A stretch of DNA of 64,000 nt from Haloarcula japonica DSM 6131 (lineage in GTDB: Archaea > Halobacteriota > Halobacteria > Halobacteriales > Haloarculaceae). Each line of letters starts with the position of its first letter. Within the stretch, counting starts at the first letter, position 1. Both the position numbers and the translations under genes were made by a program. Shown here piece by piece: positions 1 to 64,000 of this stretch. Below the pieces are notes generated by a model. It ran no database searches. It was not told the origin of the DNA and worked only from the letters and a program-made list of their open reading frames with translations. The DNA is taken from contig NZ_AOLY01000035.1 in NCBI RefSeq assembly GCF_000336635.1, forward strand, positions 62,001-126,000. The letters are read 5' to 3'.

Positions 1-2
1 CC

Positions 3-701
3 GGCTACAGCGGCGGCAACCAACAGTCCACGCAGGGCGTCGCCGTCCCGCTTGCGCCCCGCGAGGAAGTGTACGAACTGGCCCGCGACATCGAGCCGTT
101 TGGCGACCTCGATTTCGACCGGTCACCGAAACGCGCCCGTCGGCGGTACCTCGCGCGCTTCTCCCTGGCCGCGGCCGGGCTCACCGGGGTCGCCTACGCC
201 GTCGACTCGCTGGTGCTTGAAACGGGCTACTGGTGGCTCGCCGCCCTGCTCTTTCTTCCGGTCGCGCCGGCGGCCCACCTCCGCTGGCGACACCGTGGGT
301 ACGACCTGAGCGAGTCCGTGCTCGCGACCCGGAGCGGCTTCTGGCGACGGACGACGCGAATCGTCCCGTACTACCGGCTCCAGACGGTGTTCGTCACCCG
401 CTCGCCGTTCCAGCGCCGCCGCGACCTGGCGACTGTGGGGGCCGACACGGCGAGTTCTACGAGCCTCCTCGGCGGCGTCGCCCGAGTGTTCGACATCGAC
501 GAGGATACCGCAACGGAACTCAGGAACACGTTGCGGGAGCGGCTGCGAGTCGACATCGCTGCCCGCCGGAGCGGCGAGCGGTCAGTCGAAACCGTTGAAC
601 GCGTCGGCGAAACGGATGAGCGGGCCGGAGAAACCGACGAGCCTGCTGGCGGAGCGAACGAGCGAACCGATGAACCGGACGAGTGGTCCGGTGAAGCGTA
701 G
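3..701 (+). CDS. PH-domain (YdbT-like) membrane protein, 3' end only
   Basis: This gene enters from the left edge; the reading frame is open from base 3, so the true start is outside the window. The visible 232 residues contain two hydrophobic segments (about residues 57-95) and then a stretch reading RIVPYYRLQTVFVTRSPFQRR, typical of bacterial-type pleckstrin homology (bPH2, YdbT) proteins. The C-terminal 40 residues are a charged Glu/Thr/Arg-rich tail with a repeated ERxxET pattern and are probably disordered. Function is unknown beyond being a membrane-associated PH protein. The gene converges on the helicase gene with no gap. Confidence 0.7.
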   Translation, partial: GYSGGNQQSTQGVAVPLAPREEVYELARDIEPFGDLDFDRSPKRARRRYLARFSLAAAGLTGVAYAVDSLVLETGYWWLAALLFLPVAPAAHLRWRHRGYDLSESVLATRSGFWRRTTRIVPYYRLQTVFVTRSPFQRRRDLATVGADTASSTSLLGGVARVFDIDEDTATELRNTLRERLRVDIAARRSGERSVETVERVGETDERAGETDEPAGGANERTDEPDEWSGEA

Positions 702-3389
702 TCAGCCTCGCGCCCACTCGACCATCCGGCCGTACACCTCGTCGGTCGCCAGCGCGTCGCCGTCGCCGACGAGGACGAGCGCCTTCTTCGCCCGCGTGAG
801 CGCGACGTTGATCCGCCGGTAATCCTCGAAGATGGGGCTGTCGAGCGTCCCCGTTGCGACGAACGAAATGACGATGACCTCCTTGCTCGACCCCTGGAAG
901 CGGTCGACCGTATCGACGGTCACGTCCGGCAGGCGCTTCGATATCTCTGCGACCTGTGCGCGGTACGGTGCGATGACGCCGATATCGTCGGCCGGCACGC
1001 CGGCCGCTCGGTACGACGCCACTATCTCGGCAATCCGGTCGGCCTCGGCGGGGTTTGTGTTGCCGACTTGGCTTCCGTCGGGGTCGACGAACGAGACGCG
1101 TTCGCGCAGGTTCGCCGGCAGCGCATCCAGCGAGACGCCGTCGAGGTCGTCGAGGCGCTGTGCGGCCACCTCGCCGGTCGCGGGCCGCAACCCCCCGTCG
1201 TAGAACTCTCGCGAGGCGAAGGCCTGGATGTGCTGGGCCATCCGGTACTGCCGGTCCAGCATCACGCCCGCATCGGGATTGTCGTCGATAAGTCGCTCGA
1301 ACAGCGAGGTCGACAGCGTCTCGTTCTCTGACTGGACCACGGGCGGGAGCTGCTGGTGGTCACCGACCAGCACGAACCGGTCGGCGAGCGTCGTCGCCGC
1401 GAGCGTCCCCGGCTCCGTCAGTTGGCCGGCCTCGTCGACGACCGCGACGTCAAACTCCTGGGTCTGGAGCGTGCTCCCGCCGCAGGTGGCCGTCGTCGCC
1501 GCGACGACCTGCGCGTTCTGGAGCCGACTCGCACACTCTCCGGGGTCGCCGCTGGTTTCCAGCCGGTACTTCTGCATGTCCTCGCGGACGCCGCTCTCCG
1601 TGCCGACACGGACGATATCGGTGTAGCCCTGGTCCTCAAGCGCCTCCAGCAGATTGTCGACGGCGCGGTTGGTAAAGGCCGAGAGCAGGACGCGGTCGCC
1701 TCGGTCTACCAGGGCTCTGACCATCCGTGCCAGCGTGTACGTCTTGCCCGTGCCCGGCGGGCCGTGGACGAGCGCGAAGTCCTCGGCACCGACCGCCAGC
1801 TGGACGGCCTCGTTCTGGGCGTCGTTGTTGTCGATGAATGTCTCCTCGACGGCGTCAAACGCCGGCTCGCGCCGCCCGAACAGCACGTCCTTCTGCTCGG
1901 GTGACTGGAGGAGCACGGCGTCGTGGAGCGCGTTCTGGAGCCGGTCGGTCGTCAGTTCGGACGGATACACGTCCAGCCGGCGGAGGTCCAGCGGCTCGTC
2001 TGCCGTAACGACGATTTCCTCGCCGAGGCGTTCAACACGTGCCAGTTCGGCGTTACCGGTCACTGGGTCGCCGTCGCTTGCGAGTACGAGATTCCCTTCG
2101 CGGATCTTCGAGACGGCCCCGGTCCCGGTTGCCCGGAGTTCCCACCGGCCGCCGTCGAGTTCCGTTCGCCCCGTCGGTTCGAGGTCGATGAGCGCCCGGT
2201 CGTTGTCGGCGCGCTCCCCGGGCGTTTGCTCCCAGAGCTTCGCGTACTCGCGGTGGACGGACCGACGCTCGGCCTCGACGGCCGTGTAGAACCGCTCGAA
2301 GTAGTCCAGCTCCTCGTCGGGCACCGCTCGGCCGACCGTTCCAGCCTTGGACTCTTGGTCGAGGCGTCCGGAGACGGCCATGCAGGTGTCCTGTTCGAAG
2401 CAGTACTCGCATTTCGCGTTGGCCTCGTAGCCCGTGGGAACGCCGGAATCGTACTCCATCGCCGCAATCGCGTTGCGGGTCCGAACGACGTAGTTCAGCA
2501 GGCCGCTCCCGATGGAGAACTCCTTGGCCGGCGAGAGGTCGCCGCTCTCCTCGTTGCGGTCGACGGCGGCGTTTTTGGTGTAAAGCAGCGTGCCTGTGTC
2601 CGGGGCCGCGTCGACGGCGCTACCCGCGCCGGCCGCGCGCTCGCCGAGCATCAGCGCGTATGCCGTCGCCTGAATCTTGTCCTGGAACCGCGGCTCCCGC
2701 TTGGTGTTCTTGCCGGTCTTGAGTTCGACGGGCATCCCGCGCCGGACGGCGTCGGCCCGCCCTTTCATGCCGAACCGCTCGGAGATGAGCGTCATCTCGG
2801 AGCGCCACTGGTCTGTTTCAGTTAGCGTTCCCTGCTGGAGCCACCCCTGAATGGCCGACGCGTGGTCGCGCACGTCCCCAGCCACCTCGTCGGCCTCACG
2901 ACCGAGCAGCCCGATATCCAGGCCAGCGGCGTCGACCTGTTCCTCGATGGCGGTATCGAGGTCCCGGCCCCGAAGCAGGTCGCCAAAGACCTCGTGGACA
3001 ACGGTCCCCTTCACCAGCGGATAGGCGTGCTCCGCGCCGTCGAGTTTCCGGAGGTAGTACATCCGCGGGCACTGCACCCACGCCCGGATGTCGGTCACGT
3101 CGACGAGGAAGTCCGGCTGGACGACGAGCGTGGCGTCGCCGCCGACGGAGTACTGCTGTTCGCCCTGATACTCCCGCTCGTCGGGATTGTAGACGGCTAT
3201 TTCCATCCCCGTTTCGATGACTTCGGCGTTCTCAGTCCACTTCCCCCAGAGCGTCACCGTCGTGGGCTCGCCGGCCCCGCGGTCGGGCCGTATCGTCACC
3301 TCACAGAGGTCACTCTCGCCGTACTGGGTGTTCACTGTCTTCGGCTCCTCGATGTCGACGACGACGCCGCGAACGCGGTCCGCGCTCAT
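702..3389 (-). CDS. Dna2-like protein: Cas4-type Fe-S nuclease fused to SF1 helicase
   Basis: This 895-residue protein joins an N-terminal OB-like region, a Cas4/RecB-type PD-(D/E)xK nuclease and a superfamily 1 DNA helicase. The nuclease part shows CPRMYYLRK (first Fe-S cysteine, near residue 105), GRADAVRRGMPVELKTGK (catalytic Asp/Glu/Lys, near 215-226) and CEYCFEQDTC (three further cluster cysteines, near 326). The helicase part shows Walker A GPPGTGKT near 543, VVDEAGQ, GDHQQLPPVV, LDRQYRM, VDTVDRFQG and ALTRAKKALVLVGD. The architecture is that of eukaryotic and archaeal Dna2, implying a role in flap processing or end resection. ATG at 3389 is chosen because GGGGAGGG lies just upstream; a TTG ten codons earlier is less likely. 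No cas genes or repeats are nearby. Confidence 0.88.
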   Translation of the reverse strand: MSADRVRGVVVDIEEPKTVNTQYGESDLCEVTIRPDRGAGEPTTVTLWGKWTENAEVIETGMEIAVYNPDEREYQGEQQYSVGGDATLVVQPDFLVDVTDIRAWVQCPRMYYLRKLDGAEHAYPLVKGTVVHEVFGDLLRGRDLDTAIEEQVDAAGLDIGLLGREADEVAGDVRDHASAIQGWLQQGTLTETDQWRSEMTLISERFGMKGRADAVRRGMPVELKTGKNTKREPRFQDKIQATAYALMLGERAAGAGSAVDAAPDTGTLLYTKNAAVDRNEESGDLSPAKEFSIGSGLLNYVVRTRNAIAAMEYDSGVPTGYEANAKCEYCFEQDTCMAVSGRLDQESKAGTVGRAVPDEELDYFERFYTAVEAERRSVHREYAKLWEQTPGERADNDRALIDLEPTGRTELDGGRWELRATGTGAVSKIREGNLVLASDGDPVTGNAELARVERLGEEIVVTADEPLDLRRLDVYPSELTTDRLQNALHDAVLLQSPEQKDVLFGRREPAFDAVEETFIDNNDAQNEAVQLAVGAEDFALVHGPPGTGKTYTLARMVRALVDRGDRVLLSAFTNRAVDNLLEALEDQGYTDIVRVGTESGVREDMQKYRLETSGDPGECASRLQNAQVVAATTATCGGSTLQTQEFDVAVVDEAGQLTEPGTLAATTLADRFVLVGDHQQLPPVVQSENETLSTSLFERLIDDNPDAGVMLDRQYRMAQHIQAFASREFYDGGLRPATGEVAAQRLDDLDGVSLDALPANLRERVSFVDPDGSQVGNTNPAEADRIAEIVASYRAAGVPADDIGVIAPYRAQVAEISKRLPDVTVDTVDRFQGSSKEVIVISFVATGTLDSPIFEDYRRINVALTRAKKALVLVGDGDALATDEVYGRMVEWARG

Positions 3390-3458
3390 CGCTTGGCCCT
3401 CCCCTGTTGCACGATCCAAGCGACGGGGTGGTCCCTCAAAAGTCGTTCGCGCCGGGGC

Positions 3459-3854
3459 TCATTCGCTGGTCGCATCGACATCGGACTCCGTGTCGGCGGC
3501 GTATTCCTGCAGCGTCTCCAGCGACACGTCTTCGAGCACATCCTTGCTCGTCGCGTCGAGATTCACTGGCGGCGCGCGCCCGGCCTCGTGGGCCTCTATC
3601 CAGCGCGGGACGCAGACACACCAGTGGTCACCCGGGTCAAGGCCCGGAAAGTTCAGTTCGGGCCGCGGCGTCACGAGGTCGTTGCCCTGGGCCTTGCTGT
3701 ACTCCAGAAACTCCGCCGTCATCACGGCACAGATCTCGTGTCGGCCCGGATCACGCTGGAGCGGATAGCAGTAGCCGTCGCGCATGAACCCTGTCTCCGG
3801 GTCCATCGAGCAGGGAGCCAGCTCCCCGCCGAGGACGTTACGTTCGCTTTCCAT
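3459..3854 (-). CDS. DUF2237 family protein
   Basis: A 131-residue protein of the DUF2237 type: NVLGGELAPCSMDPETGF at the start, then RDGYCYPLQRDPGRHEICAVMT, FLEYSKAQGNDL and GDHWCVCVPRWIEAHEAG. These conserved segments cover the family's whole length, and a 20-residue acidic tail follows. Function is unknown; the conserved Cys, His and Trp residues suggest a small enzyme or metal site. The start is ATG at 3854, preceded by AGGAG four bases before it. The open frame continues upstream, but that part is Arg/Ser-rich and non-native looking. It stands alone between the helicase and a divergent gene. Confidence 0.8.
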   Translation of the reverse strand: MESERNVLGGELAPCSMDPETGFMRDGYCYPLQRDPGRHEICAVMTAEFLEYSKAQGNDLVTPRPELNFPGLDPGDHWCVCVPRWIEAHEAGRAPPVNLDATSKDVLEDVSLETLQEYAADTESDVDATSE

Positions 3855-4014
3855 ACAACTCCTGGCTGTTCCGGAGGGTAAAGCCGTTCGGCTACGTGAC
3901 TCACGCCGGCTGCCGCGAGAGTGGTTTCGCCCCCGTTCAGCGGCGACCGGTCGGTCGCTGTGCCACTCAGGACCGATGGGTTCATTCTGACCCAGGCCGA
4001 ACATGAGATTGATA

Positions 4015-4560
4015 ATGCGCGTTCGCGACTGGCAGGACATTCTCGAAGACGTGATGGAGAGCAATGCCAATCCGGGGGACTGGCGTGCCGTCGGGGGCGA
4101 CCGCGCGAACGGAATCGGTGAGGACATCTACTTCGGTCACCCTGACGCCGGCGTCTACCAGCTCAAGACCTACGCGAAGAACCCCTTCGAGGTACAGGGC
4201 GTGGGGTCGCAGGTGGCCCGCCGCATCGACGACGATATCGACCCGCTGTTTCCAAACGACGGGTCAGGTATCTTCGGCGTCCAGCAGGGACCGGAGGACG
4301 AGGACGACGCCAAGGAGAAGGCGAAGAACCTCGAAACAGTGCTCGAAACTCACGCGGACGCACCCACGTCGCCGCAAGCGCTGCTTGAAGACATGATGGA
4401 CGCGATGGACTCCCCGGCGTACGGCCCGATGGAGTTCGATCACCACGACCGGCCCGACCAGATGACCGAGCTCACCGAGACGTTCGAGGAAGCGGAGGAA
4501 CTACTCGACGCGGAGTTCGAGGACGTCATCGAGGAAGACGTAGAGCGGGGCTTCTACTGA
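4015..4560 (+). CDS. Haloarchaeal conserved hypothetical protein
   Basis: A 181-residue very acidic soluble protein, read from MRVRDWQDILEDVM. It has a compact N-terminal part with GDRANGIGEDIYFGHPDAGVY and LKTYAKNPFEVQGVGSQVA, then a charged helical half ending in EEDVERGFY. I do not recognise a function. An ATG four codons earlier (4003) is also possible. The following membrane protein starts 40 bases downstream with its own Shine-Dalgarno sequence, so the two may be co-transcribed. Confidence 0.75.
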   Translation: MRVRDWQDILEDVMESNANPGDWRAVGGDRANGIGEDIYFGHPDAGVYQLKTYAKNPFEVQGVGSQVARRIDDDIDPLFPNDGSGIFGVQQGPEDEDDAKEKAKNLETVLETHADAPTSPQALLEDMMDAMDSPAYGPMEFDHHDRPDQMTELTETFEEAEELLDAEFEDVIEEDVERGFY

Positions 4561-4600
4561 TGGCCGAACCGACGCGCGCCACCGGTCTCGGAGGTCGCTG

Positions 4601-4936
4601 ATGGTCGGCCCCTCGATGACGGACGCCGACCGGCGACGCTTCCTCAGATACACGCAGGTCGGGTTCGCGCTCCTTATCGGCGTCTCGATGGGGCTTGTGA
4701 CGATGTACGGCGGTGCCGACCTGCTGACTGTCGCCGGGATGTTCGTCGGTGGCACCGTCATCGGCGGTGGTCTCGCATGGTACATCATTCCGGAGAGTAT
4801 TGCGGAAACGCCGTACGAGTCAGTCGACAGAGGTCCGAAACCCGGCGCAAAAATGAAACAACAGCGGCAGGAAAACGACGGCTCCGGACAGCGGGCATCC
4901 GAGGACGACGGCCGACTCTCACAAAACCGCGATTAG
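4601..4936 (+). CDS. Small two-helix membrane protein
   Basis: A 111-residue protein with two hydrophobic segments (about residues 18-35 and 42-63) and a basic-then-acidic soluble tail after a conserved-looking WYIIPES turn. The ATG at 4601 is set by GGAGG six bases upstream; a second ATG at 4616 is possible. No function can be given. Its stop codon overlaps that of the convergent ribbon-helix-helix gene by two bases. Confidence 0.7.
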   Translation: MVGPSMTDADRRRFLRYTQVGFALLIGVSMGLVTMYGGADLLTVAGMFVGGTVIGGGLAWYIIPESIAETPYESVDRGPKPGAKMKQQRQENDGSGQRASEDDGRLSQNRD

Positions 4937-5160
4937 AGGAAGTCGTCCTGCATCGCGGGGTCCTGCTGTTCGGAGGCCGTCTGGTCGAAAATCTCTTCGT
5001 CGAGCGTCTCGGTCTCTTCGGTCGTAGTATTGTAGGCCGAAATACCTCGCTTCAGGAGGTCTTCAACGGCCTGGTCGCGGTTGAGGAACTCGCCCTGTTC
5101 GACGAGTCGCTGGATGTCCGAGTCCACCTGGTCCGGAAGTGACACCTTGATCTTGCTCAC
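4933..5160 (-). CDS. Ribbon-helix-helix (CopG/MetJ-type) small regulator
   Basis: A 75-residue protein that starts with a beta strand and helix typical of ribbon-helix-helix DNA-binding proteins: MSKIKVSLPDQVDSDIQRLV, then GEFLNRDQAVEDLLKRGI. The C-terminal 30 residues are acidic and probably disordered. It probably acts as a dimeric transcription factor. It is divergent from the MFS transporter gene, 74 bases away, so regulation of that gene or of itself is plausible. A TATA element at 5183-5191 lies 23-31 bases before the start codon, so the mRNA is probably leaderless. Confidence 0.8.
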   Translation of the reverse strand: MSKIKVSLPDQVDSDIQRLVEQGEFLNRDQAVEDLLKRGISAYNTTTEETETLDEEIFDQTASEQQDPAMQDDFL

Positions 5161-5182
5161 ACTTGCCGCCTATACTGTTCGG

Positions 5183-5191
5183 ACATAAAAA
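5183..5191 (-). promoter_or_regulatory. TATA element of the ribbon-helix-helix gene
   Basis: On the minus strand this reads TTTTTATGT, 23-31 bases before the ATG at 5160. That spacing is typical of haloarchaeal leaderless transcripts. No Shine-Dalgarno sequence lies between. Confidence 0.55.
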
Positions 5192-5234
5192 CCCACCCCT
5201 GCTTTTGGGAGGAATCAAAGAGGCGCATGCGTCG

Positions 5235-6584
5235 ATGCGCGGAACCGTCACACACTTGCCGGCGGCCGACACGAACCACAGTGTGAACGCGAACGACCGA
5301 GCGATCACCGCACTGGTCATGCTCGCACACGGACTCGTCCACACCTACGAGATGGCGGTCCCGATATTCGTCGTCATCTGGCTCACCGAGTTCGATATCA
5401 TCAACCTCGGCATTGCCCAGTTCGACGTGACGACGGCGACCGTCGGCGTCATCGTGACGCTGGGCTATGGCCTGTTCGGGGCCGGTGCGCTCCCGGGTGG
5501 CATCGTCGTTGACCGAATCGGCTCTCGGCGGCTCATCACCGGTTGCCTGCTCGGCATGGGCGGCTCGTACATCTTGCTGGGACTGGCTCCGAGTATGGTC
5601 GTCATCGCGCTGGCGCTGGTCCTTTGGGGACTCTCAGCCAGCGTGTACCATCCGGCGGGGCTCTCGCTCATCAGCAAAGGTGTCGAACAGCGCGGAACCG
5701 GGCTGGCCTACCACGGCGTCGCCGGGAACCTCGGTATCGGCCTCGGCCCGCTCGTCGCCGCGGTTCTCCTGCTGGTCGCCGAGTGGCGGACCGTTGCGCT
5801 CGTTTTAGGTATCCCTGCGTTGCTCGCCGCCGTCTACGCCTCGCGGGCCAGTTTCGACGAGACGGCCGCGGTGGCGGCCGCGACCGACGGCGGCTCGAAG
5901 GCCAGTAGCGGGATCGACTCGCTTGGCGAGTTCCTCTCGGAGAGCAAGCACTTGCTGACCGGGAGCTTCCTGCTCGTGTTCGTCGTCGTCATGTGCTCCG
6001 GGCTGTACTACCGCGGCGTGCTCACCTTCCTCCCGGAGCTCCTGCGTGACCTGCCTGGCTTCGAGCCAATCCCGATTGAGACGCTACTGCCCCCCAGCAT
6101 CCTGTCGGCGCTCGGTATCGAGGCCGGGACGGGGCAGACCCTCAAGCCACAGGACTACTTCTACGCGGGCCTGCTTCTCATCGGCGTCCTTGGCCAGTAC
6201 GCCGGCGGCAAACTGAGCGACCGGATTCCCGTCGAGTATGGTATCGCCGGCTCGTTCCTGTTGCTGGCCGCCCTCGCAGTGCTGTTCGTTCCGGTGTCGG
6301 CGATGGGCTTCGGGCCGCTGGCAGTGCTGGGTGCGCTTCTTGGCGTCGCGTTGTTCGTCGTCCAGCCGATGTATCAGGCCGCCGTTGCGGAGTACACGCC
6401 CGCCGGGACACGGGGTCTGTCGTACGGCTTCACGTATCTGGGCGTGTTCGGTGTCGGCGCGCTCGGTGGCGGTCTCGCCGGGGCGATTCTGGCCTTCGCG
6501 AACGCGACGGCGTTGTTCGGGACACTCGCCGGTATCGCACTCGTCGCTGTTCTCGCGGGGACCACCCTCGCACGTCGTTCGTGA
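5235..6584 (+). CDS. MFS transporter
   Basis: A 449-residue integral membrane protein with about 12 hydrophobic segments. It has the Major Facilitator motif between helices 2 and 3 (GYGLFGAGALPGGIVVDRIGSR) and a matching one in the second half (GQYAGGKLSDRIPVEYG). The central loop is long and includes a periplasmic-type insertion around DLPGFEPIPIETLLPPS. The substrate cannot be predicted. The start at ATG 5235 is preferred to an upstream GTG/ATG-type start at 5163, because the extra residues are not conserved-looking and a GGGAGG lies upstream. It is divergent from the ribbon-helix-helix regulator. Confidence 0.85.
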   Translation: MRGTVTHLPAADTNHSVNANDRAITALVMLAHGLVHTYEMAVPIFVVIWLTEFDIINLGIAQFDVTTATVGVIVTLGYGLFGAGALPGGIVVDRIGSRRLITGCLLGMGGSYILLGLAPSMVVIALALVLWGLSASVYHPAGLSLISKGVEQRGTGLAYHGVAGNLGIGLGPLVAAVLLLVAEWRTVALVLGIPALLAAVYASRASFDETAAVAAATDGGSKASSGIDSLGEFLSESKHLLTGSFLLVFVVVMCSGLYYRGVLTFLPELLRDLPGFEPIPIETLLPPSILSALGIEAGTGQTLKPQDYFYAGLLLIGVLGQYAGGKLSDRIPVEYGIAGSFLLLAALAVLFVPVSAMGFGPLAVLGALLGVALFVVQPMYQAAVAEYTPAGTRGLSYGFTYLGVFGVGALGGGLAGAILAFANATALFGTLAGIALVAVLAGTTLARRS

Positions 6585-6654
6585 CTGCCCGCGGGCGGGG
6601 GCAGGCCGCCGCATCGCTTGCTATTTCTGTCTGTACGATGTACCTGACGCTCAG

Positions 6655-7341
6655 ATGGACGCCGCAGTTATCGTCCCGGCCTACAACGAGGCGGAGTCGC
6701 TGGCCCGCTGTCTGGCTCCCTTCGAGTCACAGCCCGTCGAACTGATCGTCGTGGTCGGCGGCGACGACGGCACGGAACAGGTGGCCCGCGATACCCACTT
6801 CGTCGACACCGTCGTTCGGTGCGACGAGGGCGGGGCGGGAATCGCTAGGAACCGCGGAGCCGAGGCCGCGACAGCGCCGGTACTACTGTTTACTGACGCT
6901 GACACGGTCGTTCCCGAGGATTGGGTTCGCCTGCATCTCAGGCACTACACAGACGACGACGTGGTGGGGGTTGGCGGCCCCGCGAGACCACTCGAAGACA
7001 GCCTCAAACACCGCGTGTTGTTCAAGCTGCTGTCGGACTACTGGTATCGGGTGTCCTGGCCGCTGGGCTTCGTCCAGCAACCGGGCTTCAACTGTAGCTT
7101 CCGGGCCGACGCCTTCGAGGCCGCGGGCGGCTTCGACGAGGATATCCCGTTCATGGAGGACACGGAACTCTCCCTGCGGATGAAAGACTACGGCCGAATC
7201 GTCTACGACGCTGACTCCTGCGTGGCAACGTCCGCACGTAGAGAGGCCGACGAAGGATATCTCTCGCTGTTTGCCAAGTACGTTCGGGGATACGCCAATC
7301 ACTACATCTTCCGCCGGGAGTTCGATGCCGACTACTTCTGA
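6655..7341 (+). CDS. Family 2 glycosyltransferase
   Basis: A 228-residue GT-A fold transferase. The N-terminus AAVIVPAYNEAESLARCL is the nucleotide-sugar binding strand-loop, GIARNRGAEAATAPVLLFTDADT carries the DxD metal site (DADT near residue 80), and GFDEDIPFMEDTELSLRMKDYG is the acceptor and catalytic-base region. No transmembrane helix is obvious, so it probably works at the inner membrane face. It lies 42 bases upstream of a GT39-type membrane glycosyltransferase, suggesting a shared glycan pathway. Confidence 0.85.
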   Translation: MDAAVIVPAYNEAESLARCLAPFESQPVELIVVVGGDDGTEQVARDTHFVDTVVRCDEGGAGIARNRGAEAATAPVLLFTDADTVVPEDWVRLHLRHYTDDDVVGVGGPARPLEDSLKHRVLFKLLSDYWYRVSWPLGFVQQPGFNCSFRADAFEAAGGFDEDIPFMEDTELSLRMKDYGRIVYDADSCVATSARREADEGYLSLFAKYVRGYANHYIFRREFDADYF

Positions 7342-7383
7342 GAAGGGCAGCCTTTTCAATGCACACACCGGAGCACTGACACG

Positions 7384-9171
7384 ATGAGTGGCTGGCGGTC
7401 ACTGCCTCGACGTGCTGTCGAACAGGTACGGGCGGACCTCCAAGACGACCCGTATCTCCGCTACGTGCTCCTGCTGTCGACCGTTATGGTCGGATTCTGG
7501 TTCTGGCACCGTATCCCGAACTTCGCGACCCGTGACGAGTACAGTCGCTTGCTTGACGCGATGGTCGTCTACGGTTCGGTCCTTGAAGAGCCGGGTTTCG
7601 AGGGGCTCAAGGCCGGTATCGAATGGGGCCGGGCCCCTTTCGGCGCGACGCTATATCTCTATGCGCTGGCCATCCTCCCCGTCGTGCTCGTCGCGGCTTT
7701 CACCGGTGAGTTAGGTGCGTTCACGACTATCGCTTTCCCCAACTGGGAGTTCGGCCACTACGAGGTCTGGGCCGCCACGCCTGAGTGGATCTGGACCTGG
7801 AGTCTCGTCTCCATTCGGCTGACTAATGTCGTCGCCGCACTCTGTGCGGTGTACCTCACCTACCGCCTCGGCGTCGCTATCGAGGGACGCAACGCCGGCC
7901 GGCTGTCGGCCGTCGTGCTCTCGCTGACTTTCGGCTTCCTCACCATCTCGAAGGAAGCCGGCGAGGACATGCCGGCGCTGGCGTTCGTCCTCCTCGCGCT
8001 GTACCTGCTGGTCAGGTACGTCCAGACCAACGACGGAACGCTGTTTCTGGCGGCCAGCGCCGCCGGCGGGGTCGCGATTGCGTTCAAACTGACGGCCGCG
8101 CCGGTCATCCTGCTTATCGGCGTGGCTTTCCTGCTGCGTGCCCGTGCCACTGACGCGCCGCTGACGGAGACACTCTATCGGCCGAAGCTCCTGCTGAGTG
8201 GCGCACTGCTCGGGTTCGTGATGATCGTCCTCGGGTTCCCAACCGCGCTCGTGGCGGGGGCCGAACCGTTCATCGAGCGGGTGTTCGGCGGCTCGACCTC
8301 GCGGATGAGTCATCCGACGGGGCCCGACGCCCCGATGTGGTGGTGGTTCCTCCGCGGCTACTTCAGCGCGCTGGGTCTCCCGCTGGCTACCGCGGCCGCC
8401 GCAAGCGTCGTGGCAACCGTCGCCACGCTGCGTGACCGCGGTTCCGCCTTCCACGGCACTGTCCTCGTCCTGACGGGACTGGTGGCTTACGTCACGATGT
8501 TCTCCCAATGGCACGACTTCCGGGTGCACCACCTCCTGCCGACGTTCCCGCTCATCGCCTTGCTCGTCGGCGGTCGACTGGCTGACCTCCGCGAGCGCTC
8601 GTCGTCTCTGGCGCGACCGGTGATGGCTATCCTGTTGGTGACGACGGCCATTTACGCCGGCGTTGGGACGGCCCAGTTCGCGTCGATGCCCCGGGACGAA
8701 GCGACAGCGTGGCTCGAAGACAACAGCGAGGAGGGCGACGTGGTGGAGACGTACCGCGTCCACGTTCAGGACACCGCCATCCCGCACTCGCTGACCGCCA
8801 GACACGTCGCCGGCCAGGACTCGGAGGCGGAGGAAGCGATGGCGTGCCCGCGATACATCCAGATTGGCTACCGGGATCTGCTGTATCTCAAGGAAGACAC
8901 CTACTACCGGAACGGCGACGCACAGGCCACCTATCTCCGGACCCTCTTGAACGAGGAGTACAACTACCGAATCGTCGCCGAGTTCGGGGAGCGGCCGCCG
9001 GACTTCGTGCCACAGCGACCGACCCCCGGCTCGTTCACCGACCTGCTCCGGCTCGGCGTCGTCCCGCATACGGACCAGTTCGCCGACGAGCAGGAACTCG
9101 CAGCGAACCAGTACACTCTCATTCTGGAACGTGACGGCGAATGCGACACGAGCCGTCATCCGCCGTTCTGA
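7384..9171 (+). CDS. GT39/ArnT-type membrane glycosyltransferase
   Basis: A 595-residue protein with roughly 10-12 hydrophobic helices followed by a soluble domain of about 150 residues outside the membrane. The first loop contains the acidic pair RDEY (Asp51-Glu52), the position of the catalytic acid in protein O-mannosyltransferase and ArnT relatives. These enzymes take sugars from polyprenyl-phosphate donors on the outer face of the membrane. WHDFRVHHLLPTFPLIALL and the C-terminal region match the general layout of haloarchaeal members. It follows the GT2 gene by 42 bases and may receive the lipid-linked sugar made nearby. Confidence 0.8.
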   Translation: MSGWRSLPRRAVEQVRADLQDDPYLRYVLLLSTVMVGFWFWHRIPNFATRDEYSRLLDAMVVYGSVLEEPGFEGLKAGIEWGRAPFGATLYLYALAILPVVLVAAFTGELGAFTTIAFPNWEFGHYEVWAATPEWIWTWSLVSIRLTNVVAALCAVYLTYRLGVAIEGRNAGRLSAVVLSLTFGFLTISKEAGEDMPALAFVLLALYLLVRYVQTNDGTLFLAASAAGGVAIAFKLTAAPVILLIGVAFLLRARATDAPLTETLYRPKLLLSGALLGFVMIVLGFPTALVAGAEPFIERVFGGSTSRMSHPTGPDAPMWWWFLRGYFSALGLPLATAAAASVVATVATLRDRGSAFHGTVLVLTGLVAYVTMFSQWHDFRVHHLLPTFPLIALLVGGRLADLRERSSSLARPVMAILLVTTAIYAGVGTAQFASMPRDEATAWLEDNSEEGDVVETYRVHVQDTAIPHSLTARHVAGQDSEAEEAMACPRYIQIGYRDLLYLKEDTYYRNGDAQATYLRTLLNEEYNYRIVAEFGERPPDFVPQRPTPGSFTDLLRLGVVPHTDQFADEQELAANQYTLILERDGECDTSRHPPF

Positions 9172-9207
9172 TTGCTGCCGTCTTCTTGATTTCCTGTCCT
9201 CCGCCTA

Positions 9208-10230
9208 CTACTCTGTCGTCAGTGACGCGACGTCAAGTCGAACAGAGGGATACCAGCCCGCAAGCGACGGCAGGTAAATACTGAGGAACCGGTCGACGAA
9301 GATAATGGGGATGATGACCTCCGCCGGGATGCCCAGTGCGACGAACACCGCCGTCGCCGTCGCTTCGGTGACGCCGATACCGCCGGGCGTCAGCGGTAGG
9401 AGCGTCACGGTGTACGCGACCAGCAGGTACAGCGGCAACGCGACCAGCGGTTCGAACCCGACGCCGAAACTCCCCAGCAGCAAACCGACTCGGACGCCAG
9501 GCGCGAGGATGAGGTCGACAGCCCAGCCGACCGCGTAGCGGAGCCACACTGCCGGCTCGCTCGCGAGCGACCGAAACGTCGTGGTCGAACTGTCGGTGAA
9601 TTTCAGCAGGCCGTCGAGCCGCGACGCGAGTCCCTCACCGACGCGTGGAACCCGGACCGCGACCCCGGACAGCCAGCCGATGAGCCGGTCCAGATAGGAG
9701 AGATTGAGGCCCCCGAACAGTATGCCGAGGCCGGCCACGAAGTACAGGCTCGTCGCAAGCGCTAACAGCAGGAGCAGTTCAGGCCGGAGCAGTGGAATCG
9801 CCAGCACGAGCCCCGCGGTCGCCGCGACGCCGTAGTACAGCGCGAAGACGCCGGTGTGAAGCGCCGAGGCGGCCGCGGCGTCGCTGTAGGCCATCCCGGT
9901 CTGACTCCGGAGGACGAACGGTGCGGCCAGCCGTCCCGAGAGCCGCGACGGGAGCAACTGATTGACGAAGTTCACGATGAGCGTCGTTCCGGCAGCGGTC
10001 CGGAATCGGGCGGGCGCGAGCGGGGTCATCACCGCGTGCCAGGTGTAGGCTCGGCCACAGATGCCGAGAACGCTGACGGCGACGACTGCGAGTGCCGTTT
10101 CGGTCTCGACGCCGGCGAGCAGGTCGATTGCGCTCCCGATGTCGAACTGCGTGAGCAGCCACGCTAGCGCAACGACGGCGAGTCCGTACTGGGCGACCGT
10201 GATCCCCAGATCACGAGCCCGGTTCGTCAC
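9208..10230 (-). CDS. LPG-synthase-type transmembrane protein (UPF0104/COG0392)
   Basis: A 340-residue polytopic membrane protein with about eight hydrophobic helices. FVNQLLPSRLSGRLAAPFVL and LLPLTPGGIGVTEATATAVF are the signature segments of the flippase-like part of lysylphosphatidylglycerol synthase and of AglD-associated membrane proteins. The soluble acyltransferase domain of MprF is absent. It may flip or handle lipid-linked intermediates; this is inference from family and context. Its ATG overlaps the stop of the polysaccharide deacetylase gene (ATGA), so it is the last gene of a four-gene operon. Confidence 0.8.
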   Translation of the reverse strand: MTNRARDLGITVAQYGLAVVALAWLLTQFDIGSAIDLLAGVETETALAVVAVSVLGICGRAYTWHAVMTPLAPARFRTAAGTTLIVNFVNQLLPSRLSGRLAAPFVLRSQTGMAYSDAAAASALHTGVFALYYGVAATAGLVLAIPLLRPELLLLLALATSLYFVAGLGILFGGLNLSYLDRLIGWLSGVAVRVPRVGEGLASRLDGLLKFTDSSTTTFRSLASEPAVWLRYAVGWAVDLILAPGVRVGLLLGSFGVGFEPLVALPLYLLVAYTVTLLPLTPGGIGVTEATATAVFVALGIPAEVIIPIIFVDRFLSIYLPSLAGWYPSVRLDVASLTTE

Positions 10231-11084
10231 GGCGTCTCGCCCCTGTGGAGCCGTGTCGCGGCTGTTTCACCGTCCTCCAGAACGGCCCGTACGGTCGTGA
10301 ACTCGAAGTCCTGCTGTAGAATCCGTTCGACGGCCCGTCGCATCCAGTCGCCGGTCCTGACGTACACCCGTGTCGGCACCCCCTCGACGGCCGGCAGGTC
10401 GACCAGTTCCCACGGATGGACGTACAGCATTGGCGTGATGCCCCGACGGGCCAGCAACTTCATGCCCAGAATCGTGTACCGCGGGCCGAAAAACCGGAGC
10501 CAGGTCCCGGTGAGGGGCAACTGCAGGCCGGGCATGACGCTCGCGGGGAACTCGGTAATGCTGTCCGGTGCGTCCGGGCGGACCTCCGTCGCCGGGACAG
10601 GTTCATGAAGGTCGTACTCACCGCCGTACCATCCTGGAATCGACCGGCTGGACACAACGCTGGAGTCGTACGTGTAGCCGATATCGGCAAGCAGGTCGAA
10701 GTGGTCGTCGGTGATGTCGAAGGCGGGCGCGCGGAACCCGGAGACCCGCTCGTCTGTGACTCGTTCCAGCACGTCCTTGGACTGGGATAACTCCGCCCGT
10801 CGCTCCTCGCTGTCGAGATCGGAGAGTAACTGGTGTGTGTGCGTGTGCGAGGCGATTTCTATGCCCTCGTCAGCGAGCGCCCGCACGGCGTCGGGATGAG
10901 ACTGAGCGACTGATGACACCACGAATGCGGTCGAAGTCGCATCGTGCTTTGCGAGCGTGTCTCTGAAAAACCGGCCGCCATCGAGGCCGACGCCGTCGCG
11001 GTCGGTCGTCCCCGACGCGCTCCGGTACGCTGGCGTCTGGGTGAACAGCTCGAAGTCTATCGACAGCACCGCGCGGTTACTCAT
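10227..11084 (-). CDS. Polysaccharide deacetylase (carbohydrate esterase 4 fold)
   Basis: A 285-residue NodB-type protein. AVLSIDFELF holds the first catalytic or metal aspartate. IEIASHTHTHQLLSDLD gives the metal-binding His-x3-His, and GFRAPAFDIT is the RxxP-type motif 3. TPMLYVHPWEL resembles the last conserved motif. It has no signal peptide, so it probably acts on a cytosolic or membrane-face sugar substrate. It overlaps the DUF2304 gene upstream and the LPG-synthase-type gene downstream, so translation is coupled. The set GT2-DUF2304-deacetylase-flippase suggests modification of a polyprenyl-linked sugar. Confidence 0.85.
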   Translation of the reverse strand: MSNRAVLSIDFELFTQTPAYRSASGTTDRDGVGLDGGRFFRDTLAKHDATSTAFVVSSVAQSHPDAVRALADEGIEIASHTHTHQLLSDLDSEERRAELSQSKDVLERVTDERVSGFRAPAFDITDDHFDLLADIGYTYDSSVVSSRSIPGWYGGEYDLHEPVPATEVRPDAPDSITEFPASVMPGLQLPLTGTWLRFFGPRYTILGMKLLARRGITPMLYVHPWELVDLPAVEGVPTRVYVRTGDWMRRAVERILQQDFEFTTVRAVLEDGETAATRLHRGETP

Positions 11085-11463
11085 CCTGCTCGTCCTCGGT
11101 CTGTAGCTGGTGTTCCTCCAATTCGCTCCGGAGGAGACTCAGCTCCTCGTTCAGCCGCGACAGTCGGTCATACATATGGCCGATGCGGTTGAGTAGGTAC
11201 GTCACCGCCACGAACAGCGTCAGGTTCGAGATGACGAGGATGGCCCGGGCTTTCCATTCCAGACCTAGCAGTCGCGCCACGACCTCGAACACGTTGGGGA
11301 CGATGGCGACGACGATGAGTCCCGTGCCCAGCAGCAGCGACATCACGAACAGCTCTAACGATTCGCGTTCGCTTCGGACGATGATGTAGCCGTTCGCGAG
11401 GAAGGCCAGGCCGACGACCAGCGACAGGAGGTTCACCAGTGAGTAGTCGAATCCAAAGACCAT
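11077..11463 (-). CDS. DUF2304 family membrane protein
   Basis: A 128-residue protein with three hydrophobic helices (about residues 8-25, 38-55 and 73-92) and a C-terminal coiled coil (MYDRLSRLNEELSLLRSELEEHQ). This layout matches the DUF2304 family, which commonly sits next to DPM1-type glycosyltransferases and may anchor or assist them. It begins two bases after the GT2 stop codon and overlaps the deacetylase start by eight bases. Confidence 0.8.
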   Translation of the reverse strand: MVFGFDYSLVNLLSLVVGLAFLANGYIIVRSERESLELFVMSLLLGTGLIVVAIVPNVFEVVARLLGLEWKARAILVISNLTLFVAVTYLLNRIGHMYDRLSRLNEELSLLRSELEEHQLQTEDEQDE

Positions 11464-11465
11464 GA

Positions 11466-12224
11466 TTAGCGAAAGAGGAGGACGCGAAACACCGTGTCAG
11501 TCATGCGGAGCGGGTAGAGCACGAGCGTGTCGAGGCTGAACTGTGACTCGCCCTCGTCCCGGATCGGCATCTCTATCGATACCTCTTCGATCCGCTGGCC
11601 GCGCTGGGCCGCATCGAGCGTCTGCTCGACTGCCCAGTGGTTGTCCGAGCGGTGGAGGATGTCCTGTAGCGTAGACACGCGGTAGACGCGGAAGCCGCTC
11701 GTCACGTCGGTGATGTCGATGCCACCGAGCTTCCGCACGACGGTCGTAAAGAAGGTGATTCCCAGCCGCCTGATGAGCGGGTAGTCGTCGATGCTCTCGT
11801 TCAGGTAGCGGCTGCCGATGACCATGTCCGCGTCTTCGGCGTGGTCCAGCAGGGTCGGAATCTTCTCCGGGTCGTGCTGGCCGTCGGCGTCGACCTGCAC
11901 GACGAAGTCGTAGTCGTGGCGGATAGCGTACTGGTACCCTGTCCTGACGGCCCCGCCGACGCCGGTGTTGAACACGTGCGTGACGACGTGTGCGCCGTGC
12001 TCGCGGGCGATGGCCGCGGTGTCGTCCGACGAGCCGTCGTCGACGACGACCACCTCGTCGACGTAGCGGCTCGTTCCGTCGATCACCGACCCGATGGTGG
12101 ACGACTCGTTGTACGCGGGGATGACGGCGACTGTTCGCACTGGTGGAAACGCCGCGAGCAGCGAACTTAGAATTGTCGTTCTCTGGAATAGTTCCTCGTG
12201 GTCTGTGGGCCTGCCGTTGGCCAC
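11466..12224 (-). CDS. DPM1-like family 2 glycosyltransferase
   Basis: A 252-residue enzyme of the dolichyl-phosphate sugar synthase type. VAVIPAYNESSTIGSVID and EVVVVDDGSSDDTA form the nucleotide site. QVDADGQHDPEKIP is the DxD region, DVTSGFRVYR is the conserved acceptor-side motif, and the C-terminus FSLDTLVLYPLRMTDTV resembles DPM1 homologues. It probably transfers a sugar from a nucleotide donor to a polyprenyl phosphate. It is the first gene of the operon running to 9208. The start could be internal at one of the later hydrophobic residues; the ATG at 12224 is kept. Confidence 0.85.
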   Translation of the reverse strand: MANGRPTDHEELFQRTTILSSLLAAFPPVRTVAVIPAYNESSTIGSVIDGTSRYVDEVVVVDDGSSDDTAAIAREHGAHVVTHVFNTGVGGAVRTGYQYAIRHDYDFVVQVDADGQHDPEKIPTLLDHAEDADMVIGSRYLNESIDDYPLIRRLGITFFTTVVRKLGGIDITDVTSGFRVYRVSTLQDILHRSDNHWAVEQTLDAAQRGQRIEEVSIEMPIRDEGESQFSLDTLVLYPLRMTDTVFRVLLFR

Positions 12225-12401
12225 TCAGATCGCGTTAAGCGGTCTCTATGGGTTGCAGCCAATATGAGCCGGGACGCCCTCGCGCCTCACAGACGGGGCC
12301 AAATGAACACCCATAATCTTCGTTCCCCGAGGGGGCCCTAATCGACATTAGTCATGATGAATAGGGCAAGAATGAAAACACAAGGCGCGGTACGTACTGG
12401 C

Positions 12402-12824
12402 ATGAGTGTCGAGCAGGAGCAGACGGAACGGACCATCAGGTGTCTGGTGGCGAAAGTCGGACTCGACGGTCACGACCGGGGTGCACATGTCATCGCGCGG
12501 GCGCTCCGTGACGCGGGCTTCGAGGTGATTTACTCGGGGCTCCATCGAGCGCCCGACGAAGTCGTGCAGGCCGCCGTGCAGGAGGACGTGGATGTCGTCG
12601 GTATCTCTATCCTCTCCGGGGCCCACAACACACTGGTTCCGAAGATTCTCGACGGGCTAAAGGAGTACGACGCGTTCGACGACCGACTCATACTCGTCGG
12701 CGGCATCGTCCCGGATGACGATCAAGAGGAACTCCGCGGGCAAGGTGTCGACGAGATATTCGGCCCGGGCGCGTCGATGGAGGAGATGATCGACTACATC
12801 CACGAGAACGCACCCGAGCGATGA
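12402..12824 (+). CDS. mcmA2: Methylmalonyl-CoA mutase, cobalamin-binding (small) subunit
   Basis: A 140-residue B12-binding domain. RCLVAKVGLDGHDRGAHVIA contains the DxHxxG cobalamin motif with His24 as lower cobalt ligand; SILSGAHNTL and GGIVPDDD line the nucleotide-loop pocket. With the catalytic large subunit it isomerises methylmalonyl-CoA and succinyl-CoA in propionate metabolism. The large subunit is not in this window. The start MSVEQEQ (12402) is preferred to an in-frame ATG at 12354 because homologous domains begin close to this point. The stop overlaps the meaB start (ATGA), so the two are coupled. Confidence 0.88.
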   Translation: MSVEQEQTERTIRCLVAKVGLDGHDRGAHVIARALRDAGFEVIYSGLHRAPDEVVQAAVQEDVDVVGISILSGAHNTLVPKILDGLKEYDAFDDRLILVGGIVPDDDQEELRGQGVDEIFGPGASMEEMIDYIHENAPER

Positions 12825-13879
12825 GCGATCTCGTCGCTGACCTGCTCGCGGGCAAGCACAGCGCCCTCGCCAGAGTCATTACGAAGATAGAGAACCGCTC
12901 ACCGGGGTATCGGGAGGTAATCTCCGACCTCCATCAGCACACTGGCACGGCCGATGTCATCGGCGTCACCGGCAGTCCCGGCGCGGGGAAGTCAACACTA
13001 GTCGATAAGGTCGCAGCGACCTACCGTGAGCGAGGGCTGACCGTCGGCGTCATCGCTATCGATCCGTCGTCGCCGTTCTCTGGCGGTGCGGTGCTGGGCG
13101 ACCGGATACGGATGGCCTCGAACGCGGGCGACATGGACATGTTCTTCCGGTCGATGTCCGCGCGCGGGTCGCTGGGCGGGCTGTCGACAGCGACGACCGA
13201 CGCCGTGACCGCACTGGACGCCTTCGGCAAGGACAAGATCATCGTCGAGACGGTCGGCGCAGGCCAAAACGAGGTCGACATCGTCCGCACGGCCGACACA
13301 GTCGCCGTACTCGTGCCGCCGGGGAGCGGCGACGACGTCCAGATGCTCAAAGCCGGTATCCTCGAAATCGGCGACGTGTTCGTGGTCAACAAGGCCGATC
13401 TCGACGGGGCCGACCGGACCGTCCAGCAGCTCCGAGAGATGCTGCAGGGACAGAGCGGACGGCCGAACTCCGGCCACCACGGCGCGACCGAACTCGCCGG
13501 TGACCACGGCGACGCGTCCACCGACGACGCCGATGCTGTGGACGACGAGCCGGAGACGTGGGACCCCCCTATCGTAGAGACAGTCGCCAATCGGGGTGAC
13601 GGTGTCGAGGACTTCCTGAACGCGCTGGCAACCCACGGGGAGTATCTGGACCGAACCGGCCGCCGAGAGGGCCAAGCGCGGGAGCGATTCGCCGCCGAAA
13701 TTCGAACCCTCCTTCGGGAGGACGCCAACGAACTACTGGTCGACGAACTCGACCGCCGCGGCGGCATCGAGCAGTACGTCGACGCCGTCATCGAGCGCCA
13801 CACCGACCCGTACACTGTCGTCGACGAGGTCCTCTCGCCGCTCCGGGAGTGTCTCGATGATCCTGGCGACGGGAGCTAA
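12821..13879 (+). CDS. meaB: MeaB/ArgK-type GTPase, mutase chaperone
   Basis: A 352-residue G3E-family GTPase that protects and reloads methylmalonyl-CoA mutase with adenosylcobalamin. Walker A is GSPGAGKST (residues 51-59), IAIDPSSPFSGGAVLGDRIRM is the switch region typical of MeaB, VETVGAGQNEVDI follows, and VVNKADLDGADR is the NKxD specificity motif. An acidic insertion of about 35 residues (around residues 206-247) is probably a haloarchaeal surface loop. It overlaps the mcmA2 gene by four bases. Confidence 0.92.
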   Translation: MSDLVADLLAGKHSALARVITKIENRSPGYREVISDLHQHTGTADVIGVTGSPGAGKSTLVDKVAATYRERGLTVGVIAIDPSSPFSGGAVLGDRIRMASNAGDMDMFFRSMSARGSLGGLSTATTDAVTALDAFGKDKIIVETVGAGQNEVDIVRTADTVAVLVPPGSGDDVQMLKAGILEIGDVFVVNKADLDGADRTVQQLREMLQGQSGRPNSGHHGATELAGDHGDASTDDADAVDDEPETWDPPIVETVANRGDGVEDFLNALATHGEYLDRTGRREGQARERFAAEIRTLLREDANELLVDELDRRGGIEQYVDAVIERHTDPYTVVDEVLSPLRECLDDPGDGS

Positions 13880-13986
13880 CTTCGGGACTGTCGCGTTTAC
13901 GGAACCACGTCTGCCCGGGCCAATAGCGACAGCTATCTGACGATCTTCCAGCATGTATAACACACTCCGGGCCCCAAGACACCAGT

Positions 13987-14928
13987 ATGAAGCTCCGCAA
14001 GGCGCTCGGTGCGGTCGTCGGTGCGGTCGGCGCGACAGTCGCTGCCAACCGCGTGTTGCAGTCGCGGGCCGGCGCGTTCGAACCGATGCTCGACGGGGAA
14101 CAGGGGACGTACCGCTGGCGCGGGTTCGATATCGCGTACACCGAGGCCGGGGACCCCTCGAACCCGGACCTCGTGTTGTTCCACGGCATCAACGCCGCCG
14201 CCAGCAGCCACGAGTTCCATACGGTGTTCGATACGCTGGCCGAAGACTACCACGTCATCGCGCCGGACCTGCCGGGCTTCGGGCATACGGACCGGCCGCC
14301 GCTGCTGTACTCGGCGTCGCTGTACACGGCCTTCGTACGCGACTTTATCGAGGACAATACCACCGACGCGACCGTCGTGGCGTCATCGCTGACCGGGGCC
14401 TACGCCGCAGAGGCGGCACAGGAGGTCGACCTCAAAGAACTCGTCCTCGTCTGCCCGACGGACAGTTCGATGGGGAGCCGCAACGTCGGACTCCGCTCGC
14501 TGCTTCGTGCGCCGGTCGTCGGCGAGGCCATCTACAACCTCACCGTCTCGAAGCCCTCGATCCGCCACTTCCACGCTGACCACGGTTACTACGACATGGA
14601 CAACCTCACCGACGAGGTCGTCGACTACGAGTGGCAGAGCGGCCACCAGCCCGGTGCGCGGTTCGCGCCGGCGTCGTTCGTCACCGGCTTCCTCGACCCC
14701 GAGAGAGACTTGGGCGAGATACTTGCGAGCCTCGACGTGCCCGTGACGCTGGTGTGGGGCGAGGACGCCGACATCTCGCCGCTGTCCGAGGGCCGCGAAC
14801 TGGCCGAACAGGCGGACGCGATGCTCGTCGTGTTCGGCGATTCACTGCTTCTGCCCCACGTCGAACACCCCGGTGAGTTCGTCGACGTGGTCCGCGACAG
14901 AGTGACCTCGGTAACAGTCGAAAACTGA
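13987..14928 (+). CDS. Alpha/beta hydrolase, membrane-anchored
   Basis: A 313-residue alpha/beta hydrolase. A short hydrophobic N-terminus (residues 7-20) may anchor it. LVLFHGINAAASSHEF is the oxyanion-hole strand. The nucleophile elbow is VVASSLTGAYA with Ser134, an unusual A-S-S-L-T instead of G-x-S-x-G. The acid is likely in VWGEDADISP and the histidine in LLPHVEHPGEF. The substrate is unknown. A TATA-like TGTATAAC about 27-33 bases before ATG 13987 supports this leaderless start over the GTG/ATG-type start at 13953. Confidence 0.82.
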   Translation: MKLRKALGAVVGAVGATVAANRVLQSRAGAFEPMLDGEQGTYRWRGFDIAYTEAGDPSNPDLVLFHGINAAASSHEFHTVFDTLAEDYHVIAPDLPGFGHTDRPPLLYSASLYTAFVRDFIEDNTTDATVVASSLTGAYAAEAAQEVDLKELVLVCPTDSSMGSRNVGLRSLLRAPVVGEAIYNLTVSKPSIRHFHADHGYYDMDNLTDEVVDYEWQSGHQPGARFAPASFVTGFLDPERDLGEILASLDVPVTLVWGEDADISPLSEGRELAEQADAMLVVFGDSLLLPHVEHPGEFVDVVRDRVTSVTVEN

Positions 14929-14931
14929 GTT

Positions 14932-15318
14932 TTAGCGCGGCCGGAACACGACGGCTCTGTCGCCGGTCGTCACGCGCTCGCCGACATCGATCCCGACTAC
15001 GTCGCCGATGGTAACGTCGTCCGGGTCCACGTCGCGGACGAGTCCCGTAACCGACACCGGTCCGAAGTCGGCGATAGCGGTAACGTACGGCGCGTCGTCC
15101 TCAAACTGCGGCGTCGGGACCGTGATCGTCGTATGGCTCGCGATTTCGCCGGACTCCGGCAGGTCGACCGCTGAGAGGTCCTGGTCGTGACAGCGCGGAC
15201 ACACCCGTCGAGGCGGGAGCCAGCCGTGGCCGTTCGAACATTCGAGGTAGTAGCCATCGTCAGATTCGATACTGTCGAGCCACGCGTCGTACTCGCCGTC
15301 TTGTGCGGATTCAGTCAT
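14932..15318 (-). CDS. Zn-ribbon/OB-fold partner of acyl-CoA thiolase (DUF35)
   Basis: A 128-residue protein with an N-terminal zinc ribbon (LECSNGHGWLPPRRVCPRCHDQDL; likely ligands are the CSNGH and CPRC residues) followed by an OB-fold (ITVPTPQFEDDAPYVTAIADF, GLVRDVDPDDVTIGDVVGI). Such DUF35 proteins form complexes with thiolase-like enzymes and help bind acyl-CoA. Its start overlaps the stop of the thiolase gene (ATGA), so the pair is translationally coupled and most likely forms one enzyme. Confidence 0.88.
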   Translation of the reverse strand: MTESAQDGEYDAWLDSIESDDGYYLECSNGHGWLPPRRVCPRCHDQDLSAVDLPESGEIASHTTITVPTPQFEDDAPYVTAIADFGPVSVTGLVRDVDPDDVTIGDVVGIDVGERVTTGDRAVVFRPR

Positions 15319-16481
15319 TCTCGCACCTCCATGACGTGGACGGTCGTAGACGCGACTGTCCCGCCCGCGTTGTGTGCGACGCCGACGGTGCTGTCCGGGA
15401 CGGCGTCGGCCCGCGGATGCGACCCGTCGAGGAGCCAGGCAACGGTCGCCAACTGGGCGACGCCGGTCGCACCGACCGGGTGGCCCTTGGCTTTCAGCCC
15501 GCCCGAGAGGTTTATCGGGCGGTCGCCGTCGCGTGTCGTCTCGCCGTTGCGCGCCGCAGAGATGCCTTCGCCGCGCTCGTAGAAGCCAAGCGATTCGATT
15601 GCGAACACCTCAGCGATAGTGAAACAGTCGTGGACCTCGGCGAAATCGACGTCGTCAGGACCGACGCCGGCGTCACCGTAGGCTTCGTCAGCGGCCTTGT
15701 CGGCGGCCGGCGTCTGGGCCAGATGTGGCCGGTCCTGTAACGCGAGATTGTCGCCACCCTGGCCAGTTCCGGTGATGGCGACCGGGGCGTCTAGATCGTG
15801 TTCCTCGGCGTAGGACTCCGTCGTCAGGACGGCGGCCGCAGCGCCATCCGTGATCGGACAGGAATCGTACAGACCGAGCGGGGACGCAATCGTCGGGGCC
15901 TCCATCGCGTCCTCGACCGTGATCTCCTTCTGAATCTGGGCGTGTTCGTTGACCAGCGCGTGTTCGTGGTTCTTGACGGCGACGTGGGCGAGGTCCTCGT
16001 GGGAACCGCCGTACTGGTCGAAGTACGACCGGGCCATCAGCGCGTAGGCCCCGGGGAAGGTCATCCCGGCGCGGACTTCGTAGAGATCGTCGGCGGCGAT
16101 GGCGAGCGCGTCCGTCGCCGCCGCCGTCCCGATGTTGGTCATCCGCTCCGCGCCACCGACAACGACGACCTCCGCTTCGCCGTTCCGGATCGTCTTGACG
16201 GCTTCACGAACGGCTGTCCCGGCGGATGCACAGGCCGCTTCGACGCGAGTGGCCGGAACGTCCAGTCCGATAGCCTCGGCCATTAGCGGGCCCTGATGGC
16301 CCTGATGTTCCGCGAGTTCTCCCATGAAGTTGCCGTAATAGAGCGCCTCAGCGTCATCTGGGTCGATTCCGGCCTCCGACAGCGCTTCGAGTCCGGCCTC
16401 TGCGAACAGGTCTCGGCCGGTTCGCTCGGGGTGTTTCCCGAACTGTGTCACGCTGGCCCCGGCGATACGTGGGTCTGACAT
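15315..16481 (-). CDS. Thiolase (SCP2-type acetyl-CoA acyltransferase) with Cys nucleophile
   Basis: A 388-residue thiolase. The nucleophile region is VEAACASAGTAVREA, with Cys84. DFAEVHDCFTI provides the active-site His and Cys, and LKAKGHPVGATGVAQ is the C-terminal GHPxGxTG motif. It would cleave or condense beta-ketoacyl-CoA. It pairs with the downstream Zn-ribbon/OB protein. It differs from the second thiolase in the window (46336), which has Ser at the nucleophile position. Its promoter lies in the AT-rich stretch 16485-16560. Confidence 0.88.
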   Translation of the reverse strand: MSDPRIAGASVTQFGKHPERTGRDLFAEAGLEALSEAGIDPDDAEALYYGNFMGELAEHQGHQGPLMAEAIGLDVPATRVEAACASAGTAVREAVKTIRNGEAEVVVVGGAERMTNIGTAAATDALAIAADDLYEVRAGMTFPGAYALMARSYFDQYGGSHEDLAHVAVKNHEHALVNEHAQIQKEITVEDAMEAPTIASPLGLYDSCPITDGAAAAVLTTESYAEEHDLDAPVAITGTGQGGDNLALQDRPHLAQTPAADKAADEAYGDAGVGPDDVDFAEVHDCFTIAEVFAIESLGFYERGEGISAARNGETTRDGDRPINLSGGLKAKGHPVGATGVAQLATVAWLLDGSHPRADAVPDSTVGVAHNAGGTVASTTVHVMEVRE

Positions 16482-16636
16482 TATCTCCCAGTGTGCGCTG
16501 ACGGCTTAAATGCCTACTGCTCGGCTGCTTAATTAGCGCATATTCGCCGATTTAAACGTCTACAAACGGGATATAGGTTCTCGCCCAGACTTAATTTCTC
16601 ACGACGGTTATATCCCTCAAAGGAATTGGTTCCGCG

Positions 16637-16834
16637 TCAGTTCACGATTTCGGCGATACGCTGTGGCTCTCCAGACAGCGCTGGCTCCGGCTCAACCATC
16701 TGCAGCACTTCGTGATCAGTCACGTTCGGATACGACTTCTGGACGGCGTCTTCGATAAGGGCCTTTTCGAGACGGAACTCCGTCCCCTCGTAGACGACAT
16801 CTACGCCCTGTTCGTCAAACGACAGTACAGTCAT
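16637..16834 (-). CDS. DUF5800-like small haloarchaeal protein
   Basis: A 65-residue acidic protein reading MTVLSFDEQGVDVVYEGTEF and then EKALIEDAVQKSYPNVTDHE. I recall this pattern as a haloarchaea-specific family (DUF5800), but function is unknown. The start at 16834 is chosen over an upstream ATG at 16885 because a TATA element (CTTTTATTC on the minus strand, 16856-16864) lies 22-30 bases before it, giving a leaderless mRNA. Confidence 0.75.
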   Translation of the reverse strand: MTVLSFDEQGVDVVYEGTEFRLEKALIEDAVQKSYPNVTDHEVLQMVEPEPALSGEPQRIAEIVN

Positions 16835-16855
16835 GCAGCGGATTACGCACGGCAC

Positions 16856-16864
16856 GAATAAAAG
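16856..16864 (-). promoter_or_regulatory. TATA element of the DUF5800-like gene
   Basis: The minus strand reads CTTTTATTC 22-30 bases before the ATG at 16834. This fixes the shorter start for that gene. Confidence 0.5.
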
Positions 16865-16949
16865 GATAGTCTCTCGCACGGACACACCGATTCAGGTGTT
16901 TCGATGACCGTTCGACGCAATACGGGATCCGGCCACTCCGTCAGGATCG

Positions 16950-17588
16950 TTACGAGTCGCCGTCGCTGCCGACTCGGATGACCTGTAGCAGGGAGTACAC
17001 CGGGACGCCGCGGATATCGCCGATACCACGCTTGTCAGCCAGCACGACGCAGGCCACGGGGTTGCCGCCCTGTTCGTGGATCGCGTCGATGGTTTCCCCC
17101 ATCGTCTTGCCGCTCGTGATAGTGTCGTCGACGACGTAACAGTCGCGGTCCCGAATTTGCGCGAAGTTCCGGGAGAACGAGCCGTCGGTGGTCTCGCTCT
17201 CGTCGTCGTCCCACTGGTGTTTGGTCGGGGCGTACGTCCCGAGGTCCGTTTCCAGTTCCCGGGCAACGGTCGTCGCAAGCGGTGCGCCGGCCTTCTCGAT
17301 GCCGATGGTGAGGTCCACGTCGTCGCCTTTCTTCGAGAGCAGGTCAGCCATCGCCGCTCCCGCGTGGTACAGCCGGTTGCTGTCCCGACCGACGGCAGAC
17401 CAGTCGACGTGGATGTCGTGGGGACCGCCGTCATCGCTCGTGTCCGGTTCAGTGCCGGTGCCGCTGCGTTCGACAAGCCAACTCGCCGTCTCCCGGGAGA
17501 CGTTGAGTTCATCAGCGATCTCGCCCTTAGAGAGGCCACGCTGTGCCAGGTCGGACGCGCTGTCGACGAGGTCGTCGATATTCTTCAT
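16950..17588 (-). CDS. gfcR: GfcR-type regulator: HTH plus phosphoribosyltransferase-like domain
   Basis: A 212-residue protein with an N-terminal helix-turn-helix (LAQRGLSKGEIADELNVSRETASWLVE, residues 14-40) and a type I phosphoribosyltransferase fold with the PRPP loop CYVVDDTITSGKTM (150-163). Databases often call it orotate phosphoribosyltransferase-like. The Haloferax volcanii homologue GfcR activates glucose and fructose catabolism, including the semiphosphorylative Entner-Doudoroff genes. The glucose dehydrogenase and sugar transporter 4-10 kb away fit that role. A TATA element at 17611-17620 supports a leaderless start. Confidence 0.85.
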   Translation of the reverse strand: MKNIDDLVDSASDLAQRGLSKGEIADELNVSRETASWLVERSGTGTEPDTSDDGGPHDIHVDWSAVGRDSNRLYHAGAAMADLLSKKGDDVDLTIGIEKAGAPLATTVARELETDLGTYAPTKHQWDDDESETTDGSFSRNFAQIRDRDCYVVDDTITSGKTMGETIDAIHEQGGNPVACVVLADKRGIGDIRGVPVYSLLQVIRVGSDGDS

Positions 17589-17924
17589 ACCATCATCTCC
17601 GTGTGCGAGGATTTAATAGGCAGTGTTCTTCACCCACCAAAATCTATTTACAACAGTCATTGTACTAATCTATTGGCTGGGTACACTCTCCCTGCTATCC
17701 GGGGCCAGGTGGCGATCCCGTCAGGTCACCAGCATCCCCATCCCCCCAACCCGGCCGACGCCAACCGGCTGTCACACAGCATGGTTGTCCACGGGACCGC
17801 ACGCACCAGCGGTCAGGCGGGGACTCTCCCGCCGTTCCCGTCCGTCGTCTCTCCCCGAACAGGTCCGGGATAGCGTCTCGAACACCGGCTCTGATACGGA
17901 CTCGGCCGTTCCGTGTAACTCGTT
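17589..17924. other. 336-base intergenic region upstream of gfcR
   Basis: The first 80 bases hold the gfcR promoter and the TACAA-N6-TTGTA repeat. From about 17670 to 17924 I see no convincing ORF, tRNA or hairpin terminator. The sequence is C-rich (runs such as CCCCATCCCCCCAACCC near 17735-17752) with no start codon and ribosome site pair that I would trust. Confidence 0.5.
17611..17620 (-). promoter_or_regulatory. gfcR TATA element
   Basis: The minus strand reads CCTATTAAAT, 23-32 bases before the gfcR start codon at 17588. An inverted repeat TACAA-N6-TTGTA (17649-17664) lies about 30 bases further upstream and could be an operator. Confidence 0.6.
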
Positions 17925-18803
17925 TCAGCTATCGCTCAGTTCAAAGGTATAGAGTCGCTGCTCGCAGGTCGGACAGACGAGCGTCTCGTCGGGGTTCTGA
18001 CGGGGGCCCAGATGGCCGCCACAGCACGACACCGACGACGACTCGACCAGTTCGGAGCCACAGACCGGGCACCTGTCGAGAAACATCCGGAAGGCTTCCG
18101 CGCCAGCGACTCTGAGTCGCTCGTCGTCGAGACGCTCACCGAGGACCTCGTACGCTGCGAGTTCGGCGACGACGACCGGACGAGGCAGGAGTTGTTTGTG
18201 CTCGGAACCGAGCACGACCCACTCCGTGTCCTCCCTGGCGTACGGCTCCGCATTGTCGACCTGCTCCAGCGATGCCTGCAGCGCCGTCGAAAGCGAGTCG
18301 AGCGAGCGGTCGGCCAGTTCGTCCATTCGCTCGTGCCACGCCGTGTCTACGGCCGCCGTGAGAAACAGTTGCTCTCCCTCGACCTCGATAACGCCGGCCG
18401 CCGAGAGCTCTCGGAAGACGGTTTCGCCGTCTATCTCCACATCGTCAGCGAGCGACTCGTTTTCCTGTCGAGTCACGCCTTCCTGGGATGTCTCTCCATG
18501 TGCTGGCTCCCCGTGGAACCACTCGTCCGGGACTGGTGACGCCGCCACCAGCCGCGGAGCAAATTCGGGCGTGTACGGAACCAGATATCCCCGAAGGTAG
18601 ACCACCGCGACACCGACAACGGCGACCCAGAGACTCGCCATCGAGCGCTCGCGTGCGCGCAAGAATAGGGCAATCAGCCCGACGATCCCCAGGTTCAGGA
18701 CCGTACACGGCCAGCACCTGTTCGCCCCGGTGTAGGACTCGTCGCTGAGGGCGTCGAGCGCTCCCATCAGTGCAGCTTCGCGCGGTGGGGATGAACGGCT
18801 CAT
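17925..18803 (-). CDS. Membrane-anchored zinc-ribbon protein, haloarchaeal
   Basis: A 292-residue protein read from MSRSSPPREAALM. Near the N-terminus are WPCTVLNLGIVGLIALFL and MASLWVAVVGVAVVYLRGYLV, two membrane segments. An acidic middle part predicted to be helical follows. The end holds two zinc-knuckle pairs: CPVCGSELVESSSVSCCGGH and LVCPTCEQRL. Function unknown. ATG at 18803 is preferred; the frame runs 13 codons upstream to a TTG-like start. It is divergent from the aldo/keto reductase gene with 59 bases between, sharing a palindromic site. Confidence 0.72.
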   Translation of the reverse strand: MSRSSPPREAALMGALDALSDESYTGANRCWPCTVLNLGIVGLIALFLRARERSMASLWVAVVGVAVVYLRGYLVPYTPEFAPRLVAASPVPDEWFHGEPAHGETSQEGVTRQENESLADDVEIDGETVFRELSAAGVIEVEGEQLFLTAAVDTAWHERMDELADRSLDSLSTALQASLEQVDNAEPYAREDTEWVVLGSEHKQLLPRPVVVAELAAYEVLGERLDDERLRVAGAEAFRMFLDRCPVCGSELVESSSVSCCGGHLGPRQNPDETLVCPTCEQRLYTFELSDS

Positions 18804-18835
18804 GTCGGAACATCGTGGGGGAGTCCCAAAATTCT

Positions 18836-18853
18836 TTAACAACAGCTGTGGTA
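18836..18853. promoter_or_regulatory. Palindromic operator candidate between divergent genes
   Basis: The site reads TTAACAACAGCTGTGGTA, centred on the palindrome ACAGCTGT. It lies between the zinc-ribbon gene (start 18803) and the aldo/keto reductase gene (start 18863). It overlaps the only TATA-like sequence (TTCTTTAAC) for both directions. Seventeen of its bases recur with one mismatch at 21158-21174 in front of the sugar ABC transporter. Confidence 0.5.
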
Positions 18854-18862
18854 CGAGGTGTC

Positions 18863-19852
18863 ATGAGCGATTCGCCGGTGACATACACTACGCTTGGGTC
18901 GACAGGGCTCGACGTGTCCGAACTCTGTCTCGGAACGATGAACTTCGGGAGCGCAGAGCCGTGGATGCTAGACGACGAGGCCGAGAGCCGTCGGATACTC
19001 GAACGGGCGCTCGATCTCGGTATCAACTTCTTCGATACCGCAAACGCCTACTCGAACGGGGAAAGTGAGCGTATCCTTGGCGAGGCCGTCGACTCCGCCC
19101 GCCGCGACGAACTGGTCCTTGCCTCGAAGGTGTACTTCGACATGCACGACGGGCCGAACGGCAGCGGCCTCTCGAAGAAACACATCATCGACCAGTGTCA
19201 CGCCACGCTGGACCGCCTCGGCGTCGACTATCTCGACCTCTATCAGATCCACCGCTGGGACGACGACACGCCCATCGAGGAGACGCTGGACGCGCTGACG
19301 TATCTCGTCGACGAGGGGCTGGTTCGCTACATCGGCGCGAGCACGATGGCGAACTGGAAGTTCCAGAAGGCGCTGTACACCGCGGACATCGAGGGATACG
19401 AGCGGTTCGTCTCGATGCAGCCGGAGTACAACGCCGTCGACCGCCACGAGGAGGCGAACCTCCTGCCAGTGTGTGAGATGGAGGGCGTCGGCGTCATCCC
19501 GTGGTCGCCCCTGGCCGGCGGCTTCCTCGCCGGGAAGTACGAGCGCGACGACGACCTTTCCGAAGGGCGGGCGAGTACGGACGAGTACACCGCAAACCGG
19601 TTCAGCGACGAGAACTGGGCCGTACTCGACGAGGTGCAGGCGATCGCCGAGGCGAAGGACGCAACGCCGGCACAGGTCAGCCTGGCGTGGCTCTGCCATC
19701 AGGACGTCGTCGACGCGCCGATCATCGGGCCCCGGACGATGGACCACTTGGAGGAGAACGTCGAAGCGCTGGCCGTCGACCTCACCGACGAGGAGTGTGC
19801 CCGAATCGAGGCCCCGAAACAGCCGCAGTGGCCCGTCGAGGGCAAGGACTGA
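18863..19852 (+). CDS. Aldo/keto reductase
   Basis: A 329-residue TIM-barrel NADPH-dependent oxidoreductase. The catalytic tetrad can be placed in FFDTANAYSNGESE (Asp, Tyr), LVLASKVYFDM (Lys) and YQIHRWDDDTP (His). IPWSPLAGGFLAGKY and the C-terminal APIIGPRTMDHLEENVEAL form the cofactor-binding part. The substrate is probably a sugar or small aldehyde. The ATG at 18863 is used; an in-frame upstream start at 18770 would run through the promoter of the divergent gene. It lies 60 bases upstream of a TrmB regulator in a sugar-gene region. Confidence 0.88.
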   Translation: MSDSPVTYTTLGSTGLDVSELCLGTMNFGSAEPWMLDDEAESRRILERALDLGINFFDTANAYSNGESERILGEAVDSARRDELVLASKVYFDMHDGPNGSGLSKKHIIDQCHATLDRLGVDYLDLYQIHRWDDDTPIEETLDALTYLVDEGLVRYIGASTMANWKFQKALYTADIEGYERFVSMQPEYNAVDRHEEANLLPVCEMEGVGVIPWSPLAGGFLAGKYERDDDLSEGRASTDEYTANRFSDENWAVLDEVQAIAEAKDATPAQVSLAWLCHQDVVDAPIIGPRTMDHLEENVEALAVDLTDEECARIEAPKQPQWPVEGKD

Positions 19853-19912
19853 CCGGTGATATCGATGGATAACCATGCACGTTAACTGCGTACTCAGTTT
19901 CCCTGTACACAC

Positions 19913-20989
19913 ATGGACGACAGCGAACTAACCGATGTCCTCGAAGATGCCGGTCTCTCTCCGTATCAGGCGGAGGCCTATGTGGCGTTGTTGGGGCTGG
20001 GGACCGCATCGGCGACCGACATCGCTGATTCCTGTGACGTTCCGGACCCGCGGATCTACGACGTGCTCCGGGACTTGGAAACGAAGGGATATATCGAGAC
20101 GTTCCAGCAGGACAGCCTGACTGCCCGCGCCCGCAACCCAGATGTGGTCCTTGAAGACCTTCGGTCCCGGTCGAGCAAGTACCTCGACGCGGCAGAGACA
20201 ATCGAAGAGCGCTGGAATCAGCCCGAGATATCGGACCACGAGGTCAGTATCGTCAAGCGGTTCGAAACGGTCGTCAGCCGGGCCCGGGAACTCATCGAAA
20301 CGGCCGAAAACCAGATTCAGGTCGGTGTGGACCCGGAGCAGTTCTACGCGGTTCGAGAGGAACTCATTGCCGCCCACGACCGCGGCGTAAACATCAAACT
20401 CAGCATCTGTACGGGCCCTGGTGAGGAAGTACCGCCGATTTCTGACATCGAAGGGACCTGTACGGAGGCTCGGAACCGTGAGATTCCGGCCCCGTTTTTC
20501 GTGCTGGTCGACCGGACCTGGACGTGCTTTGCGCCCCACCACGACTCAGTCAACGAGTACGGCGTGCTCGTCAAGGATCGGACCCACACCTACGTCTTCC
20601 ACTGGTTCTTCCTGACCTGTCTCTGGGAGATATGGGACACACTGTACACTGAGCGGACGCCGGAAACCCCGACGACGTACGTCGACCTCCGCCACGCCGT
20701 CCGAGATATCGAACCGCTGTTGAACGAGGAGGCGATTATCGAGGCCGTCATTGTGGGGTACGACACAGAAACAAAAGAGTCGGTTGAGCTGACAGGGCGG
20801 GTCACCGACATCGACTACACCGGGAGTAGTATCGGTCGGAAAGACCCCGTCCCACTGGCACAACTAGCCGGTCGAATCAGTGCGACGCTGGTCACCGACG
20901 ACGGGACGTACGAAGTCGGTGGCTGGGGGGCCGTCATCGAGGAAGTCGAAGCTACTGAGATTACGATTACGAACGTTCAGTACGAGTAA
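19913..20989 (+). CDS. TrmB-family sugar-responsive transcription regulator (first copy)
   Basis: A 358-residue TrmB-type regulator. The N-terminal winged helix reads LSPYQAEAYVALLGLGTASATDIADSC with the recognition part VPDPRIYDVLRDLETKGYIE. A coiled-coil linker and a sugar-sensing domain follow (residues ~110-240), then a C-terminal beta-rich domain. TrmB proteins bind maltose, trehalose or glucose and switch transporters and central carbon genes. It is followed by a complete sugar ABC transporter 232 bases downstream, its likely target. A TATA-like CGTTAACTG lies 24-32 bases before the start. Confidence 0.88.
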   Translation: MDDSELTDVLEDAGLSPYQAEAYVALLGLGTASATDIADSCDVPDPRIYDVLRDLETKGYIETFQQDSLTARARNPDVVLEDLRSRSSKYLDAAETIEERWNQPEISDHEVSIVKRFETVVSRARELIETAENQIQVGVDPEQFYAVREELIAAHDRGVNIKLSICTGPGEEVPPISDIEGTCTEARNREIPAPFFVLVDRTWTCFAPHHDSVNEYGVLVKDRTHTYVFHWFFLTCLWEIWDTLYTERTPETPTTYVDLRHAVRDIEPLLNEEAIIEAVIVGYDTETKESVELTGRVTDIDYTGSSIGRKDPVPLAQLAGRISATLVTDDGTYEVGGWGAVIEEVEATEITITNVQYE

Positions 20990-21056
20990 CGGGACGCTGC
21001 CTTCTCAGGGCGGGTAAACTCTCCCTCAGTTTGTGCGTTTGAGCTTCTCTGTGTGG

Positions 21057-21070
21057 CAAACAACTGTTTG
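21057..21070. promoter_or_regulatory. Inverted repeat upstream of the sugar ABC operon
   Basis: The 14 bases read CAAACAACTGTTTG, six-base arms around a two-base centre. It lies about 150 bases before the substrate-binding protein gene and 70 bases after trmB, and may be a second regulator site. Confidence 0.35.
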
Positions 21071-21154
21071 ACCTATCCGTGTGTATATATACTGAAAGAT
21101 TTATACGAGATTGAATAATCAATAATATAACATGGCTGGCGGGCCGAGGCCGAC

Positions 21155-21178
21155 AATTAACAACACCTGTGGTTAATT
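21155..21178. promoter_or_regulatory. 24-bp palindromic operator candidate of the sugar ABC operon
   Basis: The outer arms are AATTAAC and GTTAATT (perfect), and ten of twelve base pairs of the whole 24 bp match. It sits nine bases upstream of the TATA element CTTTAAGG (21188-21195), which is itself 27-34 bases before the ATG at 21222. The position just upstream of BRE/TATA fits an activator site, for example for TrmB or GfcR. The regulator itself is inferred. Confidence 0.55.
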
Positions 21179-21187
21179 ATGGACAAC

Positions 21188-21195
21188 CTTTAAGG
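21188..21195 (+). promoter_or_regulatory. TATA element of the sugar ABC operon
   Basis: CTTTAAGG lies 27-34 bases before the start codon of the substrate-binding protein, giving a leaderless or nearly leaderless transcript. Confidence 0.55.
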
Positions 21196-21221
21196 TGTGT
21201 CCGGGATAGCTCAGAATAGAT

Positions 21222-22763
21222 ATGTCGGACAATGGCACAAGCGGCGAGCGGAACTCAACAGGCGTCTCCCGGCGACGGTTCGTCCGTGCCGCCGGCGCAG
21301 CAGGTGTCGTCGGTGGACTAGCGGGCTGTGCTGACTTCGTCGGTGGTGGTGGTGACGGTGGCAACGGTGGTAGCGGCGACGGTAGCGACGGCGGCTCGAC
21401 CGGCGACGGAAGCGGCGGGGAGACGACGACTGTGCAGTGGGGCTTCGACCCGGTGGCCGTCCAGAACAACGGCGACGCAATCAAGCAGGCACTCCACGAC
21501 AACGGCCTGTCGGACTCCATCGAGATAGAGTTCGTCCCGCGTGACCAGGACACCGGTGCGGCCCGGTCGAACTACAACCGACTGCTCTCGGCCGGCGAGA
21601 CGAACCCGGATATGTTCCTGATGGACAACGGCTGGACGAACATCTTCATCCAGCGGGGACAGCTCCAGAACCTCTCGCAGGCGCTGCCGGAGGAACTGCT
21701 CACGGACGTGTCGGACAACTACTTCTCAGCGTTTACGGACACAGCCCGGAATCCGAGCAACGGTGACCTGTTCGGCGTCCCGGTGTTCCCGGACTTCCCG
21801 ACGATGCAGTACCGCAAGGACCTCGTCGAGGACGCCGGTTACAGCCCCGAGAGCAACAACTGGGCGACCGAGCCGATGACGTGGGAGGAGTGGTCGAACA
21901 TCGCCGCAGACACATACGACAACGCTGACGTCGATTACGGCTTTACGACCCAGTGGGACATCTACGAGGGGACCTCCTGCTGTACGTTCAACGAGGTCAT
22001 GTCCTCGTGGGGCGGCGCGTACTTCGGCGGCCGCGACAATCTCTTCGGGCCGATTGGCGAACGGCCGATCACGGTCAACAACGAAGAGGTCGTCAACTCC
22101 CTCAACATGATGCGGAAGTTCGTCCACGACGAGGACTTCGGCGGCCAGTTCGAGGGCTACGGTGGTGGCTTCACCCCGACCGAAATCCTCGGTTGGAAGG
22201 AGGAGGACGCTCGCGCACCGTTCGTCAACGGCAACGCCGTCTTCCACCGGAACTGGCCCTATTCGCTGGCGCTTGGCGGCCGCAACCCGGAGGAAACCGA
22301 GGATCCAGCGCTCGGCGAGAACCTCGGTGCGATGCCGATTCCGTACGCTGTATCCGAGAGCGAGGCCGCACAGCCCGGTACGGGTGGCTCCACGGCCGCC
22401 CTCGGTGGCTGGCACATGACGGTCAACCCCAACAGCGAGCAGTTAGACGCCGTGACGCAGGTCATTCGCTCCGCCATGCAGCCGGACTTCCAGCTCACAC
22501 TGCTGTCTGTCCAGGGATGGCTGCCGCCGCGACCTGAACTGTTCAATTCCAGTGAGGCCCAGAACGTGCCCGTCGTTGGCCGGTACATGGACACGCTGCA
22601 GGTCGCCGGTAACAACACGATGCCACGCCCGGTGACGGGTGTCTGGAGCGACCAGTCCAGCAAGATCGCACAGCAGGCGAACCGCGCAGTCGGTCAGGAA
22701 GCCTCTTCGGCCGACGCGATGGCGACGCTTGAGTCCGCGCTGGCAGAGACCGAGCAGACCTGA
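21222..22763 (+). CDS. Sugar ABC transporter substrate-binding lipoprotein
   Basis: A 513-residue family 1 extracellular solute-binding protein. The Tat motif SRRRFVRAAG is followed by a hydrophobic stretch and a lipobox GLAGC (Cys36), so it is exported folded and lipid-anchored. A Gly/Asp/Ser linker (about residues 41-68) separates anchor and binding domain. Regions such as AGETNPDMFLMDNGWTN and GVPVFPDFPTMQYRKDLVEDAGY match carbohydrate-binding proteins. It starts an operon with two permeases, an ATPase and a small membrane protein. The TrmB gene upstream suggests a glucose, maltose or trehalose-like substrate. Confidence 0.9.
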   Translation: MSDNGTSGERNSTGVSRRRFVRAAGAAGVVGGLAGCADFVGGGGDGGNGGSGDGSDGGSTGDGSGGETTTVQWGFDPVAVQNNGDAIKQALHDNGLSDSIEIEFVPRDQDTGAARSNYNRLLSAGETNPDMFLMDNGWTNIFIQRGQLQNLSQALPEELLTDVSDNYFSAFTDTARNPSNGDLFGVPVFPDFPTMQYRKDLVEDAGYSPESNNWATEPMTWEEWSNIAADTYDNADVDYGFTTQWDIYEGTSCCTFNEVMSSWGGAYFGGRDNLFGPIGERPITVNNEEVVNSLNMMRKFVHDEDFGGQFEGYGGGFTPTEILGWKEEDARAPFVNGNAVFHRNWPYSLALGGRNPEETEDPALGENLGAMPIPYAVSESEAAQPGTGGSTAALGGWHMTVNPNSEQLDAVTQVIRSAMQPDFQLTLLSVQGWLPPRPELFNSSEAQNVPVVGRYMDTLQVAGNNTMPRPVTGVWSDQSSKIAQQANRAVGQEASSADAMATLESALAETEQT

Positions 22764-22766
22764 AGC

Positions 22767-22797
22767 CACAGGAAACCGTTACAAAACCACCCCTGTG
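22767..22797 (+). other. Stem-loop between binding-protein and permease genes
   Basis: CACAGG (22767-22772) pairs with CCTGTG (22792-22797) across a 19-base loop, followed by the AT-rich ATTATTTA. Such structures after binding-protein genes can cause partial termination or mRNA protection, so that binding protein exceeds membrane subunits. That role is inferred. Confidence 0.3.
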
Positions 22798-22841
22798 ATT
22801 ATTTACCATGACACATTCAAACGACGGACGGAGGTAACCGA

Positions 22842-23822
22842 ATGAGCACAGAAACTGGCCGTGAATCCAGACGCTCGGGGGTACTCGTCAGCGTAATGCG
22901 GTGGATGGAGAACCTCAGCGACACGCAGTACGCGTATCTGCTGTTGGTTCCCGTGTTCGTACTTCTGGGTATCGTCGCGCTGTACCCGCTGTTGCGGACC
23001 TTCGAGCTGTCGCTGTTCGCGCTCTCGGCGGACTTTTCGAGCACTAACTTCGTCGGCGCTGGGAACTACGTTGGGCTGTTCACCGGCGAGAAGAATCGGT
23101 TCCTCCCGGGTGGAACGACGTTCCTCCCCGAAGGATTTGGCACGGGTGCATTGCTGAACAGCGCACTGGTCGTCACGATAATCTTCGCCGTCGTGAGTGT
23201 GCTGTTCGAAACGCTCATCGGCCTCGGACAGGCGCTCATCCTCGACCAGGACTTCTACGGTCGGCGGTGGATTCGCGCGGCCATCATCATCCCGTGGGCC
23301 GTCCCCATCGTCATTCAGGGGATGATCTTCTTCCTGATGTTCAACTCGAACGTCGGGTTCCTGACGCCACCGCTTGCAGACCTGGGACTGCTCGCGCCGA
23401 CGAACACGCTCAACGACACGGCAAGTGCGACGTTTATCATCATCGTCGCCGACATCTGGAAGACGTCGGCGTTCATGGCCCTGCTCATTCTGGCGGGGCT
23501 GCAGAGCATCGACCGTGGCCTGTACGACGTGGCGAAGGTCGCCGGCGCGACGAAATGGCAGCAGTTCAAGCTCATCACGTTCCCGCTCATCCTGCCGACT
23601 ATCGGCGTTGCCGTGCTGTTCCGGTCGGTGCAGGCGATGCGGGTATACGGCATTATCGATACCGTGTCGAGCTGTACCGTCGTCCCGTCGCTGTCGTGTA
23701 TGGTCGTCGCGACGTTCACCACCCGTGAGGGGACGTCTGCGGCCATCGCGTTCGTGACGGCCGCCATTATCGGGACGGTCGTAATGGGACTCATCGTCTG
23801 GCAAGGGGAGGACGCGATCTAA
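22842..23822 (+). CDS. Sugar ABC transporter permease (MalF/UgpA-like)
   Basis: A 326-residue membrane protein with six main hydrophobic helices. The EAA loop that docks with the ATPase reads YDVAKVAGATKWQQFKLITF, near residues 228-247. The ATG at 22842 follows a strong GGAGGT Shine-Dalgarno sequence (22830-22835), unlike the leaderless first gene, as expected for an internal operon gene. It ends one base before the second permease. Confidence 0.9.
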   Translation: MSTETGRESRRSGVLVSVMRWMENLSDTQYAYLLLVPVFVLLGIVALYPLLRTFELSLFALSADFSSTNFVGAGNYVGLFTGEKNRFLPGGTTFLPEGFGTGALLNSALVVTIIFAVVSVLFETLIGLGQALILDQDFYGRRWIRAAIIIPWAVPIVIQGMIFFLMFNSNVGFLTPPLADLGLLAPTNTLNDTASATFIIIVADIWKTSAFMALLILAGLQSIDRGLYDVAKVAGATKWQQFKLITFPLILPTIGVAVLFRSVQAMRVYGIIDTVSSCTVVPSLSCMVVATFTTREGTSAAIAFVTAAIIGTVVMGLIVWQGEDAI

Positions 23823-23823
23823 C

Positions 23824-24825
23824 ATGGCTACGCCAACCGACACCCAGGAGCAGTCGAGCGACGGACCGCTACAGCGCTGGACACAGAGCGCCATCCAGAA
23901 CCCGGACAAAGTGTACCGGGCGCTGTTTTACGCGGCGATGGTGTTTTTCCTGGTGACGACGCTGTTTCCCTTCTACTGGCTCATCGTGCTGGCGGTGACC
24001 CCCGAAGGGAACCTGCTCTCGGGCAGTTTCCTCCCGACCGTGAACCTCTTCGGCGTCAGCGGGACGTTCCCGCTGCCGGTTCCGAAGGGCTTCAATCCGG
24101 GCGCGTTCGTCACGGTCTTCGAACAGGTGCCGTTCCACCTGTACATGCTGAACAGCTTCGCGCTGGCGGTCACGACGACGGTCATCGTGCTGTTCGTCGC
24201 CAGCCTCGCCGGCTACGTGTTCGGCCGACTTCGGTTCCCCGGCCGCGCACTGCTGATGCTCGGTATTCTGGCGATCAGCTACTTCCCGCCGGCCGCGTTC
24301 GTCATCCCGCTGTTTCAGGCGTTCGCCGGCAACGCCCCGATCACGATACCGTTCACGTCCATCCCGCTGTTTACCCCGCCGCGGATGCTGAACACCCCGG
24401 GATCGATGGTGTTGCCGTTCAGCGCGCTGTTCATGCCGCTGTCCATCTTCATCCTGACGACGTTCTACGGCCAGATTCCGGATGGGCTGGAGGACGCTGC
24501 ACGGGTCGAAGGAACGACGCGACTGGGCGCGCTGTTCCGGGTCATCATGCCGCTGTCCGCGCCGGGCGTGGCGACCGCGGCCGTGCTGACGTTCATCGCC
24601 GTCTACAACGAGTACTTCTTCAGCTCGATCATGGCGACCTCGCCGGAGGCGGCCAAGTGGTCGCCTATCGTCGGTGGGATTCTCAGCTACCAGACCCAGT
24701 ACACGACGCAGTTCAACCTCATGGCGGCTGCGAGCATCGTCGGGGTCCTCCCCGTCGTCATCCTCGTCATCGTCGCACAGGAACGCATCGTCAGCGGACT
24801 GACCTCAGGCGCACTCAAGGAGTAA
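23824..24825 (+). CDS. Sugar ABC transporter permease (MalG/UgpE-like)
   Basis: A 333-residue second permease with six predicted helices. Its EAA loop is GLEDAARVEGTTRLGALFRV. It forms the channel with the preceding permease. A large extracellular loop (FLPTVNLFGVSGTFPLPVPK) lies after the first helix. It is followed after four bases by the ATPase gene. Confidence 0.9.
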   Translation: MATPTDTQEQSSDGPLQRWTQSAIQNPDKVYRALFYAAMVFFLVTTLFPFYWLIVLAVTPEGNLLSGSFLPTVNLFGVSGTFPLPVPKGFNPGAFVTVFEQVPFHLYMLNSFALAVTTTVIVLFVASLAGYVFGRLRFPGRALLMLGILAISYFPPAAFVIPLFQAFAGNAPITIPFTSIPLFTPPRMLNTPGSMVLPFSALFMPLSIFILTTFYGQIPDGLEDAARVEGTTRLGALFRVIMPLSAPGVATAAVLTFIAVYNEYFFSSIMATSPEAAKWSPIVGGILSYQTQYTTQFNLMAAASIVGVLPVVILVIVAQERIVSGLTSGALKE

Positions 24826-24829
24826 CATA

Positions 24830-26026
24830 ATGGCAAGAGTACGACTCGAACACGTAACGAAACGCTACGACGACCAGGGTGACGTGGTTACCGCGGTCGA
24901 CGATATGAACCTCGACATCGACCACGGCGAGTTCATCTGCTTCGTCGGCCCGTCCGGCTGTGGGAAGTCGACGACGATGGAGACTATCGCCGGGCTCACC
25001 ATCCCAACTGAGGGTGAGATATACATCGGCGACCGCGAGGTGACGAACCTCCCGCCGAAGGACCGCGGCATCGCGATGGTGTTCCAGAACATCGCGCTGT
25101 TCCCGCACATGGACGTGTACGACAACATCTCCTTCGGGCTGCGGCTCCGGGACTACCCGCAGGACGAGATCGACCGCCGGGTCGAGCGGGCCGCGGACAT
25201 CGTCCAGCTAGAGGGGATGCTCAATCGGATGCCAGAGGAGATGTCCGGCGGACAGCGCCAGCGCGTCGCCATCGCCCGCGCTATCGTGCGCGAGCCCGAC
25301 GTGTTTCTGATGGACGAGCCGCTGGCCAACCTGGACGCGAAGCTCAAGGTCCACATGCGGACGGAGCTCCAGCGCCTGCACAAGGAACTGGACACGACGA
25401 TTATCTACGTGACCCACGACCAGGAGGAGGCGATGACGCTGTCGGACCGCATCGCCGTCCTGGACTCGGGGCAGCTCCAGCAGATCGATCCGCCACTGAC
25501 CTGTTACAACGAGCCCGATAACCTCTTTGTCGCTGGGTTCATCGGCTCACCGTCGATGAACTTCATCGAGGGGACCGTCACCGACACCGCCCTGGAGACG
25601 CCGAACTTCTCGCTCGAGTTCAACCCCACGTCCGTCGAAGGCGTCAGCGCCGGGGACGACGTGACGCTGGGAATCCGCCCGGAAGACATCTATCCTGGGG
25701 AGCTCAAGTCGGAAGTTCCCGATCCGTCGGGGCTGATAACGGCGACGACCGATATCCTCGAACCGATGGGCGACGAGATATTTGCCTACCTGCTGCTGGG
25801 CGACGGTGAGACGTCGATGTCCCAGGAGCTGGCGACGAACGACCAGCTGCTGATGAGCATCGATCCCGACTCGGACCTCGAGGAGGACGAGGAGATCGGG
25901 GTCGTCATCGACCGGCGGAACGTCCACCTGTTTGATTCGGCTACCGGCGAGGCGATCGTCCACGACCTCATCCCGTACGAGGCGGACAGCACGACCTCCG
26001 GAAGCGAAGTGGAATCCGACGACTGA
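24830..26026 (+). CDS. Sugar ABC transporter ATPase (MalK/UgpC-like)
   Basis: A 398-residue ATP-binding subunit. Walker A is GPSGCGKST (residues 40-48), the signature is MSGGQRQRVAIARA, Walker B is VFLMDEPLANLDAKL, and the switch histidine is in YVTHDQEEAMTL. The C-terminal part carries TOBE/OB folds (LGIRPEDIYPGELKS) that often bind regulators in the MalK family. It energises import through the two permeases just upstream, and may also serve the second binding protein at 28719. Confidence 0.92.
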   Translation: MARVRLEHVTKRYDDQGDVVTAVDDMNLDIDHGEFICFVGPSGCGKSTTMETIAGLTIPTEGEIYIGDREVTNLPPKDRGIAMVFQNIALFPHMDVYDNISFGLRLRDYPQDEIDRRVERAADIVQLEGMLNRMPEEMSGGQRQRVAIARAIVREPDVFLMDEPLANLDAKLKVHMRTELQRLHKELDTTIIYVTHDQEEAMTLSDRIAVLDSGQLQQIDPPLTCYNEPDNLFVAGFIGSPSMNFIEGTVTDTALETPNFSLEFNPTSVEGVSAGDDVTLGIRPEDIYPGELKSEVPDPSGLITATTDILEPMGDEIFAYLLLGDGETSMSQELATNDQLLMSIDPDSDLEEDEEIGVVIDRRNVHLFDSATGEAIVHDLIPYEADSTTSGSEVESDD

Positions 26027-26027
26027 T

Positions 26028-26231
26028 ATGAGCAGCCACCTCGCGATGCTGTACTGGAGCGGGATGCTCGTGCTGTTTTTCTTCTGGGCCTACGGGATCG
26101 CATCGTTCATCCTGGACCTGAAGAACAAGATCGTCCCCGGCATAATCCAGTACCGGCGCGGCCGACGCCGTGAGAAGGCAAAACAGGAGCAAGACGAGGA
26201 ACGCGACGAGCGCGAAAAGCAGTTGTATTAA
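26028..26231 (+). CDS. 67-residue single-helix membrane protein at the end of the sugar ABC operon
   Basis: The ORF starts one base after the ATPase stop and reads MSSHLAMLYWSGMLVLFFF then WAYGIASFILDLKNKIVPGI, one or two membrane segments, followed by a highly charged Arg/Lys/Glu tail (RRGRRREKAKQEQDEERDER). It is too short for standard annotation but is tightly spaced and haloarchaeal in composition. It may be an accessory subunit of the transporter. It has no recognised family that I can name. Confidence 0.7.
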   Translation: MSSHLAMLYWSGMLVLFFFWAYGIASFILDLKNKIVPGIIQYRRGRRREKAKQEQDEERDEREKQLY

Positions 26232-26260
26232 CCCGACTCCGGGTGCAGCCTTCGACACAC

Positions 26261-27337
26261 ATGACTGAGACGGTACAGATAGGGATCATCGGCCTGGGGA
26301 ACATCGCAGAGATCCACTGTAACAACCTCAAACAGCTCGACCAGCCGGTTTCGATAACGGCAGGCGTCGATGTCGATGCCGATGCCCGCCAGCGGTTCGC
26401 CGAGACGTATGACGTACCGGTGTACGAAGAGGCAGCGGCGATGTTCGAGGCGGTCGATGCTGTGTTGGTCACCACGCCGAACCGGTTCCACGAGCAGTAC
26501 GTCGTCGCAGCGCTCGAAGCGGGCCTCGACGTGCTCGTCGAGAAGCCGCTTGCGCACACACTCGAAAGCGCCGAACGGATCGCCGCGGCCGCCGAGGCGG
26601 CCGACGGGTTCTGTATGGTCGGCTTCCACAAGCGGTTCGCCGACCCGGTCGAGACGCTGGTGGGCTACCGCGACGCGGGTGATATTGGGGAGGTGTCTCA
26701 TATCGAAGCGAACTACATCAGGCGTCGCGGTGTCCCCGGCCGGGGGTCGTGGTTCACGCGTAGCGACGTGGCGGGTGGGGGCTCGCTCATCGACATCGGG
26801 GCCCACGCCATCGACCTGGCGCTGCACGTCGCCGACCACCCGGAGGTCGTCGAGGTGTCGGGGGACACGCGCGCCCAGTTCGGCGTCGACGAAGAGTACG
26901 CCTACGTCCAGATGTGGGGTGAAGACCAGGGTGCGGCCGAGTTCAGCGTCGACGATTCGGCGAGCGCCTTCATCCGCTGTGGGGACGGTACGACGATCTC
27001 CCTCGAGGTCGCGTGGGCGACGAACCGGCCGGACAGCCAGGAGTACTACGTCCGCGGGACGGAGGCCGGCGCGAAACTCGACCTCGCTGACCAGTCCCTG
27101 ACGCTGTTCGAGACGGCCGACACCGGCGGAATGCACCACCGGACGACCGACATCGAGACGCGGCGCTCGGACCCCCAGCGCAAGGAGCAGGCGCGGTTCG
27201 TCTCGTCGGTCAGGTCCGGGACGCCGCCATCGACGAACACCGTGGAGCAGGCGCTGCGGGTCCAACGCGTGATGGACGCGATCTACCGCTCCAGCGAAAC
27301 CGGCACGGCCGTCAGCATCAGCGAGACAGAGACCTGA
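26261..27337 (+). CDS. Gfo/Idh/MocA family oxidoreductase
   Basis: A 358-residue NAD(P)-dependent sugar oxidoreductase. IGIIGLGNIAEIHCNNL is the Rossmann dinucleotide loop. VLVEKPLAHTLESAERI carries the conserved EKP catalytic lysine, and VAGGGSLIDIGAHAIDLAL the GG-x-x-x-D-x-G-x-H active-site motif. A likely substrate is the imported sugar or a derivative. ATG 26261 is used rather than the upstream GTG at 26243. It sits between the transporter and glucose dehydrogenase, in the same direction. Confidence 0.88.
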   Translation: MTETVQIGIIGLGNIAEIHCNNLKQLDQPVSITAGVDVDADARQRFAETYDVPVYEEAAAMFEAVDAVLVTTPNRFHEQYVVAALEAGLDVLVEKPLAHTLESAERIAAAAEAADGFCMVGFHKRFADPVETLVGYRDAGDIGEVSHIEANYIRRRGVPGRGSWFTRSDVAGGGSLIDIGAHAIDLALHVADHPEVVEVSGDTRAQFGVDEEYAYVQMWGEDQGAAEFSVDDSASAFIRCGDGTTISLEVAWATNRPDSQEYYVRGTEAGAKLDLADQSLTLFETADTGGMHHRTTDIETRRSDPQRKEQARFVSSVRSGTPPSTNTVEQALRVQRVMDAIYRSSETGTAVSISETET

Positions 27338-27343
27338 AGAAAG

Positions 27344-27352
27344 ACTTAATCC
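27344..27352 (+). promoter_or_regulatory. gdh TATA element
   Basis: ACTTAATCC lies 26-34 bases before the ATG at 27378, in the 40-base gap after the Gfo/Idh gene. Glucose dehydrogenase therefore probably has its own leaderless promoter as well as possible readthrough. Confidence 0.5.
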
Positions 27353-27377
27353 CCAGTGTTCTCACTCTCTGCCTGGC

Positions 27378-28442
27378 ATGAAAGTGATTGGTGTTACGCG
27401 GGATGACGACGGCCCACAGCTCCTAGAACGGGAGCGACCGTCGCCTGACCCGGGCGAGGCACTCGTCCGGACGCTCCGCGTTGGTGTTGACGGCACAGAC
27501 CACGAAGTCCTGAACGGGTCCCACGGCGGGTTCCCCGACGGGGCGGATCACATGGTTCTCGGACACGAGGCGGTCGGCGTCGTCGAAGAGCCCAATGGCA
27601 CGGGGCTCGAGGCGGGGCAGGTCGTCGCGCCGACCGTCCGACGGAAACCGGACGGCGAGACGAACGAGTACTTCCGCCGGGGCGAGCCCGACATGGCCCC
27701 GGACGGCGAGTACACGGAACGGGGCATCGTCGGCGACCACGGGTTCATGGCGGAGTATTTCACCTCGCCGGCGGATTTCCTCGTACCCGTCCCCGAGTCG
27801 GTCGCGGAGTACGGCTTCCTCGTCGAGCCGCTCTCGATCACCGAGAAGGCCAACGAGCACGCGTACGCGACGCGGGAGCCGTTCGACTGGCGACCGGAAT
27901 CCGCCTGCGTGCTGGGCAACGGCTCGCTCGGCCTGCTGACGCTGTGGATGCTCGAACAGGAGTACGACCGGACCTACTGTGTCGGCCGACGGGACCGGCC
28001 CGACCCCACGGTCGACATCATCGACGAGATCGGTGGCACGTACGTCGATTCCAGGGAGACACCGGTGGACGAACTCCCGGAGGCCCACGAGGCGATGGAC
28101 TACATCTACGAGGCGACCGGATTCGCCCCGCACGCGTTCCAGACCGTCAAGGCGCTCGACCAGAACGGGGTCGGCGTGTTGCTGGGCATCCCGGAGCCGT
28201 GGGAGTTCGAGGTCGACGGCGGCTCGCTCCACAACGAAATCGTTCTGCACAACAAATGTCTCATCGGCACGGTCAACTCACATGTCTCCCATTTCGAGGA
28301 TGCTGTGGAGACTTTGCAGGAACTTCCGGACTGGTTGCTCGATGATCTGGTGACGACGGTCACCGATCCGGAACACGTCGAGGCAGCCTTCGAGGATGGG
28401 GACGACCAGATAAAAGCAGTTGTCGAGTTCGATTCGCTGTAA
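27378..28442 (+). CDS. gdh: Glucose 1-dehydrogenase (zinc MDR family)
   Basis: A 354-residue medium-chain dehydrogenase of the archaeal glucose dehydrogenase type. It oxidises glucose (or another aldose) to the lactone with NAD(P)+, the first step of the semiphosphorylative Entner-Doudoroff pathway. Likely catalytic zinc ligands are Asp in VGVDGTDHEV, His in MVLGHEAVG and Glu in GFLVEPLSI, as in the Haloferax mediterranei enzyme. The cofactor loop is CVLGNGSLGLL followed by YCVGRRDRPDPT. GfcR-type regulation is expected from the family and the gfcR gene 10 kb away. A hairpin terminator follows. Confidence 0.9.
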   Translation: MKVIGVTRDDDGPQLLERERPSPDPGEALVRTLRVGVDGTDHEVLNGSHGGFPDGADHMVLGHEAVGVVEEPNGTGLEAGQVVAPTVRRKPDGETNEYFRRGEPDMAPDGEYTERGIVGDHGFMAEYFTSPADFLVPVPESVAEYGFLVEPLSITEKANEHAYATREPFDWRPESACVLGNGSLGLLTLWMLEQEYDRTYCVGRRDRPDPTVDIIDEIGGTYVDSRETPVDELPEAHEAMDYIYEATGFAPHAFQTVKALDQNGVGVLLGIPEPWEFEVDGGSLHNEIVLHNKCLIGTVNSHVSHFEDAVETLQELPDWLLDDLVTTVTDPEHVEAAFEDGDDQIKAVVEFDSL

Positions 28443-28446
28443 GTCC

Positions 28447-28474
28447 TCGGGCCGAACCGCGCCCGAGCTTTTTG
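28447..28474 (+). terminator. Hairpin terminator after gdh
   Basis: CTCGGGC (28447-28453) pairs with GCCCGAG (28462-28468) around an eight-base loop, followed by TTTTT at 28470-28474. This closes the transporter-oxidoreductase-gdh block before the AT-rich promoter of the next gene. Confidence 0.6.
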
Positions 28475-28718
28475 ATGGAAATATGGCCTGAATACACCCC
28501 ATCTAGGCGGGGGTATATCGGGTATGTGTAAGATATCAGATGTAAAATTGTAAGGTATTTACTCACATACGATTAATTTCTTTCGACACTAAAACCCGAA
28601 AAACCGGCGGATATAGATGATATACCGGGATCAACCTGAATGTCAAATGGCGATTTTCGCTATACAGAAGTATTAAGTACGAATCTTCAATAAGGAATTA
28701 TGAGGTATTGGTGCAACC

Positions 28719-30089
28719 ATGGCTGATGACAATTCAAACAGACGGTTGACGCGACGTAACGCTCTTCGGATTGCTGGTGCAGCGGGTGCGGCCTCGCTGG
28801 CTGGCTGCGGTGGAAGTGACGGCGGTGACGGCGGTGACGGCAGCAGCGGCGATGGTAGTGACGGCAGCAGCGGTGACGGCAGCAGCGACGGCGGCAGTAC
28901 TGACAGCGGTACACAGTACAGCACACTGGAAGTCGCCCACTGGTGGGGTGAGGGCGATGGACTGGAAGCAATTCAGTCCGTGATGGATGCGTTCAAGGAG
29001 CAACACCCGGACGTCCCGTTCGACGAGAACCTCATCGCTGGCGGTGCGGGTGAGAACCTGCAGGCGAACATCCGGACACGGGTGCAGAACGGCAACCACC
29101 CGAGTACGTGGCAAGCCTGGCCCGGAAACAATCTGCTCCCCTTCACCGATGCGAACCTGCTGAAGGACATCGGTGACTCCGTGTGGTCAGAGAACAGCAT
29201 GGAGGACGCCTACCTTCAGGGCGTCAAGGACGCGGCCCAGCCCGCTGGGAACTACGTGACGGTGCCGCTCAACATCCACCGGATCAACAACCTCTTCTAC
29301 AACGTCGAGGTCGTCGAGGACGCCGGCGTCGATCCGGCCTCCCTCGAAACGCCGTCTGACCTCGTCGATGCGATGGCGACGGTCGACGATGCCGGCTACA
29401 CCGGAATGGCACACCAGACCGGGTCGCCGTGGTCCAGCTTCCAGATGTTCGCGACTGTCCTCCTCGGCGAAACGAACGCCGAGACCTACAGCGCTATCTT
29501 CGTCGACGGTGAAGTCGACGCCAACAGCGACGCGCTTGAATCGGCAGTCGAGACCACGCAGTCCTATCTCGACTACATCCCGAGCGATGCCGGTTCGATT
29601 TCCTGGACGGAAGCAAACAATCAGGTCATCAACGGCGAAGCTGCGTTCCTCCACCAGGGTGACTGGGCGGCTGGAACGTACATCACGAACGACCTCACGT
29701 ACGGCGAAGAGTGGGATCACGTCCCATTCCCGGGCACTGAGGGGGACTACGCCCTCAACATGGACTCGTTCCCGTATCCGGTCAACAACCCGTCCCCGGA
29801 TGCGACTACGCTGTGGTGCCAGTTCGTCGGGACGACGGAGGCACAGGAGATCTTCAACCCCAAGAAGGGGTCGATTCCGCCGCGGACTGACGTGAACACC
29901 GACCCGTTCAACGACTTCTCCAAGGACCAGATAGAGGACTTCCAGAACAGCGAAGCCCAGCCGCCGTCCGTCGCACACGGCCTGGCCGCACCGCCAGCAG
30001 TCAAGTCCTCGCTCGAATCCGCTATCTCATCGCTGAACTCCGGTGCTGCGCCCGCGGATGTCGTCTCCCAGATCTCCAACGCCTACTAA
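28719..30089 (+). CDS. Second sugar-binding lipoprotein, without its own permeases
   Basis: A 456-residue family 1 solute-binding protein. The Tat signal TRRNALRIAGAAG leads to the lipobox SLAGC (Cys30), then a Gly/Asp/Ser repeat linker (residues ~31-64). WWGEGDGLEAIQSVMDAFKE and NHPSTWQAWPGNNLL resemble glucose/mannose-binding proteins of Thermus and archaea. It has its own promoter in the AT-rich region 28560-28700 (TATA-like GTATTAAG near 28668). No permease or ATPase follows; a TrmB regulator does. It may feed the transporter encoded at 22842-26026. Confidence 0.88.
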   Translation: MADDNSNRRLTRRNALRIAGAAGAASLAGCGGSDGGDGGDGSSGDGSDGSSGDGSSDGGSTDSGTQYSTLEVAHWWGEGDGLEAIQSVMDAFKEQHPDVPFDENLIAGGAGENLQANIRTRVQNGNHPSTWQAWPGNNLLPFTDANLLKDIGDSVWSENSMEDAYLQGVKDAAQPAGNYVTVPLNIHRINNLFYNVEVVEDAGVDPASLETPSDLVDAMATVDDAGYTGMAHQTGSPWSSFQMFATVLLGETNAETYSAIFVDGEVDANSDALESAVETTQSYLDYIPSDAGSISWTEANNQVINGEAAFLHQGDWAAGTYITNDLTYGEEWDHVPFPGTEGDYALNMDSFPYPVNNPSPDATTLWCQFVGTTEAQEIFNPKKGSIPPRTDVNTDPFNDFSKDQIEDFQNSEAQPPSVAHGLAAPPAVKSSLESAISSLNSGAAPADVVSQISNAY

Positions 30090-30103
30090 TACCGCAACGA
30101 CAG

Positions 30104-30117
30104 CACGCAGTTTTTTC
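30104..30117 (+). terminator. U-run terminator after the second binding-protein gene
   Basis: Six consecutive T residues (30111-30116) follow the gene by about 20 bases with a weak preceding stem. T-runs alone can end archaeal transcripts. Confidence 0.35.
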
Positions 30118-30268
30118 GCGTATCGCCTCAAGCACTCGGAGTCCGCAGAGACAGGCAGCCGCTGTGACGCGACAACGAACAGTAGCGAATCCTCATCTGA
30201 CTGGTCCTGAAATTGTCTGCTGAAGAGAGTGCCGAAGTTCTTAGTACTCGACTCGCAAACGCCCCACT

Positions 30269-31321
30269 ATGTCTAGTGACGACTTGGAAGCATCGCTCGA
30301 ACAGGTAATTGCGCGGTTCAATCTCGGCGAGTACGAGATTTCAGCCTACCTGGCCGTGCTACAACACGGTGAGCTGACAGCGTCGGAGATCTCGGAGAAC
30401 ACGGACATTCCACAGCCGCGGGTGTACGATACGGTTCGGAGCCTCAGCGATGTCGGGCTCGTCGAACTCAAGGAGTCCCGGCCGATGAAGGTCCTGGCTA
30501 TCGACCCTCGGGAAGCCTTCGAGGGGATTCAGGACTCGCTCGATGACCTCGTCGACGACCTGTCCTCGCGCTACACGGCACCCGCGCGGGAGCCCGAAGC
30601 TGTTTCGCTCGTCAAATCCCGGCCGACGATACTTCGGTATCTCGAAGATATCATCGAGACGGCCGAGTACGAGCTGACGCTATCACTGACTCCAGCCCTG
30701 CTAGAGCGGTTCGAAGACAGACTCGCAAACCGGAAACAGTCCGGCATCGCTATCGAGATCCTCATTTCGCCGGGCGTCGATGCTCCCGACCCGATGCGGT
30801 TCGATTACGAATCCATCGCGACCACGGTGAAGGCCCGCCGCGGTATCACGACGCCGGTCGTCGCCGTCGCGGACGGGAACTACTCGATGTACGCCACCCG
30901 CGAGAGTGTCCGCGGCGACACGGACCGATACGGCGTCATCTTCAACCGGTCGGAACTCGGGTTTCTGGTGTCCGGGTTCCTCAACACGGTGCTGTGGACG
31001 ACCGCCGAAACGATTGCCAGTGACGGAGATGGACTGCCGTTCCCGCGCCGCTATGGGACGATACGACGCTGTATCTCTGATCTGGTGACGCTGGACGGGG
31101 AGTTCTACGCGACTATTGAGGGCCGGGACGTGGAGACGGGCGACCACCGGGTCGTCGAAGGCAAAGTGGACCAGGCGTCGTTCAGTTCGAACCGCGAGGT
31201 CGCGACGCTGGTCGTCGAAACGGCCGATGGGCCGGTTGAGGTGGGTGGACAAGTCGCTGCGTTCGAAGATATCGAGGCGTACGAGATCCGAATCGGGACG
31301 GACGAACCGCCCGAGAACTGA
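30269..31321 (+). CDS. TrmB-family transcription regulator (second copy)
   Basis: A 350-residue TrmB-type protein related to the one at 19913. The winged helix is FNLGEYEISAYLAVLQHGELTASEISENTDIPQPRVYDTVRSL. A linker and a phospholipase-D-like sugar-sensing core follow, then a C-terminal beta domain. A TATA-like TTCTTAGTA at 30238-30246 is 23-31 bases before the ATG. It lies just downstream of the orphan sugar-binding protein, which it may regulate. Confidence 0.87.
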   Translation: MSSDDLEASLEQVIARFNLGEYEISAYLAVLQHGELTASEISENTDIPQPRVYDTVRSLSDVGLVELKESRPMKVLAIDPREAFEGIQDSLDDLVDDLSSRYTAPAREPEAVSLVKSRPTILRYLEDIIETAEYELTLSLTPALLERFEDRLANRKQSGIAIEILISPGVDAPDPMRFDYESIATTVKARRGITTPVVAVADGNYSMYATRESVRGDTDRYGVIFNRSELGFLVSGFLNTVLWTTAETIASDGDGLPFPRRYGTIRRCISDLVTLDGEFYATIEGRDVETGDHRVVEGKVDQASFSSNREVATLVVETADGPVEVGGQVAAFEDIEAYEIRIGTDEPPEN

Positions 31322-31752
31322 TTATACCGTCGGCCGCTGCTGTTTCTCACGATGGCTGCCCGATTGCGGACGGCCGATACAGAAGCGAGAGACAGTAGTC
31401 AATAACAAACGAGTGCGGCTGGACGAGTCGACAGCGGAGACAATGAGCACCGTGGGCGGGCAACCCACGGTGATTGCATGACCCTTCGGGCTGGCGAAGT
31501 ATGTCAGAGGCACGATATCGCCGGGCCCGAACGTGGCAATTCCACGAGACCAACGTGATCCATTGCGTTCAGCGGGGACGTGGTCGTACGTGGACAGCAA
31601 CAGTGTCTGTGTCGTGAGCGATAAAAAAGATGGACACATTGGCTGCAATAATATCCAGTGCCCGAGAGAATAGTGTCCCAGTCGAAAAAGATTCCATTAC
31701 AAATGGAAACTGATATGTACGAAAAATATGAGCTACAGTATATGGGGACAGT
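31322..31752. other. 431-base gene-poor region with hairpin and operator
   Basis: No convincing protein gene is visible. At 31449-31473 the bases CACCGTGGG and CCCACGGTG form a perfect nine-base stem with a seven-base loop. At 31692-31708 a perfect TTCCATT-ACA-AATGGAA palindrome precedes the next gene. The 5' half is GC-rich and the 3' 120 bases are AT-rich promoter DNA. The hairpin could mark a small RNA, a terminator for the TrmB gene, or a decayed mobile-element end. Confidence 0.4.
31692..31708. promoter_or_regulatory. Palindromic operator of the HTH regulator gene
   Basis: TTCCATT-ACA-AATGGAA is a perfect 7-3-7 inverted repeat. It lies just upstream of the AT-rich TATA region (AAAAATATG, about 31721-31729) of the gene starting at 31753. 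This position suits autoregulation by the encoded winged-helix protein. Confidence 0.5.
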
Positions 31753-32529
31753 ATGGGCGTAGAATCGCTTATCCAGTACGTCCGAACGTCGTCCGTCCGG
31801 ACGGACATCATCGGCTCGCTGTGTCCCGGAGCCATGGCTACCAACGAACTCCTGTCGGCAGTCGCTGCAAGCGAGTCGGCGATCTACGATGCGCTGTCGA
31901 ATCTTGAGGGCCGCGGTCTGGTCACGTCGATGGATGACGGCTGGCGACTTACCGGCACCGGCCGGCTCGTCGCGGATACGATTCACCGCCAGCAACGGCT
32001 TGAGGAACTCTTCGCTGTCGACCTCCAGTACTGGGAGTCCCACGATACGTCAGAGCTGCCACAGCCGTTCCGGTGTCGCCTGCCTGAACTCGACGACTAC
32101 ACGGTCATCCGTGGCACACAGACCGATATCAACCGACCGGTCCGCGAAGTCGTCACCCGCGTCGAGAGCGCCTCCAGTTGCGATGTCGTCTCCCCCGTCT
32201 ACCACCCAGAGTACGAGGCGGCGATGCCGGACAACGCCGATTCGAGGCTGATTGTCAGCTGTGCTGTCATCGACGAAATGCTCGGTAAGGAGTCAGTTTC
32301 GCTCGATATGAACCGATACGAGGAGACGACCGTTCGTGTCACGCCGGTCCCGTACGCACTCGCCGTCGCCGACGACTGGATGATCCTGACGCTCCCAGAA
32401 CTCGACGGAGCCTGGCCGTCGGCGAAGATTGTCTCCGAAACGGACGGAGCTATTTCGTGGGCAAGAGACCTGTTTACGCATCTCTGGGAAGATGCCACCC
32501 CGATAGAGACGTATCTCGCCGACCACTGA
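31753..32529 (+). CDS. Winged-helix regulator with FilR1/DUF1724-type C-terminal domain
   Basis: A 258-residue regulator. The N-terminal winged helix spans IGSLCPGAMATNELLSAVAASESAIYDALSNLEGRGLVTS (about residues 20-60). The rest matches the layout of haloarchaeal regulators with a methanogenesis-regulator (FilR1/DUF1724-like) sensor domain: LPELDDYTVIRGTQTDI, VVSPVYHPEY, and a C-terminal FTHLWEDATP. The ligand is unknown. It is followed after 49 bases by a GT2 gene whose upstream region carries an iron-box-like repeat. Confidence 0.8.
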   Translation: MGVESLIQYVRTSSVRTDIIGSLCPGAMATNELLSAVAASESAIYDALSNLEGRGLVTSMDDGWRLTGTGRLVADTIHRQQRLEELFAVDLQYWESHDTSELPQPFRCRLPELDDYTVIRGTQTDINRPVREVVTRVESASSCDVVSPVYHPEYEAAMPDNADSRLIVSCAVIDEMLGKESVSLDMNRYEETTVRVTPVPYALAVADDWMILTLPELDGAWPSAKIVSETDGAISWARDLFTHLWEDATPIETYLADH

Positions 32530-32545
32530 TTTTGGTAAACCTAAA
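32530..32545. promoter_or_regulatory. Iron-box-like inverted repeat upstream of the GT2 gene
   Basis: TTTTGG-TAAA-CCTAAA, one mismatch from the consensus TTTAGG-N4-CCTAAA found at four other promoters here. It begins right after the stop codon of the HTH gene and ends 33 bases before the GT2 start. That is the same distance as the distal box at the 49264 promoter. Confidence 0.5.
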
Positions 32546-32578
32546 CATTCAAGAACCGTGGGTTCTGACGGACGAGCA

Positions 32579-33292
32579 ATGGCTATTCAGGGCTCGCGGG
32601 CCGAAGAACCGGGCGGCTACACGTTCGACGACCTCGCGGTCGTTATGGGGACGTACAACGAAGAAGAAGCGATCAGCACCGTTCTCGACGATATCGCGAC
32701 AGTGACCGACGGGCGCGCAGAGGTCGTCTGTGTCGACGGGTCCAGCGACCGGACACCGGAGATCGCCCGCGACCACGGTGCCACGGTCATCGAACAGGAG
32801 CCGCAGGGGTACGGCGTGGCGGTCCGCGAAGCCGTGCTGACACCGGACCGACCGGTCGTCGTCACGACGGACTGTGACGACACGTATCCGATGGAGAGCC
32901 TGCCTGACTTCCTCAATGAGATTAACGACGGGGCCGACGTCGTCAGCGGCGACCGGCTATACTACGGGGCCGAACAGATGCCGGCGATGAACAAGCTAGG
33001 GAACGAACTGTTCGCCTTACTGGCAAGCGTGCTCATGGGCAAGCGCGTCCACGACACGACCACTGGAATGCGTGCTTACCGCCGTGAGATTCTCCAGAAG
33101 ACCGTCTGGACCGAGAACACCGGGCTCTCGGCCGAACTGCTCATGCGGCCGCTGATGCGTGGCTACGACGTGCGTGAGCGGCCAATCGAATACGACGAGC
33201 GGAAAGGCGAGACGAAACTCGACCCGTTCTCCGGCGGGGCCGCCATCGCAAAGTCTATCGTTCGGGTTGCGCTCGAAGAACGGTTCCGATAG
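32579..33292 (+). CDS. Dolichyl-phosphate-sugar synthase-like glycosyltransferase (GT2)
   Basis: A 237-residue GT-A enzyme. LAVVMGTYNEEEAISTVLDDI and EVVCVDGSSDRTPEIARDHG bind the nucleotide. VVTTDCDDTYPMESLPDFL carries the metal motif, and DTTTGMRAYRREILQ is the conserved acceptor segment of the AglJ/DPM1 group. It has no membrane helix and probably charges a dolichyl phosphate with hexose. It converges on the iron-transport operon that includes a GT39 enzyme, a possible user of its product. ATG 32579 is preferred over a GTG/ATG-type start at 32558. Confidence 0.83.
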   Translation: MAIQGSRAEEPGGYTFDDLAVVMGTYNEEEAISTVLDDIATVTDGRAEVVCVDGSSDRTPEIARDHGATVIEQEPQGYGVAVREAVLTPDRPVVVTTDCDDTYPMESLPDFLNEINDGADVVSGDRLYYGAEQMPAMNKLGNELFALLASVLMGKRVHDTTTGMRAYRREILQKTVWTENTGLSAELLMRPLMRGYDVRERPIEYDERKGETKLDPFSGGAAIAKSIVRVALEERFR

Positions 33293-33323
33293 CACCGCGG
33301 AAAAATCGGCGGCGGGAGCCGGC

Positions 33324-33908
33324 TTACCGGTCGTTCGGTGGCTGCTGATAGCTACTCGTTCCGCCGGGGTAGCCCTGCGGATTCTCGATACCGACAAGCT
33401 CACCACCGGTCGGTGAACTGTACAGCGCGAACAGGAGGTCGTTGACGAGGTAGTAGCGCACGCGGTGCCTTGGGTCGCCGTGCGGGTTCGGATCGGCCAC
33501 CTTGACGCCCATTCCCCGGAGCGTCTCTTCTTGCGTCGCGGCATCTACCGCCACGAAGTTGCTGTCTTCCCACTCTCGTGTGTACGCATCCAGATCTGCG
33601 ACGGCTGCCGCCATATCCTCTGCTCGCTCAGGGTCTGCCTCGACGCGTCCAGCGACGTAGCTGTCGACAAACTCCTCTATGCCCGCTACCTCGCTCGGAT
33701 AGACGATAGCAGCGATGGCCCGATACGTTTCCCGCTCGTGGTCTCCGAACTCTGATTCGGAACTGGTAGCGTTGTCTTCGGATGCCTCGGTGGCGTCGTT
33801 CTCTCCCGACTCGTCCCAGGCGAGCGCGGCCGCGCCGCCGGCAACGGTGACACCCGCCGCGCCGAGCGCTTTCAGTGCATCACGTCTCGTGAGTTCGTAG
33901 TCAGTCAT
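33324..33908 (-). CDS. Tat-exported gluconate 2-dehydrogenase subunit 3-like protein
   Basis: A 194-residue protein with a Tat signal (LTRRDALKALGAAGVTVAGG) and no lipobox cysteine. The mature part EFGDHERETYRAIAAIVYPSEVAGIEEFVDSYV resembles the small subunit 3 of membrane gluconate 2-dehydrogenases, which normally partners a GMC-type flavoprotein. No GMC gene is near. It starts nine bases after the GT39 gene stop, so it appears to be the last gene of the five-gene ferric ABC operon. Its partner and role here are unknown. Confidence 0.75.
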   Translation of the reverse strand: MTDYELTRRDALKALGAAGVTVAGGAAALAWDESGENDATEASEDNATSSESEFGDHERETYRAIAAIVYPSEVAGIEEFVDSYVAGRVEADPERAEDMAAAVADLDAYTREWEDSNFVAVDAATQEETLRGMGVKVADPNPHGDPRHRVRYYLVNDLLFALYSSPTGGELVGIENPQGYPGGTSSYQQPPNDR

Positions 33909-33917
33909 CGATTGGTT

Positions 33918-35924
33918 TCACGTATTTTTCGCTGTCGTGGTCGCGTTCATGCTGATGCCGTCGCGGTGCGCGCCCGGAACGTACGCCGCCTCGCCGCCGC
34001 AACGGCGCTGATCCTTACAGACTTCGAGCCGCGGCGTCAGCGTCCGGACGCCGTCGTCCGTCCGGTCGACCGGTAGCTCCGCCCGGTACTCGAACCCCGC
34101 GCCGGTACCGTAGTCGACGAACATGACGAGCGTGACCGTCCCGTCTTCCGGCGTCGGTACGCTGACCTGATCCTCAACGCCATCGCCGGTGAGCCGCGTC
34201 CGGTCCCGGTCGGTTGAGAGCTGCAAATCCAGCCTGTCGGCTCCAGTGACGGTCGCGTAGTCGTTGGTGCCCTTGCTGGTGAGCCGTATCGAGACCAGCG
34301 CGGCCTGCTCCGGAACTGCCGCCGACACATCTGTCCGGACTGTCTCGCCCTCCGTCACAGACACCGGTTGGAGCCGCGGCTCGACAGGCAGCCCGAGATA
34401 CGGGACCCACTCGCCGCGGAACACGTAGCGGTAGTAGTTCCGGTCCGGGTAGGCGTCGACCACGTCGAACTGGCGGTGTTGCATCGCGTAGACAGTGTCG
34501 CCGTCGAAGCCGGGGTCGTTGCGGACCGACTGGAGCGGATGATTGAGCCAGTTGCCGTACGGCGTCGGGAGCAAGACCAGGCTGTTGTCGAGGCCACGCT
34601 GCTCGAAAGGCTCGTAGGCCTGTTCTAACTGCTGGGTCACCTGATAGTTGTCCGATACCGGCTCGGCCGCCGTCGCGACGGCCGCGCCGCTGCCAATCGC
34701 CGCGCCACACAGCGCCAGCGCGAGCAGGACTGGACGGACGTGGTCGGCGCTGACCCGGTCGGTGACGAGTTGGCGTGTCCGTCGGGCGACGGTAACGACA
34801 CCGACAGCACCGAAAGCCGTCAGCGGGACGAGCATATCGACGTGGTAGAACGGCCCCAGAAAGGCGACCAGCCCGTCGGTCGGGTCTGAGAGGTCCCCGA
34901 GCATGTTCACGGTCCCCCAGAAGTAGCCGTTGCCGAGCGGGACCGTCAGCAGCACGCCGGCCAGCGCCGCCTGTCGGCCGTCTATCCCACGGCGTGCGAT
35001 GGCCCCGAGTCCGACGGCTGCAGCGAGCGTCCCCAGCGGCCCGGCGACGACCCACTGAGTGACGAGTTTCCAGAGGAGTTCGGCGTTCGCGTCCAGCGAC
35101 ATCGCTGGCGTGAACTCCCGTGAGTAGCCCAGAATCTCACGGTAGCCAAAACCCGGCCCGTCCTGCGGGGCGAACACCTCGTACGGGAACAACAGGGCGG
35201 AGCCGGTGACGACGCGGTTGTAGACAAGCGTCGCGGCGACGCCAGTAAGCCCGCCGACGGCAGTCAGTGACAGACGCTTGAATCGCGCCGGGTCGCGCGT
35301 CCGGAGCGACCACAGCGCGTGGGTGATGAACGGCGTCGCAAACAGCACCGCGGTGTACGGCCGCGCGAAGAAGGCGATTCCGATCGAGAGCCCGGCACAG
35401 GCCGCCGTCCGCGGGCTCCCCGTCCGGTCGGCGTGGAGATACGCCGCCGCGAAACCGAGGTTCCAGAGCGTCGTTGGGACGTACGAGAGAAACACCGAGG
35501 CGTCGATGAGAAAGAGCGGCGATCCGAGCATGAGGAGTGTCGCTATTACACCCGTTCGGGCGTCGAACGCCTCGCGGACGGTGTGGTAGGTTAGCGCCAG
35601 CACGCCGGTCGAAATCAGTCCGAGCGCGACGCGGTACCCGCCGAGCAGTTTCCCGACAGCGAACATCGCCGCCGGGACCGGCGCGTACTTCGGATACAGT
35701 CGCCCGGCGTCGGCCACGAAGAACCACGGCCGGAACGCCTCCTCGACTGGCGGGTACATGAACAGTTGCCCCTCCAGCAGCATCGCGGCCTGCTGGAGGT
35801 AGACGCCCTCGTCGTGGTTCGTGGTGTGGTGCGGAAAGACGATGTGGGCGAGCGCGAAGACGGCGAGCCCGCCAAACAGTGCCACCAGCCCCGCCTGCAC
35901 CCCCGGCCGGCGCAGTCGCGTCAT
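33918..35924 (-). CDS. GT39-type membrane glycosyltransferase coupled to the ferric ABC operon
   Basis: A 668-residue protein with about 11-12 hydrophobic helices and a soluble C-terminal beta-rich domain of about 200 residues. The first loop has HHTTNHDEGVYLQQA with the acidic pair Asp38-Glu39 expected for polyprenyl-phosphate-sugar-dependent transferases. The enzyme would act at the outer membrane face. Its ATG overlaps the stop of the ABC ATPase gene (ATGA), so it is translated with the iron transporter. Such coupling is unusual. Confidence 0.8.
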   Translation of the reverse strand: MTRLRRPGVQAGLVALFGGLAVFALAHIVFPHHTTNHDEGVYLQQAAMLLEGQLFMYPPVEEAFRPWFFVADAGRLYPKYAPVPAAMFAVGKLLGGYRVALGLISTGVLALTYHTVREAFDARTGVIATLLMLGSPLFLIDASVFLSYVPTTLWNLGFAAAYLHADRTGSPRTAACAGLSIGIAFFARPYTAVLFATPFITHALWSLRTRDPARFKRLSLTAVGGLTGVAATLVYNRVVTGSALLFPYEVFAPQDGPGFGYREILGYSREFTPAMSLDANAELLWKLVTQWVVAGPLGTLAAAVGLGAIARRGIDGRQAALAGVLLTVPLGNGYFWGTVNMLGDLSDPTDGLVAFLGPFYHVDMLVPLTAFGAVGVVTVARRTRQLVTDRVSADHVRPVLLALALCGAAIGSGAAVATAAEPVSDNYQVTQQLEQAYEPFEQRGLDNSLVLLPTPYGNWLNHPLQSVRNDPGFDGDTVYAMQHRQFDVVDAYPDRNYYRYVFRGEWVPYLGLPVEPRLQPVSVTEGETVRTDVSAAVPEQAALVSIRLTSKGTNDYATVTGADRLDLQLSTDRDRTRLTGDGVEDQVSVPTPEDGTVTLVMFVDYGTGAGFEYRAELPVDRTDDGVRTLTPRLEVCKDQRRCGGEAAYVPGAHRDGISMNATTTAKNT

Positions 35925-37051
35925 TCCGTCGGATACCAGGCCAGGTCGTGGTCGGCGACCAGGTCAACCTCGACGGGCTGGCCCGGCTCGAACGTCTCGA
36001 CGTGGTTGTGCATGCAGTGGACGACGTCGCCGCTATGGAGCTCGACCCGATAGACGAACGAGGGACCGTTGTACTGGCGGTGGACGACGTAGCCGTCGGC
36101 TTTGGACTCGTTCGTCGGCATCGCCTGCAGGTCGTCGGGTCGAACGAGCACGTCGACCATCGCGCCGTTGTACGCCTCGACCGGCCCGTTCAGCAACTCC
36201 ACGTCGAACGAGCCGAGTCCGGTTTCGATGACGTCGCTGGTGACCCGGGCCGAGAGGAAGCTCGCTTGCCCGAGGAAGCTCGCCACGAAGCGGCTCTCGG
36301 GGTTTTCGAACACTTCAGCGGGGTCGCCGACCTGGGCGATGGTCCCGTCGTTCATGATGGCGACGCGGTCGCTTATCGACAGCGCTTCCTCCTGATCGTG
36401 GGTCACGGAGATGGCGGTGACGCCGGCCCGCTTGAGGATCTTGCGGACCTCCTCGCGCATCTCGACGCGCAGGCGCACGTCCAGATTCGAGAACGGCTCG
36501 TCCAGCAGGAGGACGTCTGGCTCTGGTGCCAGCGAGCGCGCGAGCGCGACGCGTTGTTGCTGGCCGCCGGAAAGCTGGCTCGGCATCTTGTCGTGATGGG
36601 TCGAGAGGTCGACCAGTTCGAGCAGTTCGTCGACCCGTTCCGCGACGGCCTCTTCTTCCATCTCGGTCAGACCGAAAGCGATGTTCTCGGCGACGGTAAG
36701 ATGCGGGAACAGGGCGTAGTCCTGAAAGACGATGCCGACGTTTCGCTCCTCCGGCTTTCGGAACGAGGAGCCGTCAGCGATGACCTCGTCAGCGATGGAG
36801 ATCTGTCCGTCAGAAGGGCGTTCCAGTCCGGCGATCATCCGGAGCGTCGTCGTCTTCCCACACCCCGAGGGACCGAGTAGCGTCAGCAGTTCGCCGTCTT
36901 TCACGTCGAGCGAGAGGTTCTCGACGGCGACCTCGTGGCCGTAGTCCTTGGACACGTCGTCCAGTCGCAGGACAGTCCGGTCCGGGTTCGCTACCGCTGC
37001 GTCCACGTCGTCGAAGTCCGATGTTTGCTGTGTGCGTGTTTGTCGAGACAT
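35921..37051 (-). CDS. Ferric-iron-type ABC transporter ATPase (FbpC-like)
   Basis: A 376-residue ATPase. Walker A is GPSGCGKTTTLRMIAGL (from residue 60), the signature is LSGGQQQRVALARSLAPEP, Walker B is VLLLDEPFSNLD, and SVTHDQEEALSISDRV is the switch. The C-terminal region (MVDVLVRPDDLQAM) is a TOBE domain. The whole matches Fe3+/spermidine/thiamine-group importers (FbpC/PotA type). It overlaps the permease stop by one base and the GT39 start by four. Confidence 0.9.
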   Translation of the reverse strand: MSRQTRTQQTSDFDDVDAAVANPDRTVLRLDDVSKDYGHEVAVENLSLDVKDGELLTLLGPSGCGKTTTLRMIAGLERPSDGQISIADEVIADGSSFRKPEERNVGIVFQDYALFPHLTVAENIAFGLTEMEEEAVAERVDELLELVDLSTHHDKMPSQLSGGQQQRVALARSLAPEPDVLLLDEPFSNLDVRLRVEMREEVRKILKRAGVTAISVTHDQEEALSISDRVAIMNDGTIAQVGDPAEVFENPESRFVASFLGQASFLSARVTSDVIETGLGSFDVELLNGPVEAYNGAMVDVLVRPDDLQAMPTNESKADGYVVHRQYNGPSFVYRVELHSGDVVHCMHNHVETFEPGQPVEVDLVADHDLAWYPTE

Positions 37052-38673
37052 TAGCTTGTGTCCTCCCGTCGAAGAATGACCAGCATGGAGAGCCCTGAAA
37101 GGCCAACGAGCACGAGGGCCGGGACCGCCGCCTGTCCGTAGTAGCCGGCACCCTGGACGAGCCAGATGTACGTGACGAACGTTTCGAAGCCCGTCGGGCG
37201 TAACATCAGCGTTGCCGGCAATTCCTTCATCGTCGTCAGGAACACTAGCGCGGCCCCGGCGGCGATACCCGGGGCAACAAGCGGCAAGACGACTTTCCGA
37301 AACGCCGAGAGCGGGTGATACCCCAGCGACCGCGCCGCCTCGATGTAGCTCGGGTCAACCTGGAGAATCGACGATTCGGTCGTCCCGACGGCCTGCGGGA
37401 GGAACCGAATCACGTAGGCAAACACCAGCAGGATGACGCTCTGGTACAGGAAGGGGACGTACCGGAGCCCCAGGTACACCAGCGCCAGGCCGAGTACGAC
37501 ACCGGGGACGGCGTAGCCGACGTACGTGGCCCGCTCCGGAAGCGACGAGATGCCCGAACTGCCGCGCGCGGAGAGGTACGCGATGGGGAGCGCCGCTACG
37601 ACGCAGATAGCGGCCGCGGCGGCCGCGAGGCCAACAGAGTTCCAGGCGTAGGAGGCCTCGAACGCGAAGCCGCCGCCGCTGTAGCCCGTGCCGGACCGGA
37701 GGAGCCACTGGAGCAGGATACCTATCGGCAATACCAGACACAGCGACGCGATAGCACCGCAAAACAGCAGTGCCGGGGCCTTCCAGTACCCGAGCCTGAT
37801 GAGACCGGGCCGGCGCGAACCGCTGCTGACGTAGGCACCGTCCCGGCCCGCGCTGAGCCGGGATTCAACGGCAAGGATGCCGAGCGCCATCACGAGCAAC
37901 AGCATCGAGAGCACGGAGGCGTAGTCAAGCCGGCGCGCGCCGAACTCGTTGTAGATCATCCGCGTGAACACGTCGTACTGCATAATCGCCGGTGTTCCGA
38001 AGTCAGAGAGCGCGTACAGCGCTACCAGCAGCGCGCCGGCGGCGATACCGGGTGCGATCTGTGGCAACGTGACGCGGCGGAACGCCTCCCAGCGAGTGTG
38101 GTTCAGTGTCCGGGCAGCCTCGACGACGGTTCCGTCGAACGACAGCAGCGACGCGCGCGTCGTCAAAAACACGTAGGGGTACGTAAACAGCGTCAACACG
38201 AGTATCGCGCCGTGCAGGCCGTATATGGTCGGGATTTGTTCGATACCGAGCGGCGCAAGCAGGTCCGCGAGGACGCCACGGGGGCCGAACGCCGAAACGA
38301 ACGCGAAGGCCCCGATGTAACTCGGGACGACCAGCGGTAGCGCGGACGTAATCGTCCAGAACCGTTTGAACGGCAGGTCCGTCTGTGCGGTGAGAATTGC
38401 CAGTGGGACCCCGATAAGAATCGACGCGAGGGTGACACCAGTCACCAGCGCCAGCGTGTTCAGCGTCACCGAAACGGTCGTGTCGCTCGTCAGTAGTTCT
38501 ACCGCACGCGCGAACTCGATTTCGCCCGCCCGCAGAAACACCCACACCAGTGGTGCCAGTAACAACAGCGAGATCGCCAGCGAGACCACTGCGAGCAGCG
38601 TATGCGGCGACGAGTCTCGTTCCGACGTCGTCGCCTGCTCCCGAAGCCGCTCGTACCGGTCTTTTGTGCCCAT
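37051..38673 (-). CDS. Ferric-iron-type ABC transporter permease (fused FbpB-like)
   Basis: A 540-residue protein with about 12 helices, made of two BPD-type permease halves in one chain, as in FbpB and ThiP. EAA loops are VVEAARTLNHTRWEAFRRVT in the first half and IEAARSLGYHPLSAFRKVVL in the second. The substrate class (iron, thiamine or similar) is set by the neighbouring binding protein and the iron-box promoter. ATG at 38673 is one base after the stop of the binding-protein gene; an upstream start at 38706 would overlap it. Confidence 0.9.
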   Translation of the reverse strand: MGTKDRYERLREQATTSERDSSPHTLLAVVSLAISLLLLAPLVWVFLRAGEIEFARAVELLTSDTTVSVTLNTLALVTGVTLASILIGVPLAILTAQTDLPFKRFWTITSALPLVVPSYIGAFAFVSAFGPRGVLADLLAPLGIEQIPTIYGLHGAILVLTLFTYPYVFLTTRASLLSFDGTVVEAARTLNHTRWEAFRRVTLPQIAPGIAAGALLVALYALSDFGTPAIMQYDVFTRMIYNEFGARRLDYASVLSMLLLVMALGILAVESRLSAGRDGAYVSSGSRRPGLIRLGYWKAPALLFCGAIASLCLVLPIGILLQWLLRSGTGYSGGGFAFEASYAWNSVGLAAAAAAICVVAALPIAYLSARGSSGISSLPERATYVGYAVPGVVLGLALVYLGLRYVPFLYQSVILLVFAYVIRFLPQAVGTTESSILQVDPSYIEAARSLGYHPLSAFRKVVLPLVAPGIAAGAALVFLTTMKELPATLMLRPTGFETFVTYIWLVQGAGYYGQAAVPALVLVGLSGLSMLVILRREDTS

Positions 38674-38674
38674 A

Positions 38675-39883
38675 TTAGAGGACGCCAGCGTCCCGAAGTA
38701 AGTCAACGGTTCCGGCCACGTCGGCCAGTTCGGTCAGGTTGATGTCCGGCGGGTTCAGTTCGTCGATGCGTGGCAGGTCGCCAACCGGTTCGACGCCCGG
38801 AATCATCGGATACGCGAACGTCCGGGTGGCGAAGAACTCCTGGGCCTCCGCCGAGAGGACGTGCCGAACGAAGTTCGACGCCAGGTCCGCGTTGTCGGTT
38901 CCGTTGATGATTTCCAGGCCCGAGACGTTGACGAGCGCGCCGGCATCGCCCTCAGTGAACGCGAGGCCGATGGGCGAGCTTTCGCGGGCCGACTGGACCC
39001 GAAGCGTGTAGTAGTGGTTGGCGAAGCCGGCGGCCAGTTCCCCGTCAGCACAGGAATTGGAGACGCGGAACTCGTCGTCGTAGGTACTGATACCGTGGTC
39101 CTGCATCGCCTGGAGCCACGACATCGTCTCGTCGTCGCCGCGAATGAGTCGCATCGCGGTGACGAACGACTGGAACGCGCCGTAGCTCGGTGCCCAGCCC
39201 ATGCTGTTTTCGAGGGCGGCTGCCTCGGGGAAATCCTGCACCGACGACGGGATGTCGGAGTCGGAAATCTGGTTCGTATTGTACGGGATCGCCCGGGCGC
39301 GCCCGGCGATGCCCACCCAGCGTCCCTCGCTGTCCTGATAGGCTTCGGGGACCGTCGAAAGGACCTCATCGGGGAGGCTTGCTGTCGCGCCGGCGTTGGC
39401 CACGGCACCGAGCGAACCGGCGTCGATGGACATGAACACGTCGGCGGGGCTCGCGTCGGCCGCGTTCTCCTCGATAATCCTGTTTGCGAGGTCACTGGAG
39501 GGTTGCCGTCTGTGGTTCGCCGTGAAATCCGGATACAGCTGCTCGAACAGTTCGATGAGGTCGAGATACAGGCCACCCTCCCCGCCGCCGAGATACAGCG
39601 TCAGTTCGCCGCTGAGGTCCGGTAGCTCCTCGATGGAGGTGCCGCCCGGGGCGTCCCGCTGTGCTACCAGGGGGCCGGAGCCGCGGAAGTCCGAGAGGGA
39701 GAGCTGGCCGGCTCCTGTTCCCGTACCGGTCCCGCCGTCGCTTCCCCCGTCACCGCCGTCGCCACCGCTGAGAAGGCCGGAACAGCCGGCAAGGGCTGTC
39801 GCGGCAGTCGCGCCGCCAAGAGCAAGGAAGCGCCGTCGAGACTGCGTCGCGTTACGTCCCGTCATATCGCTAGAATCACTCAT
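38675..39883 (-). CDS. Ferric-iron-type substrate-binding lipoprotein (FbpA/AfuA-like)
   Basis: A 402-residue extracellular binding protein. The Tat motif SRRRFLALGGATAATA is followed by the lipobox ALAGC (Cys34) and a Gly/Asp linker. VFMSIDAGSLGAVANAGATA, RWVGIAGRARAIPYNTN and ESSPIGLAFTEGDAGALVNV are typical of the Fbp-type fold that binds ferric ion or small chelates. It is the first gene of the operon binding protein-permease-ATPase-GT39-Tat protein. An iron-box-like palindrome lies eight bases before its start codon. Confidence 0.88.
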   Translation of the reverse strand: MSDSSDMTGRNATQSRRRFLALGGATAATALAGCSGLLSGGDGGDGGSDGGTGTGTGAGQLSLSDFRGSGPLVAQRDAPGGTSIEELPDLSGELTLYLGGGEGGLYLDLIELFEQLYPDFTANHRRQPSSDLANRIIEENAADASPADVFMSIDAGSLGAVANAGATASLPDEVLSTVPEAYQDSEGRWVGIAGRARAIPYNTNQISDSDIPSSVQDFPEAAALENSMGWAPSYGAFQSFVTAMRLIRGDDETMSWLQAMQDHGISTYDDEFRVSNSCADGELAAGFANHYYTLRVQSARESSPIGLAFTEGDAGALVNVSGLEIINGTDNADLASNFVRHVLSAEAQEFFATRTFAYPMIPGVEPVGDLPRIDELNPPDINLTELADVAGTVDLLRDAGVL

Positions 39884-39890
39884 TGTTTGA

Positions 39891-39906
39891 TTTAGGGTTG
39901 CCTAAA
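39891..39906. promoter_or_regulatory. Iron-box-like inverted repeat of the ferric ABC operon
   Basis: TTTAGG-GTTG-CCTAAA is a perfect six-base inverted repeat with a four-base spacer. It ends eight bases from the ATG at 39883, where it would cover the transcription start of a leaderless mRNA. A weaker half-site (TTAGGC, 39911-39916) follows upstream. This resembles DtxR-family metal-dependent repressor boxes. Confidence 0.65.
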
Positions 39907-39920
39907 CAACTTAGGCCTTT

Positions 39921-41084
39921 CTAGTCGTCGGCGGTTGCGGGGACCTGTCCCGTCGCGGCGGCGTCCAGTTCGTCGAGACATTCCAGCCAGTCGAGCATGA
40001 ATTCGCCGCAGTAGTTAAGGAAGGCACCGTTTTCCCAGTCACTGAAATCGCCGTCGGCCATCGCCGTGGCGATCGCGTCGAACACCTCGGCGTAGGAGTC
40101 GGCATCCGAGCCGGCCTCGTCGACGATCTCCCAGACGTGCTCGTTGAGTTCGAGCCCGTGGACCTCGTTAGTCAGGTCTGAGAACGTCGAACGGGGCGCT
40201 TTGTTGTGTTCACACAGCGGGTCGCCGTTGTAGATCTGCTTGCCCAGTACGTCACAGGCTCGCTTGAGGAACACGCCCGACCAGATGTCGTCGAAGCGAC
40301 CGACATCCCATTCGTTGTCGTCCATCGGGAGCTGGTAGAACGCCGGGATGACTTCGCGGCGGAACGCGAGGTTCATCGAGCAGACGGTGAGATACTGCCC
40401 TTCGGCGGCGACGAAGTCGTCGCCGAAGTCCGCCCCGCTGGTACGCGTCTGGGCCTGTCCCTGCAGATCGCCGTCCATCAGGATGCGAACGGCGTCGAGG
40501 TCCGGGACGTTCGTCCAGAGGCCCTGCGAGGCGACCACGTCGTCGACCCGAGTCTGCTCAGTCGACACCGTCTCGTCCATCGCGGCGTAGGGGTAGCCAC
40601 GCGGGTAGAGGCCGTGTTCGTCCTCGTTCTGGTAGAGAACGTTGACCCACTGCTCGTCGGAACTGACCGTCTCGATTTCGCCCTCGAAGGCCAGGTTCGA
40701 CATGTGTGTCCCGAAGAAGTCCGCGTCCTCGTGTGGCAGCGTGTCGTCGTCGATGAACACACCGTACTCGTAGTCGTTGGCCCACATGTAGAGGAGACCA
40801 AACGACGTCTGGGCGTGGCTCGCTTCGGGAATGAGGTGTGAATACTCGCTCGCGCCGTGGGTCTCGAACCACGCTTCGCGTCCGGTCCCGTCGTAGACGG
40901 CCCCGTCGACGCCCTCCTCGTCGAGCATCTGTTCCATCGCGTCAGTGTCACAGAAGTCCTCAGTGATGAGGACGACGAACAGTCGGTCCAGGTCGAACCC
41001 GTGGTCTCGGGCGTTCTGGAAGTACGACCGCATACATTCGTGGTTTCGTATGGTCGGCACCATCACGCAGATGTCGGCTGTCAT
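39921..41084 (-). CDS. RGP/UDP-arabinopyranose mutase-like glycosyltransferase
   Basis: A 387-residue protein matching the reversibly glycosylated polypeptide (RGP, alpha-1,4-glucan-protein synthase) family in its key blocks: GVFIDDDTLPHED (DDD, residues 112-114), YPRGYPYAAMDE, ASQGLWTNVPDLDA, VCSMNLAFRREVIPAFY and VGRFDDIWSGVFLKRACD (263-270). Plant members interconvert UDP-arabinopyranose and furanose and self-glycosylate. Here it may make or transfer an unusual nucleotide sugar. The gene has an iron-box palindrome 17 bases before its start and ends 38 bases before the ferric ABC operon start. Confidence 0.8.
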   Translation of the reverse strand: MTADICVMVPTIRNHECMRSYFQNARDHGFDLDRLFVVLITEDFCDTDAMEQMLDEEGVDGAVYDGTGREAWFETHGASEYSHLIPEASHAQTSFGLLYMWANDYEYGVFIDDDTLPHEDADFFGTHMSNLAFEGEIETVSSDEQWVNVLYQNEDEHGLYPRGYPYAAMDETVSTEQTRVDDVVASQGLWTNVPDLDAVRILMDGDLQGQAQTRTSGADFGDDFVAAEGQYLTVCSMNLAFRREVIPAFYQLPMDDNEWDVGRFDDIWSGVFLKRACDVLGKQIYNGDPLCEHNKAPRSTFSDLTNEVHGLELNEHVWEIVDEAGSDADSYAEVFDAIATAMADGDFSDWENGAFLNYCGEFMLDWLECLDELDAAATGQVPATADD

Positions 41085-41100
41085 GTACTGGCTCTACGTC

Positions 41101-41116
41101 TTTAGGCTATCCTAAA
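41101..41116. promoter_or_regulatory. Iron-box-like inverted repeat of the RGP-like gene
   Basis: TTTAGG-CTAT-CCTAAA is a perfect inverted repeat with the same four-base spacer. It ends 16 bases before the ATG at 41084, and its minus-strand TTTTAGG overlaps where the TATA box is expected (25-32 bases upstream). Confidence 0.65.
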
Positions 41117-41302
41117 AGACTTGACGTTCTCATTTTACTGCCCTCGTGAGTTTGTATTTCAGCCGTCATTTCTCCTGTAATGGAATCATCATTATATTCT
41201 GGCTCCGTCGACCAATGTTGTATAAGGCGAACTATTATTTGGCTGTGCTTTGCCAGATTAGGTGATGAGCGTACGAAGCAACAGGGCTCCCATTAACCAC
41301 AA

Positions 41303-42046
41303 ATGAACCTGGAAAATCAAACCTGTGTCGTCACTGGGTCCTCGCGCGGTATCGGCCGCGGAATCGCCAAAGACCTCGGTGCCCACGGGGCCAATGTTGT
41401 TGTTAATTACCGATCCTCAGAGGCGGAAGCCCGTGCCGTCGTCGAGGATATTCGCGAAAGCGGCGGCACTGCTATCGCGGCGCAGGCCGACGTGGCGAAA
41501 CTCGATGAGGTCCGGGCGATGCGTGAGAGGGTGGCCGACGAGTTCGGGCCCGCGGACGTACTCGTCAACAACGCCGGTATCACCATCGACAAGAAGTTCG
41601 AAAACATGACCCGTGACGACTGGGAGACGGTTATCGATGTCAATCTTGGCGGTGTGTTCAACGGGACGAAAGCTTTCTACGACGACATTCGCGACGCCGA
41701 GCATGGCCGACTGATAAATATCTCTAGCGTCGTCGGCCAGCAGGGCAACATCGGACAGGCCAACTACGCGACGACGAAATCCGGGTTGTTTGGGTTTACA
41801 CGGACGCTCGCGCTCGAACTGGCACACACGGGCTCGACCGCGAACTGCGTCGCGCCGGGCTTTGTCAAGACCGACATGCTAGAGGAGGTGCCCGAGCGCG
41901 TTCAGGAGAAGATTCTGCGGGAGATTCCGCTCGACCGGTTCGCACGCGTCGAAGATATCGCCGGTATCGTCAGGTTCGTCGCCAGCGAGGAATCGAGCTA
42001 CATGACAGGACAGGTACTTGGTGTCAACGGCGGGATGGAGTGGTAG
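41303..42046 (+). CDS. Acetoacetyl-CoA/3-oxoacyl reductase (SDR, PhaB/FabG-like)
   Basis: A 247-residue short-chain dehydrogenase. VVTGSSRGIGRGIAK is the NADP-binding glycine motif, LVNNAGIT follows, and the catalytic Ser-Tyr-Lys lie in ISSVVGQQGNIGQANYATTKSG. NGGMEW is the usual C-terminus. Haloarchaeal homologues include the PhaB reductases that make 3-hydroxybutyryl-CoA for PHBV polyester. The next gene, pccB, starts one base after its stop, which supports a role in propionyl-CoA/polyester chemistry. Confidence 0.87.
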   Translation: MNLENQTCVVTGSSRGIGRGIAKDLGAHGANVVVNYRSSEAEARAVVEDIRESGGTAIAAQADVAKLDEVRAMRERVADEFGPADVLVNNAGITIDKKFENMTRDDWETVIDVNLGGVFNGTKAFYDDIRDAEHGRLINISSVVGQQGNIGQANYATTKSGLFGFTRTLALELAHTGSTANCVAPGFVKTDMLEEVPERVQEKILREIPLDRFARVEDIAGIVRFVASEESSYMTGQVLGVNGGMEW

Positions 42047-42047
42047 G

Positions 42048-43631
42048 ATGAGTCAACAGGAAGAACCAGACGACGAGACCGGGACCCCTGCCGACGCGGT
42101 CGAAGAGTTGCGACAGAAACGAGCCGAAGCCGAGCTCGGGGGCGGTGAAGCCCGCATCGAATCCCAGCACGAGAAGGGCAAGATGACCGCCCGCGAGCGT
42201 ATCGACTTCCTCGTCGACGACGGCACGTTCAACGAGGTCGATCCGTTCGTCGAGCACCGGTCGACGAACTTCGGCATGGAGGAGAAGCGCTTTGCCGGGG
42301 ACGCGGTCGTCACCGGCTACGGCGAGGTCGACGGGCGGAAGGTGTTCCTGTTCGCCCACGACTTCACCGTGCTGGGTGGCTCAGTTGGCGAGGTCGTCGC
42401 CGATAAGATCTGCAAGGTGATGGACCGGGCCATCGAGAACGGCGTCCCGGTCATCGGCCTCAACGACTCAGGTGGCGCCCGCATTCAGGAAGGCGTCGAC
42501 TCGCTGGTCGGCTTCGCCAAGATATTCGAGCGCAACACCAAGGCCAGTGGACTCATCCCCCAGATATCCGCGATCATGGGGCCATGCGCGGGCGGGGCCA
42601 CCTACAGCCCGGCGCTGACCGATTTCACCTTCATGGTGCAGGACACCAGCCACATGTTCATCACCGGGCCGGACGTCATCGAGACAGTGACCGGCGAGCA
42701 GGTGTCGAAAGAGGAACTCGGCGGTGCGAGCTCACACTCCACGAAGTCCGGCGTCGCCCATTTCTCGTACCCCTCCGAGGAGGAGGCCCTGGAGAACATC
42801 CGCCGTCTCCTGTCGTACCTGCCGGCGAACAACATGGAAGATCCGCCGCGAGTCAAGCCCTGGGACGACCCTGACCGGGAAATCCCCGGTGTGACCGATA
42901 TCGTCCCGTCGGCACCGCGCAAGCCCTACGACATGACGAAGGTAATCGACGCCATCGTCGACGAGGACTCCTTCTTCGAGGTCCACGGCAACTGGGCGCG
43001 CAACGTCGTCGTTGGCTTCTCGCGGATGGACGGCCAGTCGGTCGGCGTCGTCGCCAATCAGCCACGCGTGAGCGCAGGAACGTTGGACATAGATGCGGCG
43101 GAGAAAGCAGCCCGGTTCGTCCGCTTCTGTGACTCGTTCAACATCCCCATCCTCACGCTCGTCGACGTCCCCGGGTTCATGCCCGGCACGGATCAGGAGC
43201 ACAACGGCATCATCCGGCGGGGTGCGAAGCTCATTTACGCCTACGCCGAGGCGACGGTCCCGCTGCTGTCGGTCGTCGTGCGGAAGGCCTACGGCGGCGC
43301 GTACATCGTCATGTCCTCGAAGTTCCTGGGCAGCGACGTGAACTACGCCTGGCCCGGTTCAGAGATGGCCGTGCTCGGCCCGCGAGGAGCCGTCAACATC
43401 CTCTACCGGAACGAGATCGCGGAGGCTGACAACCCGGACGCTAGGCGTCAGGAACTGATGGACGAGTTCCGCGACGAGTTCGCCAATCCGTACGGGCCGG
43501 CGAAGCGGGGCTACCTCGACGACGTTATCGAACCGAAAGAGACGCGCAAGCGACTCATTCAGGACCTCGACCTCCTGCAGCGCAAGCGCGAGGATACGCC
43601 GCCGAAAGACCACGGCAACATCCCGCTGTAA
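42048..43631 (+). CDS. pccB: Propionyl-CoA carboxylase beta (carboxyltransferase) subunit
   Basis: A 527-residue acyl-CoA carboxyltransferase. [49 protein letters not shown] and [16 protein letters not shown] belong to the N-terminal half. [20 protein letters not shown] and [14 protein letters not shown] belong to the C-terminal half. It moves CO2 from carboxybiotin to propionyl-CoA, giving methylmalonyl-CoA, which feeds the mutase encoded at 12402 and elsewhere. The biotin carboxylase subunit pccA is not in this window. The start is ATG 42048, one base after the reductase gene. Confidence 0.92.
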
Positions 43632-43632
43632 C

Positions 43633-43944
43633 ATGGCGACTCAGGACACACCACAGTCGGACACGGTGGCGGCACTGCCCACTGACAGCGCGGACCCGGA
43701 CGACCTGTCGCTGTCGATACCAGCGGATGCATCACAGGCAGAAGCAGCGGCTATCACCGCTGCGATCAGCGCTCACCTGACCGACCGCCAGCGCGCTGCT
43801 AAAGCGTCATTGCAGCGTTCGCCTGTCGAGCATGTTGACAAATGGACACTGGCCGGACGGCTGGCGAACGTGGGCAAACGCCGTCCTCCGAACAGGGTCA
43901 AGCGCGGCGAGGAGTGGAAGGCGGCGGCGCGAGCGCGGTACTAA
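43633..43944 (+). CDS. pccX: Haloarchaeal propionyl-CoA carboxylase accessory subunit
   Basis: A 103-residue protein starting one base after pccB. It has an Ala/Asp-rich N-terminus, a helix [20 protein letters not shown] and a basic end [20 protein letters not shown]. In Haloferax mediterranei a small haloarchaea-specific subunit PccX encoded with pccB is needed for carboxylase activity. Size, position and sequence style fit that subunit. Confidence 0.8.
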
Positions 43945-44126
43945 GAGTCGGTAAACTCCTGCAGTACTTCGAGGTCGCGAGTGGTCCGCATGAACTCCGA
44001 CAGCGACCGCTCGGCCCCACAGTCGTCACACGTGAACTGCGTCTCCGGGGCCGGGAGGTCGGACACTTGCTCTTCCCAGGCGACTGAACACGCCGGACAC
44101 TGGAGTTGAAGCCAGGCTTCCTGCAT
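43941..44126 (-). CDS. Small zinc-ribbon protein
   Basis: A 61-residue protein with two CxxC knuckles ([15 protein letters not shown] and [14 protein letters not shown]) that together form a zinc ribbon. It probably binds nucleic acid or protein. ATG 44126 is chosen because a TATA element (AAGTATATCC on the minus strand, 44151-44160) lies 25-34 bases upstream. Its stop overlaps the end of pccX by four bases in convergent orientation. Confidence 0.72.
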
Positions 44127-44150
44127 ATTTCGTGTGTGGTTAGCACGCAC

Positions 44151-44160
44151 GGATATACTT
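44151..44160 (-). promoter_or_regulatory. TATA element of the small zinc-ribbon gene
   Basis: The minus strand reads AAGTATATCC, 25-34 bases before the ATG at 44126. Confidence 0.5.
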
Positions 44161-44213
44161 TGTGTGGATTCTCACTGCCGGGGGCTGTGGTGCTGTTTGT
44201 CGATTCATGGGGT

Positions 44214-44229
44214 TTTTGGACTGCCTAAA
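44214..44229. promoter_or_regulatory. Distal iron-box-like repeat of the siderophore-binding gene
   Basis: TTTTGG-ACTG-CCTAAA, one mismatch from the perfect box. It lies upstream of the TATA-like GATTTAAGCC (44239-44248), with a perfect second box on the other side of that TATA. Confidence 0.55.
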
Positions 44230-44248
44230 TATGGGAAGATTTAAGCCA

Positions 44249-44264
44249 TTTAGGCAAGCCTAAA
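44249..44264. promoter_or_regulatory. Proximal iron-box-like repeat of the siderophore-binding gene
   Basis: TTTAGG-CAAG-CCTAAA, perfect arms and four-base spacer, ending five bases before the ATG at 44270. It would cover the start of a leaderless transcript, as expected for a repressor site. Confidence 0.7.
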
Positions 44265-44269
44265 AAGAT

Positions 44270-45436
44270 ATGAACCGACGAGAGTACATCGTTGCGGCCG
44301 GTGTCGGGCTGGCAGGTACCGTTGCCGGCTGTTCGGGTCAGTCCGAGACCGGGAACGGTGGTGACGGCGCGACTGACGATTCGACGGAATCCGGGACGAC
44401 GGCCGCGGAGTCGACTGCGACAGCGAACACCGAATCGACGGGTTCGGGTTACTCAGTCTCGATGGAGCCAGTCGGCGAGGTCACCTTCGAGTCAGCCCCG
44501 GAGGTCTGGGTCGCGAACAACGGCAGCTGGGCAGATATGGGGATCGCGCTCGGTCTCGACGCACCGGAGGGAGTCTGGCTACCATCGCGATATCATACCC
44601 AGTACTACGACGAGATTCCGGGCGTCAGCGTCGACGGAAGGTCGATCCAGAAGTTGTGGGGGGACAGCGGTGTCGGGAAAGAGCAGTTCTACGAAATAGA
44701 CGCCGACATCCACGTCATGGATCCGAACTTCCTGCAGAGCCGCGGGTCCTGGGAGCAGTCGGATATCGATGAAATCGAGTCCCAGATTGCCCCCTTCTTC
44801 GGGAACAGTATCTTCTCGACGGGCTACGAGTGGCACGATTACACCTACTACACGCTGTACGAAGCCTTCGAGAAGCTCTCCCAGGCGTTCCAAAGAACCA
44901 CCCGGTTCGAGGCGTTCCAGTCCCTCCACGAGGAGTTCCGGGCGAGTCTGGACGATATCGTTCCGGACTCGAACCCCGACCGACCGGAAGTGGCCATCAT
45001 GTGGGCCGGGGGCGACGAGCCGACAAGCTTCTCACCGTACCTCATCGAGGACGGGACCAGCTTCAAACAGTGGCGGGACCTGCACGTGCGCGATGCGTTC
45101 GCAAAAACCGATGTCAGGGACTTCCACGCCGACCGGAGTAAGGTCGACTTCGAGACGCTGCTGGAGATCGACCCCGAGTACTTGCTCCTACGGGGGCAGG
45201 AGAACAAGACGCGTTCGGAGTTCGAAGATTCAGTCGTCAGTTTCCTCGAATCGGACCGGACCGGGAGCGAACTGACGGCGGTACAGAACGGGAACGTGTA
45301 CCGCGGCGGACCGCTGTACCAGGGGCCGATAACGAATCTGGTCCTCACTGAACGGGTCGCGTCGCAGGTGTACGACGTAGACCGGGAGCTGTTCGACCGC
45401 CAGCGCGTCGCCGATATCGTCGCTGGGGATCTGTAG
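44270..45436 (+). CDS. Siderophore/cobalamin-type ABC substrate-binding lipoprotein
   Basis: A 388-residue helical-backbone binding protein. The N-terminus MNRREYIVAAGVGLAGTVAGC has a twin-arginine start and a lipobox (Cys21), followed by a Thr/Ser/Glu/Gly linker. The mature part (VEVWVANNGSWADMGIALGL-like strand, FETLLEIDPEYLLLRGQEN, AVQNGNVYRGGPLYQGPITNL) matches TroA/FecB-type receptors for ferric siderophores or corrinoids. No permease or ATPase gene follows. Two iron-box palindromes frame its promoter, supporting an iron substrate. Confidence 0.85.
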   Translation: MNRREYIVAAGVGLAGTVAGCSGQSETGNGGDGATDDSTESGTTAAESTATANTESTGSGYSVSMEPVGEVTFESAPEVWVANNGSWADMGIALGLDAPEGVWLPSRYHTQYYDEIPGVSVDGRSIQKLWGDSGVGKEQFYEIDADIHVMDPNFLQSRGSWEQSDIDEIESQIAPFFGNSIFSTGYEWHDYTYYTLYEAFEKLSQAFQRTTRFEAFQSLHEEFRASLDDIVPDSNPDRPEVAIMWAGGDEPTSFSPYLIEDGTSFKQWRDLHVRDAFAKTDVRDFHADRSKVDFETLLEIDPEYLLLRGQENKTRSEFEDSVVSFLESDRTGSELTAVQNGNVYRGGPLYQGPITNLVLTERVASQVYDVDRELFDRQRVADIVAGDL

Positions 45437-45443
45437 GGGAACC

Positions 45444-46271
45444 ATGGTCGGACGAACGCTCGCGGATATCCGTGACAGGCTCTCGGAGCTCAATGTGGCT
45501 GTCGGGCCGTATCGCGTCGTCAGCGCCAGGACGGGCACGCCGCCGTTCCCAGTGTCCGGGATGCAGTTCCCGGACCGCGAAACAGCCGTCGAAGCGGCCA
45601 GCGTCGCGACTGCCTACCGAAGCGCCCTCCGCCGCTACGACCCACGTGTCACCGTTCACGGCCTCATCGTCTGTGAAGCGCCGTGGGGGACCAACGCCGT
45701 CAGGACTGGCCCGTCGTCGCTCCCGGAGTACTGTCACACGGTCGCCGGGTCGCTGTTCGAAGTGCTGTCGGGCCGTCATCGCTCCGTCGAGCAGGCAGTC
45801 ATCGACAGCTATCTGGAAGCGGCTGAGGAAACCGAGAACCGCGAGCGACTCTGTCTGGCGATGCTCGAAAGCATGGCCACGGCACTGGAAGAACACCTCG
45901 ACCCGGAGAGACAGGCGGACACCCTCCGCGAAGCCGCCGGACAGCTACCGAGAAAGCCAAGCGGGCCAGAGCCAGTTCGGGACGCCATCGCCGACCTCGA
46001 AACAGCAGGGCTGGTCGACGAGGCAGCAATCGAACCCGCGGCCGCCGGTCCCGGCCGCTGTTCCAGATATATTACATTACAGAACTATCGCCCGACGCTG
46101 TCGGACCTCCGCTGCCCAGTGTTGCCGATTGCCGTCGAACTGCTGCGCCGGACGAGTATCACGCCACAGATGGCCCAAGCGGAGCGAACTGCGGACGGCT
46201 GGCGGTTGCTCGTCTCACTAGCCGGTGACCAACCCGCCGAAGGGCTGTCGGTCGTTAGGACGACTGCGTGA
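45444..46271 (+). CDS. Unrecognised haloarchaeal protein co-transcribed with the siderophore-binding gene
   Basis: A 275-residue soluble protein beginning seven bases after the binding-protein stop, so almost certainly in the same iron-box operon. I recognise no domain. The N-terminal half has SARTGTPPFPVSGMQFPDRETAVEAASVA, which could be a small alpha/beta fold, and a central helical part. The C-terminal half reads like a winged helix (LRCPVLPIAVELLRRTSITP). There is no signal peptide. It could be a cytosolic partner in iron release or a regulator. Confidence 0.7.
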   Translation: MVGRTLADIRDRLSELNVAVGPYRVVSARTGTPPFPVSGMQFPDRETAVEAASVATAYRSALRRYDPRVTVHGLIVCEAPWGTNAVRTGPSSLPEYCHTVAGSLFEVLSGRHRSVEQAVIDSYLEAAEETENRERLCLAMLESMATALEEHLDPERQADTLREAAGQLPRKPSGPEPVRDAIADLETAGLVDEAAIEPAAAGPGRCSRYITLQNYRPTLSDLRCPVLPIAVELLRRTSITPQMAQAERTADGWRLLVSLAGDQPAEGLSVVRTTA

Positions 46272-46335
46272 ACATTCCACTCGTTCTATAGGTCAGACCG
46301 TAATACATACACGAGACCCCTGTGACGGCACAGGT

Positions 46336-47487
46336 ATGGGAGTCGCAGTAATCGGCGCGTCAATGACGAAGTTCGGGCAACGTGACGCCTGGATCCGTGA
46401 GTTGCTCTCGCAGGCAGGCGAGGAGTGCCTCACCGACGCCGGCGTCGCGCCCGACGACGTAGAGCACCTGTACGTCTCGAACATGGCCAGCGGCGAGTTC
46501 GAAGGGCAGACGGGAATCATGAACCTGCTGGCCCACGACTTGGGGGTACTTCCGGCCTATAGCGAACGGGTCGACCAAACCTCGTCCTCGGGCGGGGCCG
46601 GAATCTACGAGGCCTGGCAGTCAGTCGCCAGTGGGGCCAGCGAGATGACGCTCCTGGTCGGCGGGGAGAAGATGACCCACAAGACGACGGGACAGGCGAC
46701 CGACATCATCGCCTCGATCACCCACCCCGACGAGTACAAACACGGCGTGACGCTCCCGTCCTTCGCCGGGATGACCGCTCGACACTACTTGGAGCGGTTC
46801 GACGCGCCCCGTGAGTCACTGGCCCGCGTGGCGGTCAAGAACCACAGGAACGGCGTGGACAACCCGAAAGCGCAGTTCCAGAAGGAGATCACGATGGAGA
46901 AAGCGCTGGAGTCACCCATCATCGCGGACCCGTTGCGGCTGTACGACTTCTGTCCGATTACGGACGGCAGCGCCGGGCTCATGTTCACGACGGAGGAACG
47001 GGCCAAAGAGATCACTGACGAGTATGCGCTGGTCTCCGGCATCGGCGGGGCGACCGATACCCACGTCGTCCACGAGCGCGACGACCCGACGGTCATGGGC
47101 GGGGTCGTCGAGTCGAGCGAGCAGGCCTACGAGATGGCCGGTCTCGGGCCTGACGACCTCGACGTGGCCGAACTGCACGATATGTTCACCATTCTGGAGT
47201 TCCTCCAGCTGGAGGGCATCGGTGTCGCCGACCAGGGAACGGCCTGGGAGATGGCGATGGATGGGGCCACTGCCAAGGACGGCGAGTTGCCAATCAACAC
47301 CTCTGGCGGGCTCAAATCGAAGGGCCATCCGCTGGGGGCAAGCGGTGTCGCGCAGGGCGTCGAAATCTACGAGCAGCTCGTCGGCGAGGCCGGGCCACGA
47401 CAGGTCGAGGCTGACACCGCACTGGCGTGTAACGTCGGCGGATTCGGGAACTGTGTCATCACCACCATCATGGAGGCCGCAGAATGA
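46336..47487 (+). CDS. Beta-ketothiolase alpha subunit with serine nucleophile
   Basis: A 383-residue thiolase. At the nucleophile position the sequence is VDQTSSSGGAGIYEA, with Ser83 where the other thiolase (15315) has Cys84. The active-site histidines are in VAELHDMFTI and LKSKGHPLGASGVAQ. A Ser-His-His set and a two-subunit make-up are features of haloarchaeal PhaA/BktB beta-ketothiolases, which condense acetyl-CoA with acetyl- or propionyl-CoA for PHBV. ATG 46336 follows a promoter gap of 64 bases. Its stop overlaps the OB-fold gene (ATGA). Confidence 0.87.
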   Translation: MGVAVIGASMTKFGQRDAWIRELLSQAGEECLTDAGVAPDDVEHLYVSNMASGEFEGQTGIMNLLAHDLGVLPAYSERVDQTSSSGGAGIYEAWQSVASGASEMTLLVGGEKMTHKTTGQATDIIASITHPDEYKHGVTLPSFAGMTARHYLERFDAPRESLARVAVKNHRNGVDNPKAQFQKEITMEKALESPIIADPLRLYDFCPITDGSAGLMFTTEERAKEITDEYALVSGIGGATDTHVVHERDDPTVMGGVVESSEQAYEMAGLGPDDLDVAELHDMFTILEFLQLEGIGVADQGTAWEMAMDGATAKDGELPINTSGGLKSKGHPLGASGVAQGVEIYEQLVGEAGPRQVEADTALACNVGGFGNCVITTIMEAAE

Positions 47488-47864
47488 CGCTGGAAGCAGG
47501 TATGTGTTCGAACGGTCACGTCTCGTACCCCACGCATCCGCTGTGTCCTGAGTGTGGCGAACCGCAGGAAGAAACCTTTGACCTTGCGGACCGGACCGGC
47601 GAAGTCGTCACCTGGACCCATTCGACAGCGACGCCACCGGGCGTCCGCGAGCCTAACACGCTGGCTATCGTAGAATTCGACGTAACGGACATCGATGACG
47701 CGAGCGACGAGTTCGTGCGCGCACTCGGGCAGGTGACCACGGACGAGGTCGAAACAGGTGATACGGTCGAACCCGTCTACGTCGAGGAACTCCGCAACCC
47801 CGACGCGGGTATCAAGGTGCCCGAGAGTCAGGACTGGGACGGCTACCGCTGGGACCCGGTCTGA
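47484..47864 (+). CDS. Beta-ketothiolase OB-fold/Zn-ribbon (beta) subunit
   Basis: A 126-residue DUF35-type protein. The zinc ribbon is AGMCSNGHVSYPTHPLCPEC (Cys/His and CxxC ligands), followed by an OB-fold (VVTWTHSTATPPGVREPNTL, VTTDEVETGDTVEPVYVEEL). It overlaps the thiolase alpha gene by four bases. In Haloferax mediterranei such small subunits are required for ketothiolase activity. Confidence 0.87.
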   Translation: MTLEAGMCSNGHVSYPTHPLCPECGEPQEETFDLADRTGEVVTWTHSTATPPGVREPNTLAIVEFDVTDIDDASDEFVRALGQVTTDEVETGDTVEPVYVEELRNPDAGIKVPESQDWDGYRWDPV

Positions 47865-47971
47865 TCGCTCTCCACATACTGCCGGATAATGCGACCCTTT
47901 TCGACCGCCGCTGAGTAGACTGTCGCTGACGCCGCCGGAGACGGCATAGAAGCCGAACAGGAAACGCGGAC

Positions 47972-48451
47972 CTATACGGTCGAGACTGTTGTCGAGTAGG
48001 TATCCGGGAGGGTCCCAGTTTCGCCGAGTTCTGTAATGCACTCCTCGACGGATTCCGTTCGGCCCGCGTCAGCAAAGGGGGCTACCTGCACCAGGTCGCC
48101 GTCCTCGTAGACCGCGAGACAGACGGCCGGCATGACGAGTTCGCGGCGCCTCTCGCCCGTCGTCGAACTGTAACAGAGCCGGGTGTCGAAAAACGGTGCG
48201 AGGCAGACTCCGGCCTCGCGGGCCCAGTCCGCAAACTCGTTGTACAGGCCCCGTTCGGTTCCGTTACCGGGGCCCTGCAGCGGCACGCGTTTCTCCCATT
48301 CGACCGTTTCGATGTCGTCGAGTACGCCACGGCACACCAGCTCCTGTAGCTCACGTTCGATAGCGGTACAGCGTTTCTGTGACGGCGAAGGGAGGTCAGA
48401 CCGGACGAACAGGGTCGCCCGGTGACCACTCGGAGCGGTAGAGCTGGACAT
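47972..48451 (-). CDS. Haloarchaeal conserved protein, possible HTH-family regulator
   Basis: A 159-residue protein starting SSSTAPSGHRATLFVRSDLP and containing IERELQELVCRGVLDDIETVEWEKRVPL, a helix-strand pattern seen in many small haloarchaeal proteins that carry or lack a C-terminal HTH. RELVMPAVCLAVYEDGDLVQVAPF forms the conserved core. Function is unknown. The upstream region (48455-48505) is AT-rich and holds the promoter. Confidence 0.65.
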   Translation of the reverse strand: MSSSTAPSGHRATLFVRSDLPSPSQKRCTAIERELQELVCRGVLDDIETVEWEKRVPLQGPGNGTERGLYNEFADWAREAGVCLAPFFDTRLCYSSTTGERRRELVMPAVCLAVYEDGDLVQVAPFADAGRTESVEECITELGETGTLPDTYSTTVSTV

Positions 48452-48530
48452 CGGTATTCATACCTATACTTGTACAATAATAAATCATTATGTTTGATAA
48501 AACATAACTTTCATACCGCACTGGATTCCG

Positions 48531-49115
48531 TTACTCCTCGTCGCTTCCATCTCCGTTTTCGCTACCGCCGTTGTCCCTGTCCGGACCATCGATATCGTCT
48601 TTTATCGACCGTAATTCGGCATCTACGTCCACTGGGACGTCAGTGACCTGATCGGGGTCGACCTCCTCACTCATCCCTGGTTCATCGGCTAGTCTATCCT
48701 GGATCTGGTCACGCAACTGTTGGGCTTCCTGAATGAGCTCGCGGGTGTCTTCATCTTCCGGCCTCCCTTCCACAGCCTGCTGGAGGTCCGTCAGTGCACC
48801 GTCGAGTCGGGAGAGCGTGGCCCGACTCAGGTCACTCGCACGCTGTCGCACTTCATCCGAGGCGGACCCGGTCGATGTCGGCCGCCCTTCGGCCATCCGG
48901 AGGGCTCGACGGAGAAGTTTCAGCGCCTCGATATTGGTCTTCAAGACGAGAATGACTGCGGGGATAGTCACATCGCTGGTGAACCGCAGGAGTTCACCCG
49001 GCGTCGGGGGCCGCGGCAGGCCGCTGTCGGTCGTAGGCTCGACCTCCGTCTCTAACTCCTGTAGCGTCGTAACGAGGTCCGTAACCAGGGCGGTAAGGTC
49101 GTCGTCCGAACTCAT
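48531..49115 (-). CDS. Haloarchaeal conserved helical protein
   Basis: A 194-residue acidic protein rich in helices, with one moderately hydrophobic stretch (FTSDVTIPAVILVLKTNIEALKLL, about residues 45-68) and a disordered Asp/Glu/Gly tail. ATLSRLDGALTDLQQAVEG and LIQEAQQLRDQIQDRL look like coiled coil. I recall similar haloarchaeal proteins of unknown function; no role can be assigned. It is divergent from the iron-box 49-residue gene. Confidence 0.7.
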   Translation of the reverse strand: MSSDDDLTALVTDLVTTLQELETEVEPTTDSGLPRPPTPGELLRFTSDVTIPAVILVLKTNIEALKLLRRALRMAEGRPTSTGSASDEVRQRASDLSRATLSRLDGALTDLQQAVEGRPEDEDTRELIQEAQQLRDQIQDRLADEPGMSEEVDPDQVTDVPVDVDAELRSIKDDIDGPDRDNGGSENGDGSDEE

Positions 49116-49214
49116 ACCTTTCTCTTGTCGCCTCGGGTACTAAAGGTCGCGCCGTGTCAGCGGCCGGCTTCTGGTTGCCGCTGCCGTCGATGCAGGGAGT
49201 GGCGCCCATAGACA

Positions 49215-49230
49215 ATTAGGTCAACCAAAA
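49215..49230. promoter_or_regulatory. Distal iron-box-like repeat of the 49-residue gene
   Basis: ATTAGG-TCAA-CCAAAA, two mismatches from consensus, with the same four-base spacer. It lies upstream of the TATA-like CCTTTTAGC (49232-49240), mirroring the arrangement at 44214-44264. Confidence 0.5.
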
Positions 49231-49240
49231 TCCTTTTAGC

Positions 49241-49256
49241 TTTAGGGGTGCCTAAC
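49241..49256. promoter_or_regulatory. Proximal iron-box-like repeat of the 49-residue gene
   Basis: TTTAGG-GGTG-CCTAAC, one mismatch from a perfect box, ending seven bases before the ATG at 49264. It would cover the transcript start. Confidence 0.65.
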
Positions 49257-49263
49257 TCAGGTA

Positions 49264-49413
49264 ATGCCATCACAGACGGACGATGTCGAGGTCTCCGAGG
49301 ACCGCCCGGACGTTGCAGCACTGGACAGCGGTGCTGACAGAACCGTATTTACCGAAGACGGGAACAGAGACGGCTGGATTTCGACCGACGTAACTGTCGA
49401 CCTTCGACGATAG
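49264..49413 (+). CDS. 49-residue conserved-looking protein with iron-box promoter
   Basis: A short ORF from ATG 49264 to TAG 49411-49413. It is acidic at the start and ends RTVFTEDGNRDGWISTDVTV then DLRR, a pattern I associate with a family of very small haloarchaeal proteins of unknown function (possibly DUF7331). Support comes from the TATA at the leaderless distance and two iron-box repeats in the same layout as the siderophore-binding gene. It is a candidate iron-stress microprotein. Confidence 0.72.
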   Translation: MPSQTDDVEVSEDRPDVAALDSGADRTVFTEDGNRDGWISTDVTVDLRR

Positions 49414-49556
49414 TCCGTTCGTCTCCCCGCTCGCGTTTCTTTTTCCTCCGAGTCTCGAACTGCGTTCTACCGGACCGGTTCACATCCTGCGACACAGTCT
49501 GAGCTATGTGGCGACTATCCAGCGGAAGAAACTGAGAGAGAAAGCCGTGTGCCGTT

Positions 49557-50096
49557 TTAGTCTAGGACGAGCGTGTCGTCTTCGAGGTAGTGCTCGATGT
49601 GGTGAGCGTCTTCCTCGGTCTGGACGATGATTTCCCGGAGGATCTGCGCCGTGGCGTGATCGCCGAGGTTCTCCGCGAGGTCGATGTGGTCACGGAGCGA
49701 CTCGATGACGTCGCCGTACATCTCGAGGTCGTTTTCGAGGGATGTCCGGATGTCGTACACGTCCTGTCCTTCCGGTTCAACCGACGCGTGCTCCTCCTGT
49801 GCCTTCCCGCCGGCGATGGGCGTGCCGCCGAGGGCCTGCGCTCGCTCCGCGAGTTCGTCGGCCGCTTCTTCGGCATGTCCCGCGGCGTCGCCGAGGAACA
49901 GGTGGAGGTCACGGAACTCGGCACCTTCGACGTTCCAGTGGTGCTTCTTGACCTGATGGTACAGCGTGTACGTGTCGGCCAGGTCCTGGTTCAGCGCGTT
50001 GATTACCTGCTCGGACTTCTCCTTGTCGAGGCGGAGTTCGTTCTCTTCGACTTCCCCGAACTCGCGTCGGACGTGCTCTTGTGTTGCCATAGTCAT
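49557..50096 (-). CDS. dpsA: DpsA, DNA-protecting ferritin-like protein
   Basis: A 179-residue Dps/ferritin. The ferroxidase signature spans KKHHWNVEGAEFRDLHLFL and HAEEAADELAERAQALGG, providing the inter-subunit His, Asp and Glu iron ligands. The N-terminal 35 residues resemble the extended tail of Halobacterium DpsA. It oxidises and stores iron as a dodecamer and protects DNA from oxidative damage. ATG 50096 is chosen because a TATA element (50119-50124) lies 23-28 bases upstream; MATQ at 50090 and an upstream start at 50159 are less likely. Confidence 0.93.
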   Translation of the reverse strand: MTMATQEHVRREFGEVEENELRLDKEKSEQVINALNQDLADTYTLYHQVKKHHWNVEGAEFRDLHLFLGDAAGHAEEAADELAERAQALGGTPIAGGKAQEEHASVEPEGQDVYDIRTSLENDLEMYGDVIESLRDHIDLAENLGDHATAQILREIIVQTEEDAHHIEHYLEDDTLVLD

Positions 50097-50118
50097 CTTA
50101 TCGTACATGTGGAGGCCA

Positions 50119-50124
50119 CTTAAA
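50119..50124 (-). promoter_or_regulatory. dpsA TATA element, with an upstream palindrome
   Basis: The minus strand reads TTTAAG, 23-28 bases before the dpsA ATG. About 20 bases further upstream, 50145-50161 reads TTTTCGGGAACCCAAAA, a near-palindrome reminiscent of, but not identical in spacing to, the iron boxes. Confidence 0.45.
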
Positions 50125-50268
50125 GATTGTTTTGTGAAAATTTGTTTTCGGGAACCCAAAAATTATATTCTCAGATAGAATGGCTGGTTACCTGAACTGA
50201 AATATTATCCGATAATCACAACCGTCTCTCTAGCCCAGGCTGGGAACCTGATAGGAAAAGGAACGCAC

Positions 50269-50658
50269 CTACTGCGACGACGGCCGGGAAACAACGAGCG
50301 CGACGGCGCTTTCGCCGATAGCGCTGCTGTCGACGGCTGTTTCACGAAGAACGTGTTCCTGATGGACTGCAACGACCGCGGCGAGCAGGTAGTCGTCGAG
50401 TCCGAGATGCGTGCCGTACTCTTCCCAGACGCTTTCTCTAACAGCCATGAAGAACGTCTCGGGCGTGCGGTGCAGCACTGCATCGTCGAACCGCTTTCGC
50501 CACTCGTAGACGAGATCCTCGACACCTGGGTTCTCACGCATCGTTCGCTGGTGGTCAGCGAGCGCGGACCGCAATTGCTCTTCATCGACGCTGTTTGTCC
50601 CCGCGACTCCACGGACCACGTCGTCGTCAAATGGTGCCAGGAGTGCTGTGTCAGTCAT
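50269..50658 (-). CDS. Conserved hypothetical protein
   Basis: A 129-residue mostly helical protein (VEDLVYEWRKRFDDAVLHRT, ESVWEEYGTHLGLDDYLLAAVVAVHQ) without signal or membrane segment. No family recognised. It is divergent from the acyl-CoA synthetase gene, with 133 bases between. Confidence 0.68.
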   Translation of the reverse strand: MTDTALLAPFDDDVVRGVAGTNSVDEEQLRSALADHQRTMRENPGVEDLVYEWRKRFDDAVLHRTPETFFMAVRESVWEEYGTHLGLDDYLLAAVVAVHQEHVLRETAVDSSAIGESAVALVVSRPSSQ

Positions 50659-50791
50659 CGGACACCGCTACGGGGGTGACGAACAAAAACACCGTCACAC
50701 CGAAATCGCGGTAATGAATCGTCTAGATTCCCGCTTACTGGGAGTTCCCCACACCTATATTCGGGCCCCACTGTAACCACCGAGTAGAGGC

Positions 50792-52897
50792 ATGGGACGA
50801 TTATCGACGTTGTTTGCGCCGGACCGTGTCGCAGTGGTCGGGGCGACCGATTCGGAGGGATCCGTCGGTCACGCGGTCACCACGAACCTGCTCGATTCGT
50901 TTGCAGGGGAGGTCGTGGCCGTGAACCCGAACAAAGAGACAGTACTTGGATTGCCGTGTTACGACAATCTCGCCGGCCTGGAAGACCCGGGGTCGGTCGA
51001 CGTTGCCGTCGTCGTCGTGCCGCCGACGGTGGCAGTCGACGTCATCGAGAACGCTGGGCAAGCGGGTATCGAAAACGTCGTGGTCATCACTGCCGGCTTC
51101 GGTGAGACCGGCAGTGATGGGGCCGAACGCGAACGTCGACTCCGCGAGGTGGCCCGCGAATACGACCTGAACCTGGTCGGGCCGAATAGCCTCGGTGTGA
51201 TGTCGACCCCCGTCGGGCTCAACGCTACCTTCGGGAACGAGATGGCGAGCGACGGCGACATCTCCTTTATGAGCCAGTCGGGCGCGTTCATCACCGCTGT
51301 CCTCGACTGGGCCGCCGAGCGCGATGTCGGCTTCAAGGATATCGTCTCGCTCGGGAACAAGGCAGTACTCGACGAGAGCGACTTCGTCGCTGAGTGGGGT
51401 GACGACCCCGATACTGACGTCATTCTGGGTTATCTTGAGGACATCAACGACGGGTCCTCGTTCGTACAGACGGCTCGTGAGGTGACACAGGAGACGCCGA
51501 TTGTCCTCGTCAAGTCCGGCCGCACGGACGCGGGTGCGAGCGCGGCCGCCTCCCATACCGGTGCGATGGCCGGTTCGGAGCGGGCCTACGAAGCGGGCCT
51601 CGACAAGGCCGGGACACTCCGTGTCGAGTCCGTGCAGGAACTGTTCGACTACGCGCAGATCCTCGCCGGCCAGCCGCTCCCGGACGGGGACGAGATCGCT
51701 ATCGTGACGAACGCCGGCGGTCCCGGCGTGATGACAACCGACGCTGTCGGCGACTCGGACCTACAACTCGCGCAGTTCGGTGACGAGACGTTCTCCCGGC
51801 TTCGCGAGGAGATGCCCGACGAGGCCAATATCTACAACCCGGTCGACATCATCGGGGACGCTCCCGCAGAGCGTTTCGAGACGGCGCTCGAAACGGTACT
51901 GGCGGACGACAACGTGTCGATGGCTGTTGTCGTCGCCTGCCCGACGGCAGTGCTTTCCTTCGAGGACCTCTCGGAACGCATCGTCGAACAGCAGGAGCGG
52001 TTCGAGAAACCCGTTGCGGCAACGTTGATGGGCGGGAAGTCGGTCGACGCCGGTGCGAACGTCCTGAGCGAAGCGGGCGTGCCGAACTACTTCGACCCGG
52101 CCCGCGCCGTCGGGAGTCTGGACGCCCTCAGACGCTATCGGGAGATCAGAGCGACCGAGTACGAGGAGCCGACGACGTTCGACGTGGACCGCGAGCGGGC
52201 CCGCGAGGTACTCGAATCCGGCGCCCGGCGTGGGTCGAACCGGCTCGGCGTGGAAGCGATGGAACTGCTTGATGCGTACGGGATTCCCACACCGCAGGGC
52301 GATGTCGTCTCCTCACCCGTCGAAGCGGAGGCGATTGCCGAGGAGATCGGTGACGACGTGGTGATGAAAATCGTCAGTCCGGACATCCTGCATAAGTCCG
52401 ACATCGGCGGTGTCGAGGTCGGCGTTCCCGTCGAGGAAGTCCGTGACACATACGAGGACCTCGTCGTCAGGGCGCGCAACTATCAGGAAGACGCGACGAT
52501 TCTCGGCGTCCAAGTACAGGAGATGGTCGACCTCGATAACGGCGTCGAGACGATTCTCGGAATGAACCGCGACCCGCAGTTCGGGCCGTTGCTGTTGTTC
52601 GGCCTCGGCGGAATTTTCGTCGAGGTACTCGAAGACAACACTGTCAGTGTCGCCCCTGTCAGCGAGAACGAGGCGAAAGGGATGCTCGACGACATCGACT
52701 CTGCACCGCTGCTGCGCGGTGCTCGGGGCAGCGAGCCAGTCGATGAAGCGACGCTCGTCGAAACCATCCAGCGGCTCTCGCAACTCGTCACTGACTTCCC
52801 CGCAATCGTCGAACTGGACATCAACCCCCTCGTCGCGAGGCCCGACGGGGTGCAGGCGGTCGACCTGCGACTCACTCTCGACCAGGAGAAACTATGA
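50792..52897 (+). CDS. acdA: ADP-forming acetate/acyl-CoA ligase (fused alpha-beta)
   Basis: A 701-residue acyl-CoA synthetase (NDP-forming). The alpha part has a CoA-binding Rossmann start (FAPDRVAVVGATDSEGSVGH), a succinyl-CoA ligase-like domain and the phosphohistidine segment SAAASHTGAMAGSERA. The beta part is an ATP-grasp domain (EEIGDDVVMKIVSPDILHKS, LLLFGLGGIFVEVLED). It converts acetyl- or other acyl-CoA plus ADP and phosphate to acid, CoA and ATP, the usual archaeal route to acetate. It is translationally coupled (ATGA) to a phosphotransacetylase-like gene. Confidence 0.9.
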   Translation: MGRLSTLFAPDRVAVVGATDSEGSVGHAVTTNLLDSFAGEVVAVNPNKETVLGLPCYDNLAGLEDPGSVDVAVVVVPPTVAVDVIENAGQAGIENVVVITAGFGETGSDGAERERRLREVAREYDLNLVGPNSLGVMSTPVGLNATFGNEMASDGDISFMSQSGAFITAVLDWAAERDVGFKDIVSLGNKAVLDESDFVAEWGDDPDTDVILGYLEDINDGSSFVQTAREVTQETPIVLVKSGRTDAGASAAASHTGAMAGSERAYEAGLDKAGTLRVESVQELFDYAQILAGQPLPDGDEIAIVTNAGGPGVMTTDAVGDSDLQLAQFGDETFSRLREEMPDEANIYNPVDIIGDAPAERFETALETVLADDNVSMAVVVACPTAVLSFEDLSERIVEQQERFEKPVAATLMGGKSVDAGANVLSEAGVPNYFDPARAVGSLDALRRYREIRATEYEEPTTFDVDRERAREVLESGARRGSNRLGVEAMELLDAYGIPTPQGDVVSSPVEAEAIAEEIGDDVVMKIVSPDILHKSDIGGVEVGVPVEEVRDTYEDLVVRARNYQEDATILGVQVQEMVDLDNGVETILGMNRDPQFGPLLLFGLGGIFVEVLEDNTVSVAPVSENEAKGMLDDIDSAPLLRGARGSEPVDEATLVETIQRLSQLVTDFPAIVELDINPLVARPDGVQAVDLRLTLDQEKL

Positions 52898-53970
52898 CCG
52901 ACACGAACACGCTACTCGTTACATCGCTTGAGGAAGGTATCGGCAAGACGGCTATCACGCTCGCGCTAGCGACGCGCGCTCACGACGCGGGCTACGATGT
53001 CGGCTACATGAAGCCCAAGGGGACGCGCCTGCGGAGCGCGGTCGGCAAGACACGGGACGAGGACCCGATGCTCGCCCGCGAGCTACTCGATCTGGAGACC
53101 GACCTCCACGAGATGGAGCCGATCGTCTACTCCCCGACGTTCATCCAGGAAGCCATCCGCGGGCGTGAGGACCCCGACGACCTCCGCGAGCGTTTGCAGG
53201 AGAGCATCGAGACGTGTTCGGCGGGAACCGATATGCTCCTCGTCGAAGGGAGCAGTGACCTAACGACCGGGAGCATCGTCGATCTCACTGACATCGATAT
53301 CGCGGAGTTGCTCGACGCCCGCGTGCTGTTAGTCACCGGCTACGACACGCCCAGTGACACAGACGAAATTCTGTCTGCGGCCCGGGCGATCGGCGACCGA
53401 CTGGACGGCGTCCTGTTCAACGGCGTCACAGACGCGACGGTGGACGAACTCGCCGACGACGTGGTCCCGTTCCTCGAAGGCGAGGGCATTCCAGTCCACG
53501 GCATTCTGCCGCGTGACCGCTCGCTTGCCGGCGTCACCGTTGCGGACCTCGCCCGGAACCTCGGTGCGGACATCCTCACTGGTGATGCAAATACCGATGT
53601 CCACGTCGAGCGATTCAGCGTCGGCGCAATGAGCGGGAGTAGCGCGCTCGAACGCTTCCGGCGGACGCGCGATGCCGTCGTCGTCACTGGCGGCGACCGC
53701 TCGGAGGTCCAGACTGCAGCCCTCGAAGCGTCCGGTATCAACGCATTACTCCTCACTGGTGGGTTCCAGCCCGCCAGTGCGGTCATCGGACAGGCGGCCG
53801 AGAAAAACGTCCCAGTGCTGTCAGTTCAGTCGGACACGCGGACGACGATAGACAGGGTCGAGGAGGTACTCCGAACCGGACAGACCCGGAATGAGGCAAC
53901 GGTCGACCGTATGCGGACGCTACTCGACGACGGTGTCGACGTCGGGTCACTGCTGTCAATCGACCTCTAG
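52894..53970 (+). CDS. Phosphotransacetylase N-domain-like protein (BioD-type P-loop plus DRTGG)
   Basis: A 358-residue protein with an N-terminal P-loop domain related to BioD/CobB (LVTSLEEGIGKTAITLALA, LLVEGSSDL) and a C-terminal DRTGG-type domain (DAVVVTGGDRSEVQTAALEA, GINALLLTGGFQPA). These two domains form the regulatory N-terminal half of long phosphate acetyltransferases; the catalytic Pta domain is missing. It overlaps the acyl-CoA ligase gene by four bases and may regulate that enzyme in response to a metabolite. Confidence 0.82.
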   Translation: MTDTNTLLVTSLEEGIGKTAITLALATRAHDAGYDVGYMKPKGTRLRSAVGKTRDEDPMLARELLDLETDLHEMEPIVYSPTFIQEAIRGREDPDDLRERLQESIETCSAGTDMLLVEGSSDLTTGSIVDLTDIDIAELLDARVLLVTGYDTPSDTDEILSAARAIGDRLDGVLFNGVTDATVDELADDVVPFLEGEGIPVHGILPRDRSLAGVTVADLARNLGADILTGDANTDVHVERFSVGAMSGSSALERFRRTRDAVVVTGGDRSEVQTAALEASGINALLLTGGFQPASAVIGQAAEKNVPVLSVQSDTRTTIDRVEEVLRTGQTRNEATVDRMRTLLDDGVDVGSLLSIDL

Positions 53971-54167
53971 CACCGTCATTTCGGCTGGGCGGTAGCCCGT
54001 TCCTAACGGAGCACGGGCCCGGGCTACGGGGAAATCTCCAGATGAAACGTGCCTTACTATTTTAGTGATCGGTAGTCAAGTATCAGATGGAGCCTTACCG
54101 GCTCCGTAGTGTCACACGACGGGGGTTTGCCCCCGTTCTATCCCCTTTGTTCGGACACGTATGACGG
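53971..54167. other. Intergenic region with three hairpins and a possible 25-codon microgene
   Basis: Three strong stems are visible: GTAGCCCG/CGGGCTAC (53992-53999 with 54020-54027), GGAGCC/GGCTCC (54089-54094 with 54100-54105), and ACGGGGG/CCCCCGT (54119-54125 with 54130-54136). A TATA-like CTATTTTAG (about 54057-54065) lies 22-30 bases before an ATG at 54087 that opens a 25-codon frame ending at 54164. The region separates convergent genes, so terminator function, a small RNA or a leaderless microprotein are all possible. Confidence 0.4.
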
Positions 54168-54902
54168 CTACTGATCGATAGCCGGCTGTAACACCGACTG
54201 CGGGAGATGCGCTTTCAGTCCGTCAATCACGCTATCGGACGACTCGATTTCAAGCGGTGGCACCGGCCAGACAGTACACCCGGTCATCCGTTCGATAACG
54301 TCCGGATTCGTGCGCTCAGCGGTCGTCTCACCTTCATACTCGTTGAGAACAACGCCGACGACCGGCACACCTCTCCGGCGTAGTGCCTGAACCGTCAGCG
54401 CCGTGTGATTGAGCGTGCCGAGACCCGAACGGGCGACGACCAGCGCAGGAAGCCCGACATCTGCAACGAGGTCGATGACTTCTCGGTCGTCCGCGAGCGG
54501 GACACGTAGGCCACCGATACCTTCGACGACAGCCGTCTCGCTTCCTGACACGACATCGGCAACCCCGTCGCGAATCGACTCGTAGGAAAGCGTGACATCG
54601 TCGGCTGCTTCCCTCGCGGCCACTTCCGGTGCCAGCGGGGGTGACAACCGCTGTAGACAGACTGCGGCGTCGGCCGTGCCACAGACGGACTCGACGAACG
54701 CCGCGTCGTCATCAGGCGGATGGCCGGTCTGACAGGGCTTAACTGCGACGGCGGCTGTCCCCACCTCCCGCAGCCAGCCCGTGAGCCCGGCGGTCACGAC
54801 CGTCTTGCCGACGCCAGTGTCGGTGCCGACGACGAAGACGCCGTCTTCGGCGATCTGGCCGGTCCCGCCTTCCGGTTTCGACTCGTCGCTCGTCTCGCTC
54901 AC
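54168..54902 (-). CDS. bioD: Dethiobiotin synthetase
   Basis: A 244-residue ATP-dependent carboxylase that closes the ureido ring of biotin's precursor. The P-loop is FVVGTDTGVGKTVVTAGL, followed by VAVKPCQTG (Lys) and VEGIGGLRVPLAD. The start is GTG at 54902, overlapping the bioF stop (GTGA); a longer ATG-type frame to 54947 would overlap bioF more. The N-terminal 20 residues are an acidic haloarchaeal extension. It is the last gene of the operon bioB-bioU-bioF-bioD. Confidence 0.9.
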   Translation of the reverse strand: MSETSDESKPEGGTGQIAEDGVFVVGTDTGVGKTVVTAGLTGWLREVGTAAVAVKPCQTGHPPDDDAAFVESVCGTADAAVCLQRLSPPLAPEVAAREAADDVTLSYESIRDGVADVVSGSETAVVEGIGGLRVPLADDREVIDLVADVGLPALVVARSGLGTLNHTALTVQALRRRGVPVVGVVLNEYEGETTAERTNPDVIERMTGCTVWPVPPLEIESSDSVIDGLKAHLPQSVLQPAIDQ

Positions 54903-56101
54903 AGCACGCCCACCTCCCTGCCGGCAGTCCGGAAGGCATCGAGGCACTGCGCGATGTCGTCGGCGGTGTGTGTCGCCATCGGCGCGACCCGGATACGAGA
55001 GGTGCCCTCAGGGACCGTCGGCGGCCGGATCGCGGGCGCGACGATACCGTGGTCGCGCAGGCGGTCGGCCAGTTCCAGCGCGTCGTCGCGGTCACCGACG
55101 ACAACTGGGAGGATATGCGTCTCGCCAAGCACTTCGTAGCCCATCGTCTCGAGACCGTCCCTGAGTGTCGCCACGGTGTCCCAGAGTTCCGCCGTGCGGT
55201 CGGTCTCGCGAGTGATTCGCAGCGCCTCACGGGCCGCCGCGGCGTTCGGTGGGGATAGCCCGGTCGAGAAGACGAACGACCGTGCGGCGTTCAGCAGGTA
55301 TTCGATAAGCACCTCGTCGCCTGCGATGTAGCCGCCCTGGCTCGCAAGTGCCTTCGACAGGGTGCCCAACTGCACATCGACACGGTCGCTTAGCCCCTCG
55401 CGCTGGACGACGCCGCCGGAACTGTCGCCGAATAACCCCGTTGCGTGTGCCTCATCGACCATCAACCACGCGCCGTATTCGTCGACGACGTCACAAATGG
55501 CCGGCAGGGGCGCGATATCTCCGTCCATCGAGAACACGGAGTCGGTGACCACGAGCCACTGTTCGTCCCCGTCGACATCGGCCGCTCTCGTTTCCATCTT
55601 GTCTCGGAGGTCGGCGGGGTCGCAGTGGTCGTACACCACTGTCTCGCTTGCCCCGACCCGACAGCCGTCGATAATCGAGGCGTGGTTCAGCTCGTCCGAA
55701 AAGACGACATCCGGGGCCAGCGCATCGATAGTCCCGATGTTGGCTGCGTAGCCCGACGAGAACACCAGGGCTCGCTCGGTCCCTTTCGAGGCCGCGAGGT
55801 CGCGCTCTAGCCCGCGATGGACCCGCGTATCACCAGTGACCAGCCGTGAGGCCCCTGCACTGGTCCCGACGGTTCGTGCGCCCAGTTCGGCTGCCCGCTG
55901 AACTCGGCTGTCGTCGGCCAGCCCGAGGTAATTGTTCGCAGCGAATACGACTGCTTCGTCGCCAAACTCCGGTGGCTCTCCTTTCGGGTCGTCGGCGAAC
56001 CGGGTCCGCGCCGAGACGGATTCGGCGACTTCCAAATGCCGGCGAAGGTTCTGTGCCTCGCGCTGTTCGAGTCGGTCGTTCAAGTCGAAGCCGTGAGTCA
56101 T
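54899..56101 (-). CDS. bioF: 8-amino-7-oxononanoate synthase
   Basis: A 400-residue PLP enzyme of the alpha-oxoamine synthase family. VFAANNYLGLADDSRV is the substrate-entry motif, LMVDEAHATGLFG carries the PLP-ring Asp-Glu-Ala-His (216-219), and QLGTLSKALASQGGY contains the PLP lysine (Lys250). It condenses pimeloyl thioester with alanine. ATG 56101 is used; a TTG three codons earlier is open but unlikely. It starts 21 bases after the bioU-like gene. Confidence 0.92.
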   Translation of the reverse strand: MTHGFDLNDRLEQREAQNLRRHLEVAESVSARTRFADDPKGEPPEFGDEAVVFAANNYLGLADDSRVQRAAELGARTVGTSAGASRLVTGDTRVHRGLERDLAASKGTERALVFSSGYAANIGTIDALAPDVVFSDELNHASIIDGCRVGASETVVYDHCDPADLRDKMETRAADVDGDEQWLVVTDSVFSMDGDIAPLPAICDVVDEYGAWLMVDEAHATGLFGDSSGGVVQREGLSDRVDVQLGTLSKALASQGGYIAGDEVLIEYLLNAARSFVFSTGLSPPNAAAAREALRITRETDRTAELWDTVATLRDGLETMGYEVLGETHILPVVVGDRDDALELADRLRDHGIVAPAIRPPTVPEGTSRIRVAPMATHTADDIAQCLDAFRTAGREVGVL

Positions 56102-56122
56102 GCAAAGCAAAATCAGGCGGTT

Positions 56123-57199
56123 TCAGAAGCCAGGCATCAGATCGGCGGGGCCGAACACGCCGTAGTGCCCGGCGCGGTTGTTCCGGACACCGGCTTTCAG
56201 GTAGCCCAGTGCCGGGCCGTTGACGTTGGCCTCCATGCTCGTCACATCGTCCAGCTCGAAGGTGTTCATGCCGGTCTCGCCGTCAAACGTCGTGCCCGTT
56301 ACGCTGACCGTCGTCGTCGTCGGTTTCTCGTCCGAGCGCACGTCGAGGACGCCGCCGACGTGGACGTCCTCGGCGTCGCAGATCCCCGCACGCTCCAGTA
56401 GCACGTCGTCAGCGTGCTCCATGTCGTGGAACTCCAGCACACCGTCGTGCTCATCGATGAGGGCCTCGATCTCCTCCTCACTCATCTCCCGGGCCGTCTC
56501 GATGTCGTAGCCGTCGAGGTGCGCGATGTCCTCCCGGACCGTCCCGCGGTTGTCTTCGTAGCCCGACTTGAGGCCGACGCCCCACCAGATCTCGACTTCC
56601 TCGACCTCGACGAAGGACTGGGCGGCCAGGGCCGCTGCACCGGTCAGGAACCCGGGGGTCGCGCCGGCACCGCAAACGAATGTGATGCCGGACTCTTTCA
56701 GCAGGTCCTCGCGGTCGTCGAGCATCCCGATGACGCGGGAGCGCTTGAGCACGTCAATCATGACGCCTTCGTAGTCGGCTTCGGCGAAGCGCTCTGCCAC
56801 GCGCGGGATGAAGTCGTGTTCGAGATTCGGCAACGCCAACAAAACGGCGTCGATGGCGTCGCTCTCGGCAATAATGTCGTCGATGGGCGTTTCCGTCGGC
56901 TCGCCCTGCGAACTGGCGACGATGCCGGCCTCCTCGCCGTGTTGTTTGACGCCGTCGGCTGTTTCCGCCGTGGCTGTGCCGCCGTCGGCGGCCATATCCG
57001 GGTCGTCGGCCGGCCCACTTGCGATGTTGCCTTCCGTCGCCTCCAGCAGTTCGTCTACGTCGAGGCCACTGTGGTCGATAGCCACGCCGTTGCGGTCACA
57101 GGCCGCGACAGCGGTGAGGCCGTCCTTGTGCTGTGAGACTTCGAGCGTCCGCCGTCCGATACCACCGGTACCAAGCACTGCAAAGCGTATGTCGTCCAT
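56123..57199 (-). CDS. bioU: BioU-like KAPA-to-DAPA oxidoreductase in the biotin operon
   Basis: A 358-residue Rossmann oxidoreductase (IRFAVLGTGGIGRRTLEVSQ), often labelled saccharopine dehydrogenase-like. It lies between bioB and bioF in an operon with no bioA. This matches BioU, described in cyanobacteria with relatives in haloarchaea, which makes 7,8-diaminononanoate from the bioF product with its own lysine as amino donor. Lys152 in MIDVLKRSRVIGML is the likely donor, allowing for an acidic insertion at residues 60-103. VCGAGATPGFLTGAA is a further conserved block. The assignment rests on context and motif, not on an alignment. Confidence 0.75.
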   Translation of the reverse strand: MDDIRFAVLGTGGIGRRTLEVSQHKDGLTAVAACDRNGVAIDHSGLDVDELLEATEGNIASGPADDPDMAADGGTATAETADGVKQHGEEAGIVASSQGEPTETPIDDIIAESDAIDAVLLALPNLEHDFIPRVAERFAEADYEGVMIDVLKRSRVIGMLDDREDLLKESGITFVCGAGATPGFLTGAAALAAQSFVEVEEVEIWWGVGLKSGYEDNRGTVREDIAHLDGYDIETAREMSEEEIEALIDEHDGVLEFHDMEHADDVLLERAGICDAEDVHVGGVLDVRSDEKPTTTTVSVTGTTFDGETGMNTFELDDVTSMEANVNGPALGYLKAGVRNNRAGHYGVFGPADLMPGF

Positions 57200-57201
57200 T
57201 G

Positions 57202-58317
57202 TCAGTCGTCGGATTTGAGCTCTGATTTGGTCTGTGCTGTCCCTGCCGCCGTCTCGGTCTCTGTCTCGTCGGTCGCGCGTTCCTTGACCGCCTCGGGGTC
57301 GAACTCGTTTGCTTCGGTGTTCGGTTCGAGCCCGGCCTCTTCCATGATTTCGAGGTCGTCGGCCGCCGTCTGTCCCTCGGTAGTGAGATAATCACCGGTG
57401 AGGATGCCGTCCGCGCCGGCCTCCAGCGCGGCTACCTGTCCGTCCGTATCGAGGTTGACCTCGCGCCCGCCGGTCAGGCGCACGCGGGACTCGGGATGGA
57501 GCAGGCGGTAGACCGCGATGGTCTTGACGACCTCCTCGGTCGTGATGTCGGGCAGCCCCTGTTCTGCCATGGGAGTACCAGCGACCGGGTTCAGGATGTT
57601 TACCGGGAGCGAGGAGATGCCGATGTCCTGCAGGGCCATCGCCGCGTCGACCCGGTCGGTCGGCGATTCGCCCATCCCAAGGATGACCCCGGCACAGAGA
57701 TCCATGCCGGCGTCCTTGGCGACTCGGAGCGTCTCGACCCGCTTTTCGAAGGTGTGGGTCTGGACGACTTCCGGGAAATACCGCGGCGAGGTCTCTATAT
57801 TGTGATTGTAGTGATTGAGCCCCTCGTCGGCCAGAATCGCGGCCTCCTCCTCCGTGAGGATGCCGAGGCTGGCGTCAACCTCTACATCCGTCTCGTCGCG
57901 GACGAGGCGGATGGCTTCGAGGACCTCCTCCCACTCCTCGGGGCGGTTCTCCTTCGAGACGCCCTTCTCGGCGACGACGATACCGAACCGCTGTGCGCCG
58001 TCGCGTTCGGCGCGCTTTGCGGCCTCCAGTATCTTTTCCGGGCCGAGAAAGCCGTAGTTGTCGATGCCGGTGTCGAAGTGAACCGACTGGGCACAGAAGC
58101 CACAGTCCTCCGCGCAGTTCCCGGCTTTGGCGTTTACGATCGAACACGCATCGACGGTGTCGTCACCCAGTTGCGTGCGCACGTAGTCGGCCCCGGCCGC
58201 CAGGTCGTCGACCGGCTGTGCGATGAGAGCCAGCCCGTCCCGTCGGTTGAGGCGCTCGCCGTCCAGCACGCGTGCGACAGCGTCGTCTACCGTTTGGTTG
58301 CCCGTCTCGTAAACCAC
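57202..58317 (-). CDS. bioB: Biotin synthase
   Basis: A 371-residue radical SAM enzyme. NAKAGNCAEDCGFCAQS carries the CxxxCxxC that holds the [4Fe-4S] cluster (Cys68, 72, 75). HYNHNIETSPRYFPEVVQTH, CAGVILGMGESPTDRV and NILNPVAGTPM are conserved, and VRLTGGREVNL holds the Arg that ligates the auxiliary cluster. It inserts sulfur into dethiobiotin. The C-terminal 50 residues are an acidic tail. The start is GTG 58317, supported by a TATA box 24-33 bases upstream. It leads the biotin operon. Confidence 0.93.
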   Translation of the reverse strand: MVYETGNQTVDDAVARVLDGERLNRRDGLALIAQPVDDLAAGADYVRTQLGDDTVDACSIVNAKAGNCAEDCGFCAQSVHFDTGIDNYGFLGPEKILEAAKRAERDGAQRFGIVVAEKGVSKENRPEEWEEVLEAIRLVRDETDVEVDASLGILTEEEAAILADEGLNHYNHNIETSPRYFPEVVQTHTFEKRVETLRVAKDAGMDLCAGVILGMGESPTDRVDAAMALQDIGISSLPVNILNPVAGTPMAEQGLPDITTEEVVKTIAVYRLLHPESRVRLTGGREVNLDTDGQVAALEAGADGILTGDYLTTEGQTAADDLEIMEEAGLEPNTEANEFDPEAVKERATDETETETAAGTAQTKSELKSDD

Positions 58318-58340
58318 ACTTTCGGTGTCGGTTGACGGCC

Positions 58341-58350
58341 TGATAAATAT
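58341..58350 (-). promoter_or_regulatory. Biotin operon TATA element
   Basis: The minus strand reads ATATTTATCA, 24-33 bases before the bioB GTG start, giving a leaderless transcript for the four biotin genes. Confidence 0.6.
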
Positions 58351-58422
58351 TCGGGTGAGTCCTGCAACCGACGTGCGAATCGCGGGGGTACCGTTTTACC
58401 GAACCCACTGCTACGCGTTCAC

Positions 58423-59238
58423 ATGGCTGGTTCGACGGAGTCGGGAACTGAACACGTCGCCGAAGACGGCCACGAACACCGAAGTCGGTGGCCCCTGATA
58501 GCTGCAATCGGTGCCGCGTCGCTGTACTTGGGCGTCGGACTGGTATTTGTCGGGCTTGATCTGGTTCCGTCTGTGGTCCCGATTGTTCTCGGCGGTGCCG
58601 GTGCGATCGGTTTGCTGACCGGACTCGCCGGGTGGGCCAACGAGGCGTTCATCGCCGATTACGTACGGAGCCGGAGGGACGGCAATCCCGACCTGTACGC
58701 CACGACGATGGTTCTGTTTCTCGTCTCCGACGTAGCGACGTTTTCCGCCGGTTTCGTCTACTACGCCTTCATCCGGGCCGGGTCGTGGCCGCCGACTCAC
58801 CTTCCGCCGTTGCTTGGCTCGCTGGTGGTCATTAACACGGCGCTACTGCTCGCAAGCAGCGTGACGCTCCACTACGGACACGAGGCGCTCGAAGGCGGGA
58901 ACCGTCGGCGATTCCTCGGTCTCCTTGGGGGGACGCTCGCGCTCGGCGTCGTCTTCCTCGCCGGGCAAGCGTATGAGTACTACGAGTTCGTCGCCGTGGA
59001 GGGATTCGGTATCGGCTCCGGCGCGTTCGGGAGCGCGTTCTACGGCCTGACCAGCCTCCACGGCCTGCACGTTGCGCTCGGCGTCCTGTTGCTCGCTATC
59101 GCGTTCGGCCGCGCGCTCCGGGGCCATTACACACCTGATCGGGACACGGCTATCCGGACCACGTCGCTGTACTGGCACTTCGTCGACCTCGTGTGGGTGT
59201 TCCTCGTCGTCGTCCTGTACGTCGGCGCGGCGTTTTGA
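58423..59238 (+). CDS. coxC: Cytochrome c oxidase subunit III
   Basis: A 271-residue membrane protein with seven predicted helices. FSAGFVYYAFIRAGSWPP, FLAGQAYEYYEF, FYGLTSLHGLHVALGV and the C-terminal LYWHFVDLVWVFLVVVLYVG are the family's conserved blocks. It is part of the aerobic terminal oxidase with subunits I (59791) and II (62251). It is divergent from the biotin operon and has its own promoter. Confidence 0.9.
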   Translation: MAGSTESGTEHVAEDGHEHRSRWPLIAAIGAASLYLGVGLVFVGLDLVPSVVPIVLGGAGAIGLLTGLAGWANEAFIADYVRSRRDGNPDLYATTMVLFLVSDVATFSAGFVYYAFIRAGSWPPTHLPPLLGSLVVINTALLLASSVTLHYGHEALEGGNRRRFLGLLGGTLALGVVFLAGQAYEYYEFVAVEGFGIGSGAFGSAFYGLTSLHGLHVALGVLLLAIAFGRALRGHYTPDRDTAIRTTSLYWHFVDLVWVFLVVVLYVGAAF

Positions 59239-59262
59239 CCCCACGTTGAGCGCACGAAACCG

Positions 59263-59787
59263 CTATTCTGACCGGCCGGCCCGCTGTTCCAGCCGTATCA
59301 GCCGCCGGTACAGCGGGGGTGCCAGGACACCGAGGAACCCGAGCGCGATTGCGAACACGCCGAGGGGGAACTGGAGCGGCGCAGCCGCGAAGCAGGTGTT
59401 CTCCGCGACGATGGTCACGTAGTATTCTTCGCCTTCGTAGGTAACGATGGCTCCGCGGCGGAAGGCGTCGGAGTTGGGCACGCTACCGACGACTTGATGC
59501 TCACCGACCGGGTCGTCCACAGCCGTCAGGAACGCCGTCTGCTCGGCCGAGGAGAGGTTCTTGAAGGTCAACTGTGGGAGCCGCGGTCCCGGCTCGACCC
59601 CGCCGAACCGTTCGGCCGTCTCCTCGGGCGACTCGACGCCGATGGTCGGGTTCCCGCAGTTCTCCAGATCCGGCTCGATGAGTGCATAACCGCCCGGTAC
59701 AGCCCCGGCGATACCGACCGCGATGAGCAGGACGCCGACGAAGGGCGCAAGATACTGGAAGACGAACGAGTCAGCACCGTCGCTCAT
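59263..59787 (-). CDS. Haloarchaeal membrane protein in the oxidase cluster
   Basis: A 174-residue protein with an N-terminal helix (FQYLAPFVGVLLIAVGIAGA), an external domain of about 90 residues containing two cysteines (LENCGNPTIG and AENTCFAAAP, possible disulfide) and a C-terminal helix (FPLGVFAIALGFLGVLAPP). Function unknown. It starts three bases after the coxA stop, so it is co-transcribed with subunit I and may be an oxidase accessory protein. Confidence 0.72.
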   Translation of the reverse strand: MSDGADSFVFQYLAPFVGVLLIAVGIAGAVPGGYALIEPDLENCGNPTIGVESPEETAERFGGVEPGPRLPQLTFKNLSSAEQTAFLTAVDDPVGEHQVVGSVPNSDAFRRGAIVTYEGEEYYVTIVAENTCFAAAPLQFPLGVFAIALGFLGVLAPPLYRRLIRLEQRAGRSE

Positions 59788-59790
59788 CCG

Positions 59791-62073
59791 TTAGCTTCCT
59801 CCTTCGCTACGGCGGCGGATCGTCTCGTCCGATTTGAGGTACTGGAAGGTCACGGTCAGCCCGATGCCGTACGCCCAGTGGGAGACGAGCACGAAGGTGA
59901 GATAGCCGACGAACGCGAGCCCGCTCTGGCCGGTGTAAAACGCGATGGCGAACCCGGTGGAGATCAGCGTCGCGAACACCAGCCCGGTCTCGAACAGGAG
60001 ACGACCGGGGAGGTAGTCGGAGAACGCAAGGAACAACAGCGGCCAGGTGACGGTCCCGCCGACGAGGAACAGGGCGGCCCCGATGGCCGGGCTCGCTGGC
60101 AGCCCGACCAGTTCGGCGATCTCGCCGAAGGAAACCGGGTCGAGGACGCCGATGAGTATCGCCGTGATGAGCCCGCCGGACATCAGGACTGTCCCGACGA
60201 ACCCGCCGGCTGCGGCCATCCAGGCGTTCCGCGAGACGGTCTGGGCGACGGTGCCGACGCCGCCGGCCAGCCCAGTCGGTTCGGCTTCAGGGGCGTAGGA
60301 GCGCCGCGTCGTCTCGGGCACGGTCGGCTCCATGTCGTATTTGTCCATCATGTGCTGTTCGAACCACTGCCATTCGCGCGTGAACTGGTTTGTCGCCTTC
60401 AGGCCCCACGGGTCCGTCGTCGTCACGGGCGTCCCCCGCCAATATGAGACGAGCATATTGTACAGCCACAGCAGAGCACTCAGGCCGATGATGTACCCGC
60501 CCACGGTCGCGATCTGCTGGGCGAGCTGGTACTCCGGTGGATAAATCGCCTGTCGTCGCGGGAGCCCCAGCCCGCCGATGACTAGCAACGTCATGAACGT
60601 CACAAACGAGCCAAAGACGATCAGCAGCGCCTGAAACCTCGCCATCCGCGTGTCGTACCACCGGCCAGTGATGAGCGGGTACCAGTAGTAGCTCGCGGCG
60701 ATCATCAGGAACGGGATGATGCCGACGACGATGAGGTGGAAGTGGCCGACGACGTAGTACGTCCCGTGGTATAGAATATCTACCGGGATAACGGCGAGGA
60801 ATACGCCGGTGACACCGCCGATGATGAACGTCCCGATGCCGCCGGCACAGAGGATAAACGGCGCGGTCAGGCGGATATCCCCCTCCCACATCGTCGTGAT
60901 CCAGTTGAACACCTTGATCGCGCTCGGAACGGCGATAGCGATGGAGACGGCCATGAACGACAGTTTGACCCGCGGGTCCGCGCTCGTCGTGAACATGTGA
61001 TGCGCCCAGACGCCGAAGGAGAGGACGCCCAGGCCGAGTGTCGAGTAGACGATGAACTGGTAACCGAAGAGCTTGCGCCCGACGAACTTCGGTAAAATAA
61101 GACTCATCAGCCCTGTCGCTGGAAGGAAGAGGATGTACACCTCCGGGTGACCCCAGAACCAGAACAGGTGTTGCCAGAGGATAGCACCGCCGCCCTCCGT
61201 GGCGAAAAAGGCCGTTCCGAGGTTCCGGTCTAGCAGGAGCATCACGAGCGCGCTGCCCAGCAGCGGGAACGCGAACAGCGCAATCCCGCTCGTGACGAGC
61301 ATATTCCACGAGAAGATGTCGAGGTTCGCCCAGCTAACGCCCTCGCCGCGCTCGTAGACAATTGTAGTGATGAAGTTGATGGCCCCGACTGTCGTGGCGA
61401 TGCCGCTCAGGTGTAACCCGAGCAACAGCAGGTCGATCTGTGGATTGGGCTGCTGGACTGACAGCGGAGCGTACAGCGTCCAGCCGACGCTCACCTCGCG
61501 CATCGTGAGGAAAAACCGGATTGCGTCCGCCGGGAGGACCAGATTCAGCACCTGGCCGAGTACTTGCATCATGAGTCCCATCCGGACCAGAATCAGCGCC
61601 GGCGGCAGGAGCCAGAACCCGATGGCGTTGACCCGCGGAAACGCCATATCGTCGGCCCCGATGAGCAGCGGCAGGACGTAGTTCCCGATTCCGAAAAAGA
61701 CCGGCAGGACGAAGAATATCAGCATCGTCAACCCGTGCGTGGTAAACAGCGCGTTGTACGTCTCCGGCGTCCAGATGTCCGCTGGCGGCGTCAGCAGTTC
61801 CGTCCGCAGCATCATCGCGTCGGTGCCGCCCCACAGGCCGGCGGCAGTGCCGAAAGCAATGTAGAGCAGACCGATGTCCCGGTGGTCCGTCGTCGTCAGC
61901 CAACGGTACACTTCGGACTGGATTCGACCGATTTCGAATTCGATCTCCTCCCGCGTCGTGTACCCGCCGTCGCTCTCCGGTCGTGCTTTCCGCCGCTCCC
62001 GGAGCCACAGGCAGAGCACTGACAGCGCCAGCACAGTCAGCGCGGTCCCTTCGACGATAGCCCTGTTTAGCAT
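59791..62073 (-). CDS. coxA: Cytochrome c oxidase subunit I
   Basis: A 760-residue heme-copper oxidase core, longer than usual because of an N-terminal membrane helix and a C-terminal extension of about 170 residues with four more helices. Heme and CuB ligands are seen in FTTHGLTMLIFF, WGHPEVYILFLP (His, Glu, cross-linked Tyr), VWAHHMFTT (His-His) and VVGHFHLIV (two His). IKVFNWITTMW carries the K-channel lysine, indicating an A1-like enzyme. It reduces O2 and pumps protons. It is divergent from subunit II. Confidence 0.93.
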   Translation of the reverse strand: MLNRAIVEGTALTVLALSVLCLWLRERRKARPESDGGYTTREEIEFEIGRIQSEVYRWLTTTDHRDIGLLYIAFGTAAGLWGGTDAMMLRTELLTPPADIWTPETYNALFTTHGLTMLIFFVLPVFFGIGNYVLPLLIGADDMAFPRVNAIGFWLLPPALILVRMGLMMQVLGQVLNLVLPADAIRFFLTMREVSVGWTLYAPLSVQQPNPQIDLLLLGLHLSGIATTVGAINFITTIVYERGEGVSWANLDIFSWNMLVTSGIALFAFPLLGSALVMLLLDRNLGTAFFATEGGGAILWQHLFWFWGHPEVYILFLPATGLMSLILPKFVGRKLFGYQFIVYSTLGLGVLSFGVWAHHMFTTSADPRVKLSFMAVSIAIAVPSAIKVFNWITTMWEGDIRLTAPFILCAGGIGTFIIGGVTGVFLAVIPVDILYHGTYYVVGHFHLIVVGIIPFLMIAASYYWYPLITGRWYDTRMARFQALLIVFGSFVTFMTLLVIGGLGLPRRQAIYPPEYQLAQQIATVGGYIIGLSALLWLYNMLVSYWRGTPVTTTDPWGLKATNQFTREWQWFEQHMMDKYDMEPTVPETTRRSYAPEAEPTGLAGGVGTVAQTVSRNAWMAAAGGFVGTVLMSGGLITAILIGVLDPVSFGEIAELVGLPASPAIGAALFLVGGTVTWPLLFLAFSDYLPGRLLFETGLVFATLISTGFAIAFYTGQSGLAFVGYLTFVLVSHWAYGIGLTVTFQYLKSDETIRRRSEGGS

Positions 62074-62250
62074 CTCTGTGTAACGTGCCGTCCCGGGACG
62101 AGTGCTCGTGTTGTCATGCTACACGTTACCAATTTCTGACACGGCCACGTTCATAAAACTACGCGGGAGGCTCGGGACCGATAGCTGTCACCGCTTGCCT
62201 GCTCCGGTTTTGGGCAAGTTATTTGACATGCCAGTTGGTACAGTGTGACA

Positions 62251-62973
62251 ATGCGTCTCCGACGGCGCGTGATTCAGGCGGGCCTTGTCGTGGTCGGGCT
62301 CTCGCTACTTGCTGCTCCGGCCACAGCGCAGTCGGTCAACAGGGCGGCTATCGACGAGCTCAACGCGCAACTCCTGTACGTCGCCTTGCCACTGACGCTG
62401 TTCGTGGAACTCACGCTCGTGTACGTGATCTACCGGTTCCGGAACAACGACGACCCGAAGCCGACGGTCGACGACCCGGCACTAGAGGTGACTTGGACGG
62501 CCGCAACAGGTGCAATACTCGTCTTCGTCGGCGTCTCGGCGTTCGTAGTGATGGCTAACCCCTACATCACGCCTGCAGCGGCCGAGACATCTGCCGACGG
62601 TGGTGACGCCTTCACGAATGATACGGAGATAGACGTGCTCGCCTACCAGTGGGGGTGGGAGTTCTCATACGGCGAGGCCAACATTACGACTGAGGAACGG
62701 CTTGTGCTTCCAGCCGATCAGAACGTCACGTTCAGGCTGCAAACGACGGACGTGATTCACGCCATCTACATTCCGCAACTGGGCGTCAAACAGGACATCT
62801 TCCCCGGCCGGACGATGACAGCCCGAACGCACGCGACAGAACCCGGCGAGTACCGGTTGTATTGCGCCGAGATGTGCGGGGCCGGTCACAGCAAAATGAA
62901 CGCCACCGTCGTCGTCAAGAACCAGTCCGCGTACGACACCTGGATGGAAAATCAGACGGCTGCGGCCGGGTAG
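62251..62973 (+). CDS. coxB: Cytochrome c oxidase subunit II
   Basis: A 240-residue protein with a signal-like first helix, two membrane helices and an external cupredoxin domain. CuA ligands are in DVIHAIYIP and in YCAEMCGAGHSKM (Cys, Glu, Cys, His, Met). It takes electrons from a carrier such as halocyanin and passes them to subunit I. ATG 62251 is used rather than the GTG at 62245. The 177-base gap to coxA holds promoters for both directions. Confidence 0.92.
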   Translation: MRLRRRVIQAGLVVVGLSLLAAPATAQSVNRAAIDELNAQLLYVALPLTLFVELTLVYVIYRFRNNDDPKPTVDDPALEVTWTAATGAILVFVGVSAFVVMANPYITPAAAETSADGGDAFTNDTEIDVLAYQWGWEFSYGEANITTEERLVLPADQNVTFRLQTTDVIHAIYIPQLGVKQDIFPGRTMTARTHATEPGEYRLYCAEMCGAGHSKMNATVVVKNQSAYDTWMENQTAAAG

Positions 62974-62995
62974 GTCGGCCAACCGGTGTGACTGC

Positions 62996-63805
62996 TCAGT
63001 ACAACTCGTCGAGTTCGTCTTCGGTGTGGCTGTGTGACTCCCCTGGGAACTCACCGGACTCGACAGCGTCGATGTACTCGTCGACAGCGTCGGCCACCTC
63101 ACCGCGAACGTCACCGAACTGCTCGGCGAAGGGCGGGCTGGACTCGGAGAGGCCGACCACGTCGGTGAACACGAGCACCTGGCCGTCGCAGTCGCCGCCG
63201 GCCCCGATACCGATGGTCGGGATGTCGACGGTCTCGGTGACCTGGGCTGCGAGGTTTGCCGGGATGTGTTCGAGCACCAGCGCGAACGCGCCGGCAGCCT
63301 CGTGTTCTCGCGCAAGGTCGACGATTTCTTCGGCCTCCTCGTGGCCGGTCGCCTGTCTGGTGTAGCCGGTCTGGTTCACGCTCTGTGGCGTGAGCCCAAG
63401 GTGGGCCATCGTCGGGATTCCGAGGTCCGTCAGCCGTTCGGTCAGCTCGATTGTGTGTGGTCCGGATTCAAGCTTGACTGCGTTTGCGCCCTCCTCCTTC
63501 AGCATTCGTCCGCAGTTCTGGATGCTCTCACGCTCGTCCGCGCCGAAGGAGAGAAACGGCATATCGGCGACGACCAGCGCATCGTCTGCGCCGCGTGCGA
63601 CCGCACCGACCCGAGACGCCATTTCGTCGAGCGTGACCGGGAGCGTGTCGTCGTGACCGAGGACGGCGTTCCCCATACTGTCGCCGACGAGAATGACGTC
63701 CACGCCGGTGTCGTCGACGATGCTCGCGGTGACGGCATCGTAGGCTGTCAGCATCGTGATCGGCTCCTCACCAGCCATCGCCTGCAGATCCCGGACAGTT
63801 GGCAT
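62996..63805 (-). CDS. panB: Ketopantoate hydroxymethyltransferase
   Basis: A 269-residue PanB. ITMLTAYDAVTASIVDD, ILVGDSMGNAVLGHDDTLPV (metal Asp), EGANAVKLESG (Lys-Glu) and IGIGAGGDCDGQVLVFTDVVGL match the family. It makes ketopantoate for pantothenate and CoA from ketoisovalerate and methylene-tetrahydrofolate or tetrahydromethanopterin. ATG 63805 matches the family N-terminus; the open frame extends 53 codons upstream without conserved content. A Glu/His/Ser-rich C-terminal tail is haloarchaeal style. Confidence 0.92.
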   Translation of the reverse strand: MPTVRDLQAMAGEEPITMLTAYDAVTASIVDDTGVDVILVGDSMGNAVLGHDDTLPVTLDEMASRVGAVARGADDALVVADMPFLSFGADERESIQNCGRMLKEEGANAVKLESGPHTIELTERLTDLGIPTMAHLGLTPQSVNQTGYTRQATGHEEAEEIVDLAREHEAAGAFALVLEHIPANLAAQVTETVDIPTIGIGAGGDCDGQVLVFTDVVGLSESSPPFAEQFGDVRGEVADAVDEYIDAVESGEFPGESHSHTEDELDELY

Positions 63806-63902
63806 ATCCGAGCGGGGGCGCGCCTGCGCCTTACCTGTTCGGGTTGCGCAGTTCGCTCGGGAAATCGCAAGGTGCTTGCCACACCTAGCTGTACCATCGG
63901 AC

Positions 63903-64000
63903 GTGCCAACAGTCGAGAAGACGGACCCGGACGGCGTGGACTTCGGGTGGGTGATGCAGGTCACGTTCGTGACGACGATATTGGTCGGCTCGCCGCTCGT
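63903..64000 (+). CDS. Small membrane protein, 5' part only
   Basis: A frame opens with GTG at 63903 and runs off the right edge: MPTVEKTDPDGVDFGWVMQV followed by the hydrophobic TFVTTILVGSPLV. I associate this with a short haloarchaeal membrane protein family (possibly DUF5822). It is divergent from panB. Confidence 0.55.
   Translation, partial: MPTVEKTDPDGVDFGWVMQVTFVTTILVGSPL

Follow-up and report, generated by a model that had tools for sequence, protein, structure and literature searches.

A haloarchaeal microprotein gene with an iron-box promoter, usually found beside dpsA

FbpB of Bacillus subtilis is a basic small protein of the Fur regulon that is thought to help an sRNA. In Escherichia coli, MntS is shut off by MntR, a repressor of the DtxR family, which in haloarchaea comprises the Idr (Idr1/Idr2), SirR and TroR group. 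MntS is a very small protein that is made when metal is scarce, and it has been proposed to block the outlet MntP (PMC4361602), so that the scarce metal stays usable. The window analysed here, a whole stretch of 64,000 nucleotides from a Haloarcula genome of 4.28 Mb, contains a gene for an acidic microprotein (Table 1) whose nearest functional parallel, by analogy only, is MntS. The two differ in that MntS is concerned with manganese and the exporter MntP, whereas the microprotein is archaeal and is concerned with iron and, as suggested below, with a store, DpsA. Like FbpB, it would be a small protein that is repressed by iron and may serve to spare it; unlike the basic FbpB with its sRNA, it is strongly acidic and has no known sRNA partner.

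Coding evidence and family relationship of the microprotein

As described in the sequence-only reading, the window contains a 49-residue ORF that ends in DVTVDLRR; its translation is MPSQTDDVEVSEDRPDVAALDSGADRTVFTEDGNRDGWISTDVTVDLRR, with a pI of about 4 and neither Cys nor His. That reading had named loss of the frame in related genomes as a refuting outcome. The refutation failed: the frame was found in all 32 examined genomes of the genus Haloarcula and, using a profile built from 14 diverse members, a match was obtained in 353 of 392 sampled genomes of the Halobacteriales (90 of 95 genera), mostly as one copy per genome. Between species, and in comparisons of equal-length sequences, pN/pS ranged from 0.03 to 0.16 and substitutions fell mainly on third codon positions; judged by such comparisons, the gene is evolving under purifying selection. 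The C-terminus, which had looked conserved in the single sequence, is indeed kept across the order, with ten residues invariant in the 14 diverse members (T27, V28, F29, E31, N34, W38, T41, D42, T44 and V45) that make up the core pattern TVF-E--N---W--TD-TV. We consider it almost certain that this is a real coding gene. The idea that it is too short for routine gene calling had to be abandoned, as homologues are annotated by PGAP under the name 'hypothetical protein' (WP_170216870.1 from Halobellus limi and WP_123077862.1 from Halarchaeum sp.). Since the NCBI pipeline calls these homologues, the microprotein is not novel as an ORF.

Table 1. Features of the microprotein locus (positions are those of the window).
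Feature	Position	Strand	Remarks
DUF7547 protein, divergent neighbour	48531..49115	-	PF24414, E 5e-49
Box 1, upstream iron box, TTAGGTCAACCAAA	49216..49229	+	variant right arm, 1 mismatch to TTAGG-N4-CCTAA
TATA-like element between boxes, ATCCTTTTAGCT	49230..49241	+	TTTTAG at 49234-49239
Box 2, proximal iron box, TTAGGGGTGCCTAA	49242..49255	+	both arms exact
Microprotein ORF	49264..49413	+	49 aa, acidic; divergent DUF7331 relative
dpsA, haloarchaeal DpsA ferritin-like iron store, convergent neighbour	49557..50090	-	NF041388, 298 bits, cut-off 170

The sole family matched consistently was Pfam DUF7331 (PF24018), which was hit by 14 of 14 tested members with a best E of 1.3e-5 and on which no published work was found in the literature searched. 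The window protein itself scored 18.4 bits, below the gathering cut-off of 27, and two orthologues in the order reached 27.1 and 27.0 bits; the subfamily therefore straddles the cut-off. Profile comparison with hhalign recovered the homologous core that marks membership of DUF7331 (E 5e-4 over 36 columns, with F, N and W in register, at an HH-suite probability of only 31%). Both groups are haloarchaeal small proteins of about 50-65 aa that can be aligned over VF-(T/Y)(E/D)--N---W(I/V/L)--(T/S)--(V/L)-L, but DUF7331 has NPLAW where the microprotein branch has N-DGW, N-EGW or N-DAW. They differ also in that iron boxes stand at the microprotein genes, whereas typical DUF7331 genes have none: no box was present within 200 bases of any of 29 such genes in the order, nor at any of the four other DUF7331-type genes of the source genome. 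The microprotein thus belongs to a branch of its own on the margin of DUF7331, one that is very likely under iron control.

A scan of the microprotein against NCBIfam and a profile search of the PDB gave no match. Its AlphaFold model was of low confidence (pLDDT 66), with a possible hairpin between residues 17-22 and 27-31. The acidic N-terminus is probably disordered and is accompanied by the conserved segment TVFTEDGN-DGWISTDLTV. As Cys and His are both absent, we rejected a role as a zinc finger or classical metal binder, and iron binding in a classical site is unlikely.

The promoter and the iron-box regulon

A promoter with a TATA element and two iron boxes had been proposed for this gene and is borne out, one box being exact and the other differing by one mismatch, with the TATA-like TTTTAG between them, 30-25 bases 5' of the ATG. 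Reading the TATA element from its position rests on general knowledge of haloarchaeal promoters, and its distance from the ATG implies a leaderless transcript. Scans for sigma-70 promoters and terminators found nothing; such models do not fit archaeal promoters. The layout had also been said to equal that of the siderophore-binding gene at 44270-45433. It is similar, but not identical in its spacings: at that gene the first base of the exact box is 20 bases upstream of the ATG, versus 22 at the microprotein, and the one-mismatch second box lies 35 bases farther upstream, versus 26.

For the order as a whole, 60 microprotein loci from many genera (477,541 bases) were scanned for boxes. Of 47 exact TTAGG-N4-CCTAA boxes, 45 were no more than 80 bases 5' of the microprotein gene, mostly at -23/-22. 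In most loci a second box, TTAGG-N4-CC(A/G)AA, was found at -49/-48, usually 26 bases before the proximal one, and the sequence between the boxes gave, over 58 loci, the TATA-like consensus ACCaAAAccttTtT. Only box 1 is kept in Halobacterium-like and some other lineages, and only box 2 in others. A homologue on a plasmid of Haladaptatus salinisoli (L196:3839-4102) is unannotated, has a degraded box and adjoins an iron ABC transporter.

In the source genome, TTAGG-N4-CCTAA occurs 19 times versus once for the reversed control pattern; together with the 45 of 47 boxes at the microprotein promoter, this indicates that the boxes are not due to chance. As in the haloarchaeal DtxR-family iron regulon, palindromic TTAGG-type boxes precede genes for siderophore uptake and the gene of a DtxR-type repressor. 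Several of the boxed genes encode binding lipoproteins of the siderophore type; three were confirmed as Peripla_BP_2 and the rest resemble them in sequence. Other boxed genes include those for a binding protein of the iron type, a Fe_dep_repress-domain repressor, a GMC oxidoreductase and a protein that combines DUF5059 with a cupredoxin domain.

Three boxed genes deserve a separate mention. A short DtxR-type (Fe_dep_repress) regulator (L063:1622-2167) has an iron box 5' of its gene, which suggests feedback within the regulon. The DUF5059 protein (L057:1685-4150), with a C-terminal cupredoxin domain and two iron boxes upstream, is possibly a copper protein for iron scarcity. In the window, an RGP-type (PF03214) glycosyltransferase-like gene (39924-41084, minus strand) has an exact box 31 bases upstream (41102-41115) and precedes an iron-type substrate-binding gene that has its own box.

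In Haloferax volcanii, iron starvation raised five FhuD-type paralogues 4.5- to 8-fold (PMC11349517), so that genes behind the box are expected to be on at low iron. DtxR-family genes are present in the source genome. The exact box of the microprotein gene carries the TTAGG-N4-CCTAA that defines membership of the haloarchaeal DtxR-type iron regulon and is conserved order-wide, and the repressor-type sites on either side of the TATA element suggest that the gene is shut off when iron is high and released when it is low. It is very likely that the microprotein is controlled by the iron-box regulator and is induced at low iron.

Neighbourhood and co-occurrence with dpsA

The commonest neighbour of the microprotein gene is dpsA: in 46 of the 60 loci it is no more than 4 kb away, and the other 14 have none at that distance. 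The two genes are convergent in 44 loci, with a gap of less than 300 bp (6-300 bp) in 40 of them. The DUF7547 gene is kept upstream in 30 of the 60 loci and is likely to stand outside the iron unit. The microprotein gene of Halobellus limi stands between a DtxR-type regulator gene, immediately upstream, and dpsA, downstream. Tandem arrays of three dpsA-type genes were seen at L195:4121-5803 and also in G158, G106, G179, G318, G394 and G151, some of them directly convergent with the microprotein; such arrays suggest mixed or specialised DpsA shells.

The search for DpsA covered 70 hand-spread genomes that have the microprotein and every one of the 39 sampled genomes that lack it. Scores above the curated cut-off were obtained in 67 of the 70 genomes with the microprotein versus 16 of the 39 without, counts that ignore kinship. 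Fifteen of these 16 DpsA-only genomes belong to one family, f17, which is probably the Haladaptataceae, and the other genome is 82% complete. Outside f17 and at a completeness of at least 90%, DpsA was present in 54 of 55 genomes with the microprotein versus none of 16 without, again ignoring kinship. A microprotein hidden beside dpsA was looked for in the f17 genomes that have DpsA only, and none was found; with no detectable microprotein in these 15 genomes, DpsA is there independent of it. The complete genome G360 has the microprotein and no DpsA, and in genus g43 both genes are present, far apart, in G151 and neither is present in G079. Since the counts ignore kinship and adjacency can itself cause joint loss, the link is supported, not proven. 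No prior account of the order-wide box conservation or of the dpsA link was found in the literature searched, the primary regulon papers lying outside its coverage. The sequence-only reading had suggested that the microprotein could be an iron-sparing small regulator or chaperone. The genomic evidence, that is, dpsA adjacency and joint absence, points more to DpsA than to general iron sparing, and we put the chances of a functional link between microprotein and DpsA, in any form, at about even.

Possible function of the microprotein

A near-universal gene with a metal-repressor switch and dpsA usually at its side probably helps to adjust iron stores when iron is short. The best overall reading, which we hold tentatively, would be that of an iron-repressed small protein tuning the DpsA iron store. 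With ample iron, a DtxR-family repressor (Idr/SirR/TroR group) would occupy both boxes flanking the TATA element and the microprotein gene would be off. When iron falls, a leaderless mRNA would be transcribed together with the siderophore-uptake genes, and the microprotein may then act as a small modulator that reduces the iron loading of DpsA or frees stored iron. For a protein that would be made only in starvation, and that is tied by position and presence to an iron store, a modulating effect on the store is the best reading. Direct action on the DpsA protein is somewhat more doubtful, and a dedicated order-wide antagonist, which in starvation would bind DpsA and stop loading or open the store, is rather unlikely.

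The main competitor, a possibility to be taken seriously if not the favoured one, is a regulator of iron sparing or uptake, of the FbpB/MntS type, with another partner (an iron exporter, Fe-enzyme or transporter), dpsA being a neighbour only because both genes belong to iron metabolism. The regulation common to the microprotein and the uptake genes, the presence of DpsA without microprotein in f17 and the Haladaptatus locus, with its transporter rather than dpsA alongside, argue for such a partner, but against it stand the joint absence elsewhere and the convergence with dpsA, which was seen at 44 of the 60 loci and in many families. Feedback on the DtxR-family regulator itself, with the microprotein as co-repressor or anti-repressor, is improbable: the order-wide coupling of microprotein and box, the regulator gene upstream in Halobellus limi and the boxed DtxR-type repressor of the source genome are consistent with it, but a regulator gene is no recurrent neighbour among the 60 loci. 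We give very little weight to the idea that the transcript matters and not the peptide, with RNA under iron control running into convergent dpsA at its 3' end. The small distances between the two convergent genes (6-300 bp in 40 loci) would suit this idea, but the amino-acid conservation with its low pN/pS, and the conservation of the microprotein where dpsA is not adjacent, speak against it. A chance ORF, with short length as the sole point in its favour, is contradicted by the conserved frame, residues and promoter and is practically excluded, being refuted by conservation.

If the microprotein were indeed an antagonist of DpsA, it would be a protein-level counterpart of iron-sparing control, exerted via a Dps-type store. 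To our knowledge, no such control by a small protein acting on an iron store of the Dps type has been described in archaea, and we know of no established route by which starved haloarchaea use the iron of DpsA. The microprotein also provides a first regulatory clue to one branch of the DUF7331 family. With a nearly universal and usually single-copy gene, a strikingly conserved iron-box promoter and genetically tractable relatives, the use of DpsA iron is directly testable.
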